A stretch of DNA of 64,000 nucleotides from Variovorax paradoxus. Lineage in GTDB: Bacteria > Pseudomonadota > Gammaproteobacteria > Burkholderiales > Burkholderiaceae_C. The stretch covers positions 2,542,001-2,606,000 of the forward strand of contig CP063166.1 in NCBI GenBank assembly GCA_016806145.1, given 5' to 3'. Under the pieces are notes generated by a model. That model searched no databases. It was not told where the DNA came from and saw nothing but the letters and a program-made list of their open reading frames with translations. This document shows positions 1 through 64,000 of the stretch, one piece after another. Numbering within the stretch: the stretch's first letter is position 1; each line of letters begins with the position of its first letter. The position numbers and the translations under genes are program-made.

Positions 1-420
1 AAGCTGTTCTGCGACAAGGTGCTGCTGCAGCCCGCGCTCGCCATCGACGCGCGCTTCGACAGCAATGCGCGGCGCAACGAACACCGTGAGGAACTGCGCG
101 CCATCATCGTCGGCCTGTTCGGCGCTTTGAGCACCGCCCAGGTGCTCGAGCGCCTCGACGCCGCCCAGATCGCCAACGCGCGCATGAACGACATGGCCGG
201 GCTCTGGGCGCATCCGCAGCTGCAGGCGCGCGAGCGCTGGCGCCAGGTCGACTCGCCGGCCGGGCCCATTCCTGCGCTGCTGCCGGCCGGGCGCCAGAGC
301 GCCTTCGACTACCGCATGGACGCCATCCCCGCCGTGGGCGAGCACACCGATGCGATCCTGCGCGCGCTGGGCCGCAGTGAGGAGCAGATCGCGGCGCTGC
401 GCGAGGCCGGGGCCGTATGA
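1..420 (+). CDS. CaiB/BaiF family CoA-transferase, C-terminal part (runs off the left edge)
   Basis: The reading frame is open from base 1, so only the last 139 residues are seen and the start lies outside the window. The visible part resembles the C-terminal domain of class III (CaiB/BaiF) CoA-transferases: a region like LLQPALAIDARFDSNARR, the stretch RMNDMAGLWAHPQLQARERW, and a tail with GEHTDAILRALG. Such enzymes move CoA between carboxylic acids in the cytosol. The stop overlaps the start of the next gene by four bases (ATGA), so the two are translationally coupled. The substrate cannot be read from the fragment. Confidence 0.85.
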   Translation, partial: KLFCDKVLLQPALAIDARFDSNARRNEHREELRAIIVGLFGALSTAQVLERLDAAQIANARMNDMAGLWAHPQLQARERWRQVDSPAGPIPALLPAGRQSAFDYRMDAIPAVGEHTDAILRALGRSEEQIAALREAGAV

Positions 421-1280
421 GCGCCCAGGCCCTGGGGCTCGCGCGCACCTTCCTGTTCGTGCCGGCCGACCGGCCCGAGCGCCATGCGCGCGCGCTGGCC
501 AGCGGCGCCGGCGCGGTCATCGTCGACCTCGAGGACGCGGTCGCGCCCGATCGCAAGGCCGCCGCGCGCGAGGGCCTGCCCGAAGTCTTCGCCGCATTGC
601 CCGCGGCCGGCCGCGCGCGCCTGCTGTTGCGCATCAACGCGCCGGGCACGCCCTGGCATGCCGACGACCTCGCGCTGGTCGCGCGGCTCGCGGCGGCGCG
701 CGCCATCGCGGGCGTGGTGCTGCCCAAGGCCGAAGGCGCCGATCAACTGGCGCGGCTGGCCGAGGCCACCGGCCCCGAGGCCGTACTGGTGCCGCTGATC
801 GAATCGGCCGCGGGCCTCGCGGCCATCGATGCGATCGCCGCCGCGCCCCAGGTGCTGCGGCTGGCCTTCGGGCACCTCGATTTCCAGGCCGACCTCGGTA
901 TGGCCTGCGACGCGCAGGAGGCCGAGCTGGTGCCGGTGCGGCTCGCGCTGGTGCTGGCCTCGCGCCGCGCCAACCTGGCCGCGCCCATCGACGGCATCGC
1001 GACCGACTGGCGCGACCCCGAGCGGCTCGCGGCCGAGGCGGCGCGCGCGCGGCGCGGCGGCTTCGGCGCCAAGCTCTGCATCCATCCCGCGCAGGTGGCT
1101 CCGGTGCATGCGGCGCTCGGGCCCGGCGCCGAGGAACTGGCGTGGGCGCGGCGCGTGGTCGAGGCCGTGGCGCAGGCCGGCGGCGGGGTCGTGAACCTCG
1201 ACGGCCGCATGGTCGACGCACCGGTGGTCAGGCTCGCGCAGCGCCTGCTCGCGCTCGATGCGCAGGCGCCGCCGCGCTGA
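417..1280 (+). CDS. HpcH/HpaI-type CoA-ester lyase (CitE-like)
   Basis: 287 residues, the usual size for the CitE/malyl-CoA lyase family. Early motifs are FLFVPADRPERHARA and VIVDLEDAVAPDRK (metal and substrate region), then RINAPGTPW and a C-terminal GFGAKLCIHPAQV, all typical of (S)-citramalyl- or malyl-CoA lyases that split a hydroxyacyl-CoA into acetyl-CoA and an oxoacid. It overlaps the CoA-transferase upstream and is followed by a Bug binding protein: a transport, activation and cleavage set for a small dicarboxylate-like compound. Exact substrate unknown. Confidence 0.88.
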   Translation: MSAQALGLARTFLFVPADRPERHARALASGAGAVIVDLEDAVAPDRKAAAREGLPEVFAALPAAGRARLLLRINAPGTPWHADDLALVARLAAARAIAGVVLPKAEGADQLARLAEATGPEAVLVPLIESAAGLAAIDAIAAAPQVLRLAFGHLDFQADLGMACDAQEAELVPVRLALVLASRRANLAAPIDGIATDWRDPERLAAEAARARRGGFGAKLCIHPAQVAPVHAALGPGAEELAWARRVVEAVAQAGGGVVNLDGRMVDAPVVRLAQRLLALDAQAPPR

Positions 1281-1339
1281 GCCTGCCCGGGACATTCATC
1301 CGTTCATCAACCCAAGGCAAGAAGAAGGAGACAAAAGAC

Positions 1340-2356
1340 ATGAATGCATCGAACCCCGCGCGTCAGCGCCGCCCCCTGCGCCTCGCCGCGGCCGCCGCCC
1401 TGGCCATCGGCCTCGTGGCCGCACCCTGGAGCGCCTCGGCGCAGGGCGCCTGGCCCGACAAGCCGATCGTGATGGTGGTGCCGTACTCGGCCGGCGGCCC
1501 CACCGACGTGGTGGCCCGCATGCTCGCCGTGCCCATGGGCAAGTCGCTGGGCCAGACGGTGGTGGTCGAGAACACGGTGGGCGCGGGCGGCACCATCGCG
1601 CCGACCCGCGTGGCCAAGGCCGCGCCCAACGGCAACACCATCCTGATCCACCACATGGGCATGGCGACCGCGCCCGCGCTCTACAAGAAGCTCAACTACG
1701 ACCCGCTCAAGGACTTCGCGTACATCGGCCAGGTGATGGACGTGCCGATGACCCTGCTGTCGCGCAAGGACTTCCCGGCCAACAACTTCCAGGAGCTGCT
1801 GACCTACGTGAAGGCCAACCGCGACAAGGTCTCGCTCGCCAATGCCGGCATCGGCGCGGTCTCGCAGCTGTGCGGCATGCTGTTCGCGCACCAGATCGGC
1901 GTGCAGCTCACGACCGTGCCCTACAAGGGCGCCGGCCCCGCGCTCAACGACCTGATGGGCGGTCAGGTCGACCTGCTGTGCGACCAGACCACGCAGACCG
2001 CGCCGGTGATCAAGGACGGCACGCGCGTGAAGGTGTTCGGCGTGACCACGCCCAAGCGGCTGTCGAGCATGCCCAACCTGCCCACGCTCGACGAGCAGGG
2101 CCTGAAGGGCTTCGACGTGAAGGTCTGGCACGGCATCTACGCACCCAAGGGCACGCCGCCGGCGGTGCTCGAGAAGCTCAACGTCGCGCTGCGCGCCGCC
2201 CTGCAGGACGACATGGTGAAGCAGCGGCTGGCCGAGCTGAGCTCGGAGATCGTGCCGCTCGACAAGCAGACGCCCGAGGGCCTGCGCACCCATCTGGCGG
2301 CCGAGATCGACAAGTGGGGCAAGGTGATCAAGGCGGCCGGCGTGCAGGCCGACTGA
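1340..2356 (+). CDS. Bug/TctC family periplasmic tricarboxylate-type substrate-binding protein
   Basis: 338 residues. The start is set by a good AAGAAGGAG ribosome binding site at 1321-1329. A signal peptide is visible (basic RQRRPLR, hydrophobic run, cleavage near ASAQG). The mature protein begins with WPDKPIVMVVPYSAGGPTD, the family's ligand-loop signature, and continues with NTVGAGGTIAPTRVAKA and VPYKGAGPALNDLMGGQVD. It binds a carboxylate in the periplasm, probably for a TctAB-type carrier coded elsewhere, or as a sensor partner. It lies about 60 bases after the lyase gene, on the same strand. Confidence 0.92.
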   Translation: MNASNPARQRRPLRLAAAAALAIGLVAAPWSASAQGAWPDKPIVMVVPYSAGGPTDVVARMLAVPMGKSLGQTVVVENTVGAGGTIAPTRVAKAAPNGNTILIHHMGMATAPALYKKLNYDPLKDFAYIGQVMDVPMTLLSRKDFPANNFQELLTYVKANRDKVSLANAGIGAVSQLCGMLFAHQIGVQLTTVPYKGAGPALNDLMGGQVDLLCDQTTQTAPVIKDGTRVKVFGVTTPKRLSSMPNLPTLDEQGLKGFDVKVWHGIYAPKGTPPAVLEKLNVALRAALQDDMVKQRLAELSSEIVPLDKQTPEGLRTHLAAEIDKWGKVIKAAGVQAD

Positions 2357-2368
2357 GGCCCCCGACCG

Positions 2369-2902
2369 TCAGCCCGCGCGCAGCACCTGCTCGAACAGCG
2401 CGAGCAGGTGGCGCGCGAACAGGTCCATGTTCGCGGGCCGGTCGTTGCCTCCGGTTTCGACGGTGCGGCTCTCGGACACCGCGTCCGGCCCGCCGACCAC
2501 CGCGAGGCAGACCCGCCCGGGCGCATCGCCATAGGGGCTGCCCGAGGGACCGGCCGCGCCGGTCTCGGCGATGCCCCAGCCCGAATGATGGCTGTCGCGC
2601 ACGCGCTGGGCGATCAGCAAGGCATAGGGCTCGGTCTCGCCGCGCAGCCCGGCCATGTCCTCGGCCGTGAGCCCGAGCAGCGCGCGGCCCGCGCGTCGCG
2701 AATAGACCACCGCGCCGCCGCGGAAGTAGGCCGAGGCACCGGGGATCGCGAGCAGCGCGGCCGACACCAGGCCACCGGCCGAGGACTCGACCACCGCCAC
2801 GGTCTGGCCGCGCTCGCGCAGCAGCGCGCCGACGCGCGCCGCGATCTCGCCCAGCGGCTCAGGGTTTGCCGCCTCGGGACTTACGCTGACACCTGCAGTC
2901 AT
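2369..2902 (-). CDS. CinA-family nicotinamide-nucleotide amidohydrolase domain protein
   Basis: 177 residues, equal to the stand-alone CinA C-terminal (PncC) domain. Motifs: TVAVVESSAGGLVSAALLAIPGAS, YFRGGAVVYSRRAG, and GIAETGAAGPSGSPYGDAPG, close to the family's catalytic and substrate loops. The start ATG at 2902 follows AAGGAGTTCCAAAGT; longer in-frame versions lack a ribosome binding site. Family members deamidate NMN to nicotinic acid mononucleotide for NAD salvage. The usual TAES of the first motif reads VESS here, so activity is not certain. It is convergent with the Bug gene. Confidence 0.85.
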   Translation of the reverse strand: MTAGVSVSPEAANPEPLGEIAARVGALLRERGQTVAVVESSAGGLVSAALLAIPGASAYFRGGAVVYSRRAGRALLGLTAEDMAGLRGETEPYALLIAQRVRDSHHSGWGIAETGAAGPSGSPYGDAPGRVCLAVVGGPDAVSESRTVETGGNDRPANMDLFARHLLALFEQVLRAG

Positions 2903-3108
2903 ACTTTGGAACTCCTTCGAAACGAAGCGAACGCAAGAGCGTATGCGCCCCGCGTGGAGAATGATGGAACAGCGCTGCGCGAATACATCGTGACACCCGA
3001 TAAACACCCCAGGTCAGTGTTTTTCCCGAGACGGAGGGTGGTCCGAAACTCGCTAGAGTGAAGGCGGCCGTTCAAAGGCTTTCGACAAGTACACACAAGG
3101 AATTTCTC

Positions 3109-3846
3109 ATGAGCAAGAAAGTTGCATATGTCACTGGAGGCATGGGTGGCATCGGAACAGCCATCTGCCAGCGTCTTCACAAGGACGGCTTCCGCGTCGT
3201 CGCCGGTTGCGGCCCCACCCGCGATTATTCGAAGTGGCTGGCCGAACAGAAAGCCCTGGGCTTCGAGTTTCACGCCTCGGTCGGCAACGTCGGCGACTGG
3301 CAGTCCACGGTCGAGGCCTTCTCGGCCGCGAAGGCAGCCCACGGCGCCATCGACGTGCTGGTCAACAACGCCGGCATCACGCGCGACCGCATGTTCCTGA
3401 AGATGACGCCCGAGGACTGGAGCGCGGTCATCGAGACCAACCTCAACAGCATGTTCAACGTTACCAAGCAGGTGGTGGGCGACATGGTCGAAAAGGGCTG
3501 GGGCCGCATCATCAACATCAGCTCGGTCAACGGCGCCAAGGGCCAGGCGGGCCAGACCAACTATTCGGCGGCCAAGGCCGGCATGCACGGCTTCACGATG
3601 GCGCTGGCGCAGGAGCTCGCGGGCAAGGGCGTGACGGTCAACACCGTAAGCCCCGGCTACATCGGCACCGACATGGTGAAGGCCATCCGCCAGGAAGTGC
3701 TCGACAAGATCGTCGCCACGATCCCGGTCAAGCGCCTGGGCGAGCCGAGCGAGATCGCTTCCATCATCGCGTGGCTGGCCACCGACGAGGGCGGCTACTC
3801 GACCGGCGCCGACTTCTCGGTCAACGGCGGCCTGCACATGCACTGA
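3109..3846 (+). CDS. phbB: Acetoacetyl-CoA reductase (NADPH), PHB synthesis
   Basis: 245 residues, the normal PhbB size. Short-chain dehydrogenase features: the cofactor loop VTGGMGGIGTAICQRL near residue 7, the characteristic GCGPTRDYSKW stretch, NNAGITRD, and the catalytic Ser-Tyr-Lys set in NISSVNGAKGQAGQTNYSAAKAG. The C-terminus SVNGGLHMH is typical of PhbB. It reduces acetoacetyl-CoA to (R)-3-hydroxybutyryl-CoA for polyhydroxyalkanoate. No phaA or phaC is adjacent. The start follows ACACAAGG and a terminator lies just after the stop, so it is probably a single-gene unit. Confidence 0.95.
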   Translation: MSKKVAYVTGGMGGIGTAICQRLHKDGFRVVAGCGPTRDYSKWLAEQKALGFEFHASVGNVGDWQSTVEAFSAAKAAHGAIDVLVNNAGITRDRMFLKMTPEDWSAVIETNLNSMFNVTKQVVGDMVEKGWGRIINISSVNGAKGQAGQTNYSAAKAGMHGFTMALAQELAGKGVTVNTVSPGYIGTDMVKAIRQEVLDKIVATIPVKRLGEPSEIASIIAWLATDEGGYSTGADFSVNGGLHMH

Positions 3847-3867
3847 GCGAGACCAGCGCTCGAAAAG

Positions 3868-3890
3868 AAACCCGCTTCGGCGGGTTTTTT
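3868..3890 (+). terminator. Rho-independent terminator of phbB
   Basis: A perfect 5-bp GC stem (CCCGC/GCGGG) with a TTCG tetraloop is followed by six T residues, 22 bases after the phbB stop. The A run before the stem also pairs with the T tract. Confidence 0.85.
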
Positions 3891-3936
3891 CATGCCCGTC
3901 CGATCCACTGCTCTCCATCGACCCGCGGCGCTTCCC

Positions 3937-4032
3937 GTGCACAGGGCACCGGGTACTCCCCGCAGCGAAATCAAGGAGGAGGCCGAAGGCCGGGGGACAT
4001 TCGCGGAGGGGAGTACCCGGTGTCCTGTGCAC
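3937..4032. repeat. Structured palindromic repeat element, copy A
   Basis: A 96-bp unit made of two 25-nt arms (3937-3961 and 4008-4032), complementary except for one G-T pair, around a 46-bp core (3962-4007). Related units lie at 43797-43890 and 43936-44031 with a nearly identical core. The unit sits between the phbB terminator and the antiporter gene. No reading frame is conserved across it. Confidence 0.85.
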
Positions 4033-4134
4033 GCGCCCCGAACAAGCGAACCCCGATCGGACAATCCCCGGCAAATGCAACCGCCTTGCATACGTGTAAT
4101 GAACGACACCCCCACGTTCCTGCAAAATCGGCCG

Positions 4135-5877
4135 ATGCCCCACAGCGTCTCACTCATCAACACCATCGCCGCCGGCCTCGGCCTGGCCCTGGTGCTCGGC
4201 TTCTTCGCCGCGCGCCTTCGCCTGCCGGCCCTGGTCGGCTACCTGCTGGCCGGCGTCATCATCGGTCCTTTCACGCCCGGCTTCGTGGCCGATGCCGGCA
4301 TTGCCGCGCAGCTGGCCGAGATCGGCGTGATGCTGCTGATGTTCGGCGTGGGGCTGCATTTCTCGCTCGACGACCTGCTGGCCGTGCGCAAGATCGCGCT
4401 GCCCGGCGCGCTGCTGCAGATCACCGTGGCCACGCTGCTCGGCGGTGCGCTCGCGCTCTGGTGGGGCTGGAACCTCGGCGCCGCGCTGGTGTTCGGCCTG
4501 GCGCTCTCGGTCGCCAGCACGGTCGTGCTGCTGCGCGCGCTCGAGAGCCTGGGCATTCTCGATTCCTTCACCGGCCGCATCGCCGTCGGCTGGCTGGTGG
4601 TGGAAGACCTCGCCATGGTGCTGGTGCTCGTGCTGCTGCCCCCGCTCGCCGAAACCCTCGGCGGCCGCGCCGCCGGCACCGATGCCTCGCCGCTGTGGCA
4701 GACCCTGGGCCTCACGCTGCTGCAGGTCGGCGGCTTCGTCGCCCTCATGCTGATCGTCGGACGCCGCGTCTTCCCCTGGATCCTCTGGCAGGTCGCGCGC
4801 ACCGGCTCGCGCGAGCTGTTCACCCTGTGCGTGGTGGCCGCCGCCGTCAGCATCGCCTTCGCCTCGGCGGCCCTGTTCGGCGTGTCGTTCGCGCTCGGCG
4901 CCTTCTTCGCCGGCATGGTCATGCGCGAGTCGCAGTTCAGCCACCGCGCCGCCCAGGAATCGCTGCCGCTGCGCGACGCCTTCGCCGTGCTGTTCTTCGT
5001 CTCGGTCGGCATGCTGTTCGATCCCTCCGTGCTGCTCGAGCGCCCGCTGCAGGTGCTGGCCGTCGTGCTGGTGATCGTGCTGGGCAAGTCGCTCGCCGCC
5101 TGCGGCCTGGTGCTGGTGCTGCGCTATCCGCTGGCCACCGCGCTCACCGTCAGCGCCAGCCTGGCGCAGATCGGCGAGTTCTCGTTCATCCTCGTGGGCC
5201 TGGGCGTCTCGCTGGGCCTCATGCCCGCCGAGGGCCAGAGCCTGATCCTGGCCGGCGCCCTGATCTCCATCGCCACCAACCCGCTGTGGTTCAGCCTGAT
5301 CGCGCCGCTGCAGAAATGGCTGCATGCCCATTCCTCGTTCGCGCGCCGCCTCGAGGCACGCGACGATCCGCTGGCCGAGCTTCCGATGAGCACCGAGGCG
5401 CGCTACCTCTCGCGCCAGGTCGTGCTGGTCGGCTACGGCCGGGTCGGGCGCCGCATCGCCGCCGAGCTCAAGGCGCACGACATCCCCTACGTGGTGGCCG
5501 AGCAGAACCGCGAGCTGGTCGAGAAGCTGCGCGAGGAGGGCGGAGCCGCCGTCTATGGCGACGCGGCCGATCCGGCCGTGCTGATCCAGGCCCACATCGC
5601 GCGCGCGCGCGTGCTGGTGGTGGCCACGCCGGCCGCGCTCAACGTGCGGCAGATGATCGAGACCGCGCGCACCCTCAACCCGACCATCGAGACCGTGATC
5701 CGCAGCCACAACGAAGAGGAGGCGGAACTGCTCACGCGCGAAGTCTCGGCCACCGTCTTCCTCGGCGAGCACGAACTGGCCCAGGCCATGGCGCGCGACG
5801 TGGTACGCCGCGCCGTGGCGCCGCCCGCGCCCAACGGCGCCCATGGCACGCCGAGCGTGCCGGCCGCACCGGCCTGA
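4135..5877 (+). CDS. CPA2-family monovalent cation:proton antiporter (KefB/YbaL type)
   Basis: 580 residues. The first ~390 are a string of hydrophobic helices with family motifs GYLLAGVIIGPFTPGFV, ALSVASTVVLLRALE and GAFFAGMVMRESQFSHRAA. The C-terminal ~170 residues are a cytoplasmic TrkA-N (RCK) nucleotide-binding domain starting at QVVLVGYGRVGRRIAAEL. It is a K+ or Na+/H+ antiporter gated by a ligand at the RCK domain. The start is uncertain: 4135 keeps the usual N-terminus, and an in-frame ATG at 4099 would add 12 residues; neither has a clear ribosome binding site. A CAAAAT box 7 bases upstream of 4135 would fit a leaderless message. Confidence 0.9.
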   Translation: MPHSVSLINTIAAGLGLALVLGFFAARLRLPALVGYLLAGVIIGPFTPGFVADAGIAAQLAEIGVMLLMFGVGLHFSLDDLLAVRKIALPGALLQITVATLLGGALALWWGWNLGAALVFGLALSVASTVVLLRALESLGILDSFTGRIAVGWLVVEDLAMVLVLVLLPPLAETLGGRAAGTDASPLWQTLGLTLLQVGGFVALMLIVGRRVFPWILWQVARTGSRELFTLCVVAAAVSIAFASAALFGVSFALGAFFAGMVMRESQFSHRAAQESLPLRDAFAVLFFVSVGMLFDPSVLLERPLQVLAVVLVIVLGKSLAACGLVLVLRYPLATALTVSASLAQIGEFSFILVGLGVSLGLMPAEGQSLILAGALISIATNPLWFSLIAPLQKWLHAHSSFARRLEARDDPLAELPMSTEARYLSRQVVLVGYGRVGRRIAAELKAHDIPYVVAEQNRELVEKLREEGGAAVYGDAADPAVLIQAHIARARVLVVATPAALNVRQMIETARTLNPTIETVIRSHNEEEAELLTREVSATVFLGEHELAQAMARDVVRRAVAPPAPNGAHGTPSVPAAPA

Positions 5878-5888
5878 ACGCTCTGGTT

Positions 5889-6293
5889 CTAGAGGTCCTC
5901 GATCACCAGCGTGCGATAGCGCTGCGCGATCGAGTAGGGCACCGTGCGCACCACCTCCATCATGCGTTCGGCGTCTTCCTGCTCCTCGGTGCGCACCAGC
6001 AGCGCCGTGTGGCCTTCGCGCGCCAGCTTGGTGTAGGCGCGCACCGTCGCGCCCTCGGTGCCCGCGGAGGGCAGGGGGTTGTCGGCCTCGGCCACCGTCG
6101 GCGTGATCTCCGCCAGCACCGTCGCGGGCGGCAGCAGGAAGATGTCGTCCGCGCTCACGCCCTTCTCGACGAGCCCGCGGCCGACGCGCTCCGCGTCCTC
6201 GGCGTTCCCGAACATCACCATCGAATGGCCGGTGGGATAGAAGGCGCCGCCGATGGTCGCTCGCATCTTGGAATCCAGGGTGAATCGCTTCAT
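5889..6293 (-). CDS. Conserved hypothetical protein, possible general stress type
   Basis: 134 residues, soluble, no signal peptide. The start ATG at 6293 is preceded by AGGAGG at ideal spacing, so longer versions are rejected. The sequence alternates a strand-like stretch (SMVMFGNAEDAERVGRGLVEKG) with segments such as LLPPATVLAEITPT and HTALLVRTEEQEDAERMMEV, which suggests two similar alpha/beta halves of ferredoxin-like size. I do not recognise a firm family; similarity to YflT-type heat-induced proteins is only a guess. It ends 12 bases from the antiporter stop, tail to tail. Confidence 0.7.
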   Translation of the reverse strand: MKRFTLDSKMRATIGGAFYPTGHSMVMFGNAEDAERVGRGLVEKGVSADDIFLLPPATVLAEITPTVAEADNPLPSAGTEGATVRAYTKLAREGHTALLVRTEEQEDAERMMEVVRTVPYSIAQRYRTLVIEDL

Positions 6294-6547
6294 GGGGCCT
6301 CCTGTCGTCTGGGCATGCGGCGTGCCGCGGGTGTTTGATCCATGGGCAAAACTTAGGTCGCGCACCAACGCCCGCCTGTAGGAGAAGCCCGGAAGCTGGG
6401 AACGGTGGGCGCCACCGGCTGGCGCAGGAAGCTCACAGGGTTTTCGCCGGCGGTGAACGTGATCGAGTGCACGCGCGTTGTGACAGGGCGTGTCTACGAT
6501 CCGGGCGGCCCGCCCCCATCGCCAACGCCTACCTTCCAGAGCTTCGC

Positions 6548-6844
6548 GTGAACACCATCCCCGCCACCCTGTCGCCGTCGCCCCGCAACCTCGCGCTGAC
6601 CGTTCACGAACTGGAGCCCGGCGAGTTCTATTGGGTGCTGATGGAGGCGGTCGACGATGCCGCGGGCGAGGGCGCGGTGCATTCCTACCTGCCGCTCGAG
6701 GCGGCCATCGAGCCGCATACCAGCTATTCCAATGCGCTGGTGGCCGGCGTCAGCGTGCTGCGCCGCCTGTTCGGCGCCGAAGGCCCCGGCCGCGCGCGGG
6801 ACACCCGTACGCCCGACGAGCCCGCGCGCACCCGCTCCCTATAA
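6548..6844 (+). CDS. Small conserved hypothetical protein
   Basis: 98 residues from a GTG start at 6548. Codon usage is regular and the middle (LALTVHELEPGEFYWVLMEA, then HSYLPLEAAIEPHTSYSNAL) looks like a real small globular protein. The C-terminus is arginine- and proline-rich. No family is recognised. Its stop codon lies inside the perfect TATAAT that I take as the -10 box of the next transcript. The start has no strong ribosome binding site. Confidence 0.55.
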   Translation: MNTIPATLSPSPRNLALTVHELEPGEFYWVLMEAVDDAAGEGAVHSYLPLEAAIEPHTSYSNALVAGVSVLRRLFGAEGPGRARDTRTPDEPARTRSL

Positions 6845-6845
6845 T
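6840..6845 (+). promoter_or_regulatory. -10 box (TATAAT) for the cobalamin riboswitch transcript
   Basis: A perfect TATAAT hexamer in GC-rich DNA, overlapping the stop of the preceding small gene. It would start a transcript near 6852, just before a long hairpin (about 6856-6894) and the cobalamin aptamer. The -35 region is weak. Confidence 0.55.
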
Positions 6846-6892
6846 TCCCGCCGTTCGGTGCGGCCTTTCTTCCGAGGAAGGAAGGACGCACC

Positions 6893-7162
6893 GGCACCAC
6901 GGTTCGAAGGTGCCCCGCCCGCCATGCATGCCAGGGCCACGGGGTTAAACGGGAAGCAGGTGCGACGCGTCGATGCAAGGATCGACGCCTCCATTCCTGC
7001 GCTGCCCCCGCAACGGTCAGCGGATCTGGACGTCCTCACGCCATGCCCCCAGGGCATCGGCAGCCACTGCGCCCGCAAGGCGTGGGAAGGCGAGGGCTTC
7101 CGCAACGGCGCTGCAGTTTCGACTGCGCGCCTTTGCGCTCCGCGAGCCCGGATACCGGCCTT
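6893..7162 (+). ncRNA. Cobalamin riboswitch (B12 element)
   Basis: Conserved core blocks occur in the right order: a GGCACC/GGTGCC closing helix (about 6893-6919), GGTTAAACGGGAAGCAGGTG around 6943-6962, CTGCCCCCGCAACGGTCAG around 7000-7020, the B12-box-like GCCACTGCGCCCGCAAGGCG with TGGGAAGGCG, and the 3' block GAGCCCGGATACCGGCC at 7144-7160. A stable hairpin precedes it. It lies about 150 bases upstream of a TonB receptor and the cobalt chelatase genes. Binding of adenosyl- or hydroxocobalamin would shut off the operon, probably by hiding the ribosome binding site near 7307-7314. Confidence 0.93.
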
Positions 7163-7318
7163 CGTCACCGCCTCGGACGCTGCGGGAGTGCGTGTCCGGG
7201 CCGCCGGCCGGCGAAGCGCTTGCTTTGCCCGCCGCCGGCCCCGGCCATCGATCGACTTCCCGCCGCGTCCACATTCGGTCAGAGAACCTGCGGGGACGCG
7301 GGTCGGAGGAGAAGTCAA

Positions 7319-9517
7319 ATGGATCACGCATCGCCGTCGGGCGATCGCACGGGCGCGGCCGGCCGCCGCCCGCATCACCGCCACCGGGGCCGTCCGGCCG
7401 CCCGCCGCCTCGGCGGCATGTCCGCCGCCATCGGCCTGGCCTTCGGCGCCGGCAGCAGCTTCGCGCAGCAGGCCGCCACCAGCCTGCCGGCCGTGCAGGT
7501 CGAGGCCGGCGCCCAGGGCGCGCTCTCGCTCGCCGAGCCCACGCAGACCGGCAGCCGCCTCGGCCTCACGCCGCTCGAGACGCCCGCCAGCATCGAGGTG
7601 CTGACCGGCGAGACCCTCCGCGCGCGCGGCGATGTCTCGATCGTCGACGCCGCCACCCGCGCCACCGGCATCACCGGCTCGCCCGCGCCGGGCAACGGCG
7701 GCACCTCGATGGCCGCGCGCGGCTTCTCGGGCCATGGCTCGGTGATGCAGCTGTTCGACGGCACGCGGCTATTCGCGGGCGCGGGCACTGTCACCTTCCC
7801 GTTCGACACCTGGTCGGTCGACCGCATCGAGGTGCTGCGCGGCGCGGCCTCGGTCATGTACGGAGAAGGCGCGATCGGCGGCGCGATCAACGTGGTGCCC
7901 AAGAAGCCCACGCGCGGACCGATCCGCAACGAGGCGCTGCTGAGCTACGGCTCCGACGCCACGCGCCAGGCGGCCTTCGGCAGCGGCGGCGCGATCGATG
8001 ACAAGCTTTCGTACCGCTTCGACATCAGCCACCGCGCCACCCACGGCTTCATGGCGCGCGGCGAGGGCGAGAGCCTGGCCGTCGGTGGCGCGCTGCGGCT
8101 CGACGTCTCGCCCGCGCTGCAGTTCACCCTGTCGCACGACGAGGGCCGCCAGTCGCCGCAGCGCTACCAGGGCGTGCCGCTGATCGACGGGCGCCTGAAC
8201 GACCGGACCCTGCGCCAGAACTACAACGTCGACGACGCCGAGCTCAAGTACGACGACAAGTGGACCCGCCTCGACGCGCTGTGGACGCCCAGCGATGCCG
8301 TCACCGTGCACAACCAGCTCTACCGGCTCGCGAGCCAGCGCCACTGGCGCAACAGCGAGACCTACAGCTTCAATGCCGCCACGCGCCGCGTGACGCGCGG
8401 CGACTACCTCGAGATCGGCCACGACCAGGAGCAGGTCGGCAACCGCACCGACGCCACCTTCCGCCATGAACTGTTCGGCATGAAGAACCAGGTGCTGGTG
8501 GGCTTCGATGTCAACCGCATCGACTTCACGCACCTCAACGACTCGCCCTACGGCGGCCGCTCGGTGGTCGATCCCTTCGTCTTCCTGCCCGGCTACTACG
8601 CCTCGCCCGTGGCCTACACGCCGCGCTACAAGACCCGCACCCACACCCACGCCGTGTTCGCCGAGGACAAGCTGGCCTTCAATGAGCGCTGGTCGCTGGT
8701 CACCAGCCTGCGCTGGGACCATGCGAAGGTGGCGCGCACCGACCTGGCCAACGCGGCCAACAGCCTCACCAAGACCTTCGAGTACGCCACCGGCCGCATC
8801 GGCGCGGTGTATGCGCCCGATGCCTCGCAGTCCTTCTATGCGCAGCTGGCGCACGCGGCCGATCCGCTGACCTCGCTGATCAGCACCTCGACCACGCAGG
8901 CACCGTTCGACCTCAGCACCGGCAATCAGGTCGAGGTCGGCTACAAGCGCCAGCTGGCCGACAACCGCGGCGCCTGGACCGTGGCGGCCTACCGCATCGA
9001 GAAGAAGAAGCTGCTGTCGCGCGACCAGAACAACCCCACCGTTTCGCGGCAGGTCGGCAAGCAGTCGTCCGAGGGCATCGAGGCCACGCTCGACCTCGCG
9101 CTGACCCCGACGCTGCGGCTCGAGGCCAATGCGGCCAAGCTGCGCGCGCGCTACGACGACTTCAACGAGGTCGTGAGCGGCCGGCTGGTCTCGCGCGCCG
9201 GCAACACGCCGTTCGGCGTGCCCGAGGAAGCGGCCAACCTGTTCCTGCACTGGCATTTCCTGCCGCAGTGGGAGGCCGAGTTCGGCCTGCGCTACGTCGG
9301 TTCGCGCCAGGTCGACGCGGCCAACTCGCGCAAGATCGGCTCCTACACCGTGGCCGACGCCTCGGTGAGCTGGCAGGCCAACAAGTCGCTCAGGCTCGCG
9401 CTGCGCGGCTACAACCTCGGCGACCGCCGCTATCCGCTGTCGTTCTCCAACAGCGGCAACCAGTGGCTGCTGGGCCGTCCGCGCTCCTTCGAGCTGTCGG
9501 CGCTGGTGGATTTCTGA
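7319..9517 (+). CDS. TonB-dependent outer-membrane receptor, riboswitch-controlled
   Basis: 732 residues. The ATG at 7319 follows GGAGGAGAAG. A long basic leader precedes a hydrophobic segment ending FAQQA (signal peptide). The plug begins near PLETPASIEVLTGETLRARG, with the box VDRIEVLRGAASVMYGEGAIGGAINVVPKK. The 22-strand-type barrel ends in the expected terminal aromatic (ALVDF). By sequence it belongs to the siderophore-receptor group, but its position right behind a cobalamin riboswitch and before cobalt genes implies uptake of cobalamin, a corrinoid precursor or a cobalt chelate. Confidence 0.9.
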   Translation: MDHASPSGDRTGAAGRRPHHRHRGRPAARRLGGMSAAIGLAFGAGSSFAQQAATSLPAVQVEAGAQGALSLAEPTQTGSRLGLTPLETPASIEVLTGETLRARGDVSIVDAATRATGITGSPAPGNGGTSMAARGFSGHGSVMQLFDGTRLFAGAGTVTFPFDTWSVDRIEVLRGAASVMYGEGAIGGAINVVPKKPTRGPIRNEALLSYGSDATRQAAFGSGGAIDDKLSYRFDISHRATHGFMARGEGESLAVGGALRLDVSPALQFTLSHDEGRQSPQRYQGVPLIDGRLNDRTLRQNYNVDDAELKYDDKWTRLDALWTPSDAVTVHNQLYRLASQRHWRNSETYSFNAATRRVTRGDYLEIGHDQEQVGNRTDATFRHELFGMKNQVLVGFDVNRIDFTHLNDSPYGGRSVVDPFVFLPGYYASPVAYTPRYKTRTHTHAVFAEDKLAFNERWSLVTSLRWDHAKVARTDLANAANSLTKTFEYATGRIGAVYAPDASQSFYAQLAHAADPLTSLISTSTTQAPFDLSTGNQVEVGYKRQLADNRGAWTVAAYRIEKKKLLSRDQNNPTVSRQVGKQSSEGIEATLDLALTPTLRLEANAAKLRARYDDFNEVVSGRLVSRAGNTPFGVPEEAANLFLHWHFLPQWEAEFGLRYVGSRQVDAANSRKIGSYTVADASVSWQANKSLRLALRGYNLGDRRYPLSFSNSGNQWLLGRPRSFELSALVDF

Positions 9518-9533
9518 AATGAAACGCCAACAG

Positions 9534-9643
9534 CCGGACGCAGAGGACGCGAAGATTTCGCGAAGAACGCCAAAGAGAAATCCAAAATTCTTCTTGCATT
9601 CCTTTCGCGTCCTTCGCGCAACCTTCGCGTCCTCCGCGTCCGG
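9534..9643. repeat. Imperfect 43-bp inverted repeat between receptor and PepSY genes
   Basis: Left arm 9534-9576 and right arm 9601-9643 are complementary at 37 of 43 positions; most differences are A/G changes that still allow G-T pairs. The arms are built from short iterations of GGACGCGAAG and related words, separated by an AT-rich 24-nt loop. It would fold into a very long hairpin between two genes of the riboswitch operon. Confidence 0.75.
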
Positions 9644-9718
9644 AAGTTCACTTCCGTTTTTGATCCCATCGATCGTTTCATGCGATGCGGGTGGAGCGCA
9701 GCGAAGCGGACCGCCGAG

Positions 9719-11293
9719 ATGACGCACGCCGCGCGCCGCGCCCGCTCCGATCGCAGCACTGCCTGGCAGCGCGCGTGGCCGCTCGTGCGCCACTGGCTCT
9801 ACTGGACCCACCGCTGGTTCGGCATCGGCGGCTGCCTGCTGTTCGTCATGTGGTTCGTCTCGGGCGTGGTGATGATGTACGTGGGCTATCCCACGCTCAC
9901 CGAGGCCGAGCGGCTCGCGGGCCTGCGCGCGCTCGACGTCGGCCAGGCCAGGGTCTCGCCCGTGGCCGCGCTCGAGGCCCTGCCCGAAGCAGTGCGCCAG
10001 CAGCCGCCGCGCCGCGTCGCGCTCGAGATGCAGGGCGGCGCGCAGCCGCAGCCGGTGTGGCGCATCGTCGATGCGCGCGGCGGTCGCCATGCGGTGTCGG
10101 CGCGCGATGGCCGGCTGCTGGCCGGCACCGACGCCGCGCAGGCCGAGGCGGTGGCGCGCGACTTCTCGGGCCAGCCCGCGGCGCGCTGGGCCGAGACGCT
10201 CGAGCGCGACCAGTGGACCGTGCCGCAGGGCCTGAATCCGCTGCGCCCGCTGCACCGCATCGAACTGAACGACGTGGCCGGCACCGAGCTCTACGTGTCG
10301 GCGCGCACCGGCGAGGTGGTGCGCGACACCACGCGCTCCGAGCGCTTCTGGAACTGGCTCGGCTCGGTGCCGCACTGGATCTACTTCACGCCGCTGCGCG
10401 CCGATCCGCCGCTGTGGCACGACGTGGTGGTGTGGCTCTCGGCCGCCTGCATCGTCTCGGCCGTGACCGGCATCGCGATCGGCATCCTGCGCATCCGTCT
10501 GCGCCGGCGCTTCCGCAACGGTTCCGTCACGCCCTACACCGGCTGGATGGCCTGGCACCACATCGCGGGCCTGGTCGGCGGCTTCTTCGTGCTGACCTGG
10601 ATCGTGAGCGGCTGGCTCTCGATGAACCCGAACCGCTGGTTCGAGCGCAACCCGGTCGACGCGGCCGCGATGGCGCGCTACACCGGCGGCGATGTATCGA
10701 CCTTTCCGTGGCCGCCCGCCACGCCGCCGGCGGGCGAGGACGACGCCGCACCGCGCGAGGTGCTGCTGCAATGGTTCGACGGCCGGCCGCTGCTGCAGCT
10801 GCGCGATGCGAAGGCGCGCGTGCGCGTGGTCGATGCCGCGAGCGGCGCGCCGGCTGCGATCGCGCGCGAGGACATCGTGCGCGCGGCCGCCCGGCTGCGG
10901 CCCGGCGCGACGGTGAGCGAGGCCGTGCTGCAGACCGCCTACGACTTCCACTGGTACGGCCACCACCGCGAGCGCGTGCTGCCGGTCTGGCGCCTCGCGT
11001 TCGACGACCCCGCGCGCACCCGGCTCTACATCGACCCCGCCAACGGCCAACTGGCCGGAAGCAGCGACCGCAATGCGCGGCTGCGGCGCTGGCTCTTCAA
11101 TGCCGCCCACAGCCTCGACTTCCCCTGGCTGATCCAGTACCGGCCCGCGTGGGACCTGGTGGTGTGGCTGCTGTCGATCGTCGGCGCCGTGGCCTCGGCC
11201 AGCGGCGTGGTGATCGGCTGGCGCCGGCTGCGGCCGCGCTCGCGTTCTCCCACGGTGGCGCTCGCGCGGCGCCTGCCTCAACGTTCTTCATGA
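9719..11293 (+). CDS. PepSY-associated TM-helix protein (PiuB-like)
   Basis: 524 residues. The N-terminus has HWLYWTHRWFGIGGCLLFVMWFVSG, the first helix of the PepSY_TM family with its histidine, followed by a periplasmic domain, further helices (VVVWLSAACIVSAVTGIAIGI and HIAGLVGGFFVLTWIVSGWLS), a second periplasmic PepSY-like region and a last helix near the C-terminus. PiuB-like inner-membrane proteins accompany TonB receptors and are thought to reduce or release the metal from the imported chelate. The start is weakly supported: GAGATG without a strong ribosome binding site. Confidence 0.85.
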   Translation: MTHAARRARSDRSTAWQRAWPLVRHWLYWTHRWFGIGGCLLFVMWFVSGVVMMYVGYPTLTEAERLAGLRALDVGQARVSPVAALEALPEAVRQQPPRRVALEMQGGAQPQPVWRIVDARGGRHAVSARDGRLLAGTDAAQAEAVARDFSGQPAARWAETLERDQWTVPQGLNPLRPLHRIELNDVAGTELYVSARTGEVVRDTTRSERFWNWLGSVPHWIYFTPLRADPPLWHDVVVWLSAACIVSAVTGIAIGILRIRLRRRFRNGSVTPYTGWMAWHHIAGLVGGFFVLTWIVSGWLSMNPNRWFERNPVDAAAMARYTGGDVSTFPWPPATPPAGEDDAAPREVLLQWFDGRPLLQLRDAKARVRVVDAASGAPAAIAREDIVRAAARLRPGATVSEAVLQTAYDFHWYGHHRERVLPVWRLAFDDPARTRLYIDPANGQLAGSSDRNARLRRWLFNAAHSLDFPWLIQYRPAWDLVVWLLSIVGAVASASGVVIGWRRLRPRSRSPTVALARRLPQRSS

Positions 11294-11363
11294 AGCGGGC
11301 TCGCCATCGCGGGTCCATGATCCAATCCACTTTCGCACTGCGGTGCCCTCCAGGAGCTGTCCC

Positions 11364-12041
11364 ATGCACATCGAACCCGGTCTCGTCGACGGAACCAAGA
11401 TCTTTCTGAGCTATGCCACCGGCGCCGCGGCGCTCGCCTACACCGGCAAGGTGGCTTTCGACACCCTGCTGAAGGACGGCCTGGCCGCCCTGGCGCTGCG
11501 CTCGGCGATCGCCGTGGCGCTGGTGTTCTGCTTCTTCGAAGTGCTGCCGCACCACCCGGTGGGCGTGTCGGAAGTGCACTTGATCCTCGGCACCACCTTG
11601 CTGCTGGTGTTCGGGCTCGCGCCCGCGGCCATCGGCCTGGCGGGCGGGCTGCTCGTGCAGAGCCTGTTCTTCGAGCCGCAGGACCTGCCGCAGTACGGCA
11701 TGAACGTCACGACCCTGCTGGTGCCGCTGTTCGCCACGGCCGTGCTCGCGCGCCGCATCATTCCCGAGAAGCTGGCCTATGTGGACATCGGCTATCGCGA
11801 GGCCTTCAAGCTGTCGGTGGCCTACCAGGGCGGCATCGTGGTGTGGGTCGGCTTCTGGGCGCTCTACGGCCGCGGCACCGGGCTCGAAAACCTCGGCGAG
11901 ATCGCCAGCTTCGGCGCCGCCTACATGACGGTGGTGCTGGTCGAGCCGCTGGTCGACCTCGGCGTGCTCGCCGGTGCCAAGGCCTGGCGCCGGCTCCAGG
12001 GCTCGGCCTTCGTCGAACGTCGCCTCTACACCGGCGCCTGA
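11364..12041 (+). CDS. CbiM-like energy-coupling-factor permease, solo
   Basis: 225 residues. The N-terminal MHIEPG is the hallmark of CbiM/NikM, whose N-terminal Met-His segment binds Co2+ or Ni2+. Six or seven hydrophobic helices follow, with FEVLPHHPVGVSEVHLILGT and LPQYGMNVTTLLVPL in the family positions. CAGGAG precedes the start. CbiM is normally the substrate subunit of CbiMNQO, but no cbiN, cbiQ or cbiO is nearby, so this copy either acts alone or uses components coded elsewhere. Placement before cobW and cobN argues for cobalt. Confidence 0.82.
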   Translation: MHIEPGLVDGTKIFLSYATGAAALAYTGKVAFDTLLKDGLAALALRSAIAVALVFCFFEVLPHHPVGVSEVHLILGTTLLLVFGLAPAAIGLAGGLLVQSLFFEPQDLPQYGMNVTTLLVPLFATAVLARRIIPEKLAYVDIGYREAFKLSVAYQGGIVVWVGFWALYGRGTGLENLGEIASFGAAYMTVVLVEPLVDLGVLAGAKAWRRLQGSAFVERRLYTGA

Positions 12042-12052
12042 AAGAAATCTCC

Positions 12053-13114
12053 ATGACCACCAGCAACGCAAAAATCCCCGTCACCATCGTCACGGGCTTC
12101 CTCGGCAGCGGCAAGACCACCTTGATGCGCCACATCCTCGGCAATGCCGAGGGCCGCCGCATCGCGGTGATCGTCAACGAGTTCGGCGAGCTCGGCATCG
12201 ACGGCGAGATCCTGCGCGGTTGCGGCATCGGCTGCGACGACGAGGGCAACGAGCGCGAGGGCGCGCTCTACGAACTCGCCAACGGCTGCGTCTGCTGCAC
12301 CGTGCAGGAGGAGTTCCTGCCCGTGATGCTGCAGCTCGCCGAGCGCCGCGACCAGCTCGACGCCGTGCTGATCGAGACCTCGGGCCTGGCGCTGCCCAAG
12401 CCGCTGGTGCAGGCCTTCCAGTGGCCCGACATCGCCAACGTCTTCACCGTCGACTCGGTCGTGACCGTGGTCGACGGCCCGGCCGCCGCGGCGGGCCAGT
12501 TCGCCGAGAACCCGGTGGCGGTCGACGCGCAGCGCCGCGCCGATCCCAACCTCGACCACGAGTCGCCGCTGCACGAGCTGTTCGAGGACCAGCTCTCGGC
12601 CGCCGACCTGGTGGTGCTCAACAAGGCCGACCTGCTCGACGAGGCCGCGCGCGCGCGCGTCGAGGCGCTGGTGCGCGAGGAGCTGCCGCCCGAGGTCAAG
12701 ATCGTGACGGCCACCGAAGGCAAGCTGCCGCTCGCGCTGCTGCTGGGCCAGGGCCGCGCGGCCGAGACCACCATCCACCTGCGCGAGAGCCACCACGACC
12801 ACGAGGAGGACCACGACCACGACGAGTTCGACTCGCTCGTGATCGACCTGCCCGCGATGGACCGCGAGCGGCTGCTGGCCGCGCTCGCCGCGCTGGTCGA
12901 GCGCCACACCATCTACCGCGTCAAGGGCTTCGTCGCCGTGCCGGGCAAGCCGATGCGCCTGCTGGTGCAGGGCGTGGGCCGGCGCTTCGACCATCACTTC
13001 GACCGCCGCTGGCGCGATGGCGAGGCGCCGCGCACGCAGCTGGTCTTCATCGGCGAGGACCTCGAAGAAGCCGCGCTGCGCGAGGTGCTGGAAGGCGCGG
13101 CGCTGCCGGCCTGA
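12053..13114 (+). CDS. cobW: CobW-type GTPase / metallochaperone
   Basis: 353 residues. Walker A is GFLGSGKTT at residues 15-23; the G3E metal motif CVCC is at 79-82 within NGCVCCTVQEEF; a guanine-specificity NKAD follows in LVVLNKADLLDE. A histidine/aspartate-rich run (HHDHEEDHDHDE) about residue 244 is a likely metal store, and the C-terminal CobW_C domain ends the protein. It probably loads Co2+ into the chelatase coded directly downstream. It lies 11 bases after the CbiM-like gene and 2 bases before cobN, in one operon. Confidence 0.93.
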   Translation: MTTSNAKIPVTIVTGFLGSGKTTLMRHILGNAEGRRIAVIVNEFGELGIDGEILRGCGIGCDDEGNEREGALYELANGCVCCTVQEEFLPVMLQLAERRDQLDAVLIETSGLALPKPLVQAFQWPDIANVFTVDSVVTVVDGPAAAAGQFAENPVAVDAQRRADPNLDHESPLHELFEDQLSAADLVVLNKADLLDEAARARVEALVREELPPEVKIVTATEGKLPLALLLGQGRAAETTIHLRESHHDHEEDHDHDEFDSLVIDLPAMDRERLLAALAALVERHTIYRVKGFVAVPGKPMRLLVQGVGRRFDHHFDRRWRDGEAPRTQLVFIGEDLEEAALREVLEGAALPA

Positions 13115-13116
13115 CG

Positions 13117-16100
13117 ATGCACCTGCTGAGCACCCAGCCCGGACGTTTCGTCGAGGACGACCCGGGCGTCGTCACCCGGCTCGACCAGACGCCGGGCGAG
13201 ATCGTGGTGCTCAGCTCGGCCGACACCACGCTGGCCCTGCTGTCGGCCGCGCGCGGCGCGCTCGCCGCCAGCGATCCCGGCTATCCCTCGCTGCGGCTGG
13301 CCAACCTCATGTACCTGCGCCAGCCGGCCTCGTTCGACCTCTATGCGGACGAGGTGCTGCGGCATGCGCGCGTGGTGGTGGTCGACCACCTGGGCGCGGC
13401 CTCGGCCTGGCCCTACGGCCTGCAGCAGCTCGAGAAGCTCGCGCGCCGGCACGGCCAGCAGCTCGCCATCTTCTCGGGCGACCTGCAGGAGGACGAGGAC
13501 CTGCTCGCGCGCAGCACCGCGCCGCGCGCCGTCTGCCACCGGCTGTGGCAGTACCTGCGCGCGGGCGGGCCGGCCAATGCGCTGCAGTTCCTGCGCGCGG
13601 TGGCCTTCCACGGCCTGCGCCATGGCGACGAGCCGCTGCCGCCGCGCAGCCTGCCGCAGGTGGCGCTGCACGTGCCGGGGCTGCCCGCCACGTCGGCCGT
13701 GCCCGGCATCGACGACCTGCGCGCGCGCTGGCGGCCCGGCGCGCCGGTGGTGGCGCTGGTGTTCTACCGCTCGCACCTGCTGTCGGGCAACACGGCCGCC
13801 TTCGATGCGCTGGCCGAGGCGCTGTCGGCCGAAGGCCTGAACCCGCTGCCGCTGGCGCTCGATTCGCTCAAGGACCCGCTGTGCCTGTCGGCGCTGCGCG
13901 AGCTCTGCGCCACGCATGCGGTGCAGCTGGTGCTCAACACCACCGCCTTCGCGGCGCTGGGGCATGACGGCGGCGAGGGCGGCGAACCACCGGCGCTGGC
14001 CGGCGACGCGCCCGTGCTGCAGGTGATCGTGAGCGGCGGCAACCGCGAGGACTGGCTGGCCGACAGCCAGGGCCTGCGGCCGCGCGACATCGCGATGCAG
14101 GTCGCGCTGCCCGAGATGGACGGCCGCATCGTGACGCGCGCCGTGAGCTTCAAGGGCCTGCTGCACCGCTGCGAGCTGACCCAGACCGAGGTGGTCGGCT
14201 ACCGCGCCGAGCCCGACCGCGTCGCCTTCGTGGCCGAGCTCGCGCGCCGCTGGTGCCGCCTGCGCAACCTGCCGGCCGCCGACAAGCGGCTCGCGCTGGT
14301 GCTCGCCAACTACCCGGGCAGCGAGGGCCGCATCGGCAGCGGCGTGGGGCTCGACACGCCGGCCTCGGTGATCGCGATCCTCGGAACGTTGCGCACCGAA
14401 GGCTATGCGCTCGGCGACCCGAAGGCGCTGCCGGCCGATGGCGACAGCCTGATGCGGACCCTGCAGCAGGGCATCGCCAACGACCCGCGCGAATGGCCCG
14501 CGCGGCCCGCCTGGCAGAGCTACGCGCTGGCCGACTACCGCGCGCGCCTGGCCGCGCTGCCCGAAGGCATGGCCGCGGCCATCGACGAACGCTGGGGCCC
14601 GCCCGAGCAGGATCCGATGCTGCGCCAGGGCCGCTTCATGATCGCGGGCCTGCGGCTGGGCCAGGTCTTCGTCGGCATCCAGCCCGCGCGCGCGCTGAAC
14701 CTCTCGGGCTCGCAGGACTACGCGAGCTACCACGACGCCGAGGCCGTGCCGCCGCACGGCTACCTGGCCTTCTACTTCTGGCTGCGCGATGCGTTCGGCA
14801 TCGACGCGGTGGTGCACGTGGGCAAGCACGGCAACCTCGAATGGCTGCCGGGCAAGAGCATCGCGCTGACGCAGGCCTGCTGGCCCGACGCGGTGCTCGG
14901 ACCGCTGCCCAACGTCTATCCCTTCATCGTCAACGACCCGGGCGAGGGCGCGCAGGCCAAGCGCCGCACCCAGGCCGTGATCGTCGACCACCTGATGCCG
15001 CCGCTCACGCGCGCCGAGAACCATGGCCCGATGCAGGACCTCGAGCGCCGGGTCGACGAGTACTACGACGCGCTGCTGGTCGACGCACGCCGCGCGCGCG
15101 TGCTGCGCGCGCAGATCCTCGCGGCCGTGCGCGCCCAGCACCTGGTCGACGAACTCGACGCGGCGGGCGCCGAGGACGATGCCGTGCTCGCGCGCGTCGA
15201 TGCCTACCTCTGCGAGCTCAAGGAAACCCAGATCCGCGACGGCCTGCATGTGTTCGGCGCCTCGCCCGAGGGCCGGCTGCGGCGCGACACGCTGCTGGCG
15301 CTGGCGCGCTATCCGGCGGGCGACGGCAGCGGTGCGGACGCTGGGTTGCTTGGTGCGCTGTCGCACGACCTGCTGCCCGGCGAGCATTTCGATCCGCTCG
15401 ACATCGAGCCCGCAAAACCCTGGCAGGGCGCGCGGCCCGCGCTGCTGCAGGCGGTGAGCGACGACCCCTGGCGCCACCAGGGCGACACGCGCGAGCGCCT
15501 CGAGCTGCTGGCCACGCAACTCGTCGAAGCGGGCGAATGCCCGGCCGGCATGCCGCGCACCGCCGCCGTGCTGGGGCGCATCGCCGAGCGCCTCGCGCCC
15601 GCGCTCGATGCCTGCGGCGCGCAGGAGCTGCTGCAGCTGTCGCGCGCGCTGCGGGGCCGCTTCGTGCCGCCCGGGCCCAGCGGCTCGCCCTCGCGCGGCC
15701 GGCCCGACGTGCTGCCGACCGGGCGCAATTTCTACGCGGTCGACACGCGCGCCATTCCCACGCCCACCGCCTGGATGCTGGGCCTCAAGTCGGCCGCCCA
15801 GCTGGTCGAGCGCCACCTGCAGGAGCATGGCGACTATCCCGCGGGCATCGGCCTGTCGGTCTGGGGCACGGCCACCATGCGCACCGGCGGCGACGACCTC
15901 GCGCAGGCCTTCGCGCTGATCGGCGTGCGGCCGAAGTGGGCCGCGGGCAGCCAGCGCGTGGTCGACTTCGAGGTGCTGCCCACGGTCGGCCTCGGGCGTC
16001 CGCGCATCGACGTCACCTTGCGCATCTCGGGCTTCTTCCGCGATGCCTTCCCGGCCGCGGTGCAGATGTTCGACGCGGCCGTGCAGGCCGTGGCCGCGCA

Positions 16101-16932
16101 GGAGGACGAGGATGCCGAGCGCAACCCGATCCGCGCGCGCATCCTGCGCGAGGCCACGGCACTCGAGGCCGCGGGCCTGCCGGCCGAGGCCGCGCGCAGC
16201 CAGGCCGGCTGGCGCGTGTTCGGCTCGGCGCCCGGTCACTACGGCTCGGGCCTGCAGCCGCTGTTCGACAGCGGCGACTGGCAGAGCGACGATGACCTCG
16301 CGGGCGCCTATGTCGGCGGCAGCGCCCATGCCTACGGGCAGGACAGCGACGGCGTGCCCGCCACCGAGGCGCTGGTGCGGCGCCTACGCGCGACCGACGT
16401 GGTGCTGCAGAACCAGGACAGCCGCGAGCACGACCTGCTCGACTCCAACGACTACTACCAGTTCCAGGGCGGCATGGCCGCCGCCGTGCGCCACCTGAGT
16501 GGCAGCCAGCCGGCCATGTACCACGGCGACCATGGCAACCCGCAGGCGCCGCGCGTGCGCACGCTCAAGGAGGAGATCGGCCGCGTGGTGCGCGCGCGCG
16601 TGGTCAATCCCAAGTGGATCGCGGGCGCGCGCCGCCATGGCTACAAGGGCGCCTTCGAGATGGCGGCCACGGTCGACTACCTGTTCGGCTTCGACGCCAC
16701 CGCGCGCGTGGTCGGCGACCACCAGTACGCGATGGTGGCCGACGCCTACGTGCTCGATGCCGAGAACCGCGATTTCGTCGACACGCACAATCCGCGCGCG
16801 CTGCACGACATGCTGAGCCGCCTGCTCGAGGCCATGCAGCGCGGCCTCTGGCAGTCGCCCGGCGACTACCGAGAACGCATCGAGAACCTGCTGCTCGCGC
16901 ACGAGCAGCGGATGGAAGGACATACGCGATGA
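13117..16932 (+). CDS. cobN: Cobaltochelatase large subunit CobN
   Basis: 1271 residues, full length for CobN/ChlH. Recognisable blocks are GLDTPASVIAILGTLR, VVHVGKHGNLEWLPGKS (a conserved His-containing site of the CobN/Mg-chelatase fold), GEGAQAKRRTQAVIVDHLMPPLTRAE and NSNDYYQF-like DSNDYYQFQGGMAAAV near the C-terminus. It binds hydrogenobyrinic acid a,c-diamide and inserts Co2+ in the aerobic cobalamin pathway, driven by an AAA/VWA partner complex. The stop overlaps the start of that partner gene by four bases (ATGA), so production of the subunits is coupled. Confidence 0.95.
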   Translation: MHLLSTQPGRFVEDDPGVVTRLDQTPGEIVVLSSADTTLALLSAARGALAASDPGYPSLRLANLMYLRQPASFDLYADEVLRHARVVVVDHLGAASAWPYGLQQLEKLARRHGQQLAIFSGDLQEDEDLLARSTAPRAVCHRLWQYLRAGGPANALQFLRAVAFHGLRHGDEPLPPRSLPQVALHVPGLPATSAVPGIDDLRARWRPGAPVVALVFYRSHLLSGNTAAFDALAEALSAEGLNPLPLALDSLKDPLCLSALRELCATHAVQLVLNTTAFAALGHDGGEGGEPPALAGDAPVLQVIVSGGNREDWLADSQGLRPRDIAMQVALPEMDGRIVTRAVSFKGLLHRCELTQTEVVGYRAEPDRVAFVAELARRWCRLRNLPAADKRLALVLANYPGSEGRIGSGVGLDTPASVIAILGTLRTEGYALGDPKALPADGDSLMRTLQQGIANDPREWPARPAWQSYALADYRARLAALPEGMAAAIDERWGPPEQDPMLRQGRFMIAGLRLGQVFVGIQPARALNLSGSQDYASYHDAEAVPPHGYLAFYFWLRDAFGIDAVVHVGKHGNLEWLPGKSIALTQACWPDAVLGPLPNVYPFIVNDPGEGAQAKRRTQAVIVDHLMPPLTRAENHGPMQDLERRVDEYYDALLVDARRARVLRAQILAAVRAQHLVDELDAAGAEDDAVLARVDAYLCELKETQIRDGLHVFGASPEGRLRRDTLLALARYPAGDGSGADAGLLGALSHDLLPGEHFDPLDIEPAKPWQGARPALLQAVSDDPWRHQGDTRERLELLATQLVEAGECPAGMPRTAAVLGRIAERLAPALDACGAQELLQLSRALRGRFVPPGPSGSPSRGRPDVLPTGRNFYAVDTRAIPTPTAWMLGLKSAAQLVERHLQEHGDYPAGIGLSVWGTATMRTGGDDLAQAFALIGVRPKWAAGSQRVVDFEVLPTVGLGRPRIDVTLRISGFFRDAFPAAVQMFDAAVQAVAAQEDEDAERNPIRARILREATALEAAGLPAEAARSQAGWRVFGSAPGHYGSGLQPLFDSGDWQSDDDLAGAYVGGSAHAYGQDSDGVPATEALVRRLRATDVVLQNQDSREHDLLDSNDYYQFQGGMAAAVRHLSGSQPAMYHGDHGNPQAPRVRTLKEEIGRVVRARVVNPKWIAGARRHGYKGAFEMAATVDYLFGFDATARVVGDHQYAMVADAYVLDAENRDFVDTHNPRALHDMLSRLLEAMQRGLWQSPGDYRERIENLLLAHEQRMEGHTR

Positions 16933-18005
16933 ACACACAGGCCGCGCCGCTGCCGGCGTCGTTCCCCTTTTCCGCCATCGCCGGCCAGCCGCGGCTGCGC
17001 GAGGCGCTGCTGCTGGCCGCGGCCGATCCCGCGCTCGGCGGCGTGCTGATCGAGGGCCCGCGCGGCACGGCCAAGACCACGGCCGCGCGCGCGCTGGCCG
17101 AGCTGCTGCCCGGCGCGCCCTTCGTCACCCTGCCGCTGGGCGCCAGCCTCGAGCACCTGGTCGGCACGCTCGATCTCGGCCAGGCGCTGGCCGGCCATGC
17201 ACTGAAGTTCGCGCCGGGCCTGCTCGCGCGTGCCCATGGCGGCGTGCTCTACGTCGACGAGATCAACCTGCTGCCCGATGCATTGATCGATTCGCTGCTC
17301 GACGCGGCCGCCAGCGGCGTCAACGCGGTCGAGCGCGACGGCATCTCGCACCGCCATGCCGCGCGCTTCGTGCTCGTGGGCACCATGAACCCGGAGGAGG
17401 GCAGCCTGCGCCCGCAGCTGCTCGACCGCTTCGGCCTGTGCGTGCAGCTGCGCAACCTCGAGGACCGGGCCGAGCGCCAGGCCGTGGTGCGCGCGCGGCT
17501 GGCCTTCGACAGCGATCCCGAGGGCTTTCGCGCGCGGCATGCGGCGGCCGAGGCCGAGCTCGCCGCGTCGCTGCGGCGCTCCCGTGCGACCCTGGCCGAT
17601 GCCAACGCGCTGCCGTATGGCGATGCGGTGCACGAGGCCGTGGGCGCGCTGTGCATCGCCGCGCAGGTCGATGGCCTGCGCGCCGACCTCGTGATGCTGC
17701 GCGCGGCGCGCGCGCTGGCCGCGCTCGAAGGGGCGGAGGCCATCGACGAGCAGCATGTGCGGCGCGTGGCCGAGGCCGTGCTGCTGCACCGGCGCAAGCC
17801 GGGCGTGGAGGCGACGCCGCCCGCGCAGGCGCCGAGCGCGCCACCGCCATCGGCCGCCGAGGGCGAGAGCGCCGTCGACGACGGCGCCGGTACCGATTCA
17901 GGCGATGGCGACTGGGGTGCGCTGCCCCCCGAGCCCGTCGGCGTCGCGCGCGTCAAGCCGCTGCGCCCGCTGATCCCGGCCGCCTCGCTCGCAAAAAAAG
18001 CCTGA
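16929..18005 (+). CDS. chlI: ChlI/BchI-like AAA+ ATPase, small chelatase subunit (zero-frame product)
   Basis: 358 residues. AAA+ features: Walker A EGPRGTAKTT at 42-51, Walker B GGVLYVDEINLL at 104-115, sensor region VLVGTMNPEEGSLRPQLLDRF. After the AAA lid comes a Pro/Ala- then Asp-rich linker (about 295-340) that in ChlD proteins joins the ATPase to a VWA domain. The frame stops right after AAA AAA GCC TGA at 17994-18005. The zero-frame product would serve as the small, ATP-hydrolysing subunit that works with CobN; a -1 shift gives the medium subunit, listed separately. Confidence 0.9.
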   Translation: MNTQAAPLPASFPFSAIAGQPRLREALLLAAADPALGGVLIEGPRGTAKTTAARALAELLPGAPFVTLPLGASLEHLVGTLDLGQALAGHALKFAPGLLARAHGGVLYVDEINLLPDALIDSLLDAAASGVNAVERDGISHRHAARFVLVGTMNPEEGSLRPQLLDRFGLCVQLRNLEDRAERQAVVRARLAFDSDPEGFRARHAAAEAELAASLRRSRATLADANALPYGDAVHEAVGALCIAAQVDGLRADLVMLRAARALAALEGAEAIDEQHVRRVAEAVLLHRRKPGVEATPPAQAPSAPPPSAAEGESAVDDGAGTDSGDGDWGALPPEPVGVARVKPLRPLIPAASLAKKA

Positions 18006-18676
18006 GCCTCCGGAACACCGCACCCGCTGGCGCGCGCCAGGGTGACCGGAGGCAGGCGTCATCGGGACCGGGCCGCGAGGCCTGGCATGGCATCGCCGCC
18101 GCCGACGCGGCGCTCGACTGGCCGCGCACGCTCGCCGCGCGCGGTGCCGGTCCGCTGCGCCGCGAGCACCTGCGCCGCCGCCCGCGCGAGACGCGCGAGG
18201 GCGCGCTGCACTGCTTCCTGCTCGACGCCTCGGCCTCGATGCGCAACGACGGCGGCCTCGCGCGCGCCAAGGGCCTGCTGCTCGCGCTGATGGACGAGGC
18301 CTACCGCCGCCGCGACCATGTCGCGCTGCTGTGCTTCGCGGGCTCGGTGGTCGAGCTGCGGCTGCCGCCGCGCCGCGCCAGCGCCTGGAACGACGACTGG
18401 ATCGCGCCCATCGGCGCCGGCGGCGGCACGCCATTGGCGCTGGGCGTGCGGCGCGCCGACGAGCTGCTCGAGCGCCATGCCGATCGGCGACGCTGGCTCT
18501 GGCTGCTCACCGATGGTCGCAGCGCCGAATCGCCCGCGCGGCCCGGGTCGGCCGACGTGGCCTGCGTGGTCGGCTTCGAGACCGCGCGCGTGCCGCTGCA
18601 TCGCGCGCAGTCGCTGGCCGCGGCGTGGGACGCGCGCTACCTCGACGCGGCCGCGTTTGACCCGGCCCAGGCCTAG
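16929..18676 (+). CDS. chlD: ChlD-like medium chelatase subunit made by -1 frameshift at 17993-17999
   Basis: If ribosomes slip back one base on the A7 run, codon 357 is followed by the frame that starts AGC CTG AGC at 17999 and runs to TAG at 18674-18676, giving about 582 residues: AAA domain, acidic linker, VWA domain. The VWA part carries the MIDAS motif DASAS in CFLLDASASMRNDGG and a later TDGRS. Between 17999 and the VWA domain this frame has no ATG, GTG or TTG start, which argues against separate translation. Combining ChlI and ChlD in one gene by frameshifting is known for chlD genes of cobalamin producers; here it is inferred from sequence. Confidence 0.82.
17993..18057 (+). promoter_or_regulatory. 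Programmed -1 frameshift signal: slippery A AAA AAA plus stem-loop
   Basis: In the zero frame the heptamer reads A-AAA-AAA (17993-17999), the canonical X-XXY-YYZ form. Six bases later a perfect 8-bp stem starts: GCCTCCGG at 18006-18013 with CCGGAGGC at 18046-18053. Inside it a second helix forms (CACC 18021-18024 with GGTG 18041-18044, and CTGGC/GCCAG at 18027-18040 with a GCGC loop). An outer GCCT/AGGC (18000-18003 and 18054-18057) may extend it. No strong Shine-Dalgarno-like stimulator is seen upstream. The TGA of the zero frame sits in the 6-base spacer. Confidence 0.85.
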
Positions 18677-18693
18677 CGGCTAGGATGCCGGCC

Positions 18694-18765
18694 ATGTCCA
18701 CCCGTCCTTCCTTCCACATCGCCGGCACCTGCTGTCGCGCTCTGCCATGGGGAGATGGCGGCTAG
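18694..18765 (+). CDS. Cysteine leader peptide of cysS (attenuator uORF)
   Basis: A 23-codon frame, ATG at 18694 and TAG at 18763, encoding a short peptide with tandem cysteine codons TGC TGT at 18730-18735. An AGGA lies 8 bases upstream of the ATG; an in-frame ATG at 18685 would add three residues. It sits between the chelatase gene and a strong terminator that precedes cysS. Stalling at the Cys codons when charged tRNA-Cys is scarce would favour read-through into the synthetase gene. Function inferred from arrangement. Confidence 0.7.
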   Translation: MSTRPSFHIAGTCCRALPWGDGG

Positions 18766-18838
18766 AGCGATTTCACGCGAACCCGCATGCCCGATGGCCA
18801 CCCGTTGCAAGACCGGTGGCCTTTTTGTTTTTTGCAAC
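18742..18838 (+). promoter_or_regulatory. cysS attenuator: alternative helices and terminator
   Basis: Four segments can pair in turn: 1 CTGCCAT (18742-18748), 2 ATGGCGG (18755-18761), 3 GGCCACC (18796-18802) and 4 GGTGGCC (18815-18821). 3:4 is a perfect 7-bp terminator stem followed by TTTTTGTTTTTT. 1:2 is a 7-bp hairpin; 2 (with the following base) can pair with 3 with one mismatch as antiterminator. A ribosome held at the Cys codons would cover segment 1 and free segment 2. GTTGCAA in the loop (18804-18810) is also complementary to TTGCAAC after the T run (18832-18838). Confidence 0.65.
18796..18833 (+). terminator. Intrinsic terminator in the cysS leader
   Basis: A perfect 7-bp GC-rich stem (18796-18802 with 18815-18821) and 12-nt loop, then eleven T residues broken by one G. 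It ends 25 bases before the cysS start, so it must be bypassed for expression from upstream promoters. Confidence 0.85.
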
Positions 18839-18858
18839 GACCTCGAGAGTCCACACGC

Positions 18859-20241
<1,383 letters not shown>

Positions 20242-20278
20242 CAGCAGGCCGGCGCCCGCGGACCGACAATCGCTTCCC

Positions 20279-21547
20279 ATGAACGCCACGCCGCCCAAGC
20301 CACGCCCGATACGCACCGCCGCCTCGCTGATCCTGCTGCGCGACGGGCCCGACGGCCTCGAGGTGCTGATGCTGCGCCGGGCCGACAAGCCCGACGACCA
20401 GAACAGCGGCGCCAGCGTGTTCCCGGGCGGCGTGGTCGACGCGCACGACCGCGAGCTGCACACACGCTGTGCCGGGCTCGACGACGCGGCAGCGAGCGCG
20501 CGGCTCGCGCTGCCCGCGGGCGGCCTCGATTACTACGCCGCCGCGGTGCGCGAATGCTTCGAGGAGGCCGGCGTGCTGTTCGCGAGCGACGCCGACGGCG
20601 CACTGGTCGCGCTCGAGCGCGTCGATCCGGAGCGGCTGGCTGCGATGCGCGCCGCCGTGGCCGACAGCACCGAGGCGCTGCTCGCGCTGTGCGACGCCCA
20701 GGGCTGGCGGCTCGCGGTCGACCAGCTCGCCTATTTCAGCCATTGGCTCACGCCGCCCGGCATGCCGCGGCGCTTCGACACGCGCTTCTTCGTCGCGGCC
20801 ATCCCCCCGGGGCAGGAGGTGCAGGTCGACGGCTTCGAGATCGTCGAGCACCGCTGGCTGCCGCCGGCCGAGGCCGCGAGCCCGGCGCTCGGGCTCAAGC
20901 TGATGAACGTGACGCGGCGCGTGCTGCTGGAGCTCGCGGGCTTCGCCTCGGTGGCCGATTGCCTCGCGCAGGCGCGCGCCCGTGCGCGCGTGCGTCTCAA
21001 CATGCCGCGGCTGGCCGACGGACCCGAAGGCCGGCGGCCGGTGAACGTGGACGAGGCGCCCTACGACGAGGTGGCGCTGGTCGATCCCGATGGGCTGGGC
21101 GGCGGGCGCTATGCGCACGAGGCGGGGCTTTCGATGCGGCTGTCGGCGCGCGTGTGGCGCGTAACGGGCGGCGATGGAACGCACAGCCATTTCGTCGGTG
21201 GCGACGAAGGCTGGGCGCTGATCGATCCGGTGCCGGGAGAGGCGCTGCGCGCCGCGGCGCCGGGGCCCGTGCGCTGGGTGCTGGCCACGCGCGGCGAGGC
21301 ATCGGCCGCCGGCTGGCCCGAGGCGCGCGCGGTCGCGCCGAAGACCGGGGAGTCGCTGGACCTCGGCGGCGCGACGCTGCGGGTGCTGGACGGCGACGAG
21401 GTCGCAGCGCGGCGCTTCCTGCTGGTCGAGGAGCGCCTGCTGTTCTCGGGCAGCGCGCAGGGCGCGGCCGTGGCGTGGCCCGATGTCGCGGCGGTCGAAT
21501 GGATCGCGCCCGTGCGTGGATTCGTCGTGCGGCACGCGCCCGACTGA
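20279..21547 (+). CDS. Nudix hydrolase-like protein with C-terminal extension
   Basis: 422 residues. The N-terminal ~250 residues are a Nudix fold (RTAASLILLRDGPDGLEVLMLRRA, FPGGVVDAHD, then AAVRECFEEAGVLFASD). The box keeps RECFEEAGV but the earlier conserved Glu of the G-x5-E part appears to be Leu (in GGLDYYAAAV), so catalysis may be altered. Such long CoA-type Nudix proteins in Proteobacteria are often linked to metallo-beta-lactamase-like domains; here the last ~120 residues (from SARVWRVTGGDG) resemble a reduced form lacking the zinc motif. Substrate unknown. It starts 37 bases after cysS. Confidence 0.8.
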   Translation: MNATPPKPRPIRTAASLILLRDGPDGLEVLMLRRADKPDDQNSGASVFPGGVVDAHDRELHTRCAGLDDAAASARLALPAGGLDYYAAAVRECFEEAGVLFASDADGALVALERVDPERLAAMRAAVADSTEALLALCDAQGWRLAVDQLAYFSHWLTPPGMPRRFDTRFFVAAIPPGQEVQVDGFEIVEHRWLPPAEAASPALGLKLMNVTRRVLLELAGFASVADCLAQARARARVRLNMPRLADGPEGRRPVNVDEAPYDEVALVDPDGLGGGRYAHEAGLSMRLSARVWRVTGGDGTHSHFVGGDEGWALIDPVPGEALRAAAPGPVRWVLATRGEASAAGWPEARAVAPKTGESLDLGGATLRVLDGDEVAARRFLLVEERLLFSGSAQGAAVAWPDVAAVEWIAPVRGFVVRHAPD

Positions 21548-21562
21548 GCGCGACCCGCCGTC

Positions 21563-22489
21563 TCAGGAGCGCGGATCGCCGAGCCGCACCAGGCAGTCGA
21601 CGATCGCATCCGCCGCCTCGTCCAGCCGCGGACCGGGCCGCATCATCAGGTCGAAGCGTGCCGCCGCGAAGCTGCAGACGCGGCCGCGCTTGATCGCGCT
21701 TATCGCCGACCAGCCGGGCCGCGCGGCCATCGCCGACAGCTCGCCGAGCGCCGACACCATCAGCACGTCGGGGTCGGCGCGCACCACGAACTCGGGGCTC
21801 ATCTTCGGGAACGGCCCCAGCGTGCCGGGCACCGCGTTCGCGAGGCCCAGGCGCGCGAGCGTCTCGCCGATGAAGGAGCTCTCGCTCGCGGCCGCCATGC
21901 CGCCATGCACCTCGAAATAGACGCGCCGGCCCTGCCAGCCAGCGGGCACGCGCGCGCGCGCCGCGTCGAGGCCGGCATCGAGCCGGCGCCAGTAGGCCTC
22001 GCCCTTGCCGGGCTGGCCGGTGGCGCGCGCCACGGTCTCCATCACGCGGCGCATGTCGGCATGGGTCTTGGCATCGAGCGCCAGCACGCGGATGCCGAGC
22101 CGCTCGAGCGGTTCGGCGGCGCGGCTGCGCGGGCGCAGCAGCACCAGGTCGGGCTTGAGCGCGACGATGCGCTCGATGTTCGCGTCGTCGATGCCGCCCA
22201 CCTGCGGCAGCCGCTGCACCGCCACCGGCCAGTTGGCATGGCGGTCGATGCCCACCAGCCGGTCGCAGGCATCGAGCGCGCAGACGGTCTCGGTCAGCGA
22301 AGGCATCAGCGAGACGATGCGCCGCGCGGGCGCCGGCAGCTCGAGCACGCTGCCGCGATCGTCGTCGAGCCGCACGCCCGCATGGACCAGCGCCGGTCCG
22401 CCGAGCGCGAAGGCCGCGGCCAGCGAGAGCGCCGAGGCGAAGTGGCGCGCAGGACGCGGGGAGGGCGCGAGGTCGGTGGGCTGGAACAT
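21563..22489 (-). CDS. btuF: BtuF-like cobalamin-binding periplasmic protein
   Basis: 308 residues with a signal peptide (cleavage near LVHAG). The helical-backbone metal-receptor fold is shown by RRIVSLMPSLTETVCALDACDRLVGIDRHANWP, then VGGIDDANIERIVALKPDLVLL and a C-terminal SEFVVRADPDVLMVS-like stretch. Family members bind vitamin B12 for BtuCD or transport heme and siderophores; the nearby cobalamin operon favours B12. No btuC or btuD is adjacent. It is convergent with the Nudix gene and 44 bases downstream of the RIO kinase gene, which points the same way. Confidence 0.83.
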   Translation of the reverse strand: MFQPTDLAPSPRPARHFASALSLAAAFALGGPALVHAGVRLDDDRGSVLELPAPARRIVSLMPSLTETVCALDACDRLVGIDRHANWPVAVQRLPQVGGIDDANIERIVALKPDLVLLRPRSRAAEPLERLGIRVLALDAKTHADMRRVMETVARATGQPGKGEAYWRRLDAGLDAARARVPAGWQGRRVYFEVHGGMAAASESSFIGETLARLGLANAVPGTLGPFPKMSPEFVVRADPDVLMVSALGELSAMAARPGWSAISAIKRGRVCSFAAARFDLMMRPGPRLDEAADAIVDCLVRLGDPRS

Positions 22490-22533
22490 CGGGGCGAAGG
22501 AAGGCGGGACTGCGCCGATTGTCGCCGCCGGGC

Positions 22534-23388
22534 TCAGGGCTCGCCGCGGTTCGCCAGCCGCTCGCGCCGGCGCGCCTCCTCGGCGCGCGCATCGTCGACC
22601 GCGCGCAGCACCTCGCCGAGGTCGACCGGCCCGGTGTCGCGCGGCGGCGCGCCGCTCAGCGGGGTCTCGGGCCGCAGCAGGCCGCGCTCGTAGAGATGCC
22701 AGATCTCCTCGCCATGGCGCGTCTCGTGCAACTCGGGCGCGAAGCGGCCGAAGAACTCGCGCAGGTTCGCCACGTCGCGCAGCAGCATGCGCTGCGCATG
22801 GTTGTTGCCCGCGGCGTCGACGGCCTGCGGCAGGTCGATGATCACCGGGCCCTCCGCGCCGAGCAGCACGTTGAACTCCGAGAGATCGCCGTGCACGATG
22901 CCCGCGCACAGCATGCGCATCACCTCGCGCACCAGCGTGGCGTGATGGCGCCGAGCGTCCTCGGGCGTGAACTCGACGTCGTTGAGCCGCGGCGCGGCGG
23001 CGCCCTCGGCGTCGGTCACGAGCTCCATCAGCAGCACGCCTTCCCAGAAGCCGAAGGGCTCGGGCACGCGCACGCCCGCGTCGGCGAGCCGGTACAGCGC
23101 ATCGACCTCGGCGCTCTGCCAGTGGCTCTCGGTCATGCGGCGGCCGAAGCGGGTGCCCTTGGCGACGGCGCGGCGCTCGCGCGAGTTGCGGATCTTGCGG
23201 TTCTCGGTGTAGTCCACGGCCTGGCGGAAGGCGCGCTTGTCGGCCTCCTTGTAGACCTTGGCGCAACGGGCTTCGTCGCCGCTGTGCACGACGTAGACCA
23301 TCGCCTCCTTGCCACTCATGAGCTGGCGGCTGACGCCGTCGATCAGGCCTTCGTCGACCAGGGGTTGGAGCCGGGGCGGAATCTTCAC
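22534..23388 (-). CDS. RIO-type serine protein kinase
   Basis: 284 residues from a GTG start at 23388, with GGAGGTG at ideal spacing. RIO1-like features are the short glycine-poor loop region SGKEAMVYVVHSGDEARCAKVYK with the ATP-binding Lys, the catalytic loop GIVHGDLSEFNVLLG (Asp and Asn) and the metal-binding Asp in PVIIDLPQAVD. No regulatory domain is attached. Bacterial RIO kinases are cytosolic and their targets are poorly known. No neighbour suggests a function; btuF downstream may be co-transcribed. Confidence 0.92.
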   Translation of the reverse strand: MKIPPRLQPLVDEGLIDGVSRQLMSGKEAMVYVVHSGDEARCAKVYKEADKRAFRQAVDYTENRKIRNSRERRAVAKGTRFGRRMTESHWQSAEVDALYRLADAGVRVPEPFGFWEGVLLMELVTDAEGAAAPRLNDVEFTPEDARRHHATLVREVMRMLCAGIVHGDLSEFNVLLGAEGPVIIDLPQAVDAAGNNHAQRMLLRDVANLREFFGRFAPELHETRHGEEIWHLYERGLLRPETPLSGAPPRDTGPVDLGEVLRAVDDARAEEARRRERLANRGEP

Positions 23389-23624
23389 GGGGCCACCTCC
23401 CTTCTTTCGAGGGGAGGGACGACGGCGATGCGGACGGTCGAGGGAAAAACCAAACGATGCCGCGCGTGCGCGGCTGCTGCATCGGGCATGGGTGTGGGCA
23501 CCTTGATTCGAAAACGAAAGACCGGGCGCCGCACGCGATGGCGCGCGCGGCGGGCTTGGCGAATCTCGGGCGGGGCGGCCTTGCGTGCAGCGGGAGGGCT
23601 GCGCCGCTCAGCGCGGCGAAGGCA

Positions 23625-23699
23625 TCAGCGGCGTGCGCGCGATGCGATCGAGCGGCCGGGCACCGAGACGGTGGTGGGGGCAAGGACTGGCTTGTTCAT
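23625..23699 (-). CDS. Candidate small protein (24 residues)
   Basis: A 24-codon frame starting with ATG at 23699 and ending TGA at 23625-23627, encoding MNKPVLAPTTVSVPGRSIAS plus four basic residues. GGAGGT lies 5 bases upstream of the ATG, the best ribosome binding site in this 600-base gap. It has no recognised family and no hydrophobic segment. It could be a real small protein or a leader of the RIO kinase transcript about 310 bases downstream. The rest of 23400-23989 shows no convincing gene on either strand. Confidence 0.45.
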   Translation of the reverse strand: MNKPVLAPTTVSVPGRSIASRARR

Positions 23700-23989
23700 T
23701 GCGTACCTCCTGTGGTGCGTGGTTGTCGAGGGATGCGAATGTAGTCGCATGCGCGCGAACTGTGAAGCACGTCGTTCGCGCGAGGGCGGCGTTGTGTTCG
23801 GCGCGCGACAGCGCCAGCTATCGCACGTGGCTTAAGGATTCGACAAGGAATGCAGGGCGCAGGGCCTCGAAAGCATCGTCTTCGCAGCAGGCAATTGCTA
23901 AACTGGCTGCGACAAGAAGATGCATGAGGAAGCACCCTTGCGTGCCACTTCTCCCGATCCGATCCGCATTGCTTTCGAGATCTTTTCAA

Positions 23990-24586
23990 ATGACGCCTGA
24001 ACAACGACTGGACCTGTGGCTCTCCGAGGAACGCGAGGTAGTCGAACTGCTTAATTCGGGTCCCGGTGTCGGTGTGGCACGGCCCGCGCAGCTCGTCGGC
24101 AAGAGCGGCCTCGAAGTGATGCACGCGATGATGAACGGCCAGCTTCCCTATGCGGAGTTCGCCCGGCACCTGACCTTCTATGCCATCGCCGCGCATCAGG
24201 GTTCGGCCGTGTTCCAGGGCACGCCGCAGCGTGAATACCTCAATCCCATGGGCACCATCCACGGTGGCTGGATGACCTCGATCCTCGATTCGGCGCTGGG
24301 CTGCGCGGTGCTCTCGTCGCTGCCGCCGGGGCAGGTCTACACCACCGCCGGACTCGAGACCCGCTACGTGAAGGCCCTCACGCTCGACGTGCGGCGCGTG
24401 CGCGCCGAGGCCACGGTCACGCGCATCGAAGGCCGCACGGCACTGGCCGAAGCCAACCTGGTGGGGCCGGACGGCACGCTGTATGCCAAGGCCACCACCG
24501 AGTGCCGGCTGTTCGACATGCGCGCGCCGGCGCAGGCACAGGCACCCGCCGTGGCGGCGCGGCCGTCGACATCGGCCACGTCCTAG
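23990..24586 (+). CDS. PaaI-family hotdog thioesterase
   Basis: 198 residues. The core hotdog motif is NPMGTIHGGWMTSILDSALGCAV, with GLETRYVKALTLDVRRVRAEATV and GTLYAKATTECRLF completing the fold; the N-terminal ~65 residues are a helical addition. Family members hydrolyse acyl- or aroyl-CoA esters in the cytosol. The ATG at 23990 is preceded only by a weak AGAT site. A bidirectional terminator follows the stop. It stands alone, with no pathway partner nearby. Confidence 0.88.
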   Translation: MTPEQRLDLWLSEEREVVELLNSGPGVGVARPAQLVGKSGLEVMHAMMNGQLPYAEFARHLTFYAIAAHQGSAVFQGTPQREYLNPMGTIHGGWMTSILDSALGCAVLSSLPPGQVYTTAGLETRYVKALTLDVRRVRAEATVTRIEGRTALAEANLVGPDGTLYAKATTECRLFDMRAPAQAQAPAVAARPSTSATS

Positions 24587-24588
24587 CA

Positions 24589-24618
24589 GCGGATCGCCCT
24601 TCGGGGCGATTCGCTTTT
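24589..24618. terminator. Bidirectional terminator between thioesterase and retron reverse transcriptase
   Basis: An 11-bp stem with one G-T pair (24589-24599 with 24604-24614), TTCG loop and TTTT on the plus strand. It lies in the 46-base gap between the two convergent stops and can serve both. Confidence 0.8.
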
Positions 24619-24632
24619 GGGGGCCGGCCTTT

Positions 24633-26561
24633 TCAGGACCACATCTTGCGCAGCACCGCCGAGAGTCCCGAGCCGGCGATCAGCGCGATGAAGAAGCGCA
24701 TCCAGCCGGCCTTGCGCTGGTAGATGTTGGCGACCCAGATCGCGCCCGTCATGAGGCCGATCAGCCAGGCATCGCGCAGCGACAGCAGGAAGCCCAGCAC
24801 GTAGGTGCCCTGGATCGCGATGCTGACCCACAGGCCCAGCAGCGACAGCGTGCTGCGTGGCTTCGCGGTCTGCGGGGCCGCGGCGGGCTCGGCTGTGCGC
24901 GGCGGTGCCTGCTCGACCCGCTGCGGCTCCTCCTGCGCGCGCTGGCGTTCGCGTTCGGCCTCGCGCTTCGCCTTCTTCTCGGCCGCGATCTGCTCGGGCG
25001 TTTTCTCGAGCACCGGTTCGGGCGCGCGCGCGGGCTGCCACCACGTGGGCAGGGGCGCGAGCCCGGCGGCCGACTGCCGGCGGAAGTGACCCGCGGGCAG
25101 CGGCGCGCGGGCCGGCGTCGCGGCCGTCGCGGGCGCCGATGCATGCTTCGCGGCCAGCGCCTTCACGCGCCGCAGGTAGGGCTCGGCGCGCGCGGGGTCG
25201 GCCATCGCGATGAAGTTCGCATAGCCGCGCAGCGCGGCGACCAGGTCGTGCTGGCCGTTCCAGTGCAGGCCCTGCGGGCCGTGGCGCTCGGCCTGGTGCA
25301 GCACGGCGCGAAAGCGCCGCAAGGTGTCGCGGTCGGTCGAGAGCTTGTCGTTGACCACGATGCCGGTCACGTGCTGCTGCTGGTGGCGGCGCATCACCTG
25401 CTGCTTGTCGGGATGCACCACGAAGCCTTCGCTGGCCACGATCTGCTTGGCGCGCCACAGGAGCTTGCCGACGTCGCGGCCATGTTCGGCATCGGCCGAG
25501 AAGCTCAGGTCGTCGGCATAGCGCGTGTAGCGAAAGCCCAGCCTGGCGGCGCAGGCGGCCAGCCGCGCGTCGAGCCGGCGGCACAGCACGTTGGTGAGCA
25601 TCGGGCTGGTGGGCGCGCCCTGCGGCAGCACGCGCTCGCCGCGCGCGACGACGTAGCGTTCGCCATCGAGCTCGACCTCGTCGGTCGGCGCCTCGGTCGC
25701 GAGCAGCGCGAACAGGGTCGCGACCTGCGGCGAGTAGCCGAGCTGGCGGAACACGCCGCGCACGCGGCGCAGGCCGATCGAGGGAAAGAAGTCCTGGAGG
25801 TCGAGGTTGACCACCACCGCCTGCCCCACGTGCGGCGCGGCGTTGCTGAGGATCGAGCGGCCCGGCAGGAAGCCGTGCACGGCTTCGTGCACCGGCACCT
25901 TGGCCAGCACGTTGTCGAGCACCCAGTACTGGGCGCGCTTGAGCCGCGGCATCGGCGCCGAGATCCGGCGTTCGCCGCCGGTCTTCTTGGGCACGGTGAA
26001 GCGCTGGTAGTGGCTCACGCGCGCGACCTCGCGGTGCCAGGCCAGGAAGCGCAGTTCCCCGAGTTCCAGGCCCATGGCGCGCGCGAGGTCGGTGGCGTCG
26101 TGCAGCGCCGGCAGCGCATGGCGCGCGAGCGACTGTTCGTCGCTGCGCGCCTCGTTGAGCCCGCCCGAGACGCCTTCGCCCAGGTACAGCAGCTCGCGCT
26201 GGCGCCGGCCGTGCCAGTCGAGCGCGCGCGCATGGCGCTGTTGCGCGAGGCGCTGGCGCGTTTCCTCGCGGCGTTCGCGCGCCCGCGCCATGCGCTCCTT
26301 GCGCATCGATTTGAGCGCGGTCTCGCGGTCCTCGATGCCGCGCAGCTCGTCGCCGAGATCGCGCAGCGCGGTCTGCAGTTCGCCCTCGCGGCGGATCAGT
26401 TGCGCCTCGACCGTGGGCTGCGCCGTGTCGCGCGGCCAGAAGCCCAGGCGCTGCATCTCCTCGAGCACGACCTCCTGCTTGGAGCTCGCGCGGATGCGTT
26501 CGTAGAGCTGCTCGCGCGTGAGTGCCGAATCGGGTACGGAGGAGGGAGAGGGTGGGGTCAT
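24633..26561 (-). CDS. Retron reverse transcriptase with C-terminal membrane segments
   Basis: 642 residues. RT motifs are in order: KKTGGERRISAP, NLDLQDFFPS (about 252-261), PQGAPTSP (313-320) and the catalytic YADD (348-351). Retron-specific NAxxH (NAAPH, 240-244) and VTG (398-400) are both present. The N-terminal ~130 residues are charged and probably coiled coil. After the thumb comes a Pro/Ala and Lys/Glu-rich linker (about 470-565), then hydrophobic segments near 571-593, 598-615 and 621-637, an unusual membrane-anchored tail. The start could also be 26579 (6 residues longer); neither has a clear ribosome binding site. It makes msDNA from the RNA just upstream. Confidence 0.93.
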   Translation of the reverse strand: MTPPSPSSVPDSALTREQLYERIRASSKQEVVLEEMQRLGFWPRDTAQPTVEAQLIRREGELQTALRDLGDELRGIEDRETALKSMRKERMARARERREETRQRLAQQRHARALDWHGRRQRELLYLGEGVSGGLNEARSDEQSLARHALPALHDATDLARAMGLELGELRFLAWHREVARVSHYQRFTVPKKTGGERRISAPMPRLKRAQYWVLDNVLAKVPVHEAVHGFLPGRSILSNAAPHVGQAVVVNLDLQDFFPSIGLRRVRGVFRQLGYSPQVATLFALLATEAPTDEVELDGERYVVARGERVLPQGAPTSPMLTNVLCRRLDARLAACAARLGFRYTRYADDLSFSADAEHGRDVGKLLWRAKQIVASEGFVVHPDKQQVMRRHQQQHVTGIVVNDKLSTDRDTLRRFRAVLHQAERHGPQGLHWNGQHDLVAALRGYANFIAMADPARAEPYLRRVKALAAKHASAPATAATPARAPLPAGHFRRQSAAGLAPLPTWWQPARAPEPVLEKTPEQIAAEKKAKREAERERQRAQEEPQRVEQAPPRTAEPAAAPQTAKPRSTLSLLGLWVSIAIQGTYVLGFLLSLRDAWLIGLMTGAIWVANIYQRKAGWMRFFIALIAGSGLSAVLRKMWS

Positions 26562-26604
26562 GGGCGGTGTGCGCCGCATGGACCGATGCACTGGAAGAAA
26601 AAGA

Positions 26605-26828
26605 TGCGAACGGGACGGGAATCTCGTCGAAGAGCCTGAGGACTGGACAGCTCCACTCGACGCCGTACGCGCATGGTGGCGCGATGAGCTTCGAAGAAGC
26701 CGCACCGTCATCGCGCCACCATGCGCGTACGGCACAGTGAAGAGATGTCCAGTGAAGCCTGGGAAGTGCTGAGATCGAGGATGGCGATGCGCCATCCGGA
26801 TTGCAAGAGCCTTCCCGCCCCGTTCGCA
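26605..26828 (-). ncRNA. Retron msr-msd RNA
   Basis: On the minus strand the 5' end a1 (26828-26812) reads TGCGAACGGGGCGGGAA and the 3' end a2 (26621-26605) reads TTCCCGTCCCGTTCGCA; they pair over 17 bp with a single G-U. The msr part has a perfect 8-bp hairpin with a 3-nt loop (26779-26797). The msd part has a perfect 26-bp stem (26662-26687 with 26708-26733), prolonged outward by CACT/AGTG, CTC/GAG and the 8-bp ACTGGACA/TGTCCAGT (26642-26649 with 26746-26753). The element fills the gap between the WHSWIM gene and the reverse transcriptase. The branching G is not obvious; TTGC about 26805 is one candidate. Confidence 0.92.
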
Positions 26829-26833
26829 AAACC

Positions 26834-26839
26834 AGTGTA
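26834..26839 (-). promoter_or_regulatory. Possible -10 box of the retron RNA
   Basis: On the minus strand TACACT begins right after the WHSWIM stop codon. Its expected start site, 6-7 bases downstream, coincides with the first bases of a1 at 26828. The -35 region is poor, so the RNA may also come from the operon transcript. Confidence 0.4.
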
Positions 26840-28555
26840 TCAGCCGATGCTTGCAGTCCTTTCTTCCGAGTCGGTCGCGGGCGTCGGTGCGCCCGCGGTG
26901 GTGCCAAGCGCCAGCGCGGCCGAGGCCGTGGCCAGGCGCAGCGCAAGCATGTGTTCGCACGGCCCCTTCGTCATGCGCAGGCGGATGAAGTGGTCGCACT
27001 GGCATTCGCCGGTGGCCACGCGCTGGTCGGCATCGAGCTGCAGCCGCACCTGGTACTGGCGCGAGGACTTGGTGCCGCACAGGCCGCTGAGCAGCAGGCC
27101 GCCGTCGGCCCGGGCCTCGACCTTCGTGTCCTTCAGGCGGCCGGCCTGCACCAGTTCGGCGGCGGCCGCTTCCTCGGGGCTGGCATGGCGCAGCCGTTCC
27201 ATCGGCAGCGGCTCGCGGCTGAGCTCGCGCAGGCGCCACACGCCGTGCGCGATGTCGTACACCACGCGCCCGGCCTGCACATAGCCGCCGAGCGCCGACT
27301 CGACCTTGAGCGGCGAGAGCCCGGTGGCCGCGGCCAGTTCGGCGGTGGTGGCGCGCCAGCGTTCGCCCAGCGCCGCGAACACGCGCAGCAGGCTGTCCTG
27401 GTCGACGTCATGGCGCGGCTGCAGCAGCTCGAAGTGGCCGTTGCGCGACCAGTCGTTGGCGGTCCAGCCCGACAGGCCCAGCGTGAATTCCATGTCGGGC
27501 AGCCGCGCGACCCAGAAGCTCGGCATGCCGGTGCCCAGCAGGTGCACCGTGAAGCCCTGCGCCACCGGCACCAGCCGCTCGAGCTGCAGCAGCCGGCGCC
27601 GGCCCCAGACGCGGATGTCGATGTCGGTGGGCGCGTCGTGCGAGGAACGCGGGCACACCAGTTCGTGGCCCCAGGGCTCGAACAGGATGCGTACCGGCTG
27701 CCCGGGCCGCAGGATGAAGCGCAGCGAGCGCGGGCCCGCGCGCTCCTTGCGGCGGCGCAGCACCAGGCAGATGTTGTGCACGTCCATCGGATGCAGCTGC
27801 AGCCGGTGCGCGGGCAACAGCATTGCGCTGCTGACCTGCAGGAAGCCGCGCACCCAGCTGTCGGGCACTTCGATCTTGGGCTCGTGGAAGGCCGGGTCGT
27901 TGCCGCTCTGCACCTGGAAGCCGCCGGGATCGATCGCCAGCCGCGTGGCCTTGTAGTCGCGGATCTTCTGGAACTCGTCGTAGAGCGACTCGGAGTAGTC
28001 GACGTTGGTGGTGCCGAAGGCATGGTCGCTCACGCGGTCGAAGACCTCGTGGCCGCAGGAGAACATGCCGTAGCTCGACTCGTCCTGGCTGAAGCACTCG
28101 AAGAACACGCGGTCGGGATGCACGGTGATCACCGGGTCGAGCACGAACCAGGCTTCGCGGTTGACCTTGTAGAGGTGGTCGAAGTAGCGCTTCTGCGCCT
28201 TGTAGAAGGGCTGCAGCATGGCCGACTTGCGCTGGCGCAGCACGTCGAGCTCCTCGCGCAGCGGCGCCATGCGGGCCTTGAGCTCGTCGCTGCGCGCCAT
28301 GTACTGCGCGAGCAGCTCGCCTTCCTGGCTCGCGAGCCATTCGAGGTAGGCGCTCTTGTCGCGCGGCTGGAAGCGCAGGTCGCCCACCACCACGTCGTGC
28401 AGCGCCGACATGCCTTCGCGAAACGGCAGGTGCCGGTTGACCTCGCCGATGAAGTGCACGGGCGCGCGCAGGGTGTCGGGCGCGAACTGCAGCGCGGTGC
28501 TGGTGGGCGTCTGCTGCGCGCCCGAGTGGCCGAAATAGCGGTACTGGAACTTCAT
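26840..28555 (-). CDS. WHSWIM-domain protein of the retron (winged helix plus SWIM zinc finger)
   Basis: 571 residues. The C-terminus has the SWIM zinc signature CxC-x12-CxH (C518, C520, C533, H535 in GECQCDHFIRLRMTKGPCEHML). Before it, residues about 390-445 form a winged helix (TTAELAAATGLSPLKVESALGGYVQAGRVVYD). The N-terminal ~380 residues have no family I can name. WHSWIM proteins define retron type XIII in published classifications, as I remember them, as a putative effector or DNA-binding part. The start ATG overlaps the stop of the HEAT/ARM gene (ATGA), and the retron RNA begins 12 bases after its stop. Confidence 0.88.
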   Translation of the reverse strand: MKFQYRYFGHSGAQQTPTSTALQFAPDTLRAPVHFIGEVNRHLPFREGMSALHDVVVGDLRFQPRDKSAYLEWLASQEGELLAQYMARSDELKARMAPLREELDVLRQRKSAMLQPFYKAQKRYFDHLYKVNREAWFVLDPVITVHPDRVFFECFSQDESSYGMFSCGHEVFDRVSDHAFGTTNVDYSESLYDEFQKIRDYKATRLAIDPGGFQVQSGNDPAFHEPKIEVPDSWVRGFLQVSSAMLLPAHRLQLHPMDVHNICLVLRRRKERAGPRSLRFILRPGQPVRILFEPWGHELVCPRSSHDAPTDIDIRVWGRRRLLQLERLVPVAQGFTVHLLGTGMPSFWVARLPDMEFTLGLSGWTANDWSRNGHFELLQPRHDVDQDSLLRVFAALGERWRATTAELAAATGLSPLKVESALGGYVQAGRVVYDIAHGVWRLRELSREPLPMERLRHASPEEAAAAELVQAGRLKDTKVEARADGGLLLSGLCGTKSSRQYQVRLQLDADQRVATGECQCDHFIRLRMTKGPCEHMLALRLATASAALALGTTAGAPTPATDSEERTASIG

Positions 28556-31500
28556 GCGGCGGTACCTCCGGCGACGGCGGCCCGGCGCGGCGCGACGGCG
28601 CGCACGGGCGCGGCCTGCAGCGGGTTCTCGAGCGCCGGATAGCGTTGCTGGATGCTGCGCAGGCCGGCCACGTAGCGGGCGCGCTCGGTGATGGCGCCGC
28701 TCACGGCCTGGCGCGCGAACACGCGCGCGACGATGCGCGCCGCCGCCTCGGACTGCTCGGCCTGCGCGGCGAGGAACTCGCTCACGCGCGCCTTGGCGAG
28801 CCGGCCGCGGTTGGCCTGCGACAGCACGGTGAGGAAGTAGGGCTCGAGCCGCGCCAGCACCTCGGGCTTGCCGCCCGCGGCGGCCGCCAGCCAGTTGGTC
28901 ACGAACAGCTGCATGCCGCTCGAGGGATGCTGGCTCAGCTGCAGCATGTAGGTGGTGACGTCGGTGAGTTCGAAGTGCGCCGTCAGCAGCTCGCGGCCCA
29001 GGCGCTGGGCGCCGGGATCCTTGTGGTCGCACAGGCGCACCAGCAGCGCGGGCGTCCATTGCGGCGACTGGCCTTGCGATGCGAACCACTCGCGCGCCCA
29101 GGCGAGCGCATCGTCCCAGCGACTGTCGAAGATGCGCAGCGCATCGTCGAGCTGCGCGAGCGTGCGCTCGGGCCGCGCGGCGAGCTGCTCGCAGGCCCAT
29201 TGCCGCGCGGCTGCGGCATCGACCAGCCCCAGGCTCGCGGTCTGCAGCACGTCGAAGGCCTCGGCCGGCTGCTGCGGCAGCAGCCAGGCGCCCAGCCGTT
29301 GCGCGCCCTTGCTGCGCGCCTCGAGCAGCCGCACGGTGGTGGCGCTGTCGCCCGCGCGCGTGTGCGCGGCCAGCGGGCCGCACAGCCACTGCAGCAGCGA
29401 ATCGAACACGCCCTCGGCCGCTTCGGTGCGGAACAGCTCGTCGCGCAGCATCGGCATCAGCGCCGCGCCGAAGTCCGGATGGCCGGGCAGCAGCTGCGCG
29501 AGCTTGGGCGCGACCGCGCTGCGCACGCGCGGCATCGGGCTGGCGCAGAACACGGCGAACAGCGCCGGCTGCGCGAGCAGCGTGTCGTCGGGCAGCGCGG
29601 TGAACAGGCGCACGCCGGCGCCGCGCAGCCGCTCGTCGTCCGACTGCAGCAGCCGCGTCAGCACCTCGATCGGCAGGCCTTGAACGGATGCCGGATGCAG
29701 CAGCAGCCACTCGGCCGCGAGCGCGACCACGTCGGGGCTCGCATGGTCGAACAGGGCCAGCAGTTCGGCCAGCGGCGCCTTCGAGCCGGCTTCGCGCAGC
29801 GGGTTCTGCAGCGCCCATTGCAGGTTCTCGCAGATGGCGGCGAGTTCGGGTGCCTGCGCATCGCAGCGCGCGAGCCAGTCGAGCAGCGCGGTACACAGCG
29901 CGTCGAAGCTGTCCGCCGTCTCTGGCTGGCCCACCGCGGCCTGCAGCAGCAGGCGCGAGGCGCGGCGCACCTCGGCGTCGGCCGAGACCAGCAGGCGCAG
30001 CAGCAGCTCGACGTCGCGGCTGTAGCGCGCCGGGTCCTCGGCGATCAGGTCGAGTGCATGGCGGCGTGCTTCGTCCAGTGGCGAATCGATCAGCGGCACG
30101 AGCCAGGGGCCGGCGGGCTCGCCGGCCTCGATGCGCTCGCGCACCAGCGTCAACGCGAAGCGCGCCGTGTCGTTCCAGGCGCTCGCGAGCAGCTCGCGCA
30201 GCACGGCGCCATCGAGTGCTTGGCAGAAGGCGCGGTTGTCCTGCAGCGCGCGCGCCGCGAAGGCATGCACGCCGGCGCAGCGCGACTGCCGCATCAGCTG
30301 CAGCAGCGCCTCCGGATGGCGGTCCCAGCGCTCGGGCCAGGCCTCGCCGCGTTGCGCGCGGTGCTCGGCCGGCGGCGTCTCGCGGCGCCAGTAGAGGCCA
30401 CCGGCCAGCGCAGTCCATTCGGGGTCATGGCGATGCAGCAGCTGCATCACGACCAGCCAGCGGCTGTAGGGGCCGCTGTGCCAGACGCGCGTCTCGCGGT
30501 TCCAGCCTGCATCCTCATGGCGCGCCGCGACGGCCGCGTCCGCATCGTCGGCCGCGAGCAGCACGCCCATCGCGAGCCGCAGCCAGTCGCGCTCGTCGGC
30601 CGCGCCGCGCAGCGCGAGCCGGCGCAAGGTGCGCCAGGTGCGGCGGCGCAGGTAGTCGTGCGTGCGCTGGCTCAGCGCGAGCCGGCTGTCGGGGCGCACG
30701 ATCTCCTTCGCGATGTCGACGTAGCGGCCGTTGAGCATGGCCCATTGGCTGGTGCCGCGAAAACCCGCGCGCTGCGTTTCGAGGCGCTGGTTCAGCAGGC
30801 CCAGCAGGCGGTAGTCGCCCGCGAACTCGGCACCCTTGTAGAGCCGGCGCCAGGCGCGGAAGCTGCGCGCGGCCAGCGAGAGCTGCTGCGCCACGTCGTG
30901 CAGCGCACTGCGCGCCAGGCCGGCGGGCTGGTCCTCGTCGAGGCCTTCGAGCAGCGCGAGTTCGAACAGCTGCTGTGTCCAGTCGGTGTGCGCGAGGCTC
31001 TGCCAGTGCGCGGGGTCGGCGAGCCGTTCGCGCAGCAGCGCGGCGGGCTCGGCCACCGGAACGACCTGCGCCTCGGTCCAGGCGCGGCGCAGCGAGCCGG
31101 GCCAGTCGTCGACGATGCGCTCGGCTTCCGCGGCGCGACGTTCGGCGGGCCACAGCGCGAGCGCGGCCCAGCGCGCGATGCGCGTCACTTTGGGGTCGGT
31201 CGCGCGGCGCGAGAGCTCGAGCATTGCCTCGAAGGCGCCCGTGTCGCCGCAGCGGCCGATGGCCCAGGCGATGCAGTAGTCGAGCATCGCGTCGCCGGTC
31301 TCGATCAGCTCGACCAGCCGCGGCACCGCCTGCGCGAGCCGGCGTTCGCCGAGGCGCCACACGGTGCGGCTGCGGCGCAGCGGCGGTAGCAGGCGCCAGG
31401 CATCGGGCGCGATGCGCTCGAGCAGGATGGTGTCGGCCGGCGAAAGAGAAGCGGCGGCGGCGATGGGCGCGGCCGGTGCCGATGCAACGATGGGCGCACC

Positions 31501-31749
31501 TTCGAGCGCGAGGCCGCGCGAGAGCTGCGCGGCGAGCGCATCGCCGAACACCGCCATCGCCTTGTCGAGCGCGAGCGGCGAGGGTGTCAGCACGGTCTCG
31601 CGCCACTGCAGTCCGTCGCGGCTGCTGCTCAGGTGCACCACGTGCCCGGCGTCGGCGGGCAGCTCGAACAGTTCGATGGTGACGTGTTCCGTGACCGTCG
31701 ATGTCCCCGGTCTCGTTCGTGTGAGTTTCTCGGATCGAATGCGCTTCAC
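28552..31749 (-). CDS. Large HEAT/ARM-like repeat protein of the retron operon
   Basis: 1065 residues from a GTG at 31749 preceded by GGGAGG. After an N-terminal beta-rich region of about 100 residues, the protein is almost all amphipathic helices in HEAT/ARM-like pairs, for example ERRLAQAVPRLVELIETGDAML with IGRCGDTGAFEAMLELSRRATD, and later LLRLLVSADAEVRRASRLLLQAAVG. Neither signal peptide nor membrane segment is seen. An alpha-solenoid of this size probably serves as a scaffold or sensor for the WHSWIM protein, whose gene it overlaps. An ARM-repeat gene beside WHSWIM and RT matches the type XIII retron layout. Confidence 0.85.
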   Translation of the reverse strand: MKRIRSEKLTRTRPGTSTVTEHVTIELFELPADAGHVVHLSSSRDGLQWRETVLTPSPLALDKAMAVFGDALAAQLSRGLALEGAPIVASAPAAPIAAAASLSPADTILLERIAPDAWRLLPPLRRSRTVWRLGERRLAQAVPRLVELIETGDAMLDYCIAWAIGRCGDTGAFEAMLELSRRATDPKVTRIARWAALALWPAERRAAEAERIVDDWPGSLRRAWTEAQVVPVAEPAALLRERLADPAHWQSLAHTDWTQQLFELALLEGLDEDQPAGLARSALHDVAQQLSLAARSFRAWRRLYKGAEFAGDYRLLGLLNQRLETQRAGFRGTSQWAMLNGRYVDIAKEIVRPDSRLALSQRTHDYLRRRTWRTLRRLALRGAADERDWLRLAMGVLLAADDADAAVAARHEDAGWNRETRVWHSGPYSRWLVVMQLLHRHDPEWTALAGGLYWRRETPPAEHRAQRGEAWPERWDRHPEALLQLMRQSRCAGVHAFAARALQDNRAFCQALDGAVLRELLASAWNDTARFALTLVRERIEAGEPAGPWLVPLIDSPLDEARRHALDLIAEDPARYSRDVELLLRLLVSADAEVRRASRLLLQAAVGQPETADSFDALCTALLDWLARCDAQAPELAAICENLQWALQNPLREAGSKAPLAELLALFDHASPDVVALAAEWLLLHPASVQGLPIEVLTRLLQSDDERLRGAGVRLFTALPDDTLLAQPALFAVFCASPMPRVRSAVAPKLAQLLPGHPDFGAALMPMLRDELFRTEAAEGVFDSLLQWLCGPLAAHTRAGDSATTVRLLEARSKGAQRLGAWLLPQQPAEAFDVLQTASLGLVDAAAARQWACEQLAARPERTLAQLDDALRIFDSRWDDALAWAREWFASQGQSPQWTPALLVRLCDHKDPGAQRLGRELLTAHFELTDVTTYMLQLSQHPSSGMQLFVTNWLAAAAGGKPEVLARLEPYFLTVLSQANRGRLAKARVSEFLAAQAEQSEAAARIVARVFARQAVSGAITERARYVAGLRSIQQRYPALENPLQAAPVRAVAPRRAAVAGGTAA

Positions 31750-31867
31750 GCGGAGGCCTCCCTGCCTTCGGTTGAATGCCCCGATCCTGCAGTGTGGCCG
31801 GTCGGGGCAGCCGCCTATCTTAGGCCCTGATACTGCACGCTTCGATGACGCGCGGATGAGCGCCGGC

Positions 31868-32632
31868 TCACCACGCCATCTGCCGCCACGGGCTGTGCTC
31901 GTGCGAGAGCAGGTGGGCGGTGGCGCGCTGGAAGGTGTCGGTGTCCTCGGCGATGCGGTCGAGATCGTGGGTGGCGAGCCAGAACGCGCGCCCGACCACG
32001 AAGCTGTCGCCGAAGTCGCGCCACGACTGGTAGGCGGGCTGCGCGAGGCGCGCCGCGCTCGCGATCGCGTTCCACGACTCCTCGGCGCGCAGCAGCCGCG
32101 CATCCTGGATCAGCCGGTGCATCTGCACCAGTCGGCCCATGTCCCAGGCCATGATGCTCGCGGGCAGCGGCCGCGGCAGCTTGTCGAACAGGCCTTCCTC
32201 GGCGGCCTCGTGCCAACTTTCGTAGTAGTCGCGCGTTCTCTCGAGATCGAGGCCGCGTCCCACCGCTTCGCCGGGCAGTGCCGCGAGGTTGGCTTGCGCC
32301 ACCGCCGCCGCATCGCTTCGGCTGCCGCGGTGCAGGCGCTCGACGCGCGGATTCACCACCGCGTAGTGCGCGCGGTGGCCCTGCGAGAGCAGCGACTCGG
32401 TGACCTCGCGCGCGCTGCTGGCGTTGGTGACGCCCCAGGCCGAGGCCAGCAGCGCCACGGCGGTGGCGCGGTCCGATTCGGTGGTGAGCGCGTTGATCGG
32501 CAGGTAGGACTCGGCCGCGTAGACCGCGCCGAGCGCGAGGCCGCGATGCTGCGCCGGCGTCAGCGGCGTGCTGTCCTCGAGCCGGTTGAAACTGAATGAA
32601 AAAAGCTTGCGGACCTTGTCCAGAAATCCCAT
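31868..32632 (-). CDS. DUF1266-domain protein
   Basis: 254 residues. The C-terminal half matches the DUF1266 pattern: AWDMGRLVQMHRLIQDARLL, then ESWNAIASAARLAQPAYQSWRDFGDSFVVGRAFWLA. The start ATG at 32632 follows AAGGGGAC; longer versions would run into the divergent promoter region. Function of DUF1266 is unknown; such genes often appear next to polymorphic toxin or defence genes. It lies 118 bases upstream of the HEAT/ARM gene on the same strand, so it may be part of the retron operon or merely a neighbour. Confidence 0.82.
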   Translation of the reverse strand: MGFLDKVRKLFSFSFNRLEDSTPLTPAQHRGLALGAVYAAESYLPINALTTESDRATAVALLASAWGVTNASSAREVTESLLSQGHRAHYAVVNPRVERLHRGSRSDAAAVAQANLAALPGEAVGRGLDLERTRDYYESWHEAAEEGLFDKLPRPLPASIMAWDMGRLVQMHRLIQDARLLRAEESWNAIASAARLAQPAYQSWRDFGDSFVVGRAFWLATHDLDRIAEDTDTFQRATAHLLSHEHSPWRQMAW

Positions 32633-32789
32633 GGCGCCGTCCCCTTGTGTTCGCCTGTGCGGGCGTAGGCTAGGTGCGCCGGGCGCGCGGCGCCAGTGCC
32701 TAAAGTCATTGGGCGACATCGCGTGTGGTGTGTAGCATCGCAGCGTCGTGCCATGCCACGGCGCCGTTCGTTCCATCGCATCCGCCGCC

Positions 32790-33899
32790 ATGTCCAGCAC
32801 CGAATCGCTTTCGCAATCCAGCTTCCTCTACTTCACCGGCCAGGGCTCCGACAAGGTCTACCAGGTCCACCTGCGGCCGAAGGACGAGGGCTGGGTGGTC
32901 GACTACGGCAACGGCCGGCGCGGTGGCACGCTCGCCACCGGCACCAAGACCAGCAGCCCGGTCGGCTACGAGGCCGCGCTCAAGATCTACCAGAAGGTGG
33001 TGAAGGAGAAGACCGGCAAGGGCTACACCACCGATGCATCGGGCGCGCTCTACACCGCTTCCGAATTCGCGGGCCGCATGAGTGGCGAGCTGCCGCAGCT
33101 GCCCACCCTGATCGCCGAGACGCAGCTCACGCGCTACCTCGACGACCCCGGCTGGGGCCTGCAGGAAAAGGCCGATGGCGAGAACCGCATGCTGGTGATC
33201 GAGGAGGACGCGGTGCGCGGCACCAACCGCCGCGGCCTGTTCGTCGACATACCGCAGGCCTGGGTCGCGACCGCCGCGCTGCCGGCCGGCCGCGCGGTGA
33301 TCGCGGGCGAGCACGTGGGCGATGGCTTCCTGGCCTTCGACCTGCTCGAGGCCGCCGGCGAGGACCTGCGCGCGCAGGCCTTCGTCGAACGCTTCCGGCG
33401 GCTCGAGGCCTTCGCGAGCGCCTTGCCATGGATGGCCGTGCTGCCGCTCGAGACCGAGGCCTCGGCCAAGCACCGGCGCGCGGCCGAGTTGCGCGCGGCG
33501 CATGGCGAGGGCTTCGTGCTCAAGGCGCTGGCCGCGCCCTTCGCCGCGGGGCGCAGCAATGCGAGCCTCAAGTTCAAGTTCCAGCAGAGCGCGACCTGCG
33601 AGGTGCTGCGCGTCAATGCGCAACGCTCGGTGGCCGTGGGCCTGCGCGACGAGGCCGGCGTGCTGGTCGATCTGGGCAACGTCACCGTGCCGCCGAACGA
33701 AGCGCTGCCCGCGCCCGGCACACTGGTCGAGGTGCGCTATCTCTATCGCTATGCGGGCGGCAGCTTCGAGCAGCCGGTCTATCGCGGGCAGCGGCCCGAC
33801 ATGGCGGCCGAAGATGCACTGCTCGCGCAGGTCACGCGCATCAAGGAACGCAGTGCCGTCGCGGAAGAAGAGCGCGACGACGGGAGCGACGTCGCGTGA
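32790..33899 (+). CDS. WGR-domain protein fused to an ATP-dependent DNA ligase-like nucleotidyltransferase
   Basis: 369 residues. Residues about 10-75 form a WGR domain (SFLYFTGQGSDKVYQVHL, DYGNGRRGGTL). From residue 120 there is a covalent nucleotidyltransferase: motif I EKADGENR (Lys127), motif III-like IAGEHVGDGFLAFDLLE, motif IV EGFVLKAL (Glu240), motif V SLKFKF (Lys261, Lys263), and an OB-like C-terminus ending in PVYRGQRPD (motif VI-like). It may adenylate and seal nicked nucleic acid recognised by the WGR part. It is divergent from the DUF1266 gene over a 157-base gap and overlaps the lipoprotein gene downstream. Confidence 0.83.
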   Translation: MSSTESLSQSSFLYFTGQGSDKVYQVHLRPKDEGWVVDYGNGRRGGTLATGTKTSSPVGYEAALKIYQKVVKEKTGKGYTTDASGALYTASEFAGRMSGELPQLPTLIAETQLTRYLDDPGWGLQEKADGENRMLVIEEDAVRGTNRRGLFVDIPQAWVATAALPAGRAVIAGEHVGDGFLAFDLLEAAGEDLRAQAFVERFRRLEAFASALPWMAVLPLETEASAKHRRAAELRAAHGEGFVLKALAAPFAAGRSNASLKFKFQQSATCEVLRVNAQRSVAVGLRDEAGVLVDLGNVTVPPNEALPAPGTLVEVRYLYRYAGGSFEQPVYRGQRPDMAAEDALLAQVTRIKERSAVAEEERDDGSDVA

Positions 33900-34309
33900 G
33901 GGGCCCGCACCGCTTCGCCTGCGGCCTGGCCATGATCGTCGCGCTCGCGGGCTGCGAGCGGCCGGAGCCGCCGCCACCGCTGAGCAAGGAGGCACAGATC
34001 ACGCGCGATGCGCCGCCCGAGCTGATGTTCCGCGGCACCTTTGCCGGGCGGCCGATCCACCTGGTCGTGAACGACTGCGAGGTCTACAGCGTGCGCAGCC
34101 TCGAGGGCGGCGAGGTCGAATGGACCTCGGTGCTCAAGCCCGAGTTCTATCCCTTCTTCAGCGTCTGCCAGCGCCAGCACCTGGAGCTCAAGGGCGACGT
34201 GCTGACGGCCCAACTGGGCCGCATGGCGATCGGTGCCGGCGGTTGCTGCGCCACCGGCGGCACCTACCGCTCCACCGACGGCATCGCCTGGAAGCGGACC
34301 GGGTACTGA
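33896..34309 (+). CDS. Small lipoprotein
   Basis: 137 residues from a GTG start that overlaps the stop of the WGR-ligase gene. The N-terminus is a lipoprotein signal with lipobox VALAGC. The mature part has four or more Cys (DCEVYSV, SVCQRQH, GGCCATGGTY) and a strand-rich pattern. Family unknown. Its coupling to an apparently cytosolic ligase-like gene is odd and may be positional only. Confidence 0.75.
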   Translation: MRGPHRFACGLAMIVALAGCERPEPPPPLSKEAQITRDAPPELMFRGTFAGRPIHLVVNDCEVYSVRSLEGGEVEWTSVLKPEFYPFFSVCQRQHLELKGDVLTAQLGRMAIGAGGCCATGGTYRSTDGIAWKRTGY

Positions 34310-34331
34310 CACCCGGCACTCGCGACGCGGC

Positions 34332-35543
34332 TCAGGCCACGACGATGCGGCCGGGATCCGCCGAGCGCAGGATCTCCGCGCGGTCGCCGGTGGGCGGATA
34401 GATCCACTCGGTGTTGATCTGGTGCTTGAGGGCTTTCGCCTCGGCACCTTCCATCTTCACTTCGCGCGACCAGCCTTCGGTGTACACGGCGCCCCAGGGA
34501 CCGAGGTCCAGGCAGGTCACGTACTTCGGCTGCGAATAGGCGATCTTGGGCAGCCCCAGCAGGTCGGCCGCGACGTTGTGGCCGGCCGAGCGGCCCAGCG
34601 CCATCGCGTGCTGGCACGACATCATCGCGACATTGCCCTCGTCGTCGGTGGCGGCGCGCGCGGCATCGCCCGTGACGAAGACGTTCGGAACGCCCGGCAC
34701 CTGCAGGTTGCGGTCGACGAGGATCCGGCCCGCGGCATCGCGCTCGGCGGGGATCTGCTGCGTCAGCGCGGTCGCGCGCATGCCGGCGGTCCAGATCACC
34801 GTCGCTGCCTCGATGCGTTCGCCGCCCGAGGTGGTGATTCCCTCGGCGTCGATGCTCTCGACCTCCACGCCCAGCCGCCAGCTGACGCCTTGCGACTTCA
34901 GTGCCTTCTCGATCACCGGTCGCGGGCCCGGTCCGAGGTCGGGACCGATCGCATCGGCGCGCTCGACGACGATCACGCGCGGCTCGATGTCGCCGCCCAT
35001 GATCTCGCGCAGCCGCGCGGGCATCTCGGCCGCGGTCTCGATGCCGGTGAAGCCGCCGCCGACCACGACGATGGTGTTGCGCGCGAGCGAAGAGGGCTGC
35101 TGCGCGAGCTTGCGCAGGTGCGCGTCGAGCGCCACGGCGTCCTCGTACTGGTCGACGCTCAGCGCGTGCGCATGCAGGCCCGGCACCGGCGGGCGGAAGA
35201 GCTTGCTGCCCGCCGCGAGCACCAGCCTGTCGTAGGCGAGCGTCTGGCGCGCGCCCTCGGCGTCGACCACGTCGACCTCCTGCGCATCGGTGCGGATGTG
35301 GTCCACGCGGGCCGCGAGAAAGCGCACGCCGACGGTATCGAACACGGACTGCAGCGGCGCCTTCATCGCCTCCTGCGGCACTTCGTAGAGGCGAGGGCGC
35401 ACATGCAGCGTGGGCTCGGGCGCGACCAGCAGGATCTCCACGCCGTCGTTCGCATGGCCTGCCATGTCGAGTGCGCGCGCGGCGCTCAAGGCGCTCCACA
35501 TGCCGGCAAAGCCGGCGCCTACAACCAGGATTCGTTGGGTCAT
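34332..35543 (-). CDS. Type II NADH dehydrogenase-like FAD oxidoreductase
   Basis: 403 residues. Two dinucleotide folds: FAD at ILVVGAGFAGMWSALSAAR and NAD(P)H at TIVVVGGGFTGIETAAEMP; the second FAD motif is VPNVFVTGDAA. The C-terminal part (KYVTCLDLGPWGAVYTEGW) fits the membrane-associated NDH-2 group, which passes electrons from NADH to quinone without pumping. The ATG at 35543 follows a poor site. It is transcribed away from a small gene, and a TA-rich palindrome lies between them (35642-35664). Confidence 0.88.
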   Translation of the reverse strand: MTQRILVVGAGFAGMWSALSAARALDMAGHANDGVEILLVAPEPTLHVRPRLYEVPQEAMKAPLQSVFDTVGVRFLAARVDHIRTDAQEVDVVDAEGARQTLAYDRLVLAAGSKLFRPPVPGLHAHALSVDQYEDAVALDAHLRKLAQQPSSLARNTIVVVGGGFTGIETAAEMPARLREIMGGDIEPRVIVVERADAIGPDLGPGPRPVIEKALKSQGVSWRLGVEVESIDAEGITTSGGERIEAATVIWTAGMRATALTQQIPAERDAAGRILVDRNLQVPGVPNVFVTGDAARAATDDEGNVAMMSCQHAMALGRSAGHNVAADLLGLPKIAYSQPKYVTCLDLGPWGAVYTEGWSREVKMEGAEAKALKHQINTEWIYPPTGDRAEILRSADPGRIVVA

Positions 35544-35641
35544 TTTGGATGGTTCGGTTCTTCGAGTTTCATGTCCCGCGGCGCAGCGCGAAGGGTGCGG
35601 CGCGCACGGGGTCTTCAAGACGATCCGCTGTGGATCGCTTA

Positions 35642-35664
35642 ACTACGACTATACTGGTCGTAGT
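35642..35664. promoter_or_regulatory. Palindromic operator (8-7-8) between divergent genes
   Basis: Perfect inverted repeat ACTACGAC/GTCGTAGT with a 7-bp spacer TATACTG that itself looks like a -10 box. It lies between the oxidoreductase and the small gene at 35687. A repressor binding here could block RNA polymerase directly. The Rrf2-type regulator coded at 36459 is the nearest candidate; an HxlR or other regulator elsewhere is equally possible. Confidence 0.6.
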
Positions 35665-35686
35665 AAAAAATTCAATCGCCGATTTC

Positions 35687-35929
35687 ATGAACCGACCTCT
35701 CGCCATGCTGGGCGCGTACACGAACATCCTTCGATGCGAGTCCGCGATCGCGACGGGCGACGAGACCTGGCGCGCCATCGCCGCGCTGATGCTGCCGTGC
35801 TATCGCAATGCGCTGAAGGTGTTGGCCCAGGGCCTGAGCGCCGATGAGCAGCGCGCGTTCGAGCGGCTGGTGGTCGATGTCCATGTCGACGGCGAATCCA
35901 TGCGGGTCGCCGCCAACGACCCTCGTTAG
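35687..35929 (+). CDS. Small hypothetical protein
   Basis: 80 residues, mostly helical, soluble (for example WRAIAALMLPCYRNALKVLAQGLSADEQRAFERLVVDV). The ATG at 35687 is 23 bases beyond the palindrome; no clear ribosome binding site. Family not recognised. It precedes a cupin gene by 54 bases and is probably in the same transcript. Confidence 0.55.
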   Translation: MNRPLAMLGAYTNILRCESAIATGDETWRAIAALMLPCYRNALKVLAQGLSADEQRAFERLVVDVHVDGESMRVAANDPR

Positions 35930-35983
35930 ACGCGCGGCATTCGCCCGTGCACATCCGCAACGCCAACCCAAGGAAGACTTCCC

Positions 35984-36400
35984 ATGAAAACCGCATCGCT
36001 CGCACTCGCGCTCCTCGTCTTCACCGCCGCGGGGTCCGCCGTCGCGGCACCGCCCGAGCCGCAACGCGAAGTCATCGTTCCGGCCTTCGCCCATGCGATC
36101 GCCAACGTGCCCGGCAAGACGCTCACCGCGCTGGTCGTCAGCTACGCACCCGGCGCGAAGACGCCCGCGCATCGCCACGGCCAAGCCTTCGTCGTGGGCT
36201 ATGTGCTGGAAGGCGCGATCCGCAGCAAGCTCGACAACGGCCAGGAGGTCGTCTACCGCGCGGGCGAGAGCTGGACCGAGCAGCCCGGCGCCCACCACGC
36301 GGTGAGCGACAACGCGAGCGCCACCGAGCCCGCGAAGCTGCTCGCGATCTTCGTGGCCGATTCGAAGGAGAAGAACCTGGTCACGCTCGACAAGAAGTGA
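35984..36400 (+). CDS. Secreted cupin-domain protein
   Basis: 138 residues with a signal peptide ending near AVAA. One cupin barrel: SYAPGAKTPAHRHGQAFVVGYVLEGAIRS is motif 1 (HxH and a later acidic or polar ligand), and RAGESWTEQPGAHHAVS is motif 2 with its His. Such periplasmic cupins bind a metal; their substrates are mostly unknown. AAGGAAG precedes the ATG. An oxidoreductase and an Rrf2 regulator flank it, suggesting a stress or redox role. Confidence 0.85.
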   Translation: MKTASLALALLVFTAAGSAVAAPPEPQREVIVPAFAHAIANVPGKTLTALVVSYAPGAKTPAHRHGQAFVVGYVLEGAIRSKLDNGQEVVYRAGESWTEQPGAHHAVSDNASATEPAKLLAIFVADSKEKNLVTLDKK

Positions 36401-36458
36401 GCGCTGCGCGAGAGGTGGCTCAGTTACGATCCGCCCCTCCATTCCCACGGGAGCCAGC

Positions 36459-36968
36459 TTGAGCCACATCAGTGCCGGTGTCGAATACGGACTGCATTGC
36501 CTTCTCTATCTGTCGGGGCCTCCCACCGGAGGCACCGAAGCCAGCGTGCGCGACCTCGCCGAGCTCCAGGGCCTGTCGGTGGAGTTCGTGGCCAAGCTCT
36601 TCACCAAGCTGCGCAAGGCCGGCCTGACCGAGGCGACCGAAGGAAAGAACGGCGGCTTTCGCCTGGCCAGGCCCGCCGACCGGATCAGCGTGCTCGAGGT
36701 GGTGGAAGCCATCGACGGACCGAAGGCGCTGTTCGAGTGCCGCGAGATCCGCGGCCGCTGCGCGGTCTTCGACGGCGAGGCGCCGCGCTGGGCGATGGAC
36801 GGCGTCTGCTCGATCCACGCCGTGATGCTCGAGGCCGAGGAGCGGATGCGGCAGGTGCTGTCCTCCCAGACGCTGGCCGACCTGGCCCGGCGTGTCGGCG
36901 CCAAGGCGCCGCACAGCCATGCGGGCAAGGTCGTGCACTGGATCGAGACGCGCAAGGAACAGGCTTGA
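36459..36968 (+). CDS. Rrf2-family transcriptional regulator
   Basis: 169 residues from a TTG start at 36459, with GGGAG upstream. The N-terminal winged helix is typical (ISAGVEYGLHCLLYL, GLSVEFVAKLFTKLRKAGLTEATEGKNGGFRLARP). Three cysteines in FECREIRGRCAVFDGEAPRWAMDGVCSIH are placed like the iron-sulfur ligands of IscR/NsrR, so it may sense redox state, NO or iron. The preceding cupin, small protein and oxidoreductase are the obvious targets. Confidence 0.88.
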   Translation: MSHISAGVEYGLHCLLYLSGPPTGGTEASVRDLAELQGLSVEFVAKLFTKLRKAGLTEATEGKNGGFRLARPADRISVLEVVEAIDGPKALFECREIRGRCAVFDGEAPRWAMDGVCSIHAVMLEAEERMRQVLSSQTLADLARRVGAKAPHSHAGKVVHWIETRKEQA

Positions 36969-37097
36969 TGCCTTCCCGCTGAGTCCCCGGAAGAGAACCG
37001 GCGACCGAAGCCAGGCCCCCGCGAAAACGCGCTCCCCGCGCGCCGCACCGTGCCGCACAATGCGGCCGACACGCCCCCAAGATCTAGGAGACACCCC

Positions 37098-38765
37098 GTG
37101 GGAGAACTTCTCTCGCTCCTGCGCTTCAGCGCCGGCTCGGGCCATATCTGGCTGGACGAGCAGCGCATGCTGCTCCTGCATGCGCGCGCCTTCGCCGAGC
37201 TGCGCAAGGAACTGCTCGACTCGCTCGGCATCGAGCGCGCGCGCGGCCTGCTGGTGCGCATGGGCTTCGCGTCGGGCCTGCGCGACGGCGAGGTGGCGGT
37301 GCGCGAGCGCCGCGCCGGCATGCGCGCCGAAGACGCCTTCATGCTCGGGCCGCGCCTGCATTCCATCGAGGGCATCGTCTCGGTGCAGAAGACGCAGCTC
37401 GAGTTCGACATCGCGACCAGGCAGTTCTACGGCGAGTTCCTCTGGGAGAACTCGTGGGAGTGCGAGGCCCACGTGGCCGACTTCGGCTATGGCGAGGACC
37501 CGCAGTGCTGGTCGCAGATCGGCTATGCCTCCGGCTACACCACAGCCTTCATGGGGCGCATGGTGGTGTTCAAGGAGGTCGAGTGCACGAGCATGGGCGA
37601 CAGCCGTTGCCGCATCGTCGGCCAGCCGGCCGAGGACTGGCACGACGACCACTACCTCGACTACTTCCGCCAGCACCACGTGGCCGAGAACCTGATCGAG
37701 TTCAACCTCGGGCTGCAGCACATCCGCCGGCTGCAGCCGCGGCGCGAGTACGACCAGAAGCTGGTCGGCGTGTCGCCGGGCTTCCGTGCCGCCTTCGAGC
37801 TGATGCGCAGCGCGGTCGACAGCGCGATCACGGTGCTGCTGCTCGGCGAGACCGGCGTGGGCAAGGAGGTGTTCGCGCGCTGGCTGCACGACAACGGCCC
37901 GCGCGCGCGCCAGCCCTTCATCGCGGTGAACTGCGCCGCGATCCCGGCCGAGCTGATGGAGGCCGAGCTGTTCGGCGTGGAGAAGGGCGCCTACACCGGC
38001 GCCCACCATGCGCGCGCCGGCCGCTTCGAGCGCGCGCATGGCGGCACGCTGTTCCTCGACGAGGTCGGCGACCTGCCGCTGGCCGCGCAGGTCAAGCTGC
38101 TGCGCGTGCTGCAGACCGGCGAGGTCGAGCGCCTGGGCGCCGAGCAACCGATCAAGGTCGACGTGCGCATCGTCGCCGCCACCAACGTCAACCTGCAGCA
38201 GGCGATGCAGGCCGGGCGCTTTCGCACCGACCTGTTCTACCGTCTCAACACCTTCCCGATCTCGATCCCGCCGCTGCGCGAGCGCACGGCCGACATCCCG
38301 GCGCTGGTGACGCGCTTCGTCGAGAAGTACAGCGCGCTCTACGGCAAGAAGCTGCGCGGCCTGACCGACAAGGCCGCGCGCGACGTGCAGAAGCACGCCT
38401 GGCCCGGCAACATCCGCGAGCTCGAGAACGTGATCGAGCGCGCCGTGCTGCTGGCGCCCGACCATGGCGACATCGAGGCCAGCCACCTGTGGATGTCGCC
38501 TCCCGGCATGCCCGACGGCAGCGGGCTCGATGCCAAGGGCCAGGTCGGCGCGCCGGCCGAGGCCGCGGGCGAGGGCAGCGAGCTCGACGCGCTGTGCCAG
38601 CGCGTGCTCGAGCAGAACATCGACATCGCCTCGCTCGAGCGGCGCCTGATGCAGACCGCGATGCAGCGCGCCAAGGGCAATCTCTCGCAGGCCGCGCGCC
38701 TGCTGGGCATCACGCGGCCGCAGCTGGCCTACCGGCTCAAGAAGGAAGGCCTGCCGGCCTCCTGA
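37098..38765 (+). CDS. dmpR: DmpR/PoxR-type sigma-54 activator of phenol catabolism
   Basis: 555 residues from a GTG at 37098 with AGGAG at good spacing. Domains: N-terminal phenol-sensing region with V4R-like part and zinc Cys ([37 protein letters not shown] region, then [13 protein letters not shown]), AAA+ domain with Walker A GETGVGKE, the sigma-54 contact loop GAYTGA, Walker [13 protein letters not shown], and a Fis-type HTH at the end ([20 protein letters not shown]). It reads like DmpR and XylR: phenols relieve repression by the N-terminal domain. Its sites and the -24/-12 promoter lie directly downstream. Confidence 0.95.
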
Positions 38766-38786
38766 GCCGTTCGCGGCGTTTTCACC

Positions 38787-38821
38787 ATTTGATCAAGCTG
38801 CACCGCAGCAAATGATCAAAC
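38787..38821 (+). promoter_or_regulatory. Upstream activating sites for the DmpR-type activator
   Basis: TTTGATCAAGCTGC and GCAGCAAATGATCAAA form an imperfect dyad with two TTGATCA-like cores, the pattern bound by DmpR and XylR. The centre lies about 95 bases upstream of the -24 element, a usual distance. Confidence 0.75.
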
Positions 38822-38895
38822 GAGCATCCGGGACTACCCGGTGCTCGCGGCCCGTGGGCATCGCGGGCCTTTGCAAATCAATCACTTAGCCGCGC

Positions 38896-38910
38896 TGGCA
38901 CGCCCGTTGC
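38896..38910 (+). promoter_or_regulatory. Sigma-54 (-24/-12) promoter of the phenol operon
   Basis: TGGCAC at 38896-38901, five bases, TTGC at 38907-38910: a full match to the RpoN consensus. It lies 57 bases before the first phenol hydroxylase gene and downstream of the activator sites. Confidence 0.9.
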
Positions 38911-38966
38911 CCTTACAGGCATGGGCGGCGCCGTTGTCGTCCACCAAGTGATGGATTGAACAAGTG

Positions 38967-39245
38967 ATGCCTTCGATGCCTGCGAGCCACCCCAGCGACA
39001 GCGCGGCCCGGATGACCGGCCAGCCCTGTTTCGTGCGCGTGACCGGTACCCGCGATGCCCGCTTCGTCGAGTTCGAGTTCGCCATCGGCGACCCCGAGCT
39101 CGCGGTCGAGCTGGTGCTGCTGTTCGACCAGTTCCGCGAGTTCTGCACCCGCCACGAGGTGCGCCACCTGACGACCGAGGAGGGCGCGCGCCTGGACTTC
39201 GAGCGCATGAAGTGGCGCTTCGGCGCGCCCGGCATCGAGCACTGA
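38967..39245 (+). CDS. dmpK: Phenol hydroxylase assembly subunit (DmpK, P0)
   Basis: 92 residues. The middle RFVEFEFAIGDPELAVELVLLFDQFREFCTRHEV and the closing DFERMKWRFGAPG are typical of the small DmpK/PhcK subunit, which is needed to obtain active hydroxylase, likely by helping iron enter DmpN. It is the first gene after the sigma-54 promoter. The start is ATG 38967 or the adjoining GTG 38964; the ribosome binding site is weak. Confidence 0.9.
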   Translation: MPSMPASHPSDSAARMTGQPCFVRVTGTRDARFVEFEFAIGDPELAVELVLLFDQFREFCTRHEVRHLTTEEGARLDFERMKWRFGAPGIEH

Positions 39246-39293
39246 AACGCCCACCCACCGTTTTCTTTAGAGACAACCCAAGGAGACCCCACC

Positions 39294-40289
39294 GTGCAAG
39301 TCGACATCAAGACCTCGGACATCCGGCCGATCCGCCAGACCTTCTCGCACGTGGCGCGGCGGCTCGGCGACAAGCCGGCCTCGCGCTACCAGGAAGCCAC
39401 GCTGGACATGCAGCCAACGGCCAACTTCCACTACCGGCCGCTGTGGGATCCGCAGCACGAGCTCTACGACAAGCGCCGCACCGCGATCGTCATGGCCGAC
39501 TGGTATGCGTTCAAGGACCCGCGCCATTTCTATTACGGCGTCTACACGATGACGCGCGCGCGCCAGCAGGAGGGCGCCGACCGACAGTTCGAGTTCGCCG
39601 ACAAGCGCCAGCTGCTGGCGCAGGCCGATGCCGGCGTGCGCGAGTCGCTGCAGCAGGTGCTGGTGCCGCTGCGCCACTACGAGTGGGGCGCGAACATGAA
39701 CCACAGCTACTGCTGCGGCTACGGCTACGGCACCGCGATCACGCAGCCCTTCGTCTTCGCGGCCATGGACCGGCTCGGCATCGCGCAGTACCTCTCGCGC
39801 ATCGGCCTGCAGCTCGACGGCAACTCGGGCCAGGCGCTCGACGCGGGCAAGGAGGCCTGGATGTCGCATCCGGCCTGGCAGGGCGTGCGCCGCACGATGG
39901 AGAACCTGTTCGTCACCAAGGACTGGTTCGAGCTGTTCGTGGCGCAGAACCTGGTGTTCGACGGCCTGCTGTACCCGCTGGTCTACCGCCACTACGTGAA
40001 CGCGCAGGGCGCGGCCACCGGCCATGCGCTGGCGATGCTGACCGAGTTCATGAACGAGTGGTTCGAAGAGAACGCGCGCTGGGTCGATGCCACGCTGAAG
40101 ACCGCGGCCGACGAGTCGCCGGCCAATGCAGCACGGCTCGCGGCCTGGTACGCCGACTGGCGCGCGCAGATCGCCGAGGCGCTCGCGCCGCTGGCCGCGC
40201 TGGCGCTCGGCGCCCAGGGCGCGCCCGCGCTGCAGGAACTGGCCACGGCGCTCGACGCCCGCTTCGCGCGCTCGGTGCGCACCGCCTGA
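39294..40289 (+). CDS. dmpL: Phenol hydroxylase beta subunit (DmpL, P1)
   Basis: 331 residues from GTG 39294 after AAGGAGACCCC. It matches the beta chain of bacterial multicomponent monooxygenases: KTSDIRPIRQTFSHVARRLGDKPASRYQEA at the N-terminus, ADWYAFKDPRHFYYGVYTMTRARQQE, and YEWGANMNHSYCCGYGYGTAITQPF. It lacks the di-iron ligands, as expected, and pairs with DmpN and DmpO in the hydroxylase oligomer. Confidence 0.95.
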   Translation: MQVDIKTSDIRPIRQTFSHVARRLGDKPASRYQEATLDMQPTANFHYRPLWDPQHELYDKRRTAIVMADWYAFKDPRHFYYGVYTMTRARQQEGADRQFEFADKRQLLAQADAGVRESLQQVLVPLRHYEWGANMNHSYCCGYGYGTAITQPFVFAAMDRLGIAQYLSRIGLQLDGNSGQALDAGKEAWMSHPAWQGVRRTMENLFVTKDWFELFVAQNLVFDGLLYPLVYRHYVNAQGAATGHALAMLTEFMNEWFEENARWVDATLKTAADESPANAARLAAWYADWRAQIAEALAPLAALALGAQGAPALQELATALDARFARSVRTA

Positions 40290-40316
40290 ATCACCACCGT
40301 AAGGAGACCCATCCCC

Positions 40317-40619
40317 ATGACCACCGCCACCGCCACCGCGGCACTGTCCCGCACGCCGGTCTTCATCGCGCTGCAGATCAGCGAGAGCGCCCGCGCCATC
40401 GTCGAGGCCATCGTGGCCGACAACCCCGAGGCCAGCGTCAGCGAGTACCCCGCCATGGTCAAGATCGATGCGCCCGGCCGGCTCACGCTGCGCCGCGCCA
40501 CGGTCGAGTCGCTGCTCGGCCGCCGCTGGGACCTGCAGGAACTGCACCTGAGCCTGATCTCGCTGTCGGGAAGCATCGAGGAGACCGACGACGAGTTCTC
40601 GCTGCACTGGGGCGCCTGA
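40317..40619 (+). CDS. dmpM: Phenol hydroxylase effector subunit (DmpM, P2)
   Basis: 100 residues, MmoB/DmpM family. Typical stretches are PVFIALQISESARAIVEAIVADNPEA, EYPAMVKIDAPGRLTL and the closing SLSGSIEETDDEFSLHW. This cofactor-free protein binds the hydroxylase and tunes oxygen activation. AAGGAGACCC precedes the ATG; the gap to dmpL is 27 bases. Confidence 0.95.
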   Translation: MTTATATAALSRTPVFIALQISESARAIVEAIVADNPEASVSEYPAMVKIDAPGRLTLRRATVESLLGRRWDLQELHLSLISLSGSIEETDDEFSLHWGA

Positions 40620-40677
40620 GCGCGCGCACCCCGACGACCACCGCACCCACAACGACAACGCACAGGACGACAACGCC

Positions 40678-42273
40678 ATGACGACCCCCAACAGCAGCAC
40701 CGGCAAGCGCCTCGGCCTCAAGGAACGCTACGCCATGATGACCCGCGGCCTCGGCTGGGAGACCAGCTACCAGTCGATGGACGACGTGTTCCCCTTCGAC
40801 CAGTTCGAGGGCATCAAGATCCACGACTGGGACAAGTGGGAGGACCCGTTCCGCCTCACGATGGATGCCTACTGGAAGTTCCAGGGCGAGAAGGAGAAGA
40901 AGCTCTACGCGATCATCGACGCGTTCCAGCAGAACAACGGCCAGTTCAACATCAGCGACCCGCGCTACCTGAACACGCTGAAGCTGTTCCTCACGGGCGT
41001 GTCGCCGCTCGAGTACGCGGCGCACCGCGGCTATGCGATGGCCGGGCGGTCGTTCCGCGGCGTGGGCGCGCGCGTGGCCTGCCAGATGCAGTCGATCGAC
41101 GAGCTGCGCCATGCGCAGACGCAGTTCCACACCATCAGCCACTTCAACAAGTACTTCAACGGCCTGCACGATCCGCAGCACATGCACGACCGCGTGTGGT
41201 ACCTGTCGGTGCCCAAGAGCTACTTCGAGGACGCGATGAGCGCCGGGCCCTTCGAGTTCGTGACCGCGATCTCGTTCTCGTTCGAGTACGTGCTGACCAA
41301 CCTGCTGTTCATGCCCTTCATGAGCGGCGCCGCCTACAACGGCGACATGGCCACCGTGACCTTCGGCTTCTCGGCCCAGAGCGACGAGTCGCGCCACATG
41401 ACGCTGGGCCTGGAGGTGGTGAAGTTCATCCTCGAGCAGGACCCGGGCAACGTGCCGATCGTGCAGAAGTGGGTCGACAAGTGGTTCTGGCGCGGCTACC
41501 GGCTGCTGACGCTGGTGTCGATGATGATGGACTACATGCTCCCCAAGCGGGTGATGAGCTGGTCCGAGGCCTGGGAGATGTACTTCGAGAAGAACGGCGG
41601 CGCGCTGTTCCAGGACCTCTCGCGCTACGGCATCCGCATGCCCAAGTACCACGAGGTGGCGAGCAAGGAGAAGGGCCGGCTCTCGCACGAGGCCTGGGCC
41701 ATCTTCAACAACTACGGCCACGCGGCCAACATCAACGTGTGGGCACCGCGCCCCGACGAGATGGAATGGTTGTCGGCGAAGTACCCCGACACCTTCGACG
41801 CGCTGTACCGCCCGCGCTTCGAATGGCTGGCCGCGCAGGAGCAGCAGGGCAAGCGCTGGTTCAACAACACGCTGCCGATGCTGTGCCAGACCTGCCAGAT
41901 CCCCATGGCCTTCACCGAGCCCGACGACCCGACCAAGATCTGCTATCGCGAGAGCAGCTACCACGGCATGAAGTACCACTTCTGCTCCGACGGCTGCAAG
42001 GACGTGTTCGACGGCGAGCCCGAGAAGTACGTGCAGGCCTGGCTGCCGGTGCACCAGATCTACCAGGGCAACTGCTTCCCCGAGGGCACCGACCCGACGG
42101 TCGAGGGCTTCAACCCGCTCGCGGCGGTGCTCGACTACTACCACATCAACGCGGGCGCGGACAACGGCGAATTCAGCGGCTCCCCGGACCAGGCGAACTG
42201 GGATCGATGGACGGGACAGGACACCTCGGGCGAGCGCCGCGCCCCGCCCGAGCAAGAGGCGATCGTCGCTTGA
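40678..42273 (+). CDS. dmpN: Phenol hydroxylase alpha subunit, di-iron oxygenase (DmpN, P3)
   Basis: 531 residues. The carboxylate-bridged di-iron site is shown by two ExxH motifs, DELRHAQ (about residue 141) and DESRHM (about 238), with further Glu ligands between them. The C-terminal part includes CQTCQIPMAF and YHFCSDGCKDVF, a metal-binding-like YHS segment usual in this subunit. It hydroxylates phenol and methylphenols to catechols. Codon use and length fit the family, and no break is seen. Confidence 0.96.
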   Translation: MTTPNSSTGKRLGLKERYAMMTRGLGWETSYQSMDDVFPFDQFEGIKIHDWDKWEDPFRLTMDAYWKFQGEKEKKLYAIIDAFQQNNGQFNISDPRYLNTLKLFLTGVSPLEYAAHRGYAMAGRSFRGVGARVACQMQSIDELRHAQTQFHTISHFNKYFNGLHDPQHMHDRVWYLSVPKSYFEDAMSAGPFEFVTAISFSFEYVLTNLLFMPFMSGAAYNGDMATVTFGFSAQSDESRHMTLGLEVVKFILEQDPGNVPIVQKWVDKWFWRGYRLLTLVSMMMDYMLPKRVMSWSEAWEMYFEKNGGALFQDLSRYGIRMPKYHEVASKEKGRLSHEAWAIFNNYGHAANINVWAPRPDEMEWLSAKYPDTFDALYRPRFEWLAAQEQQGKRWFNNTLPMLCQTCQIPMAFTEPDDPTKICYRESSYHGMKYHFCSDGCKDVFDGEPEKYVQAWLPVHQIYQGNCFPEGTDPTVEGFNPLAAVLDYYHINAGADNGEFSGSPDQANWDRWTGQDTSGERRAPPEQEAIVA

Positions 42274-42312
42274 GCCACGAGCCGAAGCCGTCATTCATCC
42301 AGGAGAAAAAAC

Positions 42313-42675
42313 ATGTCCGTCATTGCACTCGCCCCGGGCTACACCGGCACCGTCGCCGATGCCGAGGAGCGCTTCCACGGCAACCGCCTGCTCTACATCG
42401 GCTGGGAAGACCATCTGCTGTTCTGTTCGCCCGTGTGCCTGCCGCTGCCTGCGGCCATGCCCTTCGGCGCGCTGCTGTCGGAGGTGCTGCCCGGCGTCTA
42501 CGGCAGCCATCCCGATTTCGAAAGGATCGACTGGACCACGGCCGAGTGGTTCGACTCGGGCAAGCCCTTCGTGCCCGACGCCGCGAAGTCGCTGGCCGAC
42601 AACGGCCTGGTCCACAAGTCGGCGATCCGTTTCCGCACGCCGGGCCTGCGCGGCATCGAGGGCTCGTGCAGCTGA
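42313..42675 (+). CDS. dmpO: Phenol hydroxylase gamma subunit (DmpO, P4)
   Basis: 120 residues. It matches the small subunit of phenol hydroxylases: FHGNRLLYIGWEDHLLFCSPVCLPLP near the N-terminus, then YGSHPDFERIDWTTAEWF and a Lys/Arg-rich end before GIEGSCS. AGGAGAAAAAAC precedes the ATG. It completes the DmpLNO hydroxylase. Confidence 0.94.
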   Translation: MSVIALAPGYTGTVADAEERFHGNRLLYIGWEDHLLFCSPVCLPLPAAMPFGALLSEVLPGVYGSHPDFERIDWTTAEWFDSGKPFVPDAAKSLADNGLVHKSAIRFRTPGLRGIEGSCS

Positions 42676-42703
42676 GGCCGCACACCGTGCAAGGAGCGAT
42701 GCC

Positions 42704-43762
42704 ATGAGCTTCCAGATCATGATCGAGCCGCTGGGCCAGGGCGTGGCGGCGCGCGACGGCCAGACGGTGCTCGATGCCTGCCTGCGCGCGGGTGTGTGGC
42801 TGCCGCACGCCTGCGGCCACGGGGTGTGCGGCACCTGCAAGGTGCAGGTGCTCGAGGGCGAGTGCGACCACGGCGAGGCCTCGAACTTCGCGCTGATGGA
42901 TTTCGAGCGCGACGAGGGCAAGATCCTGGCGTGCTGCGCGATGGCGCAGGCCGACCTGGTGATCGAGGCCGAGATCGACGAGGACCCCGACGCGCGCTTC
43001 CTGCCGCTCGAGGACTTCGACGCCGAGGTGGTGGAGGCGCGCATGCTGACGCCGACGATCCGCGGTTTGTGGCTGCGCACGGAGCGCGCGGCCTCGTTCC
43101 AGGCCGGGCAGTACGTGATGCTGCAGGTGCCGGGGGTGGAAGGGGAGCGCGCCTTCTCGATCGCGAATGCACCGGGCGACGACCTGATCGAGCTGCACAT
43201 CCGCCGCGTACCCGGCGGCCGCGCCACGGGCTGGCTGCACGAAGAGCTGCAGCCGGGCCAGCGGCTGCGCTTCACGGCCCCCAACGGCCGCTTCTTCGTG
43301 CGCAAGTCGGCGCGGCTGCCGATGATCTTCGTGGCCGGCGGCTCGGGGCTGTCGAGCCCGAAGTCGATGGTGCTCGACCTGCTGGCCGAGGGCTGCACCT
43401 TGCCGATCACGTTGATCCAGGGGGCGCGCAATGCCGAGGAGCTGTACTTTCGCGAGCTGTTCGAGCAGATGGCCGACGCGCATCCGAACTTCAGCTATCT
43501 GCCGGTGCTGTCGGACCTGCCCGAAGGCTCGGACTGGACCGGTGCGCGGGGCTATGCGCACGAAGCGCTGAAGGCGCATTTCGCGAACGACTTCCGGGGG
43601 CACAAGGCCTACCTGTGCGGTCCGCCGCCGATGACCGAGGCCTGTATCGCGACGCTGATGCAGGGGCGGCTGTTCGAGCGCGATATCTACACCGAGAAGT
43701 TCTTTACGGCGGCGGATGCGGCTTCTGCTGCGCCTCGCAGTCCCTTGTTCAAGGCGCTTTAG
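42704..43762 (+). CDS. dmpP: Phenol hydroxylase reductase (DmpP, P5)
   Basis: 352 residues. N-terminal plant-type [2Fe-2S] domain with cysteines C37-x4-C42-x2-C45 (ACGHGVCGTCKVQV) and a fourth Cys at 77 or 78. Then an FAD domain (GQYVMLQVPGVEGERAFSIANAP) and an NAD domain (MIFVAGGSGLSSPKSMVLDLL and YLCGPPPMTEACI). It passes electrons from NADH to DmpN. AAGGAGCGATG precedes the start. A 305-base gap with two repeat elements separates it from dmpQ. Confidence 0.95.
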   Translation: MSFQIMIEPLGQGVAARDGQTVLDACLRAGVWLPHACGHGVCGTCKVQVLEGECDHGEASNFALMDFERDEGKILACCAMAQADLVIEAEIDEDPDARFLPLEDFDAEVVEARMLTPTIRGLWLRTERAASFQAGQYVMLQVPGVEGERAFSIANAPGDDLIELHIRRVPGGRATGWLHEELQPGQRLRFTAPNGRFFVRKSARLPMIFVAGGSGLSSPKSMVLDLLAEGCTLPITLIQGARNAEELYFRELFEQMADAHPNFSYLPVLSDLPEGSDWTGARGYAHEALKAHFANDFRGHKAYLCGPPPMTEACIATLMQGRLFERDIYTEKFFTAADAASAAPRSPLFKAL

Positions 43763-43796
43763 CGATGGCTCGTCTTTTTTTGGATGCGTCGGGGCG

Positions 43797-43890
43797 GGCG
43801 CACGCCGATGGGGTACTCCCCTCCGCGAATGTCCCCCGCCTTCGGCTCCTCCTTGATTTCGCTGCGGGGAGTACCCCATCGACGTGCGCC
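43797..43890. repeat. Structured palindromic repeat element, copy B (inverted)
   Basis: Arms 43797-43821 and 43866-43890 are complementary with one mismatch; the core 43822-43865 is the reverse complement of the core in copies A and C, with two single-base deletions. The outer arm sequence differs wholly from A and C, but the inner GGGTACTCCCC is kept. Together with copy C it fills the gap between dmpP and dmpQ. Confidence 0.85.
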
Positions 43891-43935
43891 TGGACGCAAC
43901 GGTTGTGGTGCGGCCGGCACCACCGCAGCGCCTCC

Positions 43936-44031
43936 GTGCACAGGGCAGCGGGTGCTTCCCGCAGCGAAATCAAGGAGGAGGCCGAAGGCCGGGGGACATT
44001 CGCGGAGGGAAGTACCCGCTGTCCTGTGCAC
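43936..44031. repeat. Structured palindromic repeat element, copy C
   Basis: Arms 43936-43960 and 44007-44031 around a 46-bp core (43961-44006) identical to that of copy A. Compared with copy A, arm bases change in pairs (CACCGG/CCGGTG becomes CAGCGG/CCGCTG), so pairing is kept. It ends 36 bases before dmpQ. Confidence 0.85.
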
Positions 44032-44067
44032 GCGCCCCGGCCTACCTCAAAAGAACAAGGACGAAAC

Positions 44068-44421
44068 ATGGCAAATCCAGAGAGCTTCTCCGTAGCCATA
44101 GACAACACCGGCGAACGCTACCCCTGCAAACCCGACCAGACCCTGCTCGGCGGCATGGAAAAGCTGGGCCGCAAAGGCATCCCCGTCGGCTGCCGAGGCG
44201 GCGGTTGTGGCGTCTGCAAGGTCCGCATCGAATCGGGCCATGTGCGTCACGACCGCATGAGCCGCTGCCACGTCAGCGCCGCCGAGGAAGCCCAGGGCTA
44301 CGTGCTCGCCTGCAGGGCCTATCCGCAAAGCGACCTCGCACTGCGCGCCGTCGACAAGTTGGCCCGCTGCATCGAGCGGCATGCGGCAACGGCTTCCAGA
44401 AATTCCAGTTCCCCCACCTGA
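44068..44421 (+). CDS. dmpQ: XylT/DmpQ-type [2Fe-2S] ferredoxin
   Basis: 117 residues. Cysteines in [14 protein letters not shown] (C-x4-C-x2-C) and a later Cys in VLACRAYP form the plant-type cluster. This ferredoxin reduces the inactive ferric form of catechol 2,3-dioxygenase coded next door, which restores the enzyme after attack by methylcatechols. ACAAGGACG precedes the ATG. The spacing to dmpB is 28 bases. Confidence 0.93.
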
Positions 44422-44449
44422 AATCTTTTCAACCACCAAGGAGACTCTC

Positions 44450-45382
44450 ATGGCAATCACCGGCGTCATCCGTCCCGGACACGTGCAACTGCGCGTGCTC
44501 GACATCGAGGCCGCGCTCAAGCACTACCGCGACGTGCTGGGCCTGATCGAAACCGCTCGCGATCCGCAAGGCCGCATCTACCTCAAGGCCTGGGACGAGC
44601 ACGATCACCACAGCGTGGTGCTGCGCGAGGCCGACGAGGCCGGCATGGACTTCATGGGTTTTCGCGTCGACTCGCCCGCCACGCTCGAGAAGCTCGCGGC
44701 CGACGTCAAGGCCAGCGGCCTCGCGACCGAGCCGCAGTGGATCGAGGCCGGCGAGCATCTGCGCACCGGCCGGCGCTTTCGCTTCACCGTGCCCACCGGC
44801 CATGCGATCGAATTGTTTGCCGAGAAGGAGAAGGTCGGCAACGGCATGTCCTACGAGAACCCCGAGGTCTATCCCGACGATCTCAAGGGCATGGCGCCCT
44901 CGCGCTTCGACCATTGCCTGCTGTACGGCGACGACCTCGACGGCACCATGAAGCTGTTCATCGACGTGCTGGGCTTCCAGCTCGCCGAGAGCGTGGTGGC
45001 CGGCCCCGAGCGCATGTACATCGCGGCCTTCTTGACATGCTCGACCAAGCCGCACGACATCGCCTTCATCCGCCATGCCGAGAAGAACAAGTTCCACCAT
45101 GCATCGTTCCTGCTCGACAACTGGGGCGAGGTGCTGAAGGCGGCCGACATCATCTCGAAGAAGCGCGTGTCGCTCGACATCGGCCCCACGCGCCACGGCA
45201 TCACGCGCGGCGAGACCATCTATTTCTTCGACCCGAGCGGCAACCGCAACGAGGTGATCTCGGGCGGCTACATCTACTACCCGGACAAGCCGCCGCTGGT
45301 GTGGACCGACGACGAGCTCGGGCGCGCGATCTTCTATCACGACCGCAAGCTCAACGAGAACTTTTTGAGCGTGCTGACCTGA
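44450..45382 (+). CDS. dmpB: Catechol 2,3-dioxygenase (extradiol)
   Basis: 310 residues, class I.2 extradiol enzyme. Fe(II) ligands can be placed at His155 ([10 protein letters not shown]), His216 or His217 (KFHHASF) and Glu268 ([16 protein letters not shown]); the fingerprint with [17 protein letters not shown] is complete. It opens catechol to 2-hydroxymuconic semialdehyde. A strong AAGGAGACTCTC precedes the ATG. Confidence 0.97.
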
Positions 45383-45392
45383 GGAGCTTGCG

Positions 45393-46847
45393 ATGAAGCA
45401 GTTCATGAACTTCATCGGCGGCGAGTTCGTCGCCGGCGCGAAGACCTTCGAGAACCGGGCACCGGTCGACAACCGCCTGATCGGCCTGGTGCACGAGGCC
45501 GGCGCGGCCGAGGTCGATGCCGCCGTGCGCGCGGCCCGCGCCGCGCTCGACGGCGAGTGGGGCCGCATGAGCGTCGCGCGCCGCGTCGAGCTGCTGCATG
45601 CGGTGGCCGACGAGATCAACCGGCGCTTCGAGGACTTCCTCGCCGCCGAGATGGCCGACACCGGCAAGCCGCATGCGCTGGCCTCGCACGTCGACATCCC
45701 GCGCGGCGCGGCCAACTTCAAGGTGTTCGCCGACATCGTGAAGAACGTGCCGACCGAGAGCTTCGAGATGGCCACGCCCGACGGCGGCCAGGCGCTCAAC
45801 TATGCCGTGCGCTCGCCGCTGGGCGTGATCGGCGTCGTCTGCCCCTGGAACCTGCCGCTGCTGCTGATGACCTGGAAGGTCGGCCCCGTGCTGGCCTGCG
45901 GCAACACCGTCGTCGTCAAGCCCTCGGAGGAAACGCCCGCCACCGCCACCCTGCTCGGCGAAGTGATGAACGCCGTGGGCATTCCACCGGGCGTCTACAA
46001 CGTCGTGCACGGCTTCGGGCCCGACTCGGCCGGCGAGTTCCTGACCCGGCATCCGGGCGTGAACGGCATCACCTTCACCGGCGAGACCCGCACCGGCGAG
46101 GCCATCATGGCCGCGGCCGCCAGGGGCGTGCGGCCCGTGTCCTTCGAGCTCGGCGGCAAGAACGCCGGCATCGTGTTCGCCGATGCCGACTTCGACAAGG
46201 CCGTGGCCGGCATCACGCGCTCGGCCTTCGAGAACTGCGGCCAGGTCTGCCTGGGCACCGAGCGGGTCTATGTGCAGCGGCCGATCTTCGACAGGTTCGT
46301 CGCGGCGCTCAAGGCCAAGGCCGAGGCGTTGAAGCCAGGACCTTCCGAAGAGCCCGGCGTCGGCCTCGGCCCGCTGATCTCGCGCGAGCACCAGCACAAG
46401 GTGCTGTCGTACTACGAGAAGGCCGTGCAGGAGGGCGCGACCGTCGTCACGGGCGGCGGCGTGCCGGCCATGAAGGGTGCGCTGGCCGAAGGCAACTGGG
46501 TGCAGCCCACCATCTGGATCGGCTTGCCCGAGACGGCCGCCGTGATCCGCGAGGAGATCTTCGGCCCCTGCTGCCACATCGCGCCCTTCGACACCGAGGA
46601 GGAGGCGATCGCGCTCGCCAATGCCACCGACTACGGCCTCGCCACCACCGTGTGGACCGAGAACCTCGGCCGCGCGCACCGCGTCGCCAAGCGCGTCGAG
46701 GTCGGCATCTGCTGGGTCAACAGCTGGTTCCTGCGCGACCTGCGCACCGCCTTCGGCGGCGCCAAGGCCTCGGGCATCGGCCGCGAGGGCGGCGTGCATT
46801 CGCTGGAGTTCTACACCGAGCTCCGCAACGTCTGCATCAAGCTCTGA
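45393..46847 (+). CDS. dmpC: 2-Hydroxymuconic semialdehyde dehydrogenase
   Basis: 484 residues, ALDH superfamily. NAD-binding and catalytic motifs are PWNLPLLLMTWKVGP, VVKPSEETPATATLLGEV, FELGGKNAGIVFADAD (general base Glu in ELGGKN) and the nucleophile in FENCGQVCLGTERVYV. It oxidises the ring-cleavage aldehyde to 4-oxalocrotonate (oxalocrotonate branch). It starts 10 bases after dmpB with GAGGAG. Confidence 0.96.
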   Translation: MKQFMNFIGGEFVAGAKTFENRAPVDNRLIGLVHEAGAAEVDAAVRAARAALDGEWGRMSVARRVELLHAVADEINRRFEDFLAAEMADTGKPHALASHVDIPRGAANFKVFADIVKNVPTESFEMATPDGGQALNYAVRSPLGVIGVVCPWNLPLLLMTWKVGPVLACGNTVVVKPSEETPATATLLGEVMNAVGIPPGVYNVVHGFGPDSAGEFLTRHPGVNGITFTGETRTGEAIMAAAARGVRPVSFELGGKNAGIVFADADFDKAVAGITRSAFENCGQVCLGTERVYVQRPIFDRFVAALKAKAEALKPGPSEEPGVGLGPLISREHQHKVLSYYEKAVQEGATVVTGGGVPAMKGALAEGNWVQPTIWIGLPETAAVIREEIFGPCCHIAPFDTEEEAIALANATDYGLATTVWTENLGRAHRVAKRVEVGICWVNSWFLRDLRTAFGGAKASGIGREGGVHSLEFYTELRNVCIKL

Positions 46848-46857
46848 GGACACGGCA

Positions 46858-47682
46858 GTGACCAACCCCGAGATCGCCCACAGCGTGCGCACCGGCGGCT
46901 TCGCCACCAACGTGCACGACCTGGGGCAGGGCGCGCCCGTGCTGCTGATCCACGGCTCGGGCCCGGGCGTCAGTGCCTGGGCCAACTGGCGGCTCGTGCT
47001 GCCGGTGCTGGCCGCGAGCCGGCGCGCGATCGCACCCGACATGGCCGGCTTCGGCTTCACCGAGCGCGTGCCCGGCGCGGCCCACGACATGGACGGCTGG
47101 GTACGCCAGGCGCTCGACCTCCTCGATGCGCTCGACATCGAACGCACCGACCTGATCGGCAACTCCTTCGGCGGCGCGCTCGCGCTGGCGCTGGCCATCC
47201 GCGCGCCGCAGCGCGTGCGCCGGCTGGTGCTGATGGGCAGCGTGGGCGTGCCCTTCGCGATCACGCCGGGCCTCGACGCCGTCTGGGGCTACACGCCCTC
47301 GTTCGAGAACATGCGCCGCATCATGGACGTGTTCGCCTTCGACCGCACGCTGGTCAGCGACGAACTCGCGCAGCTGCGCTACGAGGCCAGCATCCGGCCC
47401 GGCTTCCAGGAGTCGTTCGGCGCCATGTTCCCGGCGCCGCGCCAGCGCTGGGTCGATGCGCTCGCCAGTCCCGAGGCCGACATCCGCGCGCTGCCGCATC
47501 GCACGCTGCTGATCCACGGCCGAGAGGACCGCGTGATCCCGCTCGCCACCTCGCTGACGCTGTCCGAGTGGATCGCCGACAGCCAGCTGCATGTGTTCGG
47601 CCGCTGCGGCCACTGGACCCAGATCGAGCATGCCGCGCGCTTCGCGCGGCTGGTCGGCGACTTCCTGGCCGAGGCCGACTGA
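46858..47682 (+). CDS. dmpD: 2-Hydroxymuconic semialdehyde hydrolase
   Basis: 274 residues from GTG 46858. Alpha/beta hydrolase with oxyanion loop LLIHGSGPGVSAWANWR, nucleophile elbow GNSFGG (Ser), the acid in LLIHGREDRVIPL and His in FGRCGHWTQIEH. It cleaves ketone ring products of methylcatechols to 2-oxopent-4-enoate (hydrolytic branch). Confidence 0.95.
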   Translation: MTNPEIAHSVRTGGFATNVHDLGQGAPVLLIHGSGPGVSAWANWRLVLPVLAASRRAIAPDMAGFGFTERVPGAAHDMDGWVRQALDLLDALDIERTDLIGNSFGGALALALAIRAPQRVRRLVLMGSVGVPFAITPGLDAVWGYTPSFENMRRIMDVFAFDRTLVSDELAQLRYEASIRPGFQESFGAMFPAPRQRWVDALASPEADIRALPHRTLLIHGREDRVIPLATSLTLSEWIADSQLHVFGRCGHWTQIEHAARFARLVGDFLAEAD

Positions 47683-47711
47683 TTTCTTCCATCCCAACGC
47701 AAAGAGAGACC

Positions 47712-48494
47712 ATGGACCCCACACTGATCCAGCAGCTCGGCGACGAGCTCTACGAGGCGCTGCGCGCGCGCGGCGTCGTCGATCCGCTCACCAGCCGCCA
47801 CGAGGGCATCACCGTGGCCGATGCCTACGGCGTGCAGCAGCGCATGATCGCGCGCCGCCTCGAGGCCGGCGAGCGCATCGTCGGCAAGAAGATCGGCGTG
47901 ACCTCGCGCGCCGTGATGAACATGCTCGGCGTGTTCCAGCCCGACTTCGGCTACCTGCTCGACGGCATGATCGTCGGCGAGGGCGAGTCGATCGACAGCG
48001 CCACGCTGATCCAGCCCAAGGCCGAGGGCGAGATCGCCTTCATCCTCAAGCGCGACCTGATGGGGCCGGGCATCGGCAATGCCGACGTGCTGGCCGCCAC
48101 CGAATGCGTGATGCCCTGCTTCGAGATCGTCGACTCGCGCATCCGCGACTGGAAGATCAGGATCGCCGACACCGTGGCCGACAACGCCTCGTGCGGCGTG
48201 TTCGTGCTCGGCGACAGCGCGGTCGATCCGCGCCGCGTCGACCTCTCGACCTGCGGCATGGTGCTCGAGAAGAACGGCGAGATCATCGCCACCGGCGCGG
48301 GGGCCGCCGCGCTCGGCTCGCCGGTCAACGCGGTCGCGTGGCTGGCCAACACCCTCGGCGCGCTCGGCATCGGCCTCAAGGCCGGCGAGGTGATCCTCTC
48401 GGGCGCGCTCGCCGCCATGTTCCCGGCCCAGGCCGGCGACAACTTCCGCGTCTCCATCGGCGGCCTCGGCGGCTGCTCGGTGCGCTTCCATTGA
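47712..48494 (+). CDS. dmpE: 2-Oxopent-4-enoate hydratase
   Basis: 260 residues. The family core is [30 protein letters not shown], with metal-ligand region [15 protein letters not shown] and [19 protein letters not shown]. It adds water to 2-hydroxypenta-2,4-dienoate, giving 4-hydroxy-2-oxovalerate, and forms a complex with DmpH, to which it is related. AAAGAGAGACC precedes the ATG. Confidence 0.96.
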
Positions 48495-48507
48495 CGGAGA
48501 AAAACCC

Positions 48508-49431
48508 ATGACGAACAAGATCAAGTGCGCGCTGATCGGCCCGGGCAACATCGGCACCGACCTGCTCGCGAAGCTGCAGCGCAGCCCGGTGCTCGAGCCC
48601 GTGTGGATGGTGGGCATCGACCCCGAGTCCGACGGTCTGAAGCGTGCCCGCGAGATGGGCCTGAAGACCACCGCCGAGGGCGTGGACGGCCTGCTGCAGC
48701 ACGTGAAGGCCGACGGCGTGCGGATCGCCTTCGATGCCACCAGCGCCTACGTGCATGCCGAGAACAGCGCGAAGCTCAATGCGCTCGGCGTGCTGATGAT
48801 CGACCTCACGCCCGCGGCCATCGGCCCGTTCTGCGTGCCGCCGGTCAATCTGCAGGCGCTGATGGCCGATGCCGGCGAACGGCCCGCCAACGTCAACATG
48901 GTCACCTGCGGCGGCCAGGCCACCATCCCGATGGTGGCGGCGGTGTCGCGCGTGCAGCCCGTGGCCTACGGCGAGATCGTGGCCACCGTGGCCAGCCACT
49001 CGGTCGGCCCGGGCACGCGCAAGAACATCGACGAGTTCACCCGCACCACGGCCGGCGCGGTCGAGCGCGTGGGCGGCGCCGCGAAGGGCAAGGCGATCAT
49101 CATCGTCAACCCCGCCGAGCCGCCGCTGATCATGCGCGACACGGTGCACTGCCTGACCGAGGACACGCCCGACGAGGCGCGCATCACCGCCTCGGTGCAC
49201 GCCATGATCGCCGAGGTGCGGCGCTACGTGCCGGGCTACAAGCTGGTCAACGGACCGGTGTTCGACGGCAAGCGCGTGTCGATCTACCTCGAGGTCGAGG
49301 GCCTGGGCGACTACCTGCCCAAGTACGCCGGCAACCTCGACATCATGACCGCCGCCGCGGCGCGCACGGCGGAGATGTTCGCCGAGGCGATGCTCTCCGG
49401 CGCCCCGCAACCCGAAGCCGTCGCGGCATAG
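48508..49431 (+). CDS. dmpF: Acetaldehyde dehydrogenase (acylating)
   Basis: 307 residues. The NAD fold begins [18 protein letters not shown]; the catalytic Cys is in [34 protein letters not shown] ends the protein as in DmpF. It turns acetaldehyde, channelled from DmpG, into acetyl-CoA. The gap to dmpE is 13 bases, with ACGGAG upstream. Confidence 0.97.
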
Positions 49432-49444
49432 GAGCACCCACCCC

Positions 49445-50488
49445 ATGAACACCACCACCCTCGAGGGCCGCCGCGTCACCGTGCACGACATGACGCTGCG
49501 CGACGGCATGCATCCCAAGCGCCACCTGATGACGCTCGAACAGATGAAGCACATCGCCACCGGCCTCGACGAGGCGGGCGTGCCGCTGATCGAGGTCACG
49601 CACGGCGACGGCCTGGGCGGCAGCTCGGTCAACTACGGCTTCCCGGCCCACTCCGACGAGGAGTATCTCGGCACCGTCGTCCCGCTGATGAAGCGCGCCA
49701 AGGTCTCGGCCTTGCTGATCCCGGGCATCGGCACCGTCGACCACCTGCGCATGGCGCACGGCCTGGGCGTGCACACGGTGCGCGTGGCCACCCACTGCAC
49801 CGAAGCCGACGTGTCGGAGCAGCACATCGCGATGGCGCGCAAGCTCGGCCTCGACACGGTCGGCTTCCTCATGATGGCCCACATGGCCGCGCCCGAACTG
49901 CTGGTGCGCCAGGCGCTGCTGATGGAAGGCTACGGCGCCAACTGCATCTACGTGACCGACTCGGCCGGCCACATGCTGCCCGAGGACGTGAAAGCACGGC
50001 TGGGCGTGGTGCGCGCGGCACTGAAGCCCGACACCGAGCTGGGCTTCCACGGTCACCACAACCTCGCGATGGGCATCGCGAACTCGATCGCTGCGGTGGA
50101 GGCGGGCGCGAACCGCATCGACGCCGCCGCCGCGGGGCTGGGCGCGGGCGCGGGCAACACGCCGATGGAGGTGTTCGTCGCGGTCTGCGACCGCATGGGC
50201 ATCGAGACCGGCGTCGACGTGTTCGGCATCCAGGACGTGGCCGAGGATCGCGTGGTGCCGATCATGGACCACGCGATCCGTGTCGACCGCGACTCGCTCA
50301 CGCTGGGCTACGCGGGCGTGTATTCGAGCTTCCTGCTGTTCGCCAAGCGCGCCGAGAAGAAATACGGCGTGCCGGCGCGCGAGATCCTGGTCGAGCTGGG
50401 CCGGCGCGGCATGGTCGGCGGGCAGGAGGACATGATCGAGGACACGGCGATCACGCTGGCGCGCTCGCGCCAGGAGGTGGCGGCATGA
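49445..50488 (+). CDS. dmpG: 4-Hydroxy-2-oxovalerate aldolase
   Basis: 347 residues, HMG-CoA lyase-like TIM barrel. [15 protein letters not shown] carries the metal Asp and catalytic His; [15 protein letters not shown] gives two metal His; the C-terminal DmpG communication domain (VEASFLL-like [17 protein letters not shown]) is present. It yields pyruvate and acetaldehyde and passes the latter to DmpF. The stop overlaps the dmpH start (ATGA). Confidence 0.97.
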
Positions 50489-51273
50489 AGCTCGATGCGA
50501 AGACCATCGCCGCGCTCGCCGAGCACCTCGAGACCTGCGAGCTCGAGGCGCGCGACACGCCCAAGATCACCGACGAATACCCGCAGATGGACTGGGACGA
50601 CGCCTATGCGATCCAGGACGAGATCCGCCGCCGCAAGACCGCGCGCGGCCTGCGCATCGTCGGCCTCAAGGCCGGCCTGACCTCGCACGCCAAGATGAAG
50701 CAGATGGGCGTGACCACGCCGGTCTTCGGCTTCATGGCCGAGAACTACGCCGTGCCCGAGGGCGGCGAGTGCAGGGTGAGCGAGCTGATCCATCCGAAGG
50801 TCGAGCCCGAGATCGCCTTCGTGACGAAGCGCGCGCTCAGGGGCCCGGGCTGCCACATCGGCGCGGTGCTCGCGGCCACCGACTTCGTGCTGCCGGGCAT
50901 CGAGGTGATCGACAGCCGCTACCGCGACTTCAAGTTCGACCTCAAGAGCGTGGTGGCCGACAACACCTCGGCCTCGCGCTTCGTGGTCGGCGGCCGGGCC
51001 GTGCCCGCGAGCGAGGTCGACCTGCGCACCACGGGCATCGTGCTCGAGAAGAACGGCCAGCCCGTGGCCTTCGGTGCCGGCGCGGCGGTGCTCGGCCATC
51101 CGGCCGCGGCCATCGCGATGCTGGCCAACCACCTGGGCGCGCGCGGCGAGGAGATTCCTGTCGGCACGCTGATCCTGTCGGGCGGCATCACCGAGGCGGT
51201 GGCCGTGCAGGCGGGCGACGCGGTCACGCTCAAGGTGCAGGGCATGGGCAGCGTCGGGCTGCGCTTCGTCTGA
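50485..51273 (+). CDS. dmpH: 4-Oxalocrotonate decarboxylase
   Basis: 262 residues, a paralogue of Dmp[27 protein letters not shown], then [14 protein letters not shown] and [17 protein letters not shown]. It decarboxylates the keto form of 4-oxalocrotonate made by DmpI, producing 2-hydroxypenta-2,4-dienoate that is handed to DmpE. It overlaps dmpG by four bases. Confidence 0.96.
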
Positions 51274-51292
51274 ACAAGGAAGGAGCAAGACC

Positions 51293-51484
51293 ATGCCGTT
51301 TGCACAGATCCACCTGATCGAAGGCCGCACCGAGGAGCAGAAGCGCGCGCTGATCGAGAAGGTCACGGCCGCCATCGTCGAGGCCGTCAACGCGCCGAAG
51401 GAGAACGTGCGCGTGTGGCTGCACGACGTGCCGAAGGAGAACTGGGGGATCGCCGGGGTGTCGGCGAAGGACCTGGGTCGCTAG
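51293..51484 (+). CDS. dmpI: 4-Oxalocrotonate tautomerase
   Basis: 63 residues; after Met removal the catalytic Pro1 is exposed. Arg11 and Arg39 are in place (IEGR and NVRVW), while position 50, usually Phe, is Trp (PKENWGIAG). The hexameric enzyme isomerises the enol to the keto form of 4-oxalocrotonate. AAGGAGCAAGACC precedes the ATG. The last 98 bases overlap the 3' end of the LysR gene on the other strand. Confidence 0.94.
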   Translation: MPFAQIHLIEGRTEEQKRALIEKVTAAIVEAVNAPKENVRVWLHDVPKENWGIAGVSAKDLGR

Positions 51485-52406
51485 CGGCCTCGCCGTTGGC
51501 GGCGAGGGCACGGCGCAGCGCCGGCGCCTCGGCCTCGATGTGGACCCAGAGCCGGCTCGCGACCGGCCCCGGCGAGCGGTCGCGCCGGCGCGCCGCCACC
51601 AGCTCCTCGACGCTGCCGGGCAGGTGGCGGCCCGCGATGGAGCGCAGCCGGCCGTCGCGCAGTTCCTCCTCGATCAGGAAGCGCGGCATGTGGCCCCAGC
51701 CCAGGCCCAGCAGGATCACCTCCTTCTTCATGAGCTGGTCGGCCACGGTGCACTGGTGCGCGCCCTCGATCAGGAAGTGGTCCTGGGGCGGCGTGTGGCG
51801 CGCGGTGTCGCGCATCACGCACTGGGTGTAGGCGCGCATGCGCTCGGGCCCCGGCGCGCGCGGCAGCGGCTCGGCCAGCAGGGCCGGCGCCACCACGGGC
51901 ACGAAGGGCACCTTGCACAGGTCGATCCACTCGAGCCGCGGATCGCGCTTGTCGACGCCGTGCAGGATCAGGTCGGCCTCGCCGTCGAACAGCCGCTCGG
52001 CCGGCCCGGCCACCGCCTCGAAATAGAGCGCAAGCCGCGTGCCCGGGCACTGCGCGAAGAAGCGCGCCAGCATCGCCAGCACCTGCGGCCGCGGGCACAG
52101 GTCGCCGATCACCACGCGCAGCTCGCTTTCCTCGCCCACCGCGAGCTGGCGCGCATGGCCGCGCAGGCCCTCGAGCTCGCGCAGCAGCGACTGCGCGCGC
52201 GCATGGAAGGAGCGCCCGGCCTCGGTGGGCTGCACGCGGTAGCCGCCACGGTCGAGCAGCACCAGGCCGAGCTGTCGTTCGAGCTTGGCCACGGCCGCGA
52301 ACACCGCCGGATGCGAGCGATGCAACTGCGTGGCGGCGGCCTGGAAGCCGCCCGCGCGCACCACCGCGTCGAAGCATTGGAGGTCGTGCAGGGTGAATTC
52401 GCTCAT
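51387..52406 (-). CDS. LysR-type transcriptional regulator
   Basis: 339 residues. The N-terminal winged HTH is clear: FTLHDLQCFDAVVRAGGFQAAATQLHRSHPAVFAAVAKLERQLG, then LLDRGGYRVQPTEAGR. The effector domain follows. The last ~30 residues are Ser/Pro/Arg-rich and lie antisense to dmpI, so the frame has run past the normal LysR end (about NGEAAS). It is divergent from pcaD and probably controls it; a GTTCGAT/ATCGAAC dyad lies in the 130-base gap. The start has no strong ribosome binding site. Confidence 0.88.
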   Translation of the reverse strand: MSEFTLHDLQCFDAVVRAGGFQAAATQLHRSHPAVFAAVAKLERQLGLVLLDRGGYRVQPTEAGRSFHARAQSLLRELEGLRGHARQLAVGEESELRVVIGDLCPRPQVLAMLARFFAQCPGTRLALYFEAVAGPAERLFDGEADLILHGVDKRDPRLEWIDLCKVPFVPVVAPALLAEPLPRAPGPERMRAYTQCVMRDTARHTPPQDHFLIEGAHQCTVADQLMKKEVILLGLGWGHMPRFLIEEELRDGRLRSIAGRHLPGSVEELVAARRRDRSPGPVASRLWVHIEAEAPALRRALAANGEAASDPGPSPTPRRSPSSPSARRAATRARSPSAR

Positions 52407-52436
52407 GTTCGATTTGCTGACAAGGATTGATCGAAC
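52407..52436. promoter_or_regulatory. Candidate LysR-type operator
   Basis: A dyad with 7-bp arms GTTCGAT and ATCGAAC and a 16-bp spacer starts directly at the LysR start codon, in the gap shared with pcaD. Size and position fit an autoregulatory LysR site. Confidence 0.5.
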
Positions 52437-52536
52437 TTTGTAATTTCTTTCGCCAGGTGGCGCAACTACGATTTGACGCACGGTGATCGCCGTTGCAGGG
52501 GCCGAGGCTCCGAAGCCATGCCAAGGAAAGCACGCC

Positions 52537-53337
52537 ATGAGCCACTTCACCCACACCACCACCGCCGGCGACGGCGCCCGCATCGCCTACCGTTTCGACG
52601 GCGATGCCGGCAAGCCCGTGCTGCTGCTGTCGAACTCCATCGGCACCACGCTCTCGATGTGGGACGGCGAGGTCGAGGCGCTGGGCCGGCATTTCCACGT
52701 GCTGCGCTACGACACGCGCGGCCATGGCGGCTCGGGCGTCACGCCGGGCGCCTATTCGATGGACCGGCTCGGCCGCGACGTGATCGAGCTGCTCAACGCG
52801 CTGAAGATCGAGCGCGCGCATTTCCTCGGCCTCTCGCTCGGCGGCTTCATCGGCCAGTGGCTGGGCGTGCATGCGCCCGAGCGCATCGACCGGCTGGTGC
52901 TGGCCAATACCTCCTCGTGGCTGGGCCCGGCCAGCGTGTTCGACGAGCGCATCGTCGGCGTGCTCGCCGCCCCCGACATGCAGGAGACGGCCGAGGGCTT
53001 CCTGCGCAACTGGTTCCCCGAGCGGCTGCTGACCGAGAACGGCCCTGTGGTGCAGGCCTTCCGCCAGGTGCTGCTCGAGATCGACCCGCAGGGCCTGGCC
53101 GGCGCGCTCGCCGCCGTGCGCGACGCCGACCTGCGCCGGCCCATCGCGCTGATCGAGCGGCCCACGCTGGTGATCGCGGGCGAGTTCGATCCGGTCACGG
53201 CCGCGAGCCATGGCGAGCTGATCGCGGCCACCGTGCCGGGCGCGCGGCTGCTGACCTTGCCCGCGGTGCACCTGTCGAACGTGGAGTTTCCGAAGGAGTT
53301 CGTGGGCGCGGTGGTCGATTTCCTCGAGGGCCGATGA
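52537..53337 (+). CDS. pcaD: 3-Oxoadipate enol-lactonase
   Basis: 266 residues. Alpha/beta hydrolase with LLLSNSIGTTLSMWDGEVEAL (oxyanion), RYDTRGHGGSGVTPG, nucleophile elbow LGLSLGGFIGQWL, acid in VIAGEFDPVT and His in PAVHLSNVE. These are typical PcaD motifs, so it hydrolyses the enol-lactone of the beta-ketoadipate pathway. AAGGAAAGC precedes the ATG. It stands alone here, without other pca genes; the homologous enzyme for other lactones cannot be excluded. Confidence 0.85.
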   Translation: MSHFTHTTTAGDGARIAYRFDGDAGKPVLLLSNSIGTTLSMWDGEVEALGRHFHVLRYDTRGHGGSGVTPGAYSMDRLGRDVIELLNALKIERAHFLGLSLGGFIGQWLGVHAPERIDRLVLANTSSWLGPASVFDERIVGVLAAPDMQETAEGFLRNWFPERLLTENGPVVQAFRQVLLEIDPQGLAGALAAVRDADLRRPIALIERPTLVIAGEFDPVTAASHGELIAATVPGARLLTLPAVHLSNVEFPKEFVGAVVDFLEGR

Positions 53338-53412
53338 AGAGGAGGCAGAAGGGGGCAGGCGGGTCGCGGGCGATCGATTGTTTCCTTCCCGTGAACGCCG
53401 CGGTTCCATTTG

Positions 53413-53431
53413 CCTAGGGTTTTTACCTAGG
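53413..53431. promoter_or_regulatory. Twin CCTAGG element upstream of the small secreted protein
   Basis: Two CCTAGG hexamers, each self-complementary, 7 bases apart (53413-53418 and 53426-53431), centred in an AT-richer patch. A protein site with two half-sites is plausible. It lies about 180 bases upstream of the gene at 53609, in a 271-base gap with no other visible feature. Confidence 0.45.
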
Positions 53432-53608
53432 TTCGAGGCGCACAATTCATCTCACGGACCAGCCGCCGACTCCAAGACAAGCAGAAGGCAGCGACTGATC
53501 TGGGTGAACAGGCACTGACGAGGTGGCCGCCCCCGAAGGGACGGCGCCCCACCAAGACCGGTTCGAATCATCCAAAGTCAAGTCACAAGAATTGAAGGAA
53601 TACTCAAA

Positions 53609-53989
53609 ATGAACGCCTCGAAGCTCCTCTCCGCCGTTGCCCTCTCCCTGCTCGCCGCTGCCGGTGCAGCCCATGCAGAAACCTATGAGGGCGTGCATCC
53701 CCTGACCTCGGCCGCGAGCCGCGCCGAAGTCGCCGGCCAGGCCGTGATCGCCGCCCGCAGCGCCGATCCCTATGCCGAAGGCGCCAACGCCGGCCCGGCC
53801 CAGGTGATCGTGTCGCAGACCAGCCGTGCCGCCGTGCGTGCCGAAGCGGTTGCCGCGGCACACAGCGACAACCCCTACGCCGAAGGCGCTTCGTCGGGCG
53901 TGGCGCCGCTGGTCGCCAGCACCGTGGACCGCAATGCGGTGCGCGCACAGGCCCGTGCTGCTGCTCGCGGCGACTCGCTGCCGCTGTAA
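53609..53989 (+). CDS. Small exported protein with internal repeats
   Basis: 126 residues with a signal peptide ending AHAE. The mature part has three related units around SRAEVAGQAVIAARSADPYAEG, SRAAVRAEAVAAAHSDNPYAEG and a shorter DRNAVRAQARAAARG. This resembles DUF4148-like exported proteins common in Burkholderiales, of unknown function. AAGGAATAC precedes the ATG. A very strong terminator follows, so it is a single-gene unit and may be well expressed. Confidence 0.8.
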   Translation: MNASKLLSAVALSLLAAAGAAHAETYEGVHPLTSAASRAEVAGQAVIAARSADPYAEGANAGPAQVIVSQTSRAAVRAEAVAAAHSDNPYAEGASSGVAPLVASTVDRNAVRAQARAAARGDSLPL

Positions 53990-54055
53990 TCGGCACCAAG
54001 AACTCGGTCGCATCGTGCGGGTCGGCCCCGCGATGAGGCTGGAGGTTCAGCCAAC

Positions 54056-54098
54056 GAAGAAGCCGGCCCTTGCGAAAGCAGGGGCCGGCTTCTTCTTT
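54056..54098. terminator. Strong intrinsic terminator
   Basis: A perfect 14-bp stem (54056-54069 with 54082-54095), 12-nt loop, flanked by A-rich and T-rich ends. It separates the small exported protein gene from the convergent DUF427 gene and can serve both strands. Confidence 0.85.
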
Positions 54099-54143
54099 GG
54101 CGCTCCGCCATCGCGCAGATCGACGGCGAAGGAGGTTGGATCG

Positions 54144-54527
54144 TCAGCCCGCCTGCTCCTCGACCCCATCCACCCGATCCACATAGAACGCCACATGGTC
54201 CTTGATCCCCGCCACCGCGTCATACGGCGACTCGTAGGTCCACACCGCATTGACCGAGCGCTCCCCGCCGGCCGGGATGCTGAAGTAGTTGCACTCGCCC
54301 TTGTAGGGGCAGTAGGTGGTGTGCGTGCTGCGCTCGAGCAGCGACATGTCGACGTCGGCGCGCGGGATGTATTGCACGGCCGGGTACGAGGCCTCGCGCA
54401 GGGTGAGGGCGGCGCGGGTGTCGGCGACGGTGTGGCCGGCCAGCGTCACGACCACGCGCGCGGGATTGGGCGCGACGGTGATCGGATGGTCGGGGCCGGG
54501 GATCTTGATGCTTCGGGGGCTGTTCAT
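54144..54527 (-). CDS. DUF427-domain protein
   Basis: 127 residues. The DUF427 pattern is clear: PARVVVTLAGHTVADTRAALTLREASYPAVQYIP, then STHTTYCPYKGECNYFSI and AVWTYESPYDAVAGIKDHVAFY. The conserved Cys of CPYKGEC suggest a small redox- or metal-related beta fold; function unknown. The ATG at 54527 is followed at distance by a 117-base gap to the SDR gene. Confidence 0.9.
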   Translation of the reverse strand: MNSPRSIKIPGPDHPITVAPNPARVVVTLAGHTVADTRAALTLREASYPAVQYIPRADVDMSLLERSTHTTYCPYKGECNYFSIPAGGERSVNAVWTYESPYDAVAGIKDHVAFYVDRVDGVEEQAG

Positions 54528-54644
54528 GGGGCGGGCTCCTGAGGATGGCCGGCCATCTTGCCGCCGGGCGGGTGGGGCCGCGCCGCCCGCGCGAATCCAC
54601 CTGCCCGCGCCAAGGTCAAGGCGCGGGCCGCGAGCGCGCGCCGC

Positions 54645-55481
54645 TCAGGCTGCTGTTGCTGTCGCCGCTTTCGCGTAGCGCGCCGCCGGCACGCTGCGCG
54701 ACAGGTTCGGGCCCAGCGCCTGCCGCGCCGCGTCGAAGCGCTTCCAGTCTTCGACGTCGGGCAGCGAGGGGATGGTGATCAGCTCGCCCGCGTCGAAGCC
54801 GGCCAGCGCGCTGTCGACCAGGTCCTCGGCCGACATCACGATCTCCTGCGGCAGGTGCTCGACCGGCACGCCCGCGATGCCCCAGAAGTCGGTGCGCGTC
54901 GCGCCCGGCAGCACGGCCTGCACCTTCACGCCCTTGGCGCCGAGCTCGTGGTGCAGCGACTGGCTCAGGTTGACCACGTAGGCCTTGCTGCCGCTGTAGC
55001 TGCCGTTGAGCAGCTCGGGCGAGAGCGCGACGATCGAGGCGATGTTGATCAGCGCGCCGCCGCCGCGCGCGACGAAGCCCGGCGCCACGGCGCGCGTGAG
55101 GCGCGTGAGCGCGATCACGTTGAGCTGGATCATGGTGTCGATCTGGTCGGGGTCGGAATCGAGCAGGGTCGCGGTGGCGCCGAGGCCGGCGTTGTTGAGC
55201 AGCAGGGTGATGCGTTCGTCGGTACGCAGCCGCTCCTCGACCCGGCGCAGGTCGGCGGTGGCCGTGAGGTCGGCCGCGAGCACCTCGACGCGGCGGCCGG
55301 TCTCCTGGACGAGCCGCTCGGCCAGCACCTCGAGGCGCTCCTTGTTGCGCGCGACCAGCACGAGGTCGTGGCCGCGGCGCGCGAGGCGCTCGGCGTAGAC
55401 GGCGCCGATGCCGGTGGAAGCGCCGGTGATCAGCGCGGTGCCCTTGCCGGGGGCGGAGATGGCGATGTCTTGCGAACTCAT
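54645..55481 (-). CDS. Short-chain dehydrogenase/reductase
   Basis: 278 residues. Cofactor loop ALITGASTGIGAVYAERLARRGHDLVLVAR (NADP-type Arg), NNAGLG, and catalytic Ser/Tyr/Lys in INIASIVALSPELLNGSYSGSKAYV. The C-terminal stretch WKRFDAARQALGPNLSRS is usual in the DltE-like SDR group. AAGGACC precedes the ATG at 55481. It is divergent from a GlxA-type regulator, which likely controls it. Substrate unknown. Confidence 0.88.
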   Translation of the reverse strand: MSSQDIAISAPGKGTALITGASTGIGAVYAERLARRGHDLVLVARNKERLEVLAERLVQETGRRVEVLAADLTATADLRRVEERLRTDERITLLLNNAGLGATATLLDSDPDQIDTMIQLNVIALTRLTRAVAPGFVARGGGALINIASIVALSPELLNGSYSGSKAYVVNLSQSLHHELGAKGVKVQAVLPGATRTDFWGIAGVPVEHLPQEIVMSAEDLVDSALAGFDAGELITIPSLPDVEDWKRFDAARQALGPNLSRSVPAARYAKAATATAA

Positions 55482-55591
55482 GGGAAAGGTCCTTGGATGT
55501 CGAAGGGGATGAGGAAAGGTGGTTTGACAGCCAGGAGTTTGGGCCGGACACTGATGTCTCAAATGACATGTTTCCCTCGTTTAAAGACATC

Positions 55592-56545
55592 ATGACCCAG
55601 CGCATCGGCCTCGTCGTCTTTCCCGGTTTCCAGATCCTCGACCTGGTGGCGCTCTCGGTCTTCGAGCTCGCGAACGCCGAGGCCGGGCGCACCGTCTACG
55701 AGCTCGAGGTGCTGTCGGAGCACGGCGGCCCGGTGGCCAGCACGGCCGGCGTCACGGTCGATTCACGCGCCTTCGACCGGCGCCGCTTCGACACGCTGCT
55801 GGTCGCGGGCTCGACCACGGTGCCGCCGAGCTCGGACGGCCTGCTCGACTTCCTGCGCCGCGCGCTGCCGCGCACGCGGCGCCTGGGCAGCATCTGCACC
55901 GGCGCCTTCGTGCTGGCCGAAGCCGGCCTGCTCGACGGCCGGCGTGCCACCACGCACTGGCACTTCGCGCGCGAGCTGCAGCGCGGCTTTCCGGCGATCA
56001 GGGTGGAGGAGGACGGCATCTTCATCCAGGACGGCCCCGTCTGGACCTCGGCCGGCATGACCGCCTGCATCGACCTCGCGCTCGCGCTGGTCGAGGGCGA
56101 CCTGGGCCTCGAGCTGTCGCGCGCGGTGGCGCGCAAGCTGGTGATCTACCACCGGCGCGCGGGCGGGCAGTCGCAGTTCTCGGCGCTGCTGGAACTCGAA
56201 CCGCGCACCGACCGCATCCAGCAGGCGCTCGACTATGCGAAGAAGAACCTGCACAAGAACCTCTCGGTCGACCAGCTCGCCGAGGTGGCGCACCTGAGCC
56301 CGCGCCAGTTCAGCCGCGCCTTCCTGGCCGAAACCGGCCAGTCGCCGGCGCGCGCGATCGAGAAGCTGCGCGTGGAGACCGCGCGCATCCTGATCGAGGA
56401 GGGCGGCCAGTCGGTCGACCGCATCGCGGCGCAGACCGGCTTCTCCGATCCCGAGCGCATGCGGCGCGCCTTCCACCGCGCCTTCGGCCAGCCGCCGCAG
56501 AGCCTGCGCCGCGCGGCGGCGCGCACGCACGCGCCCGCGATGTAG
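55592..56545 (+). CDS. GlxA-type AraC-family regulator (DJ-1/PfpI-like domain plus HTH)
   Basis: 317 residues. The N-terminal domain is DJ-1/PfpI-like (IGLVVFPGFQILDLVALSVFELAN, then SICTGAFVLAEAGLLDGRRATTHW with the elbow Cys). The C-terminal AraC HTH pair begins near LHKNLSVDQLAEVAHLSPRQFSRAFLAETGQSPARAIEKLR. The ATG at 55592 follows a weak site; an in-frame ATG at 55493 would overlap the promoter region. It likely regulates the divergent SDR gene. Confidence 0.9.
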   Translation: MTQRIGLVVFPGFQILDLVALSVFELANAEAGRTVYELEVLSEHGGPVASTAGVTVDSRAFDRRRFDTLLVAGSTTVPPSSDGLLDFLRRALPRTRRLGSICTGAFVLAEAGLLDGRRATTHWHFARELQRGFPAIRVEEDGIFIQDGPVWTSAGMTACIDLALALVEGDLGLELSRAVARKLVIYHRRAGGQSQFSALLELEPRTDRIQQALDYAKKNLHKNLSVDQLAEVAHLSPRQFSRAFLAETGQSPARAIEKLRVETARILIEEGGQSVDRIAAQTGFSDPERMRRAFHRAFGQPPQSLRRAAARTHAPAM

Positions 56546-56586
56546 ATCGCGGCATCCGGATCGCCGCGGCGCGCGTACCTGTTGCC

Positions 56587-57117
56587 ATGACCGCCGTTCG
56601 GATTACCAATTTCGTCGTGTTCCAGCTCGCCTGGTTCGCGGCCGTGCTCGGCGCGGCGCATGGCCATCCGCTGTGGGGCACGGCCTGCGTCGCGGCGGCG
56701 ATCGCCTGGCACCTGTGGGTGTCGGCCCGGCCGGCGCAGGAGGCCCGGCTGGTGGCCATCGCCTGCGCGCTGGGCGTGGTGATCGAGACCGGCCATGCCC
56801 TCGGCGGGCTGGTGCGCTATCCCTCGGGGCAGCCGGTCGCACAGCTCGCGCCGTACTGGATGGTCGCGCTGTGGGGCCTGTTCGCGATCGCGCTCAACGT
56901 CACCCTGCGCTGGATGCGGCGGCGCTACCTGCTCGCGGCGGTGCTGGGCGCGGTGTGCGGGCCGGCCTCGTTCGTCGCGGGCGTGAAGCTCGGCGCGGCC
57001 CAGTTCGTCGACCGGGTTCCGGCGCTCGCGGTGCTGGCCGTCGTCTGGGCCGTGGCGATGCCGCTGCTGGTGTGGCTCGCGCACCGCTTCGATGGCGTGG
57101 GCGAGCCGCCGCGCTAG
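56587..57117 (+). CDS. DUF2878 inner-membrane protein
   Basis: 176 residues with five or six hydrophobic segments. RITNFVVFQLAWFAAVLGAAHGHPLWGT at the N-terminus and YWMVALWGLFAIALNVTLRW in the middle are typical of DUF2878. Function unknown. It follows the GlxA-type gene by 41 bases on the same strand and ends 3 bases before the convergent azoreductase stop. Confidence 0.85.
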   Translation: MTAVRITNFVVFQLAWFAAVLGAAHGHPLWGTACVAAAIAWHLWVSARPAQEARLVAIACALGVVIETGHALGGLVRYPSGQPVAQLAPYWMVALWGLFAIALNVTLRWMRRRYLLAAVLGAVCGPASFVAGVKLGAAQFVDRVPALAVLAVVWAVAMPLLVWLAHRFDGVGEPPR

Positions 57118-57120
57118 GAG

Positions 57121-57753
57121 TTAGAAGTCGCGCGCGAGTTCGTCGGCCCGCGCCCTGGCGCGCGCGAGGTTCGCGGCCACCGCCTCGGGCGGTGCCAGCG
57201 TCGGTGCCACGGCCAGTTCCACCACGTCGACGATGCCGAGGAACTCGAGCCAGGTGCGCATGTACGGCTTCTGGAAATCGCGCGCATGCGAGGGCAGGCC
57301 CACCGGGTAGTCGCTCGCGCTCGAATAGACCAGCGCCGCGCGCTTGCCGTGCAGCAGGCCGGTGTAGCCCTCCTGCGCCGACCAGCGCCAGTTCTCGCCC
57401 GGCAGGGTCACGGCGTCGATGTAGTGCTTCAGCCGGTAGGGCAGGCCGAAGTTCCACATCGGCAGGCTGAACACGTACTTGTCGGCCGCGTTGAACTCCT
57501 GGGCGAGGCGCACGGCGCGCTGCCAGTGCCGCTGCTGCTCGTCGGTGGCGGTTTGCGCGCGCAGCACCGCGAACTTGGCGTCGATCATGGTGGCGTCGAA
57601 GGGCGGCAGGTCGAGCGCCCAGACGTCGAGGGTGCGGATCTCGGCCGCGGGGTCGTGCTCGCGCAGCCGCTGCAGGAAATGTTGCGCCGTGTCGATCGAG
57701 CGCGAGCGCGCGCCCGAGGGCGAGGCCTGGATGTGGAGGATCGTCGAAGCCAT
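57121..57753 (-). CDS. azoR: FMN-dependent NADH-azoreductase / quinone reductase
   Basis: 210 residues, flavodoxin-like fold. ILHIQASPSGARSRSIDTAQHFL binds the FMN phosphate; FSLPMWNFGLPYRLKHYIDAV and YSSASDYPVG are family motifs. It reduces quinones or azo compounds with two electrons. GGAGGG precedes the start, inside the end of the SMR gene 5 bases upstream. The divergent HxlR regulator probably controls this pair. Confidence 0.92.
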   Translation of the reverse strand: MASTILHIQASPSGARSRSIDTAQHFLQRLREHDPAAEIRTLDVWALDLPPFDATMIDAKFAVLRAQTATDEQQRHWQRAVRLAQEFNAADKYVFSLPMWNFGLPYRLKHYIDAVTLPGENWRWSAQEGYTGLLHGKRAALVYSSASDYPVGLPSHARDFQKPYMRTWLEFLGIVDVVELAVAPTLAPPEAVAANLARARARADELARDF

Positions 57754-57758
57754 GCCGC

Positions 57759-58076
57759 TCAGCCCTCCAGCGTGCGCAGGCCGACGGTGCCCGCCACCAC
57801 CAGCGCGATGCAGGCCATGCGCGGACCCGACAGCGTCTCGCCGAAGGCGAGCACGCCCATCAGCACCACGCCGACCGAGCCGATGCCGGTCCACACCGCA
57901 TAGGCCGGGCCCAACGGCAGATAGCGCAGCGACCTGGCGAGCAGGAAGATGCTCAGCAGCGCGCTTGCCACGCCGACGACCGAGGGCCAGAGCCGGGTCC
58001 AGTCCTCCGAGCGCTTGAGCGCCGCGGCCATCGCGATCTCGACCACGCCGGCCGCCAGCAGTAACAACCATCCCAT
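57759..58076 (-). CDS. Small multidrug resistance (SMR) family transporter
   Basis: 105 residues and four hydrophobic helices, the standard SMR size. The essential Glu is Glu13 in LLLLAAGVVEIAMAAALK; PLGPAYAVWTGIGSVG is the family's helix-3 motif. The sequence is nearer SugE/Gdx than EmrE, so guanidinium or quaternary ammonium export is possible. It is co-transcribed with the azoreductase gene. Confidence 0.9.
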   Translation of the reverse strand: MGWLLLLAAGVVEIAMAAALKRSEDWTRLWPSVVGVASALLSIFLLARSLRYLPLGPAYAVWTGIGSVGVVLMGVLAFGETLSGPRMACIALVVAGTVGLRTLEG

Positions 58077-58178
58077 GATCCGTTCCTCCGTTGTGTGCAG
58101 GGTTGATGTGGAGACGGATAATTCCGCCCCAGGCACCAAGCCACAAGTACGCACCTTCTGGTAACCATGGGAATCGCC

Positions 58179-58574
58179 ATGCCCGCATCGAAGAAACCCG
58201 CCGCCGTGGCAGAGCCCGCGCCCGCCGACGTCTGGAGCGCCGGCTGCCCTTCGCGCCGCGTGCTCGAGCTCGTCGCCAACAAGTGGGCGCTGCTGATCAT
58301 TCCGCTGTTGCGCGACGAGCCGCTGCGCAACAACGAACTGCTGCGCCGGGTCGGCGGCATCTCGCAGAAGATGCTCACGCAGACCCTGCGCGATCTCGAG
58401 ATCAACGGCCTGGTGCTGCGCGAGGACCACCAGACCGTGCCGCCGCACGTCGAGTACCGGCTGAGCCCGCTGGGGCTGTCGCTGAGCCGCACGCTGATCG
58501 CGGTCGACCGCTGGGCCGAGGCCAACCATGCGGAGATAGACCGCGCGCGGCAGGCCGCGATCGCAGCGCTCTGA
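58179..58574 (+). CDS. HxlR-family transcriptional regulator
   Basis: 131 residues. The winged helix shows CPSRRVLELVANKWALLIIPLLRDEPLRNNELLRRVGGISQKMLTQTLRDLE, with the N-terminal Cys that senses electrophiles or oxidants in the QorR/YodB group. ATG 58179 has GGGA at good spacing; ATG 58167 would add four residues. It is divergent from the SMR-azoR pair over about 100 bases, a common arrangement for quinone-responsive repression. Confidence 0.9.
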   Translation: MPASKKPAAVAEPAPADVWSAGCPSRRVLELVANKWALLIIPLLRDEPLRNNELLRRVGGISQKMLTQTLRDLEINGLVLREDHQTVPPHVEYRLSPLGLSLSRTLIAVDRWAEANHAEIDRARQAAIAAL

Positions 58575-58583
58575 AGTCGCCGT

Positions 58584-59576
58584 TCAGTCGAGCGTGATGC
58601 CCACGCGCTTGATGACACTGCCCCATTTCTCCGATTCGCTGCGCATCAGCCGCGCGAAGTCCTCGGGCGTGCCCGGCATCACGTCGCCGCCCGCGCCGGC
58701 CAGGCGCTGGGCCACGTCGGGCGCGGCCAGCACCTTCTGCAGCGAGGCATTGAGCCGCTGCACGACAGGCTGCGGCGTGCCCTTGGGCGCGAGGATGCCG
58801 AACCAGCCGATGGCCTCGAAGCCCGGGTAGCCCGACTCGGCCACGGTCGGCAGCTCGGGCGCGATCGGCGAGCGCGTGGCGCTGGTGACCGCCAGCGCAT
58901 GCAATCGGCCGGCCTTCACCAGCGGCATCGAGGTCACCATGGTGTCGAAGGCGAAGCTGACCTGGCCGCCCATCAGGTCGGTGAGCATCGGGCCCGCGCC
59001 CTGGTAGGGAATGTTCGAGACCTCGATGCCGGCCTGCGCCTTGAAGGCCTCCACCGCCAGGTGGGTGGTGCTCGCGCGCACGCCCGAGCCGTAGTTGATC
59101 TTGCCGGGCGCGGCCTTGGCGGCGGCCACCAGCTCCTTCATGTTCTTCGCGGCGAAGCGCGGATTGGCCACCACCATCAGCGGCGTGCGCGCGGCCGTGC
59201 CCACGGGCACCAGGTCGTTGAACACGTCGAAGCGCATGTCCTTGTAGAGGAAGTGGTTCACCACCACCGCGGTGCTGCCCATCAGCAGCGTGTAGCCGTC
59301 GGCCGTGCTCTTGGCCACGTAATCGGCCGCGATGTTCTGCGAGGCGCCGGGCCGGTTCTCGACCAGCACCGGCTGGCGCAGGTCCTGCGCGAGCTTCTCG
59401 CCGACGATGCGCGCCGCGAGGTCGGCCGGCCCGCCGGGCGGGAAGCCCACCACGAGGTGGATCGGCTTCGAGGGATAGGCGCCCTGCGCGACGGCCTGCA
59501 GGGGCGCGGTCAGCGCGAGGCCGGCGGCGAGCAGCAGCGCGCGGCGCGGCGAGGAAGGGCGGTGGCGGAAAGTCAT
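58584..59576 (-). CDS. Bug/TctC family substrate-binding protein
   Basis: 330 residues with signal peptide (cleavage near AVAQG). The mature start YPSKPIHLVVGFPPGGPADLAARIV and IPYQGAGPMLTDLMGGQVS are the family signatures. It is the last gene of a six-gene minus-strand operon and probably captures the operon's substrate in the periplasm. It differs clearly from the Bug protein at 1340. GGAGACATGCC precedes the start. Confidence 0.92.
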   Translation of the reverse strand: MTFRHRPSSPRRALLLAAGLALTAPLQAVAQGAYPSKPIHLVVGFPPGGPADLAARIVGEKLAQDLRQPVLVENRPGASQNIAADYVAKSTADGYTLLMGSTAVVVNHFLYKDMRFDVFNDLVPVGTAARTPLMVVANPRFAAKNMKELVAAAKAAPGKINYGSGVRASTTHLAVEAFKAQAGIEVSNIPYQGAGPMLTDLMGGQVSFAFDTMVTSMPLVKAGRLHALAVTSATRSPIAPELPTVAESGYPGFEAIGWFGILAPKGTPQPVVQRLNASLQKVLAAPDVAQRLAGAGGDVMPGTPEDFARLMRSESEKWGSVIKRVGITLD

Positions 59577-59623
59577 GGCATGTCTCCAGCAAGAGGGCGT
59601 GCGATGCGCCCTCGGGTTCGTGT

Positions 59624-60562
59624 TCAGGGGATGTGGCTCGGATGCGCGGCGCTTGGCGAAGGCCAGTGCGCGCGCAGGAAGGGCAGCAGTTCGGCGAGCA
59701 CCGCCTCGGGGGCCTCTTCCATCATCAGGTGGCCGCAGTCGATCTCGCCGCCACCCACGGGCGTGCCTTCGGCCGCCGCGTCGCGCCAGATGTGGACCGG
59801 CGTGCGTTCGGCCGGGAAGCGCCCGCGCTCCCACAGCACATGCACCGGGCAGCGCACGCGCTCGCCGGCGGCACGGCCGTGTTCGTCGTGCTCGAGGTCG
59901 ATCGACGCGGCGGCGCGGTAGTCCTCGATCATCGCGTGGCGCACGCTCTCGCGCGAGAAGGCGCGCAGGTACTCGGCATGGGCCTCGGGCGTCACCGCGT
60001 CGAAGCGCCGCACCATGTTGCGCAGCGTCCAGTCGAGGAAGAAGGCCGGGTCGGCCGCGAGCAGGCGCTCGGGCAGGTCGAAGGGCTGGGCCAGCATGAA
60101 CCAGTGCCAGCTCTTGAGTCCGAAGTCCTTGTTCGCGCGCGCCCACATCTCGACCGTGGGAATCACGGTGATCGAGCCGAAGGCCGCGACGCGGTCCGGA
60201 TGGTCGAGGCACAGCCGGTGCGCCACGCGCGCCCCGCGGTCGTGGCCGATCACCGCGAAGCGCTCGAAGCCCAGCGCGCGCATCAGCGCCGCCTGGTCGG
60301 CCGCCACCGCGCGCTTGCTGTGCGCCGCGTGCAGCGGATCGCCGGGCGGGCCGAGGCTGTCGCCATAGCCGCGCAGGTCGGCCGCCACCACCGTGTAATG
60401 GCGCGCGAGCGCCGGCGCCACGCGGTGCCAGGCCGCATGCGTCTGCGGGTAGCCGTGGAGCAGCAGCAGGGGCGGGCCCGAGCCGCCGATCTCCGCGAAG
60501 ATCCTCGCCTCGCCCACGTCGACGAGGCGCGGCTCGAAGCCGTCGATGAAGGCGCGCGTCAT
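59624..60562 (-). CDS. Alpha/beta hydrolase, haloacetate dehalogenase-like
   Basis: 312 residues. LLLLHGYPQTHAAWHRVAPALA, AADLRGYGDS and the elbow VIGHDRGARVAHRLCLDHPDRV, with Asp in place of Ser as nucleophile, match fluoroacetate dehalogenase-type enzymes; the His is in IDCGHLMMEEAP. Many close relatives act on other esters or epoxides, so the true reaction is open. The start overlaps the stop of the AroE-like gene. Confidence 0.85.
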   Translation of the reverse strand: MTRAFIDGFEPRLVDVGEARIFAEIGGSGPPLLLLHGYPQTHAAWHRVAPALARHYTVVAADLRGYGDSLGPPGDPLHAAHSKRAVAADQAALMRALGFERFAVIGHDRGARVAHRLCLDHPDRVAAFGSITVIPTVEMWARANKDFGLKSWHWFMLAQPFDLPERLLAADPAFFLDWTLRNMVRRFDAVTPEAHAEYLRAFSRESVRHAMIEDYRAAASIDLEHDEHGRAAGERVRCPVHVLWERGRFPAERTPVHIWRDAAAEGTPVGGGEIDCGHLMMEEAPEAVLAELLPFLRAHWPSPSAAHPSHIP

Positions 60563-61428
60563 GCCGCCACCTCCAGCCGCTCGGGCGCGATCGCGAGGAT
60601 CGGGGGTTCGAAGAAGTCGGCCATCAACCCGAGCTGCCGCTCCATCATGTGGCGGCCTTCGTGCGCGATGCAGCCGCGCTCGCGCGCCAGTTGCAACAGC
60701 GGCGTGACGGCCGGCGCCATGATGACCTCGGCCACCCAGAGGCCGGCGCGCAGCGCGCTGGCGGGCACGGGCAGCGGTTCGTCCGCGCGCATGCCGACGG
60801 GCGTGGCGTTCACCAGCAGTTCGGCCTCGCCGGGCTCGCGGCCGTTCCAGATGCCGGCTTCGATGCCATTCCGTTGCAATTGCCGCGCGAGTGCCTCGGC
60901 CTTCGCCGCGTCGAGGTCGCAGACACGCACCGAGCGCGCGCCGGCATCGGCGAGCGCGAAGGCAATGGCCGAGGCCGCGCCGCCCGCGCCTGCGATGCAG
61001 GCCGCGCGTCCGCGCGGATCGAAGCCCGCGGCGCGCAGTCCCGCCACGAAGCCGGTGCCATCGAGCAGTTCGCCCTGCCAGCCGCCCTGGGCGGTGCGGC
61101 GCACCACGTTGGCGGCGTTGGCGCGCCGGGCGCCGGGCAGCAGGCCATCGCCGATCAGGTCCGCCACGCGCTGCTTGTGCGGCACGGTGACGATGAAGCC
61201 CGCGAGGTTGTGCAGCGTGAGCAGTGCGGGCAGCAGGGCCCCCACGTCGTCGGGGCGCACATGCATCGGCACCAGCACGGCATTGAGGCCCTGCTGCTGC
61301 AGCCGGGCCGTGAGCGGCGCGGGTGCCTTCACCTGGGCGACCGGGTCGCCGAGGATGCCGAGCACCGCGGTGCGGCCGTCTAGCCACAGGGCGGGTTGAA
61401 GAGATGCGTTCGTGTCAGTGGAGGGCAT
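60559..61428 (-). CDS. Shikimate dehydrogenase (AroE)-like oxidoreductase
   Basis: 289 residues. LGILGDPVAQVKAPAPLTARL replaces the usual GxPIxHSxSP, GFIVTVPHKQRV keeps the catalytic Lys, AACIAGAGGAASAIAFALADAG is the NAD(P) loop and LLVNATPVGM the C-terminal motif. The altered first motif (VKAP for HSxSP) and the catabolic setting point to a quinate/shikimate-type or unrelated hydroxyacid dehydrogenase rather than housekeeping AroE. It overlaps both neighbours. Confidence 0.85.
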   Translation of the reverse strand: MPSTDTNASLQPALWLDGRTAVLGILGDPVAQVKAPAPLTARLQQQGLNAVLVPMHVRPDDVGALLPALLTLHNLAGFIVTVPHKQRVADLIGDGLLPGARRANAANVVRRTAQGGWQGELLDGTGFVAGLRAAGFDPRGRAACIAGAGGAASAIAFALADAGARSVRVCDLDAAKAEALARQLQRNGIEAGIWNGREPGEAELLVNATPVGMRADEPLPVPASALRAGLWVAEVIMAPAVTPLLQLARERGCIAHEGRHMMERQLGLMADFFEPPILAIAPERLEVAA

Positions 61429-62257
61429 GAGCGTGTTCCTGCTGCGGTCGTGCGGCGGCGTCGAGCCAGCGCCTGGCCGTGGTGTACGCCAGTTCGGCGC
61501 GCCTTGCCATGCCGAGGTGATGGCGGCGCACGGCCGAGGGTGCCTCGATCGACAGCACGGCGTCGGGCGCCACTGCATCGAGCACCTCGGCCAGCGGCAG
61601 CGCGCCTTCGCCCGGCAGCAGGCGGTGCGCGCGCGCTTCCTCGCCGAGCGACAGTGCCGGATGGCGCCGCGCGGGCGCATCGTTGAACTGCGCCCAGCCG
61701 CGCGCGATTCCCGGCGTGCGCGCGATGCGATCGGCCGCCGCGCCGCTGCGAAAGAAGTGCAGCGTGTCGACCAGCACATGCACGTTCGATCGCCCGGTCT
61801 CGCGCACCAGCCGCAGCGCGGCATCGAGCGTGGGCACGGCCGTGTAGACCATGAACTCGAGCCCGAGCGAGAGGCCATGCGCGCCCGCGATCTCGCCGAG
61901 CGCCGCGAGGTGGGCGGCGGCGCGCGCGTGATCGTCGTCGTCGCCGTTCACCACCAGCCAGCGCGCGCCCAGCGACGCCGCCACCGACAGCATCGGCTCG
62001 AAGCGCCGCGCCTCGAAGCCGGCCGACAGCCGTACCACCTCGACGTCGTGCACCTTCACGTCCAGCGCGCTCATCAGCGAGCGCGTCTCGGCCAGCATCG
62101 GCGAGCCCTCGTGCATCGGATGCGGCGCCTCGCCCGGCCGGGCCGGATGCAGGCGCAGGCCGACCGAGCGGAAGCCCGCCTCGCCGGCCGCGCGCACCAG
62201 CTCGGGTGGCGTGGCGTCGATCAAGCTCAGGTGCGCGAGCGACAGCGTGCGGCCCAC
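61415..62257 (-). CDS. Sugar phosphate isomerase/epimerase-type TIM-barrel protein
   Basis: 280 residues from GTG 62257, which shares its first base with the TAG of the upstream gene. Xylose-isomerase-like barrel: SLAHLSLIDATPPELVRAAGEAGF, then LGLEFMVYTAVPTLDAALRLV with a metal Glu, HVLVDTLHFFRSG with Asp/His ligands and VLSIEAPSAV at the end. Such proteins in catabolic operons isomerise or dehydrate keto acids, for example dehydroshikimate dehydratases. Its stop lies inside the AroE-like gene (14-base overlap). Confidence 0.83.
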   Translation of the reverse strand: MGRTLSLAHLSLIDATPPELVRAAGEAGFRSVGLRLHPARPGEAPHPMHEGSPMLAETRSLMSALDVKVHDVEVVRLSAGFEARRFEPMLSVAASLGARWLVVNGDDDDHARAAAHLAALGEIAGAHGLSLGLEFMVYTAVPTLDAALRLVRETGRSNVHVLVDTLHFFRSGAAADRIARTPGIARGWAQFNDAPARRHPALSLGEEARAHRLLPGEGALPLAEVLDAVAPDAVLSIEAPSAVRRHHLGMARRAELAYTTARRWLDAAARPQQEHAHALH

Positions 62258-63675
62258 TACAGCGTCCCCTCGAGCACGGCGCCGTCGGCGATCAGCGTGC
62301 GGCGCAGGCGTGCGCGGTCCACGTCGCGCACGTCGCCGCTCCAGCCGTCGTCGAGCGCGCACAGCGCCGCCGCGGTGCCGGCCGCCTGGCCCATCGCCAT
62401 GCAGGTGCCCATCACGCGCACCGAGCTCTGCGCCTCGCGCGTGCTCGAGATGCAGCGCCCCGCCACCAGCAGCCGGCGCTGGCCGCGCGGCACCAGGCAT
62501 TCGTAGGGGATGTCGTAGGAGCCGCCCTCGGCGATGGTCTCGTGCCGGTGGCCGTCGACCGCGAGGATGTCGAGCTCGTGGCCGCCCTTGGCGATGCCGT
62601 CGGCGCGCTTGCGGCCCTGCATGATGTCGGCCTCGTCGAGCACGTGCTCGCCGAGGATGCGCCGCGTCTCGCGCACGCCGATCTTCGGCGCCACCGCCGC
62701 CAGCGCGGCCTGCTCGAAGCCCGGCACGCGCCGGCGCAGGAAGGCCAGGCCCTGCGACACCTGCGCCATCAACCGTGGCAGCGCCTCGCTCAGCGAGGCC
62801 GCGCGCGTGCCGTCCACGCCCGCGAGCTGGGTCGAGTTGATGCTGACCTCCTTGCGCGCGGTCGAGGTCGGCACGATCGCGAGCACCGAGGTCGGGTACA
62901 TCTCGCCGGCATCGATCGCCTCCTTGAGCAGGCCCTGCGTGCCGCGCAGCAGCACCTTGGGCTGGCCCTGGGCGTACAGCGCCTCGGCGCACTGGCGCGC
63001 ATCCATGCCCAGGCCCGGGTAGTCGCCGAGGCCGAAGTGCGCGGGGTTGTCGCGCACGAAGCGCAGCAGCGGCTCGGTCTCGACGCCGCACACGCGGTAG
63101 ACCAGGCTCGGCGGCTGCAGCGCGCCGGTGCCGGGCGCGCCTTTCTCGCTCGGTGCGCCCGCGGCCACGGCCACGTCGCCGTCGCCCGAGCAGTCGATCA
63201 CCACGCGCGCCGCGTACCAGGCCTCGCCGCCCTTGTGCATCAGCCGCACGCGGGTGTCGTCGCCACCGGTCTCGATGCCGCAGAAGAAGGCCTGCACGCG
63301 CAGGTGCACGCCGGCCTCGGCCACGGCCTGCATCACGGCGATCTTCATGAGCTCGGTGTCGAAACACACCAGGTGCAGCGCGCGGTAATCGAACACCGGG
63401 CCGATGTAGCCGCCCAGCGGCTTGAGCCGGTCGAGCAGCTCGGTGACCACGCCGCCCACGATCCAGTCGCCGCGCGTCGAGAGGCAGCCGAGCATCGAGA
63501 TGCCGCTGATCAGCTCGCCGCCGATCATCGGCGCCGATTCGACCAGCAGGGTGCGCGCGCCGCCGCGCGCGGCCGAGATCGCGGCCGCCACGCCGGCGCT
63601 GCCGCCGCCGATCACGATCACGTCGAAGCGGTTCTCGCCGGGGATGTCTTGTCTGTGCGTCATGCCTTCTTTCAT
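62257..63675 (-). CDS. FAD-dependent oxidoreductase (FAD_oxidored family)
   Basis: 472 residues. [24 protein letters not shown] is the FAD fold; [28 protein letters not shown] and [18 protein letters not shown] are typical of the family of flavoproteins with a C-terminal [28 protein letters not shown]. The ATG at 63675 overlaps the amidase stop (ATGA); ATG 63663 is an alternative four codons later. Substrate unknown; probably oxidises or reduces an unsaturated acid in this operon. Confidence 0.87.
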
Positions 63676-64000
63676 TGCTTGGGAGCCGGCAGCGCCGGGA
63701 AGATCGTTTCCATGCCCATCGCGATCGCGAGCAGCGCGCGGTCGCTGTTCCACAGGCCGTCGATGGCCAGGCCGATCGGCAGGCCTTCGTCGGACAGCGC
63801 GATCGGCACCGTCACGCCCGGCAGCACGGCCGTGCTGGTGGGGCCGGTGTTGGCGATGTAGGCGGCCAGCGTGCTGGTGGTGCGGCCATTGATCGTCACG
63901 CTCATCTCGGTGCCGCGGATCGGCAGCGCCGGCGCCAGCGTCACGGGATAGAGCAGGGCGTCGAGCCGGTTGCTCTCGAACGCGCCGCGCAGCAGCGCCT
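63672..64000 (-). CDS. Amidase signature family protein, C-terminal part (runs off the right edge)
   Basis: About 109 residues are visible; the frame is open to the edge. [20 protein letters not shown], then [32 protein letters not shown] and [19 protein letters not shown] match the end of amidase-signature enzymes (GatA-like). The catalytic Ser-Ser-Lys lies outside the window. It is the first visible gene of the minus-strand operon. Confidence 0.85.

Follow-up and report, generated by a model that had tools for sequence, protein, structure and literature searches.

Three genes and a structured RNA lie together on the minus strand of a 64,000-nucleotide stretch of Variovorax DNA (the window, taken from a genome of 9.44 Mb), and raise the question of what kind of element they form and how its parts might act together. 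From position 31749 down to 24633, the order is WGR/HEAT gene, SWIM gene, structured RNA and reverse transcriptase (RT) gene (Table 1). An earlier note on this DNA had read the locus as a complete retron of the WHSWIM/ARM kind, and all the parts it named were found where it had placed them, on the minus strand.

Gene content and type assignment

We compared the three proteins with the PADLOC models, and found that the 1065-aa protein matched WGR_XIII best (901 bits), the 571-aa protein SWIM_XIII (728 bits), and the 642-aa protein RT_XIII (637 bits, against 343 bits for the next RT model). Since all three match type XIII models best and by wide margins, the type XIII-like reading of the note is supported, as is its naming of a WHSWIM protein, and we conclude that the locus is almost certainly a complete type XIII retron. 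Type XIII is itself a known kind of element, and the classification behind it is said to be that of Mestre et al. 2020. The Pfam scan of the three proteins returned RVT_1, HEAT repeats and a SWIM finger just under the cut-off.

Two details of the earlier description were adjusted. The large protein, previously called HEAT/ARM-like, does carry HEAT repeats, but HEAT-ARM_XIII reaches only 62 bits and is not its best model. The genes had been described as an operon with overlaps; this holds for the WGR/HEAT and SWIM genes, where the start of the SWIM gene overlaps the stop of the 1065-aa gene by 4 nt, but only for those two. The clamp-like fold of the SWIM protein and the hydrophobic tail of the RT had escaped the earlier note. 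The 278-nt gap between the SWIM and RT genes accounts for most of the ncRNA. Like the PADLOC retron_XIII system, the window holds an RT, a SWIM protein, a WGR/HEAT protein and an msr-msd RNA. It differs in that the RT extends past the RT model into three hydrophobic helices, and in that the WGR region of the large protein goes unrecognised by Pfam.

Table 1. Features of the type XIII locus in the window, with the evidence for each.
Feature	Position	Strand	Evidence
WGR/HEAT protein, 1065 aa, GTG start	28552..31749	-	WGR_XIII 2.6e-271, residues 1-1050; Pfam HEAT_2 5.9e-10
SWIM protein ('WHSWIM'), 571 aa: clamp-like fold, winged helix, SWIM zinc finger	26840..28555	-	SWIM_XIII 1.4e-219; AF2 model
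PCNA sliding-clamp-like fold (predicted), residues 34-366, with helical insert at about 62-139, largely of low confidence	27458..28456	-	Predicted structure
Winged-helix region, residues about 375-445	27221..27433	-	Model shows three helices with two strands
SWIM zinc finger CxC...CxH, residues 501-539	26939..27055	-	Pfam SWIM; invariant C518, C520, C533, H535
Whole conserved RNA region, including a 14-pair helix outside a1/a2	26581..26849	-	Alignment of Variovorax copies, helix 1
Retron ncRNA (msr-msd), a1 to a2	26605..26828	-	Repeats, folding, covariation
a1 repeat arm, 17 nt	26812..26828	-	94% complementary to 26605-26621
msr hairpin, 8-bp stem, 3-nt loop	26779..26797	-	Inverted repeat; at one pair, 7 of 15 sequences differ on both sides
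msd long hairpin, arms 26708-26753 and 26642-26687	26642..26753	-	46-nt arms, 85%; 7 pairs of helix 7 changed on both sides
a2 repeat arm, 17 nt	26605..26621	-	94% complementary to a1
Retron reverse transcriptase, 642 aa	24633..26561	-	RT_XIII 5.2e-192; Pfam RVT_1 4.4e-21, residues 190-402
Conserved C-terminal RT extension, residues 491-550, with FRRQSAAGLAPLPTWWQP	24912..25091	-	Predicted ordered, 10-residue blocks with pLDDT 81-97
C-terminal hydrophobic, presumably membrane, RT module; helices 572-593, 598-618, 620-641	24639..24848	-	Block pLDDT 62-81

The reverse transcriptase belongs to the retrons

The RT carries both retron hallmarks that had been noted, NAxxH (NAAPH, residues 240-244) and VTG (residues 398-400). 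In a 45-row alignment of type XIII RTs, H244, V398, T399 and G400 are invariant, and N240 and A241 are conserved in at least 90% of rows. Retron RTs make up 14 of the 15 PDB sequence matches, two of them named there only as RNA-directed DNA polymerase; the fifteenth is a group II intron RT (2e-6). In the fold comparison, Foldseek placed retron RTs in its first 18 rows and group II intron, DGR, LINE-1 and DRT enzymes after them. Thus, profile ranking and fold ranking both place the enzyme among retrons. A quick tree, which carried long-branch warnings, was built from type XIII RTs together with remoter rows from the profile search that gave them, and had no outgroup of group II intron or DRT enzymes; in it, the window RT falls in a clade of 85 of the 97 rows (SH-aLRT 98).

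The closest solved RT, by sequence (5e-40) as well as by fold (TMt 0.81), is that of retron Ec86 (Eco1). Its solved chains comprise 309-349 residues and are without the extension and hydrophobic tail of the window RT. The effector of Ec86 also differs from the type XIII partner proteins.

A structured msr-msd RNA lies upstream of the RT gene

The structured RNA that had been noted directly upstream of the RT gene was borne out by its a1/a2 repeats, msd stem, folding energy and covariation. Its folding energy is -140.7 kcal/mol, compared with -86.5 +/- 4.8 in 200 shuffles, none of which folded as well (z = -11.3). The 5' arm of the outer 14-pair helix covers the SWIM stop codon.

Covariation was assessed on the window RNA and 14 other Variovorax copies (n=15, mean identity 93%). 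Pairing cells amount to 99.2%, compared with 33-46% when the partners are slid by 1-3 columns, and 10 of the 97 pairs show changes on both sides, compared with 0-1 after sliding. Only 4 of 500 shuffles reached 10 such pairs, and none of 500 reached the 45 both-side-changed cells observed (shuffle mean 15.0). Further pair types point in the opposite direction, with 17 observed and a shuffle mean of 19.9. Stem variation among the 15 Variovorax copies thus goes mostly in pairs. More widely, among 41 related loci with a readable gap, selected from 65 SWIM genes, the best a1/a2-type repeat exceeded all 40 shuffles in 23 gaps and did not in 18.

At gathering score, the only Rfam match in the window is a cobalamin riboswitch; sub-threshold miRNA matches to the msd hairpin are best taken as chance matches to a long hairpin. 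The promoter and terminator scan gave nothing above chance.

The SWIM protein has a predicted clamp-like fold

The AF2 model of the SWIM protein (pLDDT 77.9, pTM 0.77) shows the two-domain clamp fold of PCNA, followed by a winged helix and a SWIM zinc finger. Among the 49 aligned members of the SWIM family, Pfam SWIM was matched at E<=5 in 47, and weak winged-helix matches were found as DprA_WH in 6 and HTH_65 in 5. We consider the PCNA-like fold very probably predicted correctly. The SWIM-family profile gave no PCNA signal at E<=10 against PDB sequences, and PCNA is absent among the 25 families shown of the 46 matched in the Pfam scan of the 49 members. Because it lacks a sequence profile match, the SWIM protein is not filed as PCNA. 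It differs from PCNA and other DNA sliding clamps in its sequence, at 10% identity and with no match, and in its helical insert; a winged helix and a SWIM zinc finger are also fused to the clamp region. Within the insert, segments 60-67, 78-88 and 132-139 have pLDDT below 50.

What the fold might do can be read in several ways. Of 19 conserved basic positions, 9 lie on four putative hole-lining helices (p 0.012), the helices being assigned by analogy with PCNA. A far-reaching reading would give type XIII a sliding clamp of its own, in which a PCNA-like ring with winged helix and SWIM finger would be loaded either onto the stem of the msDNA or onto intermediates of phage replication, while the RTs of proteobacteria would be tethered to the inner membrane by several kinds of module; we regard this full version as unlikely. 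Alternatively, the fold may never form a ring and may serve as a monomeric scaffold for binding msDNA or protein, with the WGR/HEAT protein as the effector. The missing PCNA sequence signal, the helical insert in the first clamp domain and a murid herpesvirus protein at row 41 of one match list all speak for such a scaffold, and monomeric clamp-fold proteins do exist in herpesviruses. We count this as a possibility to be taken seriously, though short of probable.

The WGR/HEAT protein and the origin of the partner pair

Pfam WGR is found in 28 of the 37 aligned WGR/HEAT members. It was not matched in the 1065-aa protein of the window, nor in the one other Variovorax copy scanned (L026); the N-terminal WGR region of this lineage is thus a diverged one. 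Pfam recognised no catalytic domain in the WGR/HEAT protein.

Relatives of the SWIM protein were also found without an RT_XIII gene nearby, next to a large DUF6493/DUF7824/DUF7825 protein; scans covered the large gene in L181 and L183 and the SWIM gene in L181 and L182, and in L182 the large neighbour lies on the strand opposite to the SWIM gene. Like the type XIII pair, these pairs have a profile-related SWIM protein (E 5.9e-22, G339) and an adjacent gene for a large partner. They differ in their shorter SWIM protein (457-470 aa), in the kind of large partner, and in having no RT_XIII match at 1e-80, either on their three contigs or in G339. Type XIII may therefore have arisen when a pair of this sort came together with a retron.

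The RT ends in a variable C-terminal tail

The RT_XIII match stops at residue 538 of 642, and the RT continues beyond it. We newly describe this C-terminal extension, in which a predicted disordered linker separates the conserved residues 491-550 from three predicted hydrophobic helices at the end. These helices are probably membrane helices.

Hydrophobic C-terminal segments are present in all 14 same-genus RTs with intact ends, window included, the fifteenth (L015) being cut at a contig end. They were found in 29 of the 97 RTs compared, a count from which nine rows (L001, L002, L010, L015, L044, L047, L058, L101, L102) were left out as duplicates, cut ends or the window itself. Twenty-eight of the 29 tailed RTs are proteobacterial; the other is L068, whose tail is a Pfam RDD domain. 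On the quick tree, the tailed rows form one group with Variovorax, Delftia, Cupriavidus, Methylobacterium and others (21 of 22 tailed) and a second with Vibrio, Enterovibrio, Pleionea and others (7 of 7), with L068 standing alone; L084, inside a tailed group, is tailless. The possibility that the tail arose several times independently was considered and set aside: this tree needs 4 changes, but a single clade of 27 tailed rows was not rejected (AU p 0.24, on 84 rows after 13 distant or duplicate rows were dropped). The RDD domain of L068 is a different kind of tail, and the sole exception to this stance against repeated gain.

Since the tail is absent from 68 of the 97 RTs, it cannot be essential to type XIII. 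One could suppose that the hydrophobic module is itself the killing effector, unleashed to damage the membrane when the msDNA is altered. Neither partner contains a catalytic toxin domain recognised by Pfam, unlike modules (including RDD) are attached to type XIII RTs, and transmembrane proteins occur among the retron effector types given in PMC13405049. However, the RTs lacking the module include those of Bacteroidota and myxobacteria with the same partner genes, and hydrophobic helices are by themselves no sign of toxicity, and thus we hold this explanation to be improbable. Whether the helices are an anchor rather than a killing part is, in our judgement, evenly balanced.

Furthermore, 35 of the 85 core-clade RTs match a regular expression for a brief aromatic motif at the C-terminus (KPWWKFW, KKWWKLF, ENWWNIF, KPWWDVL and similar), those of L062, L072, L086 and L098 being looser fits among the 35. 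Hydrophobic segments together with an internal WW or WF occur in 29 of the 85, the match in L068 falling within its RDD part, and 21 of the 85, 12 of them cyanobacterial, have neither motif nor segments. In many soluble type XIII RTs this WW tail could be a PIP-box-like, clamp-binding peptide that docks on the SWIM protein. Its C-terminal position after a variable linker, its aromatic core and the clamp fold encoded in the same operon are in keeping with docking. But its sequence differs from the canonical PIP-box motif, and the WW of the window RT is internal, in a predicted ordered block (pLDDT 90, monomer) that suggests packing on the RT itself. We find docking of this kind more doubtful still than a killing role for the tail.

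Distribution and chromosomal site

PMC11953036 reports a Variovorax strain with a type XIII retron, called by PADLOC. Counting the genome of the window, 15 of 100 same-genus genomes match RT_XIII at E<=1e-100. At 1e-80, the figure for the class is 10 of 369 genomes, among them the window's own and three weaker matches lying outside the core clade. Loci from species genomes number at least 579, and the best 80 come from proteobacteria, Bacteroidota, cyanobacteria, myxobacteria, planctomycetes and others. On the stretches fetched for these best 80, both partner genes were found at 62 loci, the SWIM gene only at 4, the WGR/HEAT gene only at 1, and neither at 13. The RNA and gene content of the window therefore fit type XIII. 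The 13 loci without partner genes comprise 7 with less than 2.2 kb upstream of the RT and 6 with 9 kb, and are counted against our preferred explanation.

We examined 14 other Variovorax loci, and in 12 of them a RIO kinase gene lies downstream of the retron, as in the window. In the remaining pair, L117 breaks off shortly past the RT, and L106 has no RIO gene, its next marker lying 0.8 kb downstream. These shared surroundings indicate that the retron occupies one chromosomal neighbourhood in Variovorax. tRNA genes, the sole mobile-element marker looked for, were not found. A fixed site could also mean that the locus is a housekeeping or regulatory msDNA system and not a defence system. But its patchy occurrence in the genus and its presence in distant phyla are like those of defence systems, which makes a housekeeping role very improbable.

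A WGR-ligase gene nearby (32748-33899, plus strand) was considered as a further part of the retron and rejected. It is present in 13 of 15 RT-positive and 16 of 85 RT-negative same-genus genomes, which at first suggested an association. We take it for a resident of the site because 9 of 13 RT-negative loci fetched have it close to the RIO kinase gene although no retron is there, and because a long N-terminal extension precedes it in 4 of 6 reading frames; in L133, Pfam recognised ankyrin repeats and DUF6891.

Proposed mechanism

The explanation that we prefer combines a type XIII retron, a clamp-fold SWIM protein, sensing at the level of DNA and an RT held at the membrane. By analogy with the retron family, the RT would copy the msd RNA into msDNA, whose long hairpin would stay bound to it. 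Judging from the operon and from co-occurrence, this ribonucleoprotein, the WGR/HEAT scaffold and the SWIM protein may form a complex. The most likely contact of the SWIM clamp fold is double-stranded DNA, in the msd stem or at a replication fork, a step to which we give slightly less than an even chance. As in other retrons, phage replication might be sensed through release or rearrangement of the complex, and DNA transactions would then be blocked or the cell arrested; this step is more tentative. In this lineage, the C-terminal helices of the RT would tether the complex to the inner membrane.

RT, msDNA, clamp fold, winged helix, SWIM and (in relatives) WGR are mostly of kinds that handle nucleic acid. 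Because this is true of most recognised pieces and no ordinary toxin is recognised, we favour interference at the DNA over a soluble toxin. Its chief competitors are a clamp fold that stays open and a hydrophobic module that kills. The lack of a PCNA sequence signal, the insert segments of low pLDDT and the WGR region, a possible DNA binder that Pfam does not recognise here, count against our explanation, and taken as a whole we consider it somewhat more probable than otherwise.

In open-licence PubMed Central, judged from listings and from passages of PMC11953036, PMC12548924, PMC9252829, PMC13405049 and PMC7824862, we found no described mechanism for type XIII, and no title joining a retron with a sliding clamp; the Mestre et al. 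2020 classification and the retron census lie outside this scope, so the clamp fold or the tail may be reported there.

If the RT is indeed anchored in the membrane, it would be a kind of retron RT new to us. If the clamp fold is correct, the clamp folds would gain a bacterial protein whose sequence has no detectable similarity to theirs, and the fold would help to explain why no ordinary toxin is recognised in type XIII. It would also provide a concrete hypothesis for this family, namely that it encircles DNA or senses replication.

Neighbouring genes of the retron

We compared the carriage of the WGR-ligase gene, which is transcribed divergently from the type XIII retron, across 100 same-genus genomes, and found it in 13 of the 15 RT-positive genomes (RT_XIII match at E<=1e-100, the window's own included) versus 16 of the 85 RT-negative ones. 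At locus L133 of another genome, the WGR-ligase protein is fused to ankyrin and DUF6891 parts. Searches with the DUF1266 gene, located between the retron and the WGR-ligase gene, found no match at 1e-10 in the related loci searched (0/19).

Features in the window and in loci from other genomes (L-numbers)
Feature	Position	Strand	Evidence
Cobalamin riboswitch	6892-7177	+	71.4 bits
DUF1266 gene	31868-32605	-	DUF1266 match 4.7e-33
WGR-domain protein	32748-33899	+	weak RNA/DNA-ligase match
Type XIII RT fused to C-terminal RDD membrane domain	L068:2829-4952		RDD 2.6e-6, above cut-off
SWIM + DUF6493/DUF7824/DUF7825 gene pairs	L181:8580-12772; L183:2920-7679		no RT_XIII match on their contigs (1e-80)

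Possible variation in type XIII architecture

Six type XIII-like RTs (L073, L075, L083, L087, L088 and L036), five cyanobacterial and one from Xanthocytophaga, had neither a SWIM nor a WGR/HEAT match on the fetched stretch with 9 kb upstream.

In genome G216 (L184:5531-10602 and L119), a WGR/HEAT-like gene adjoins a SWIM gene on one contig, and the RT_XIII gene lies on a different contig. This arrangement may represent a split system or else a broken assembly.

The SWIM genes of the L181 and L183 pairs are kin to the SWIM protein of the retron.
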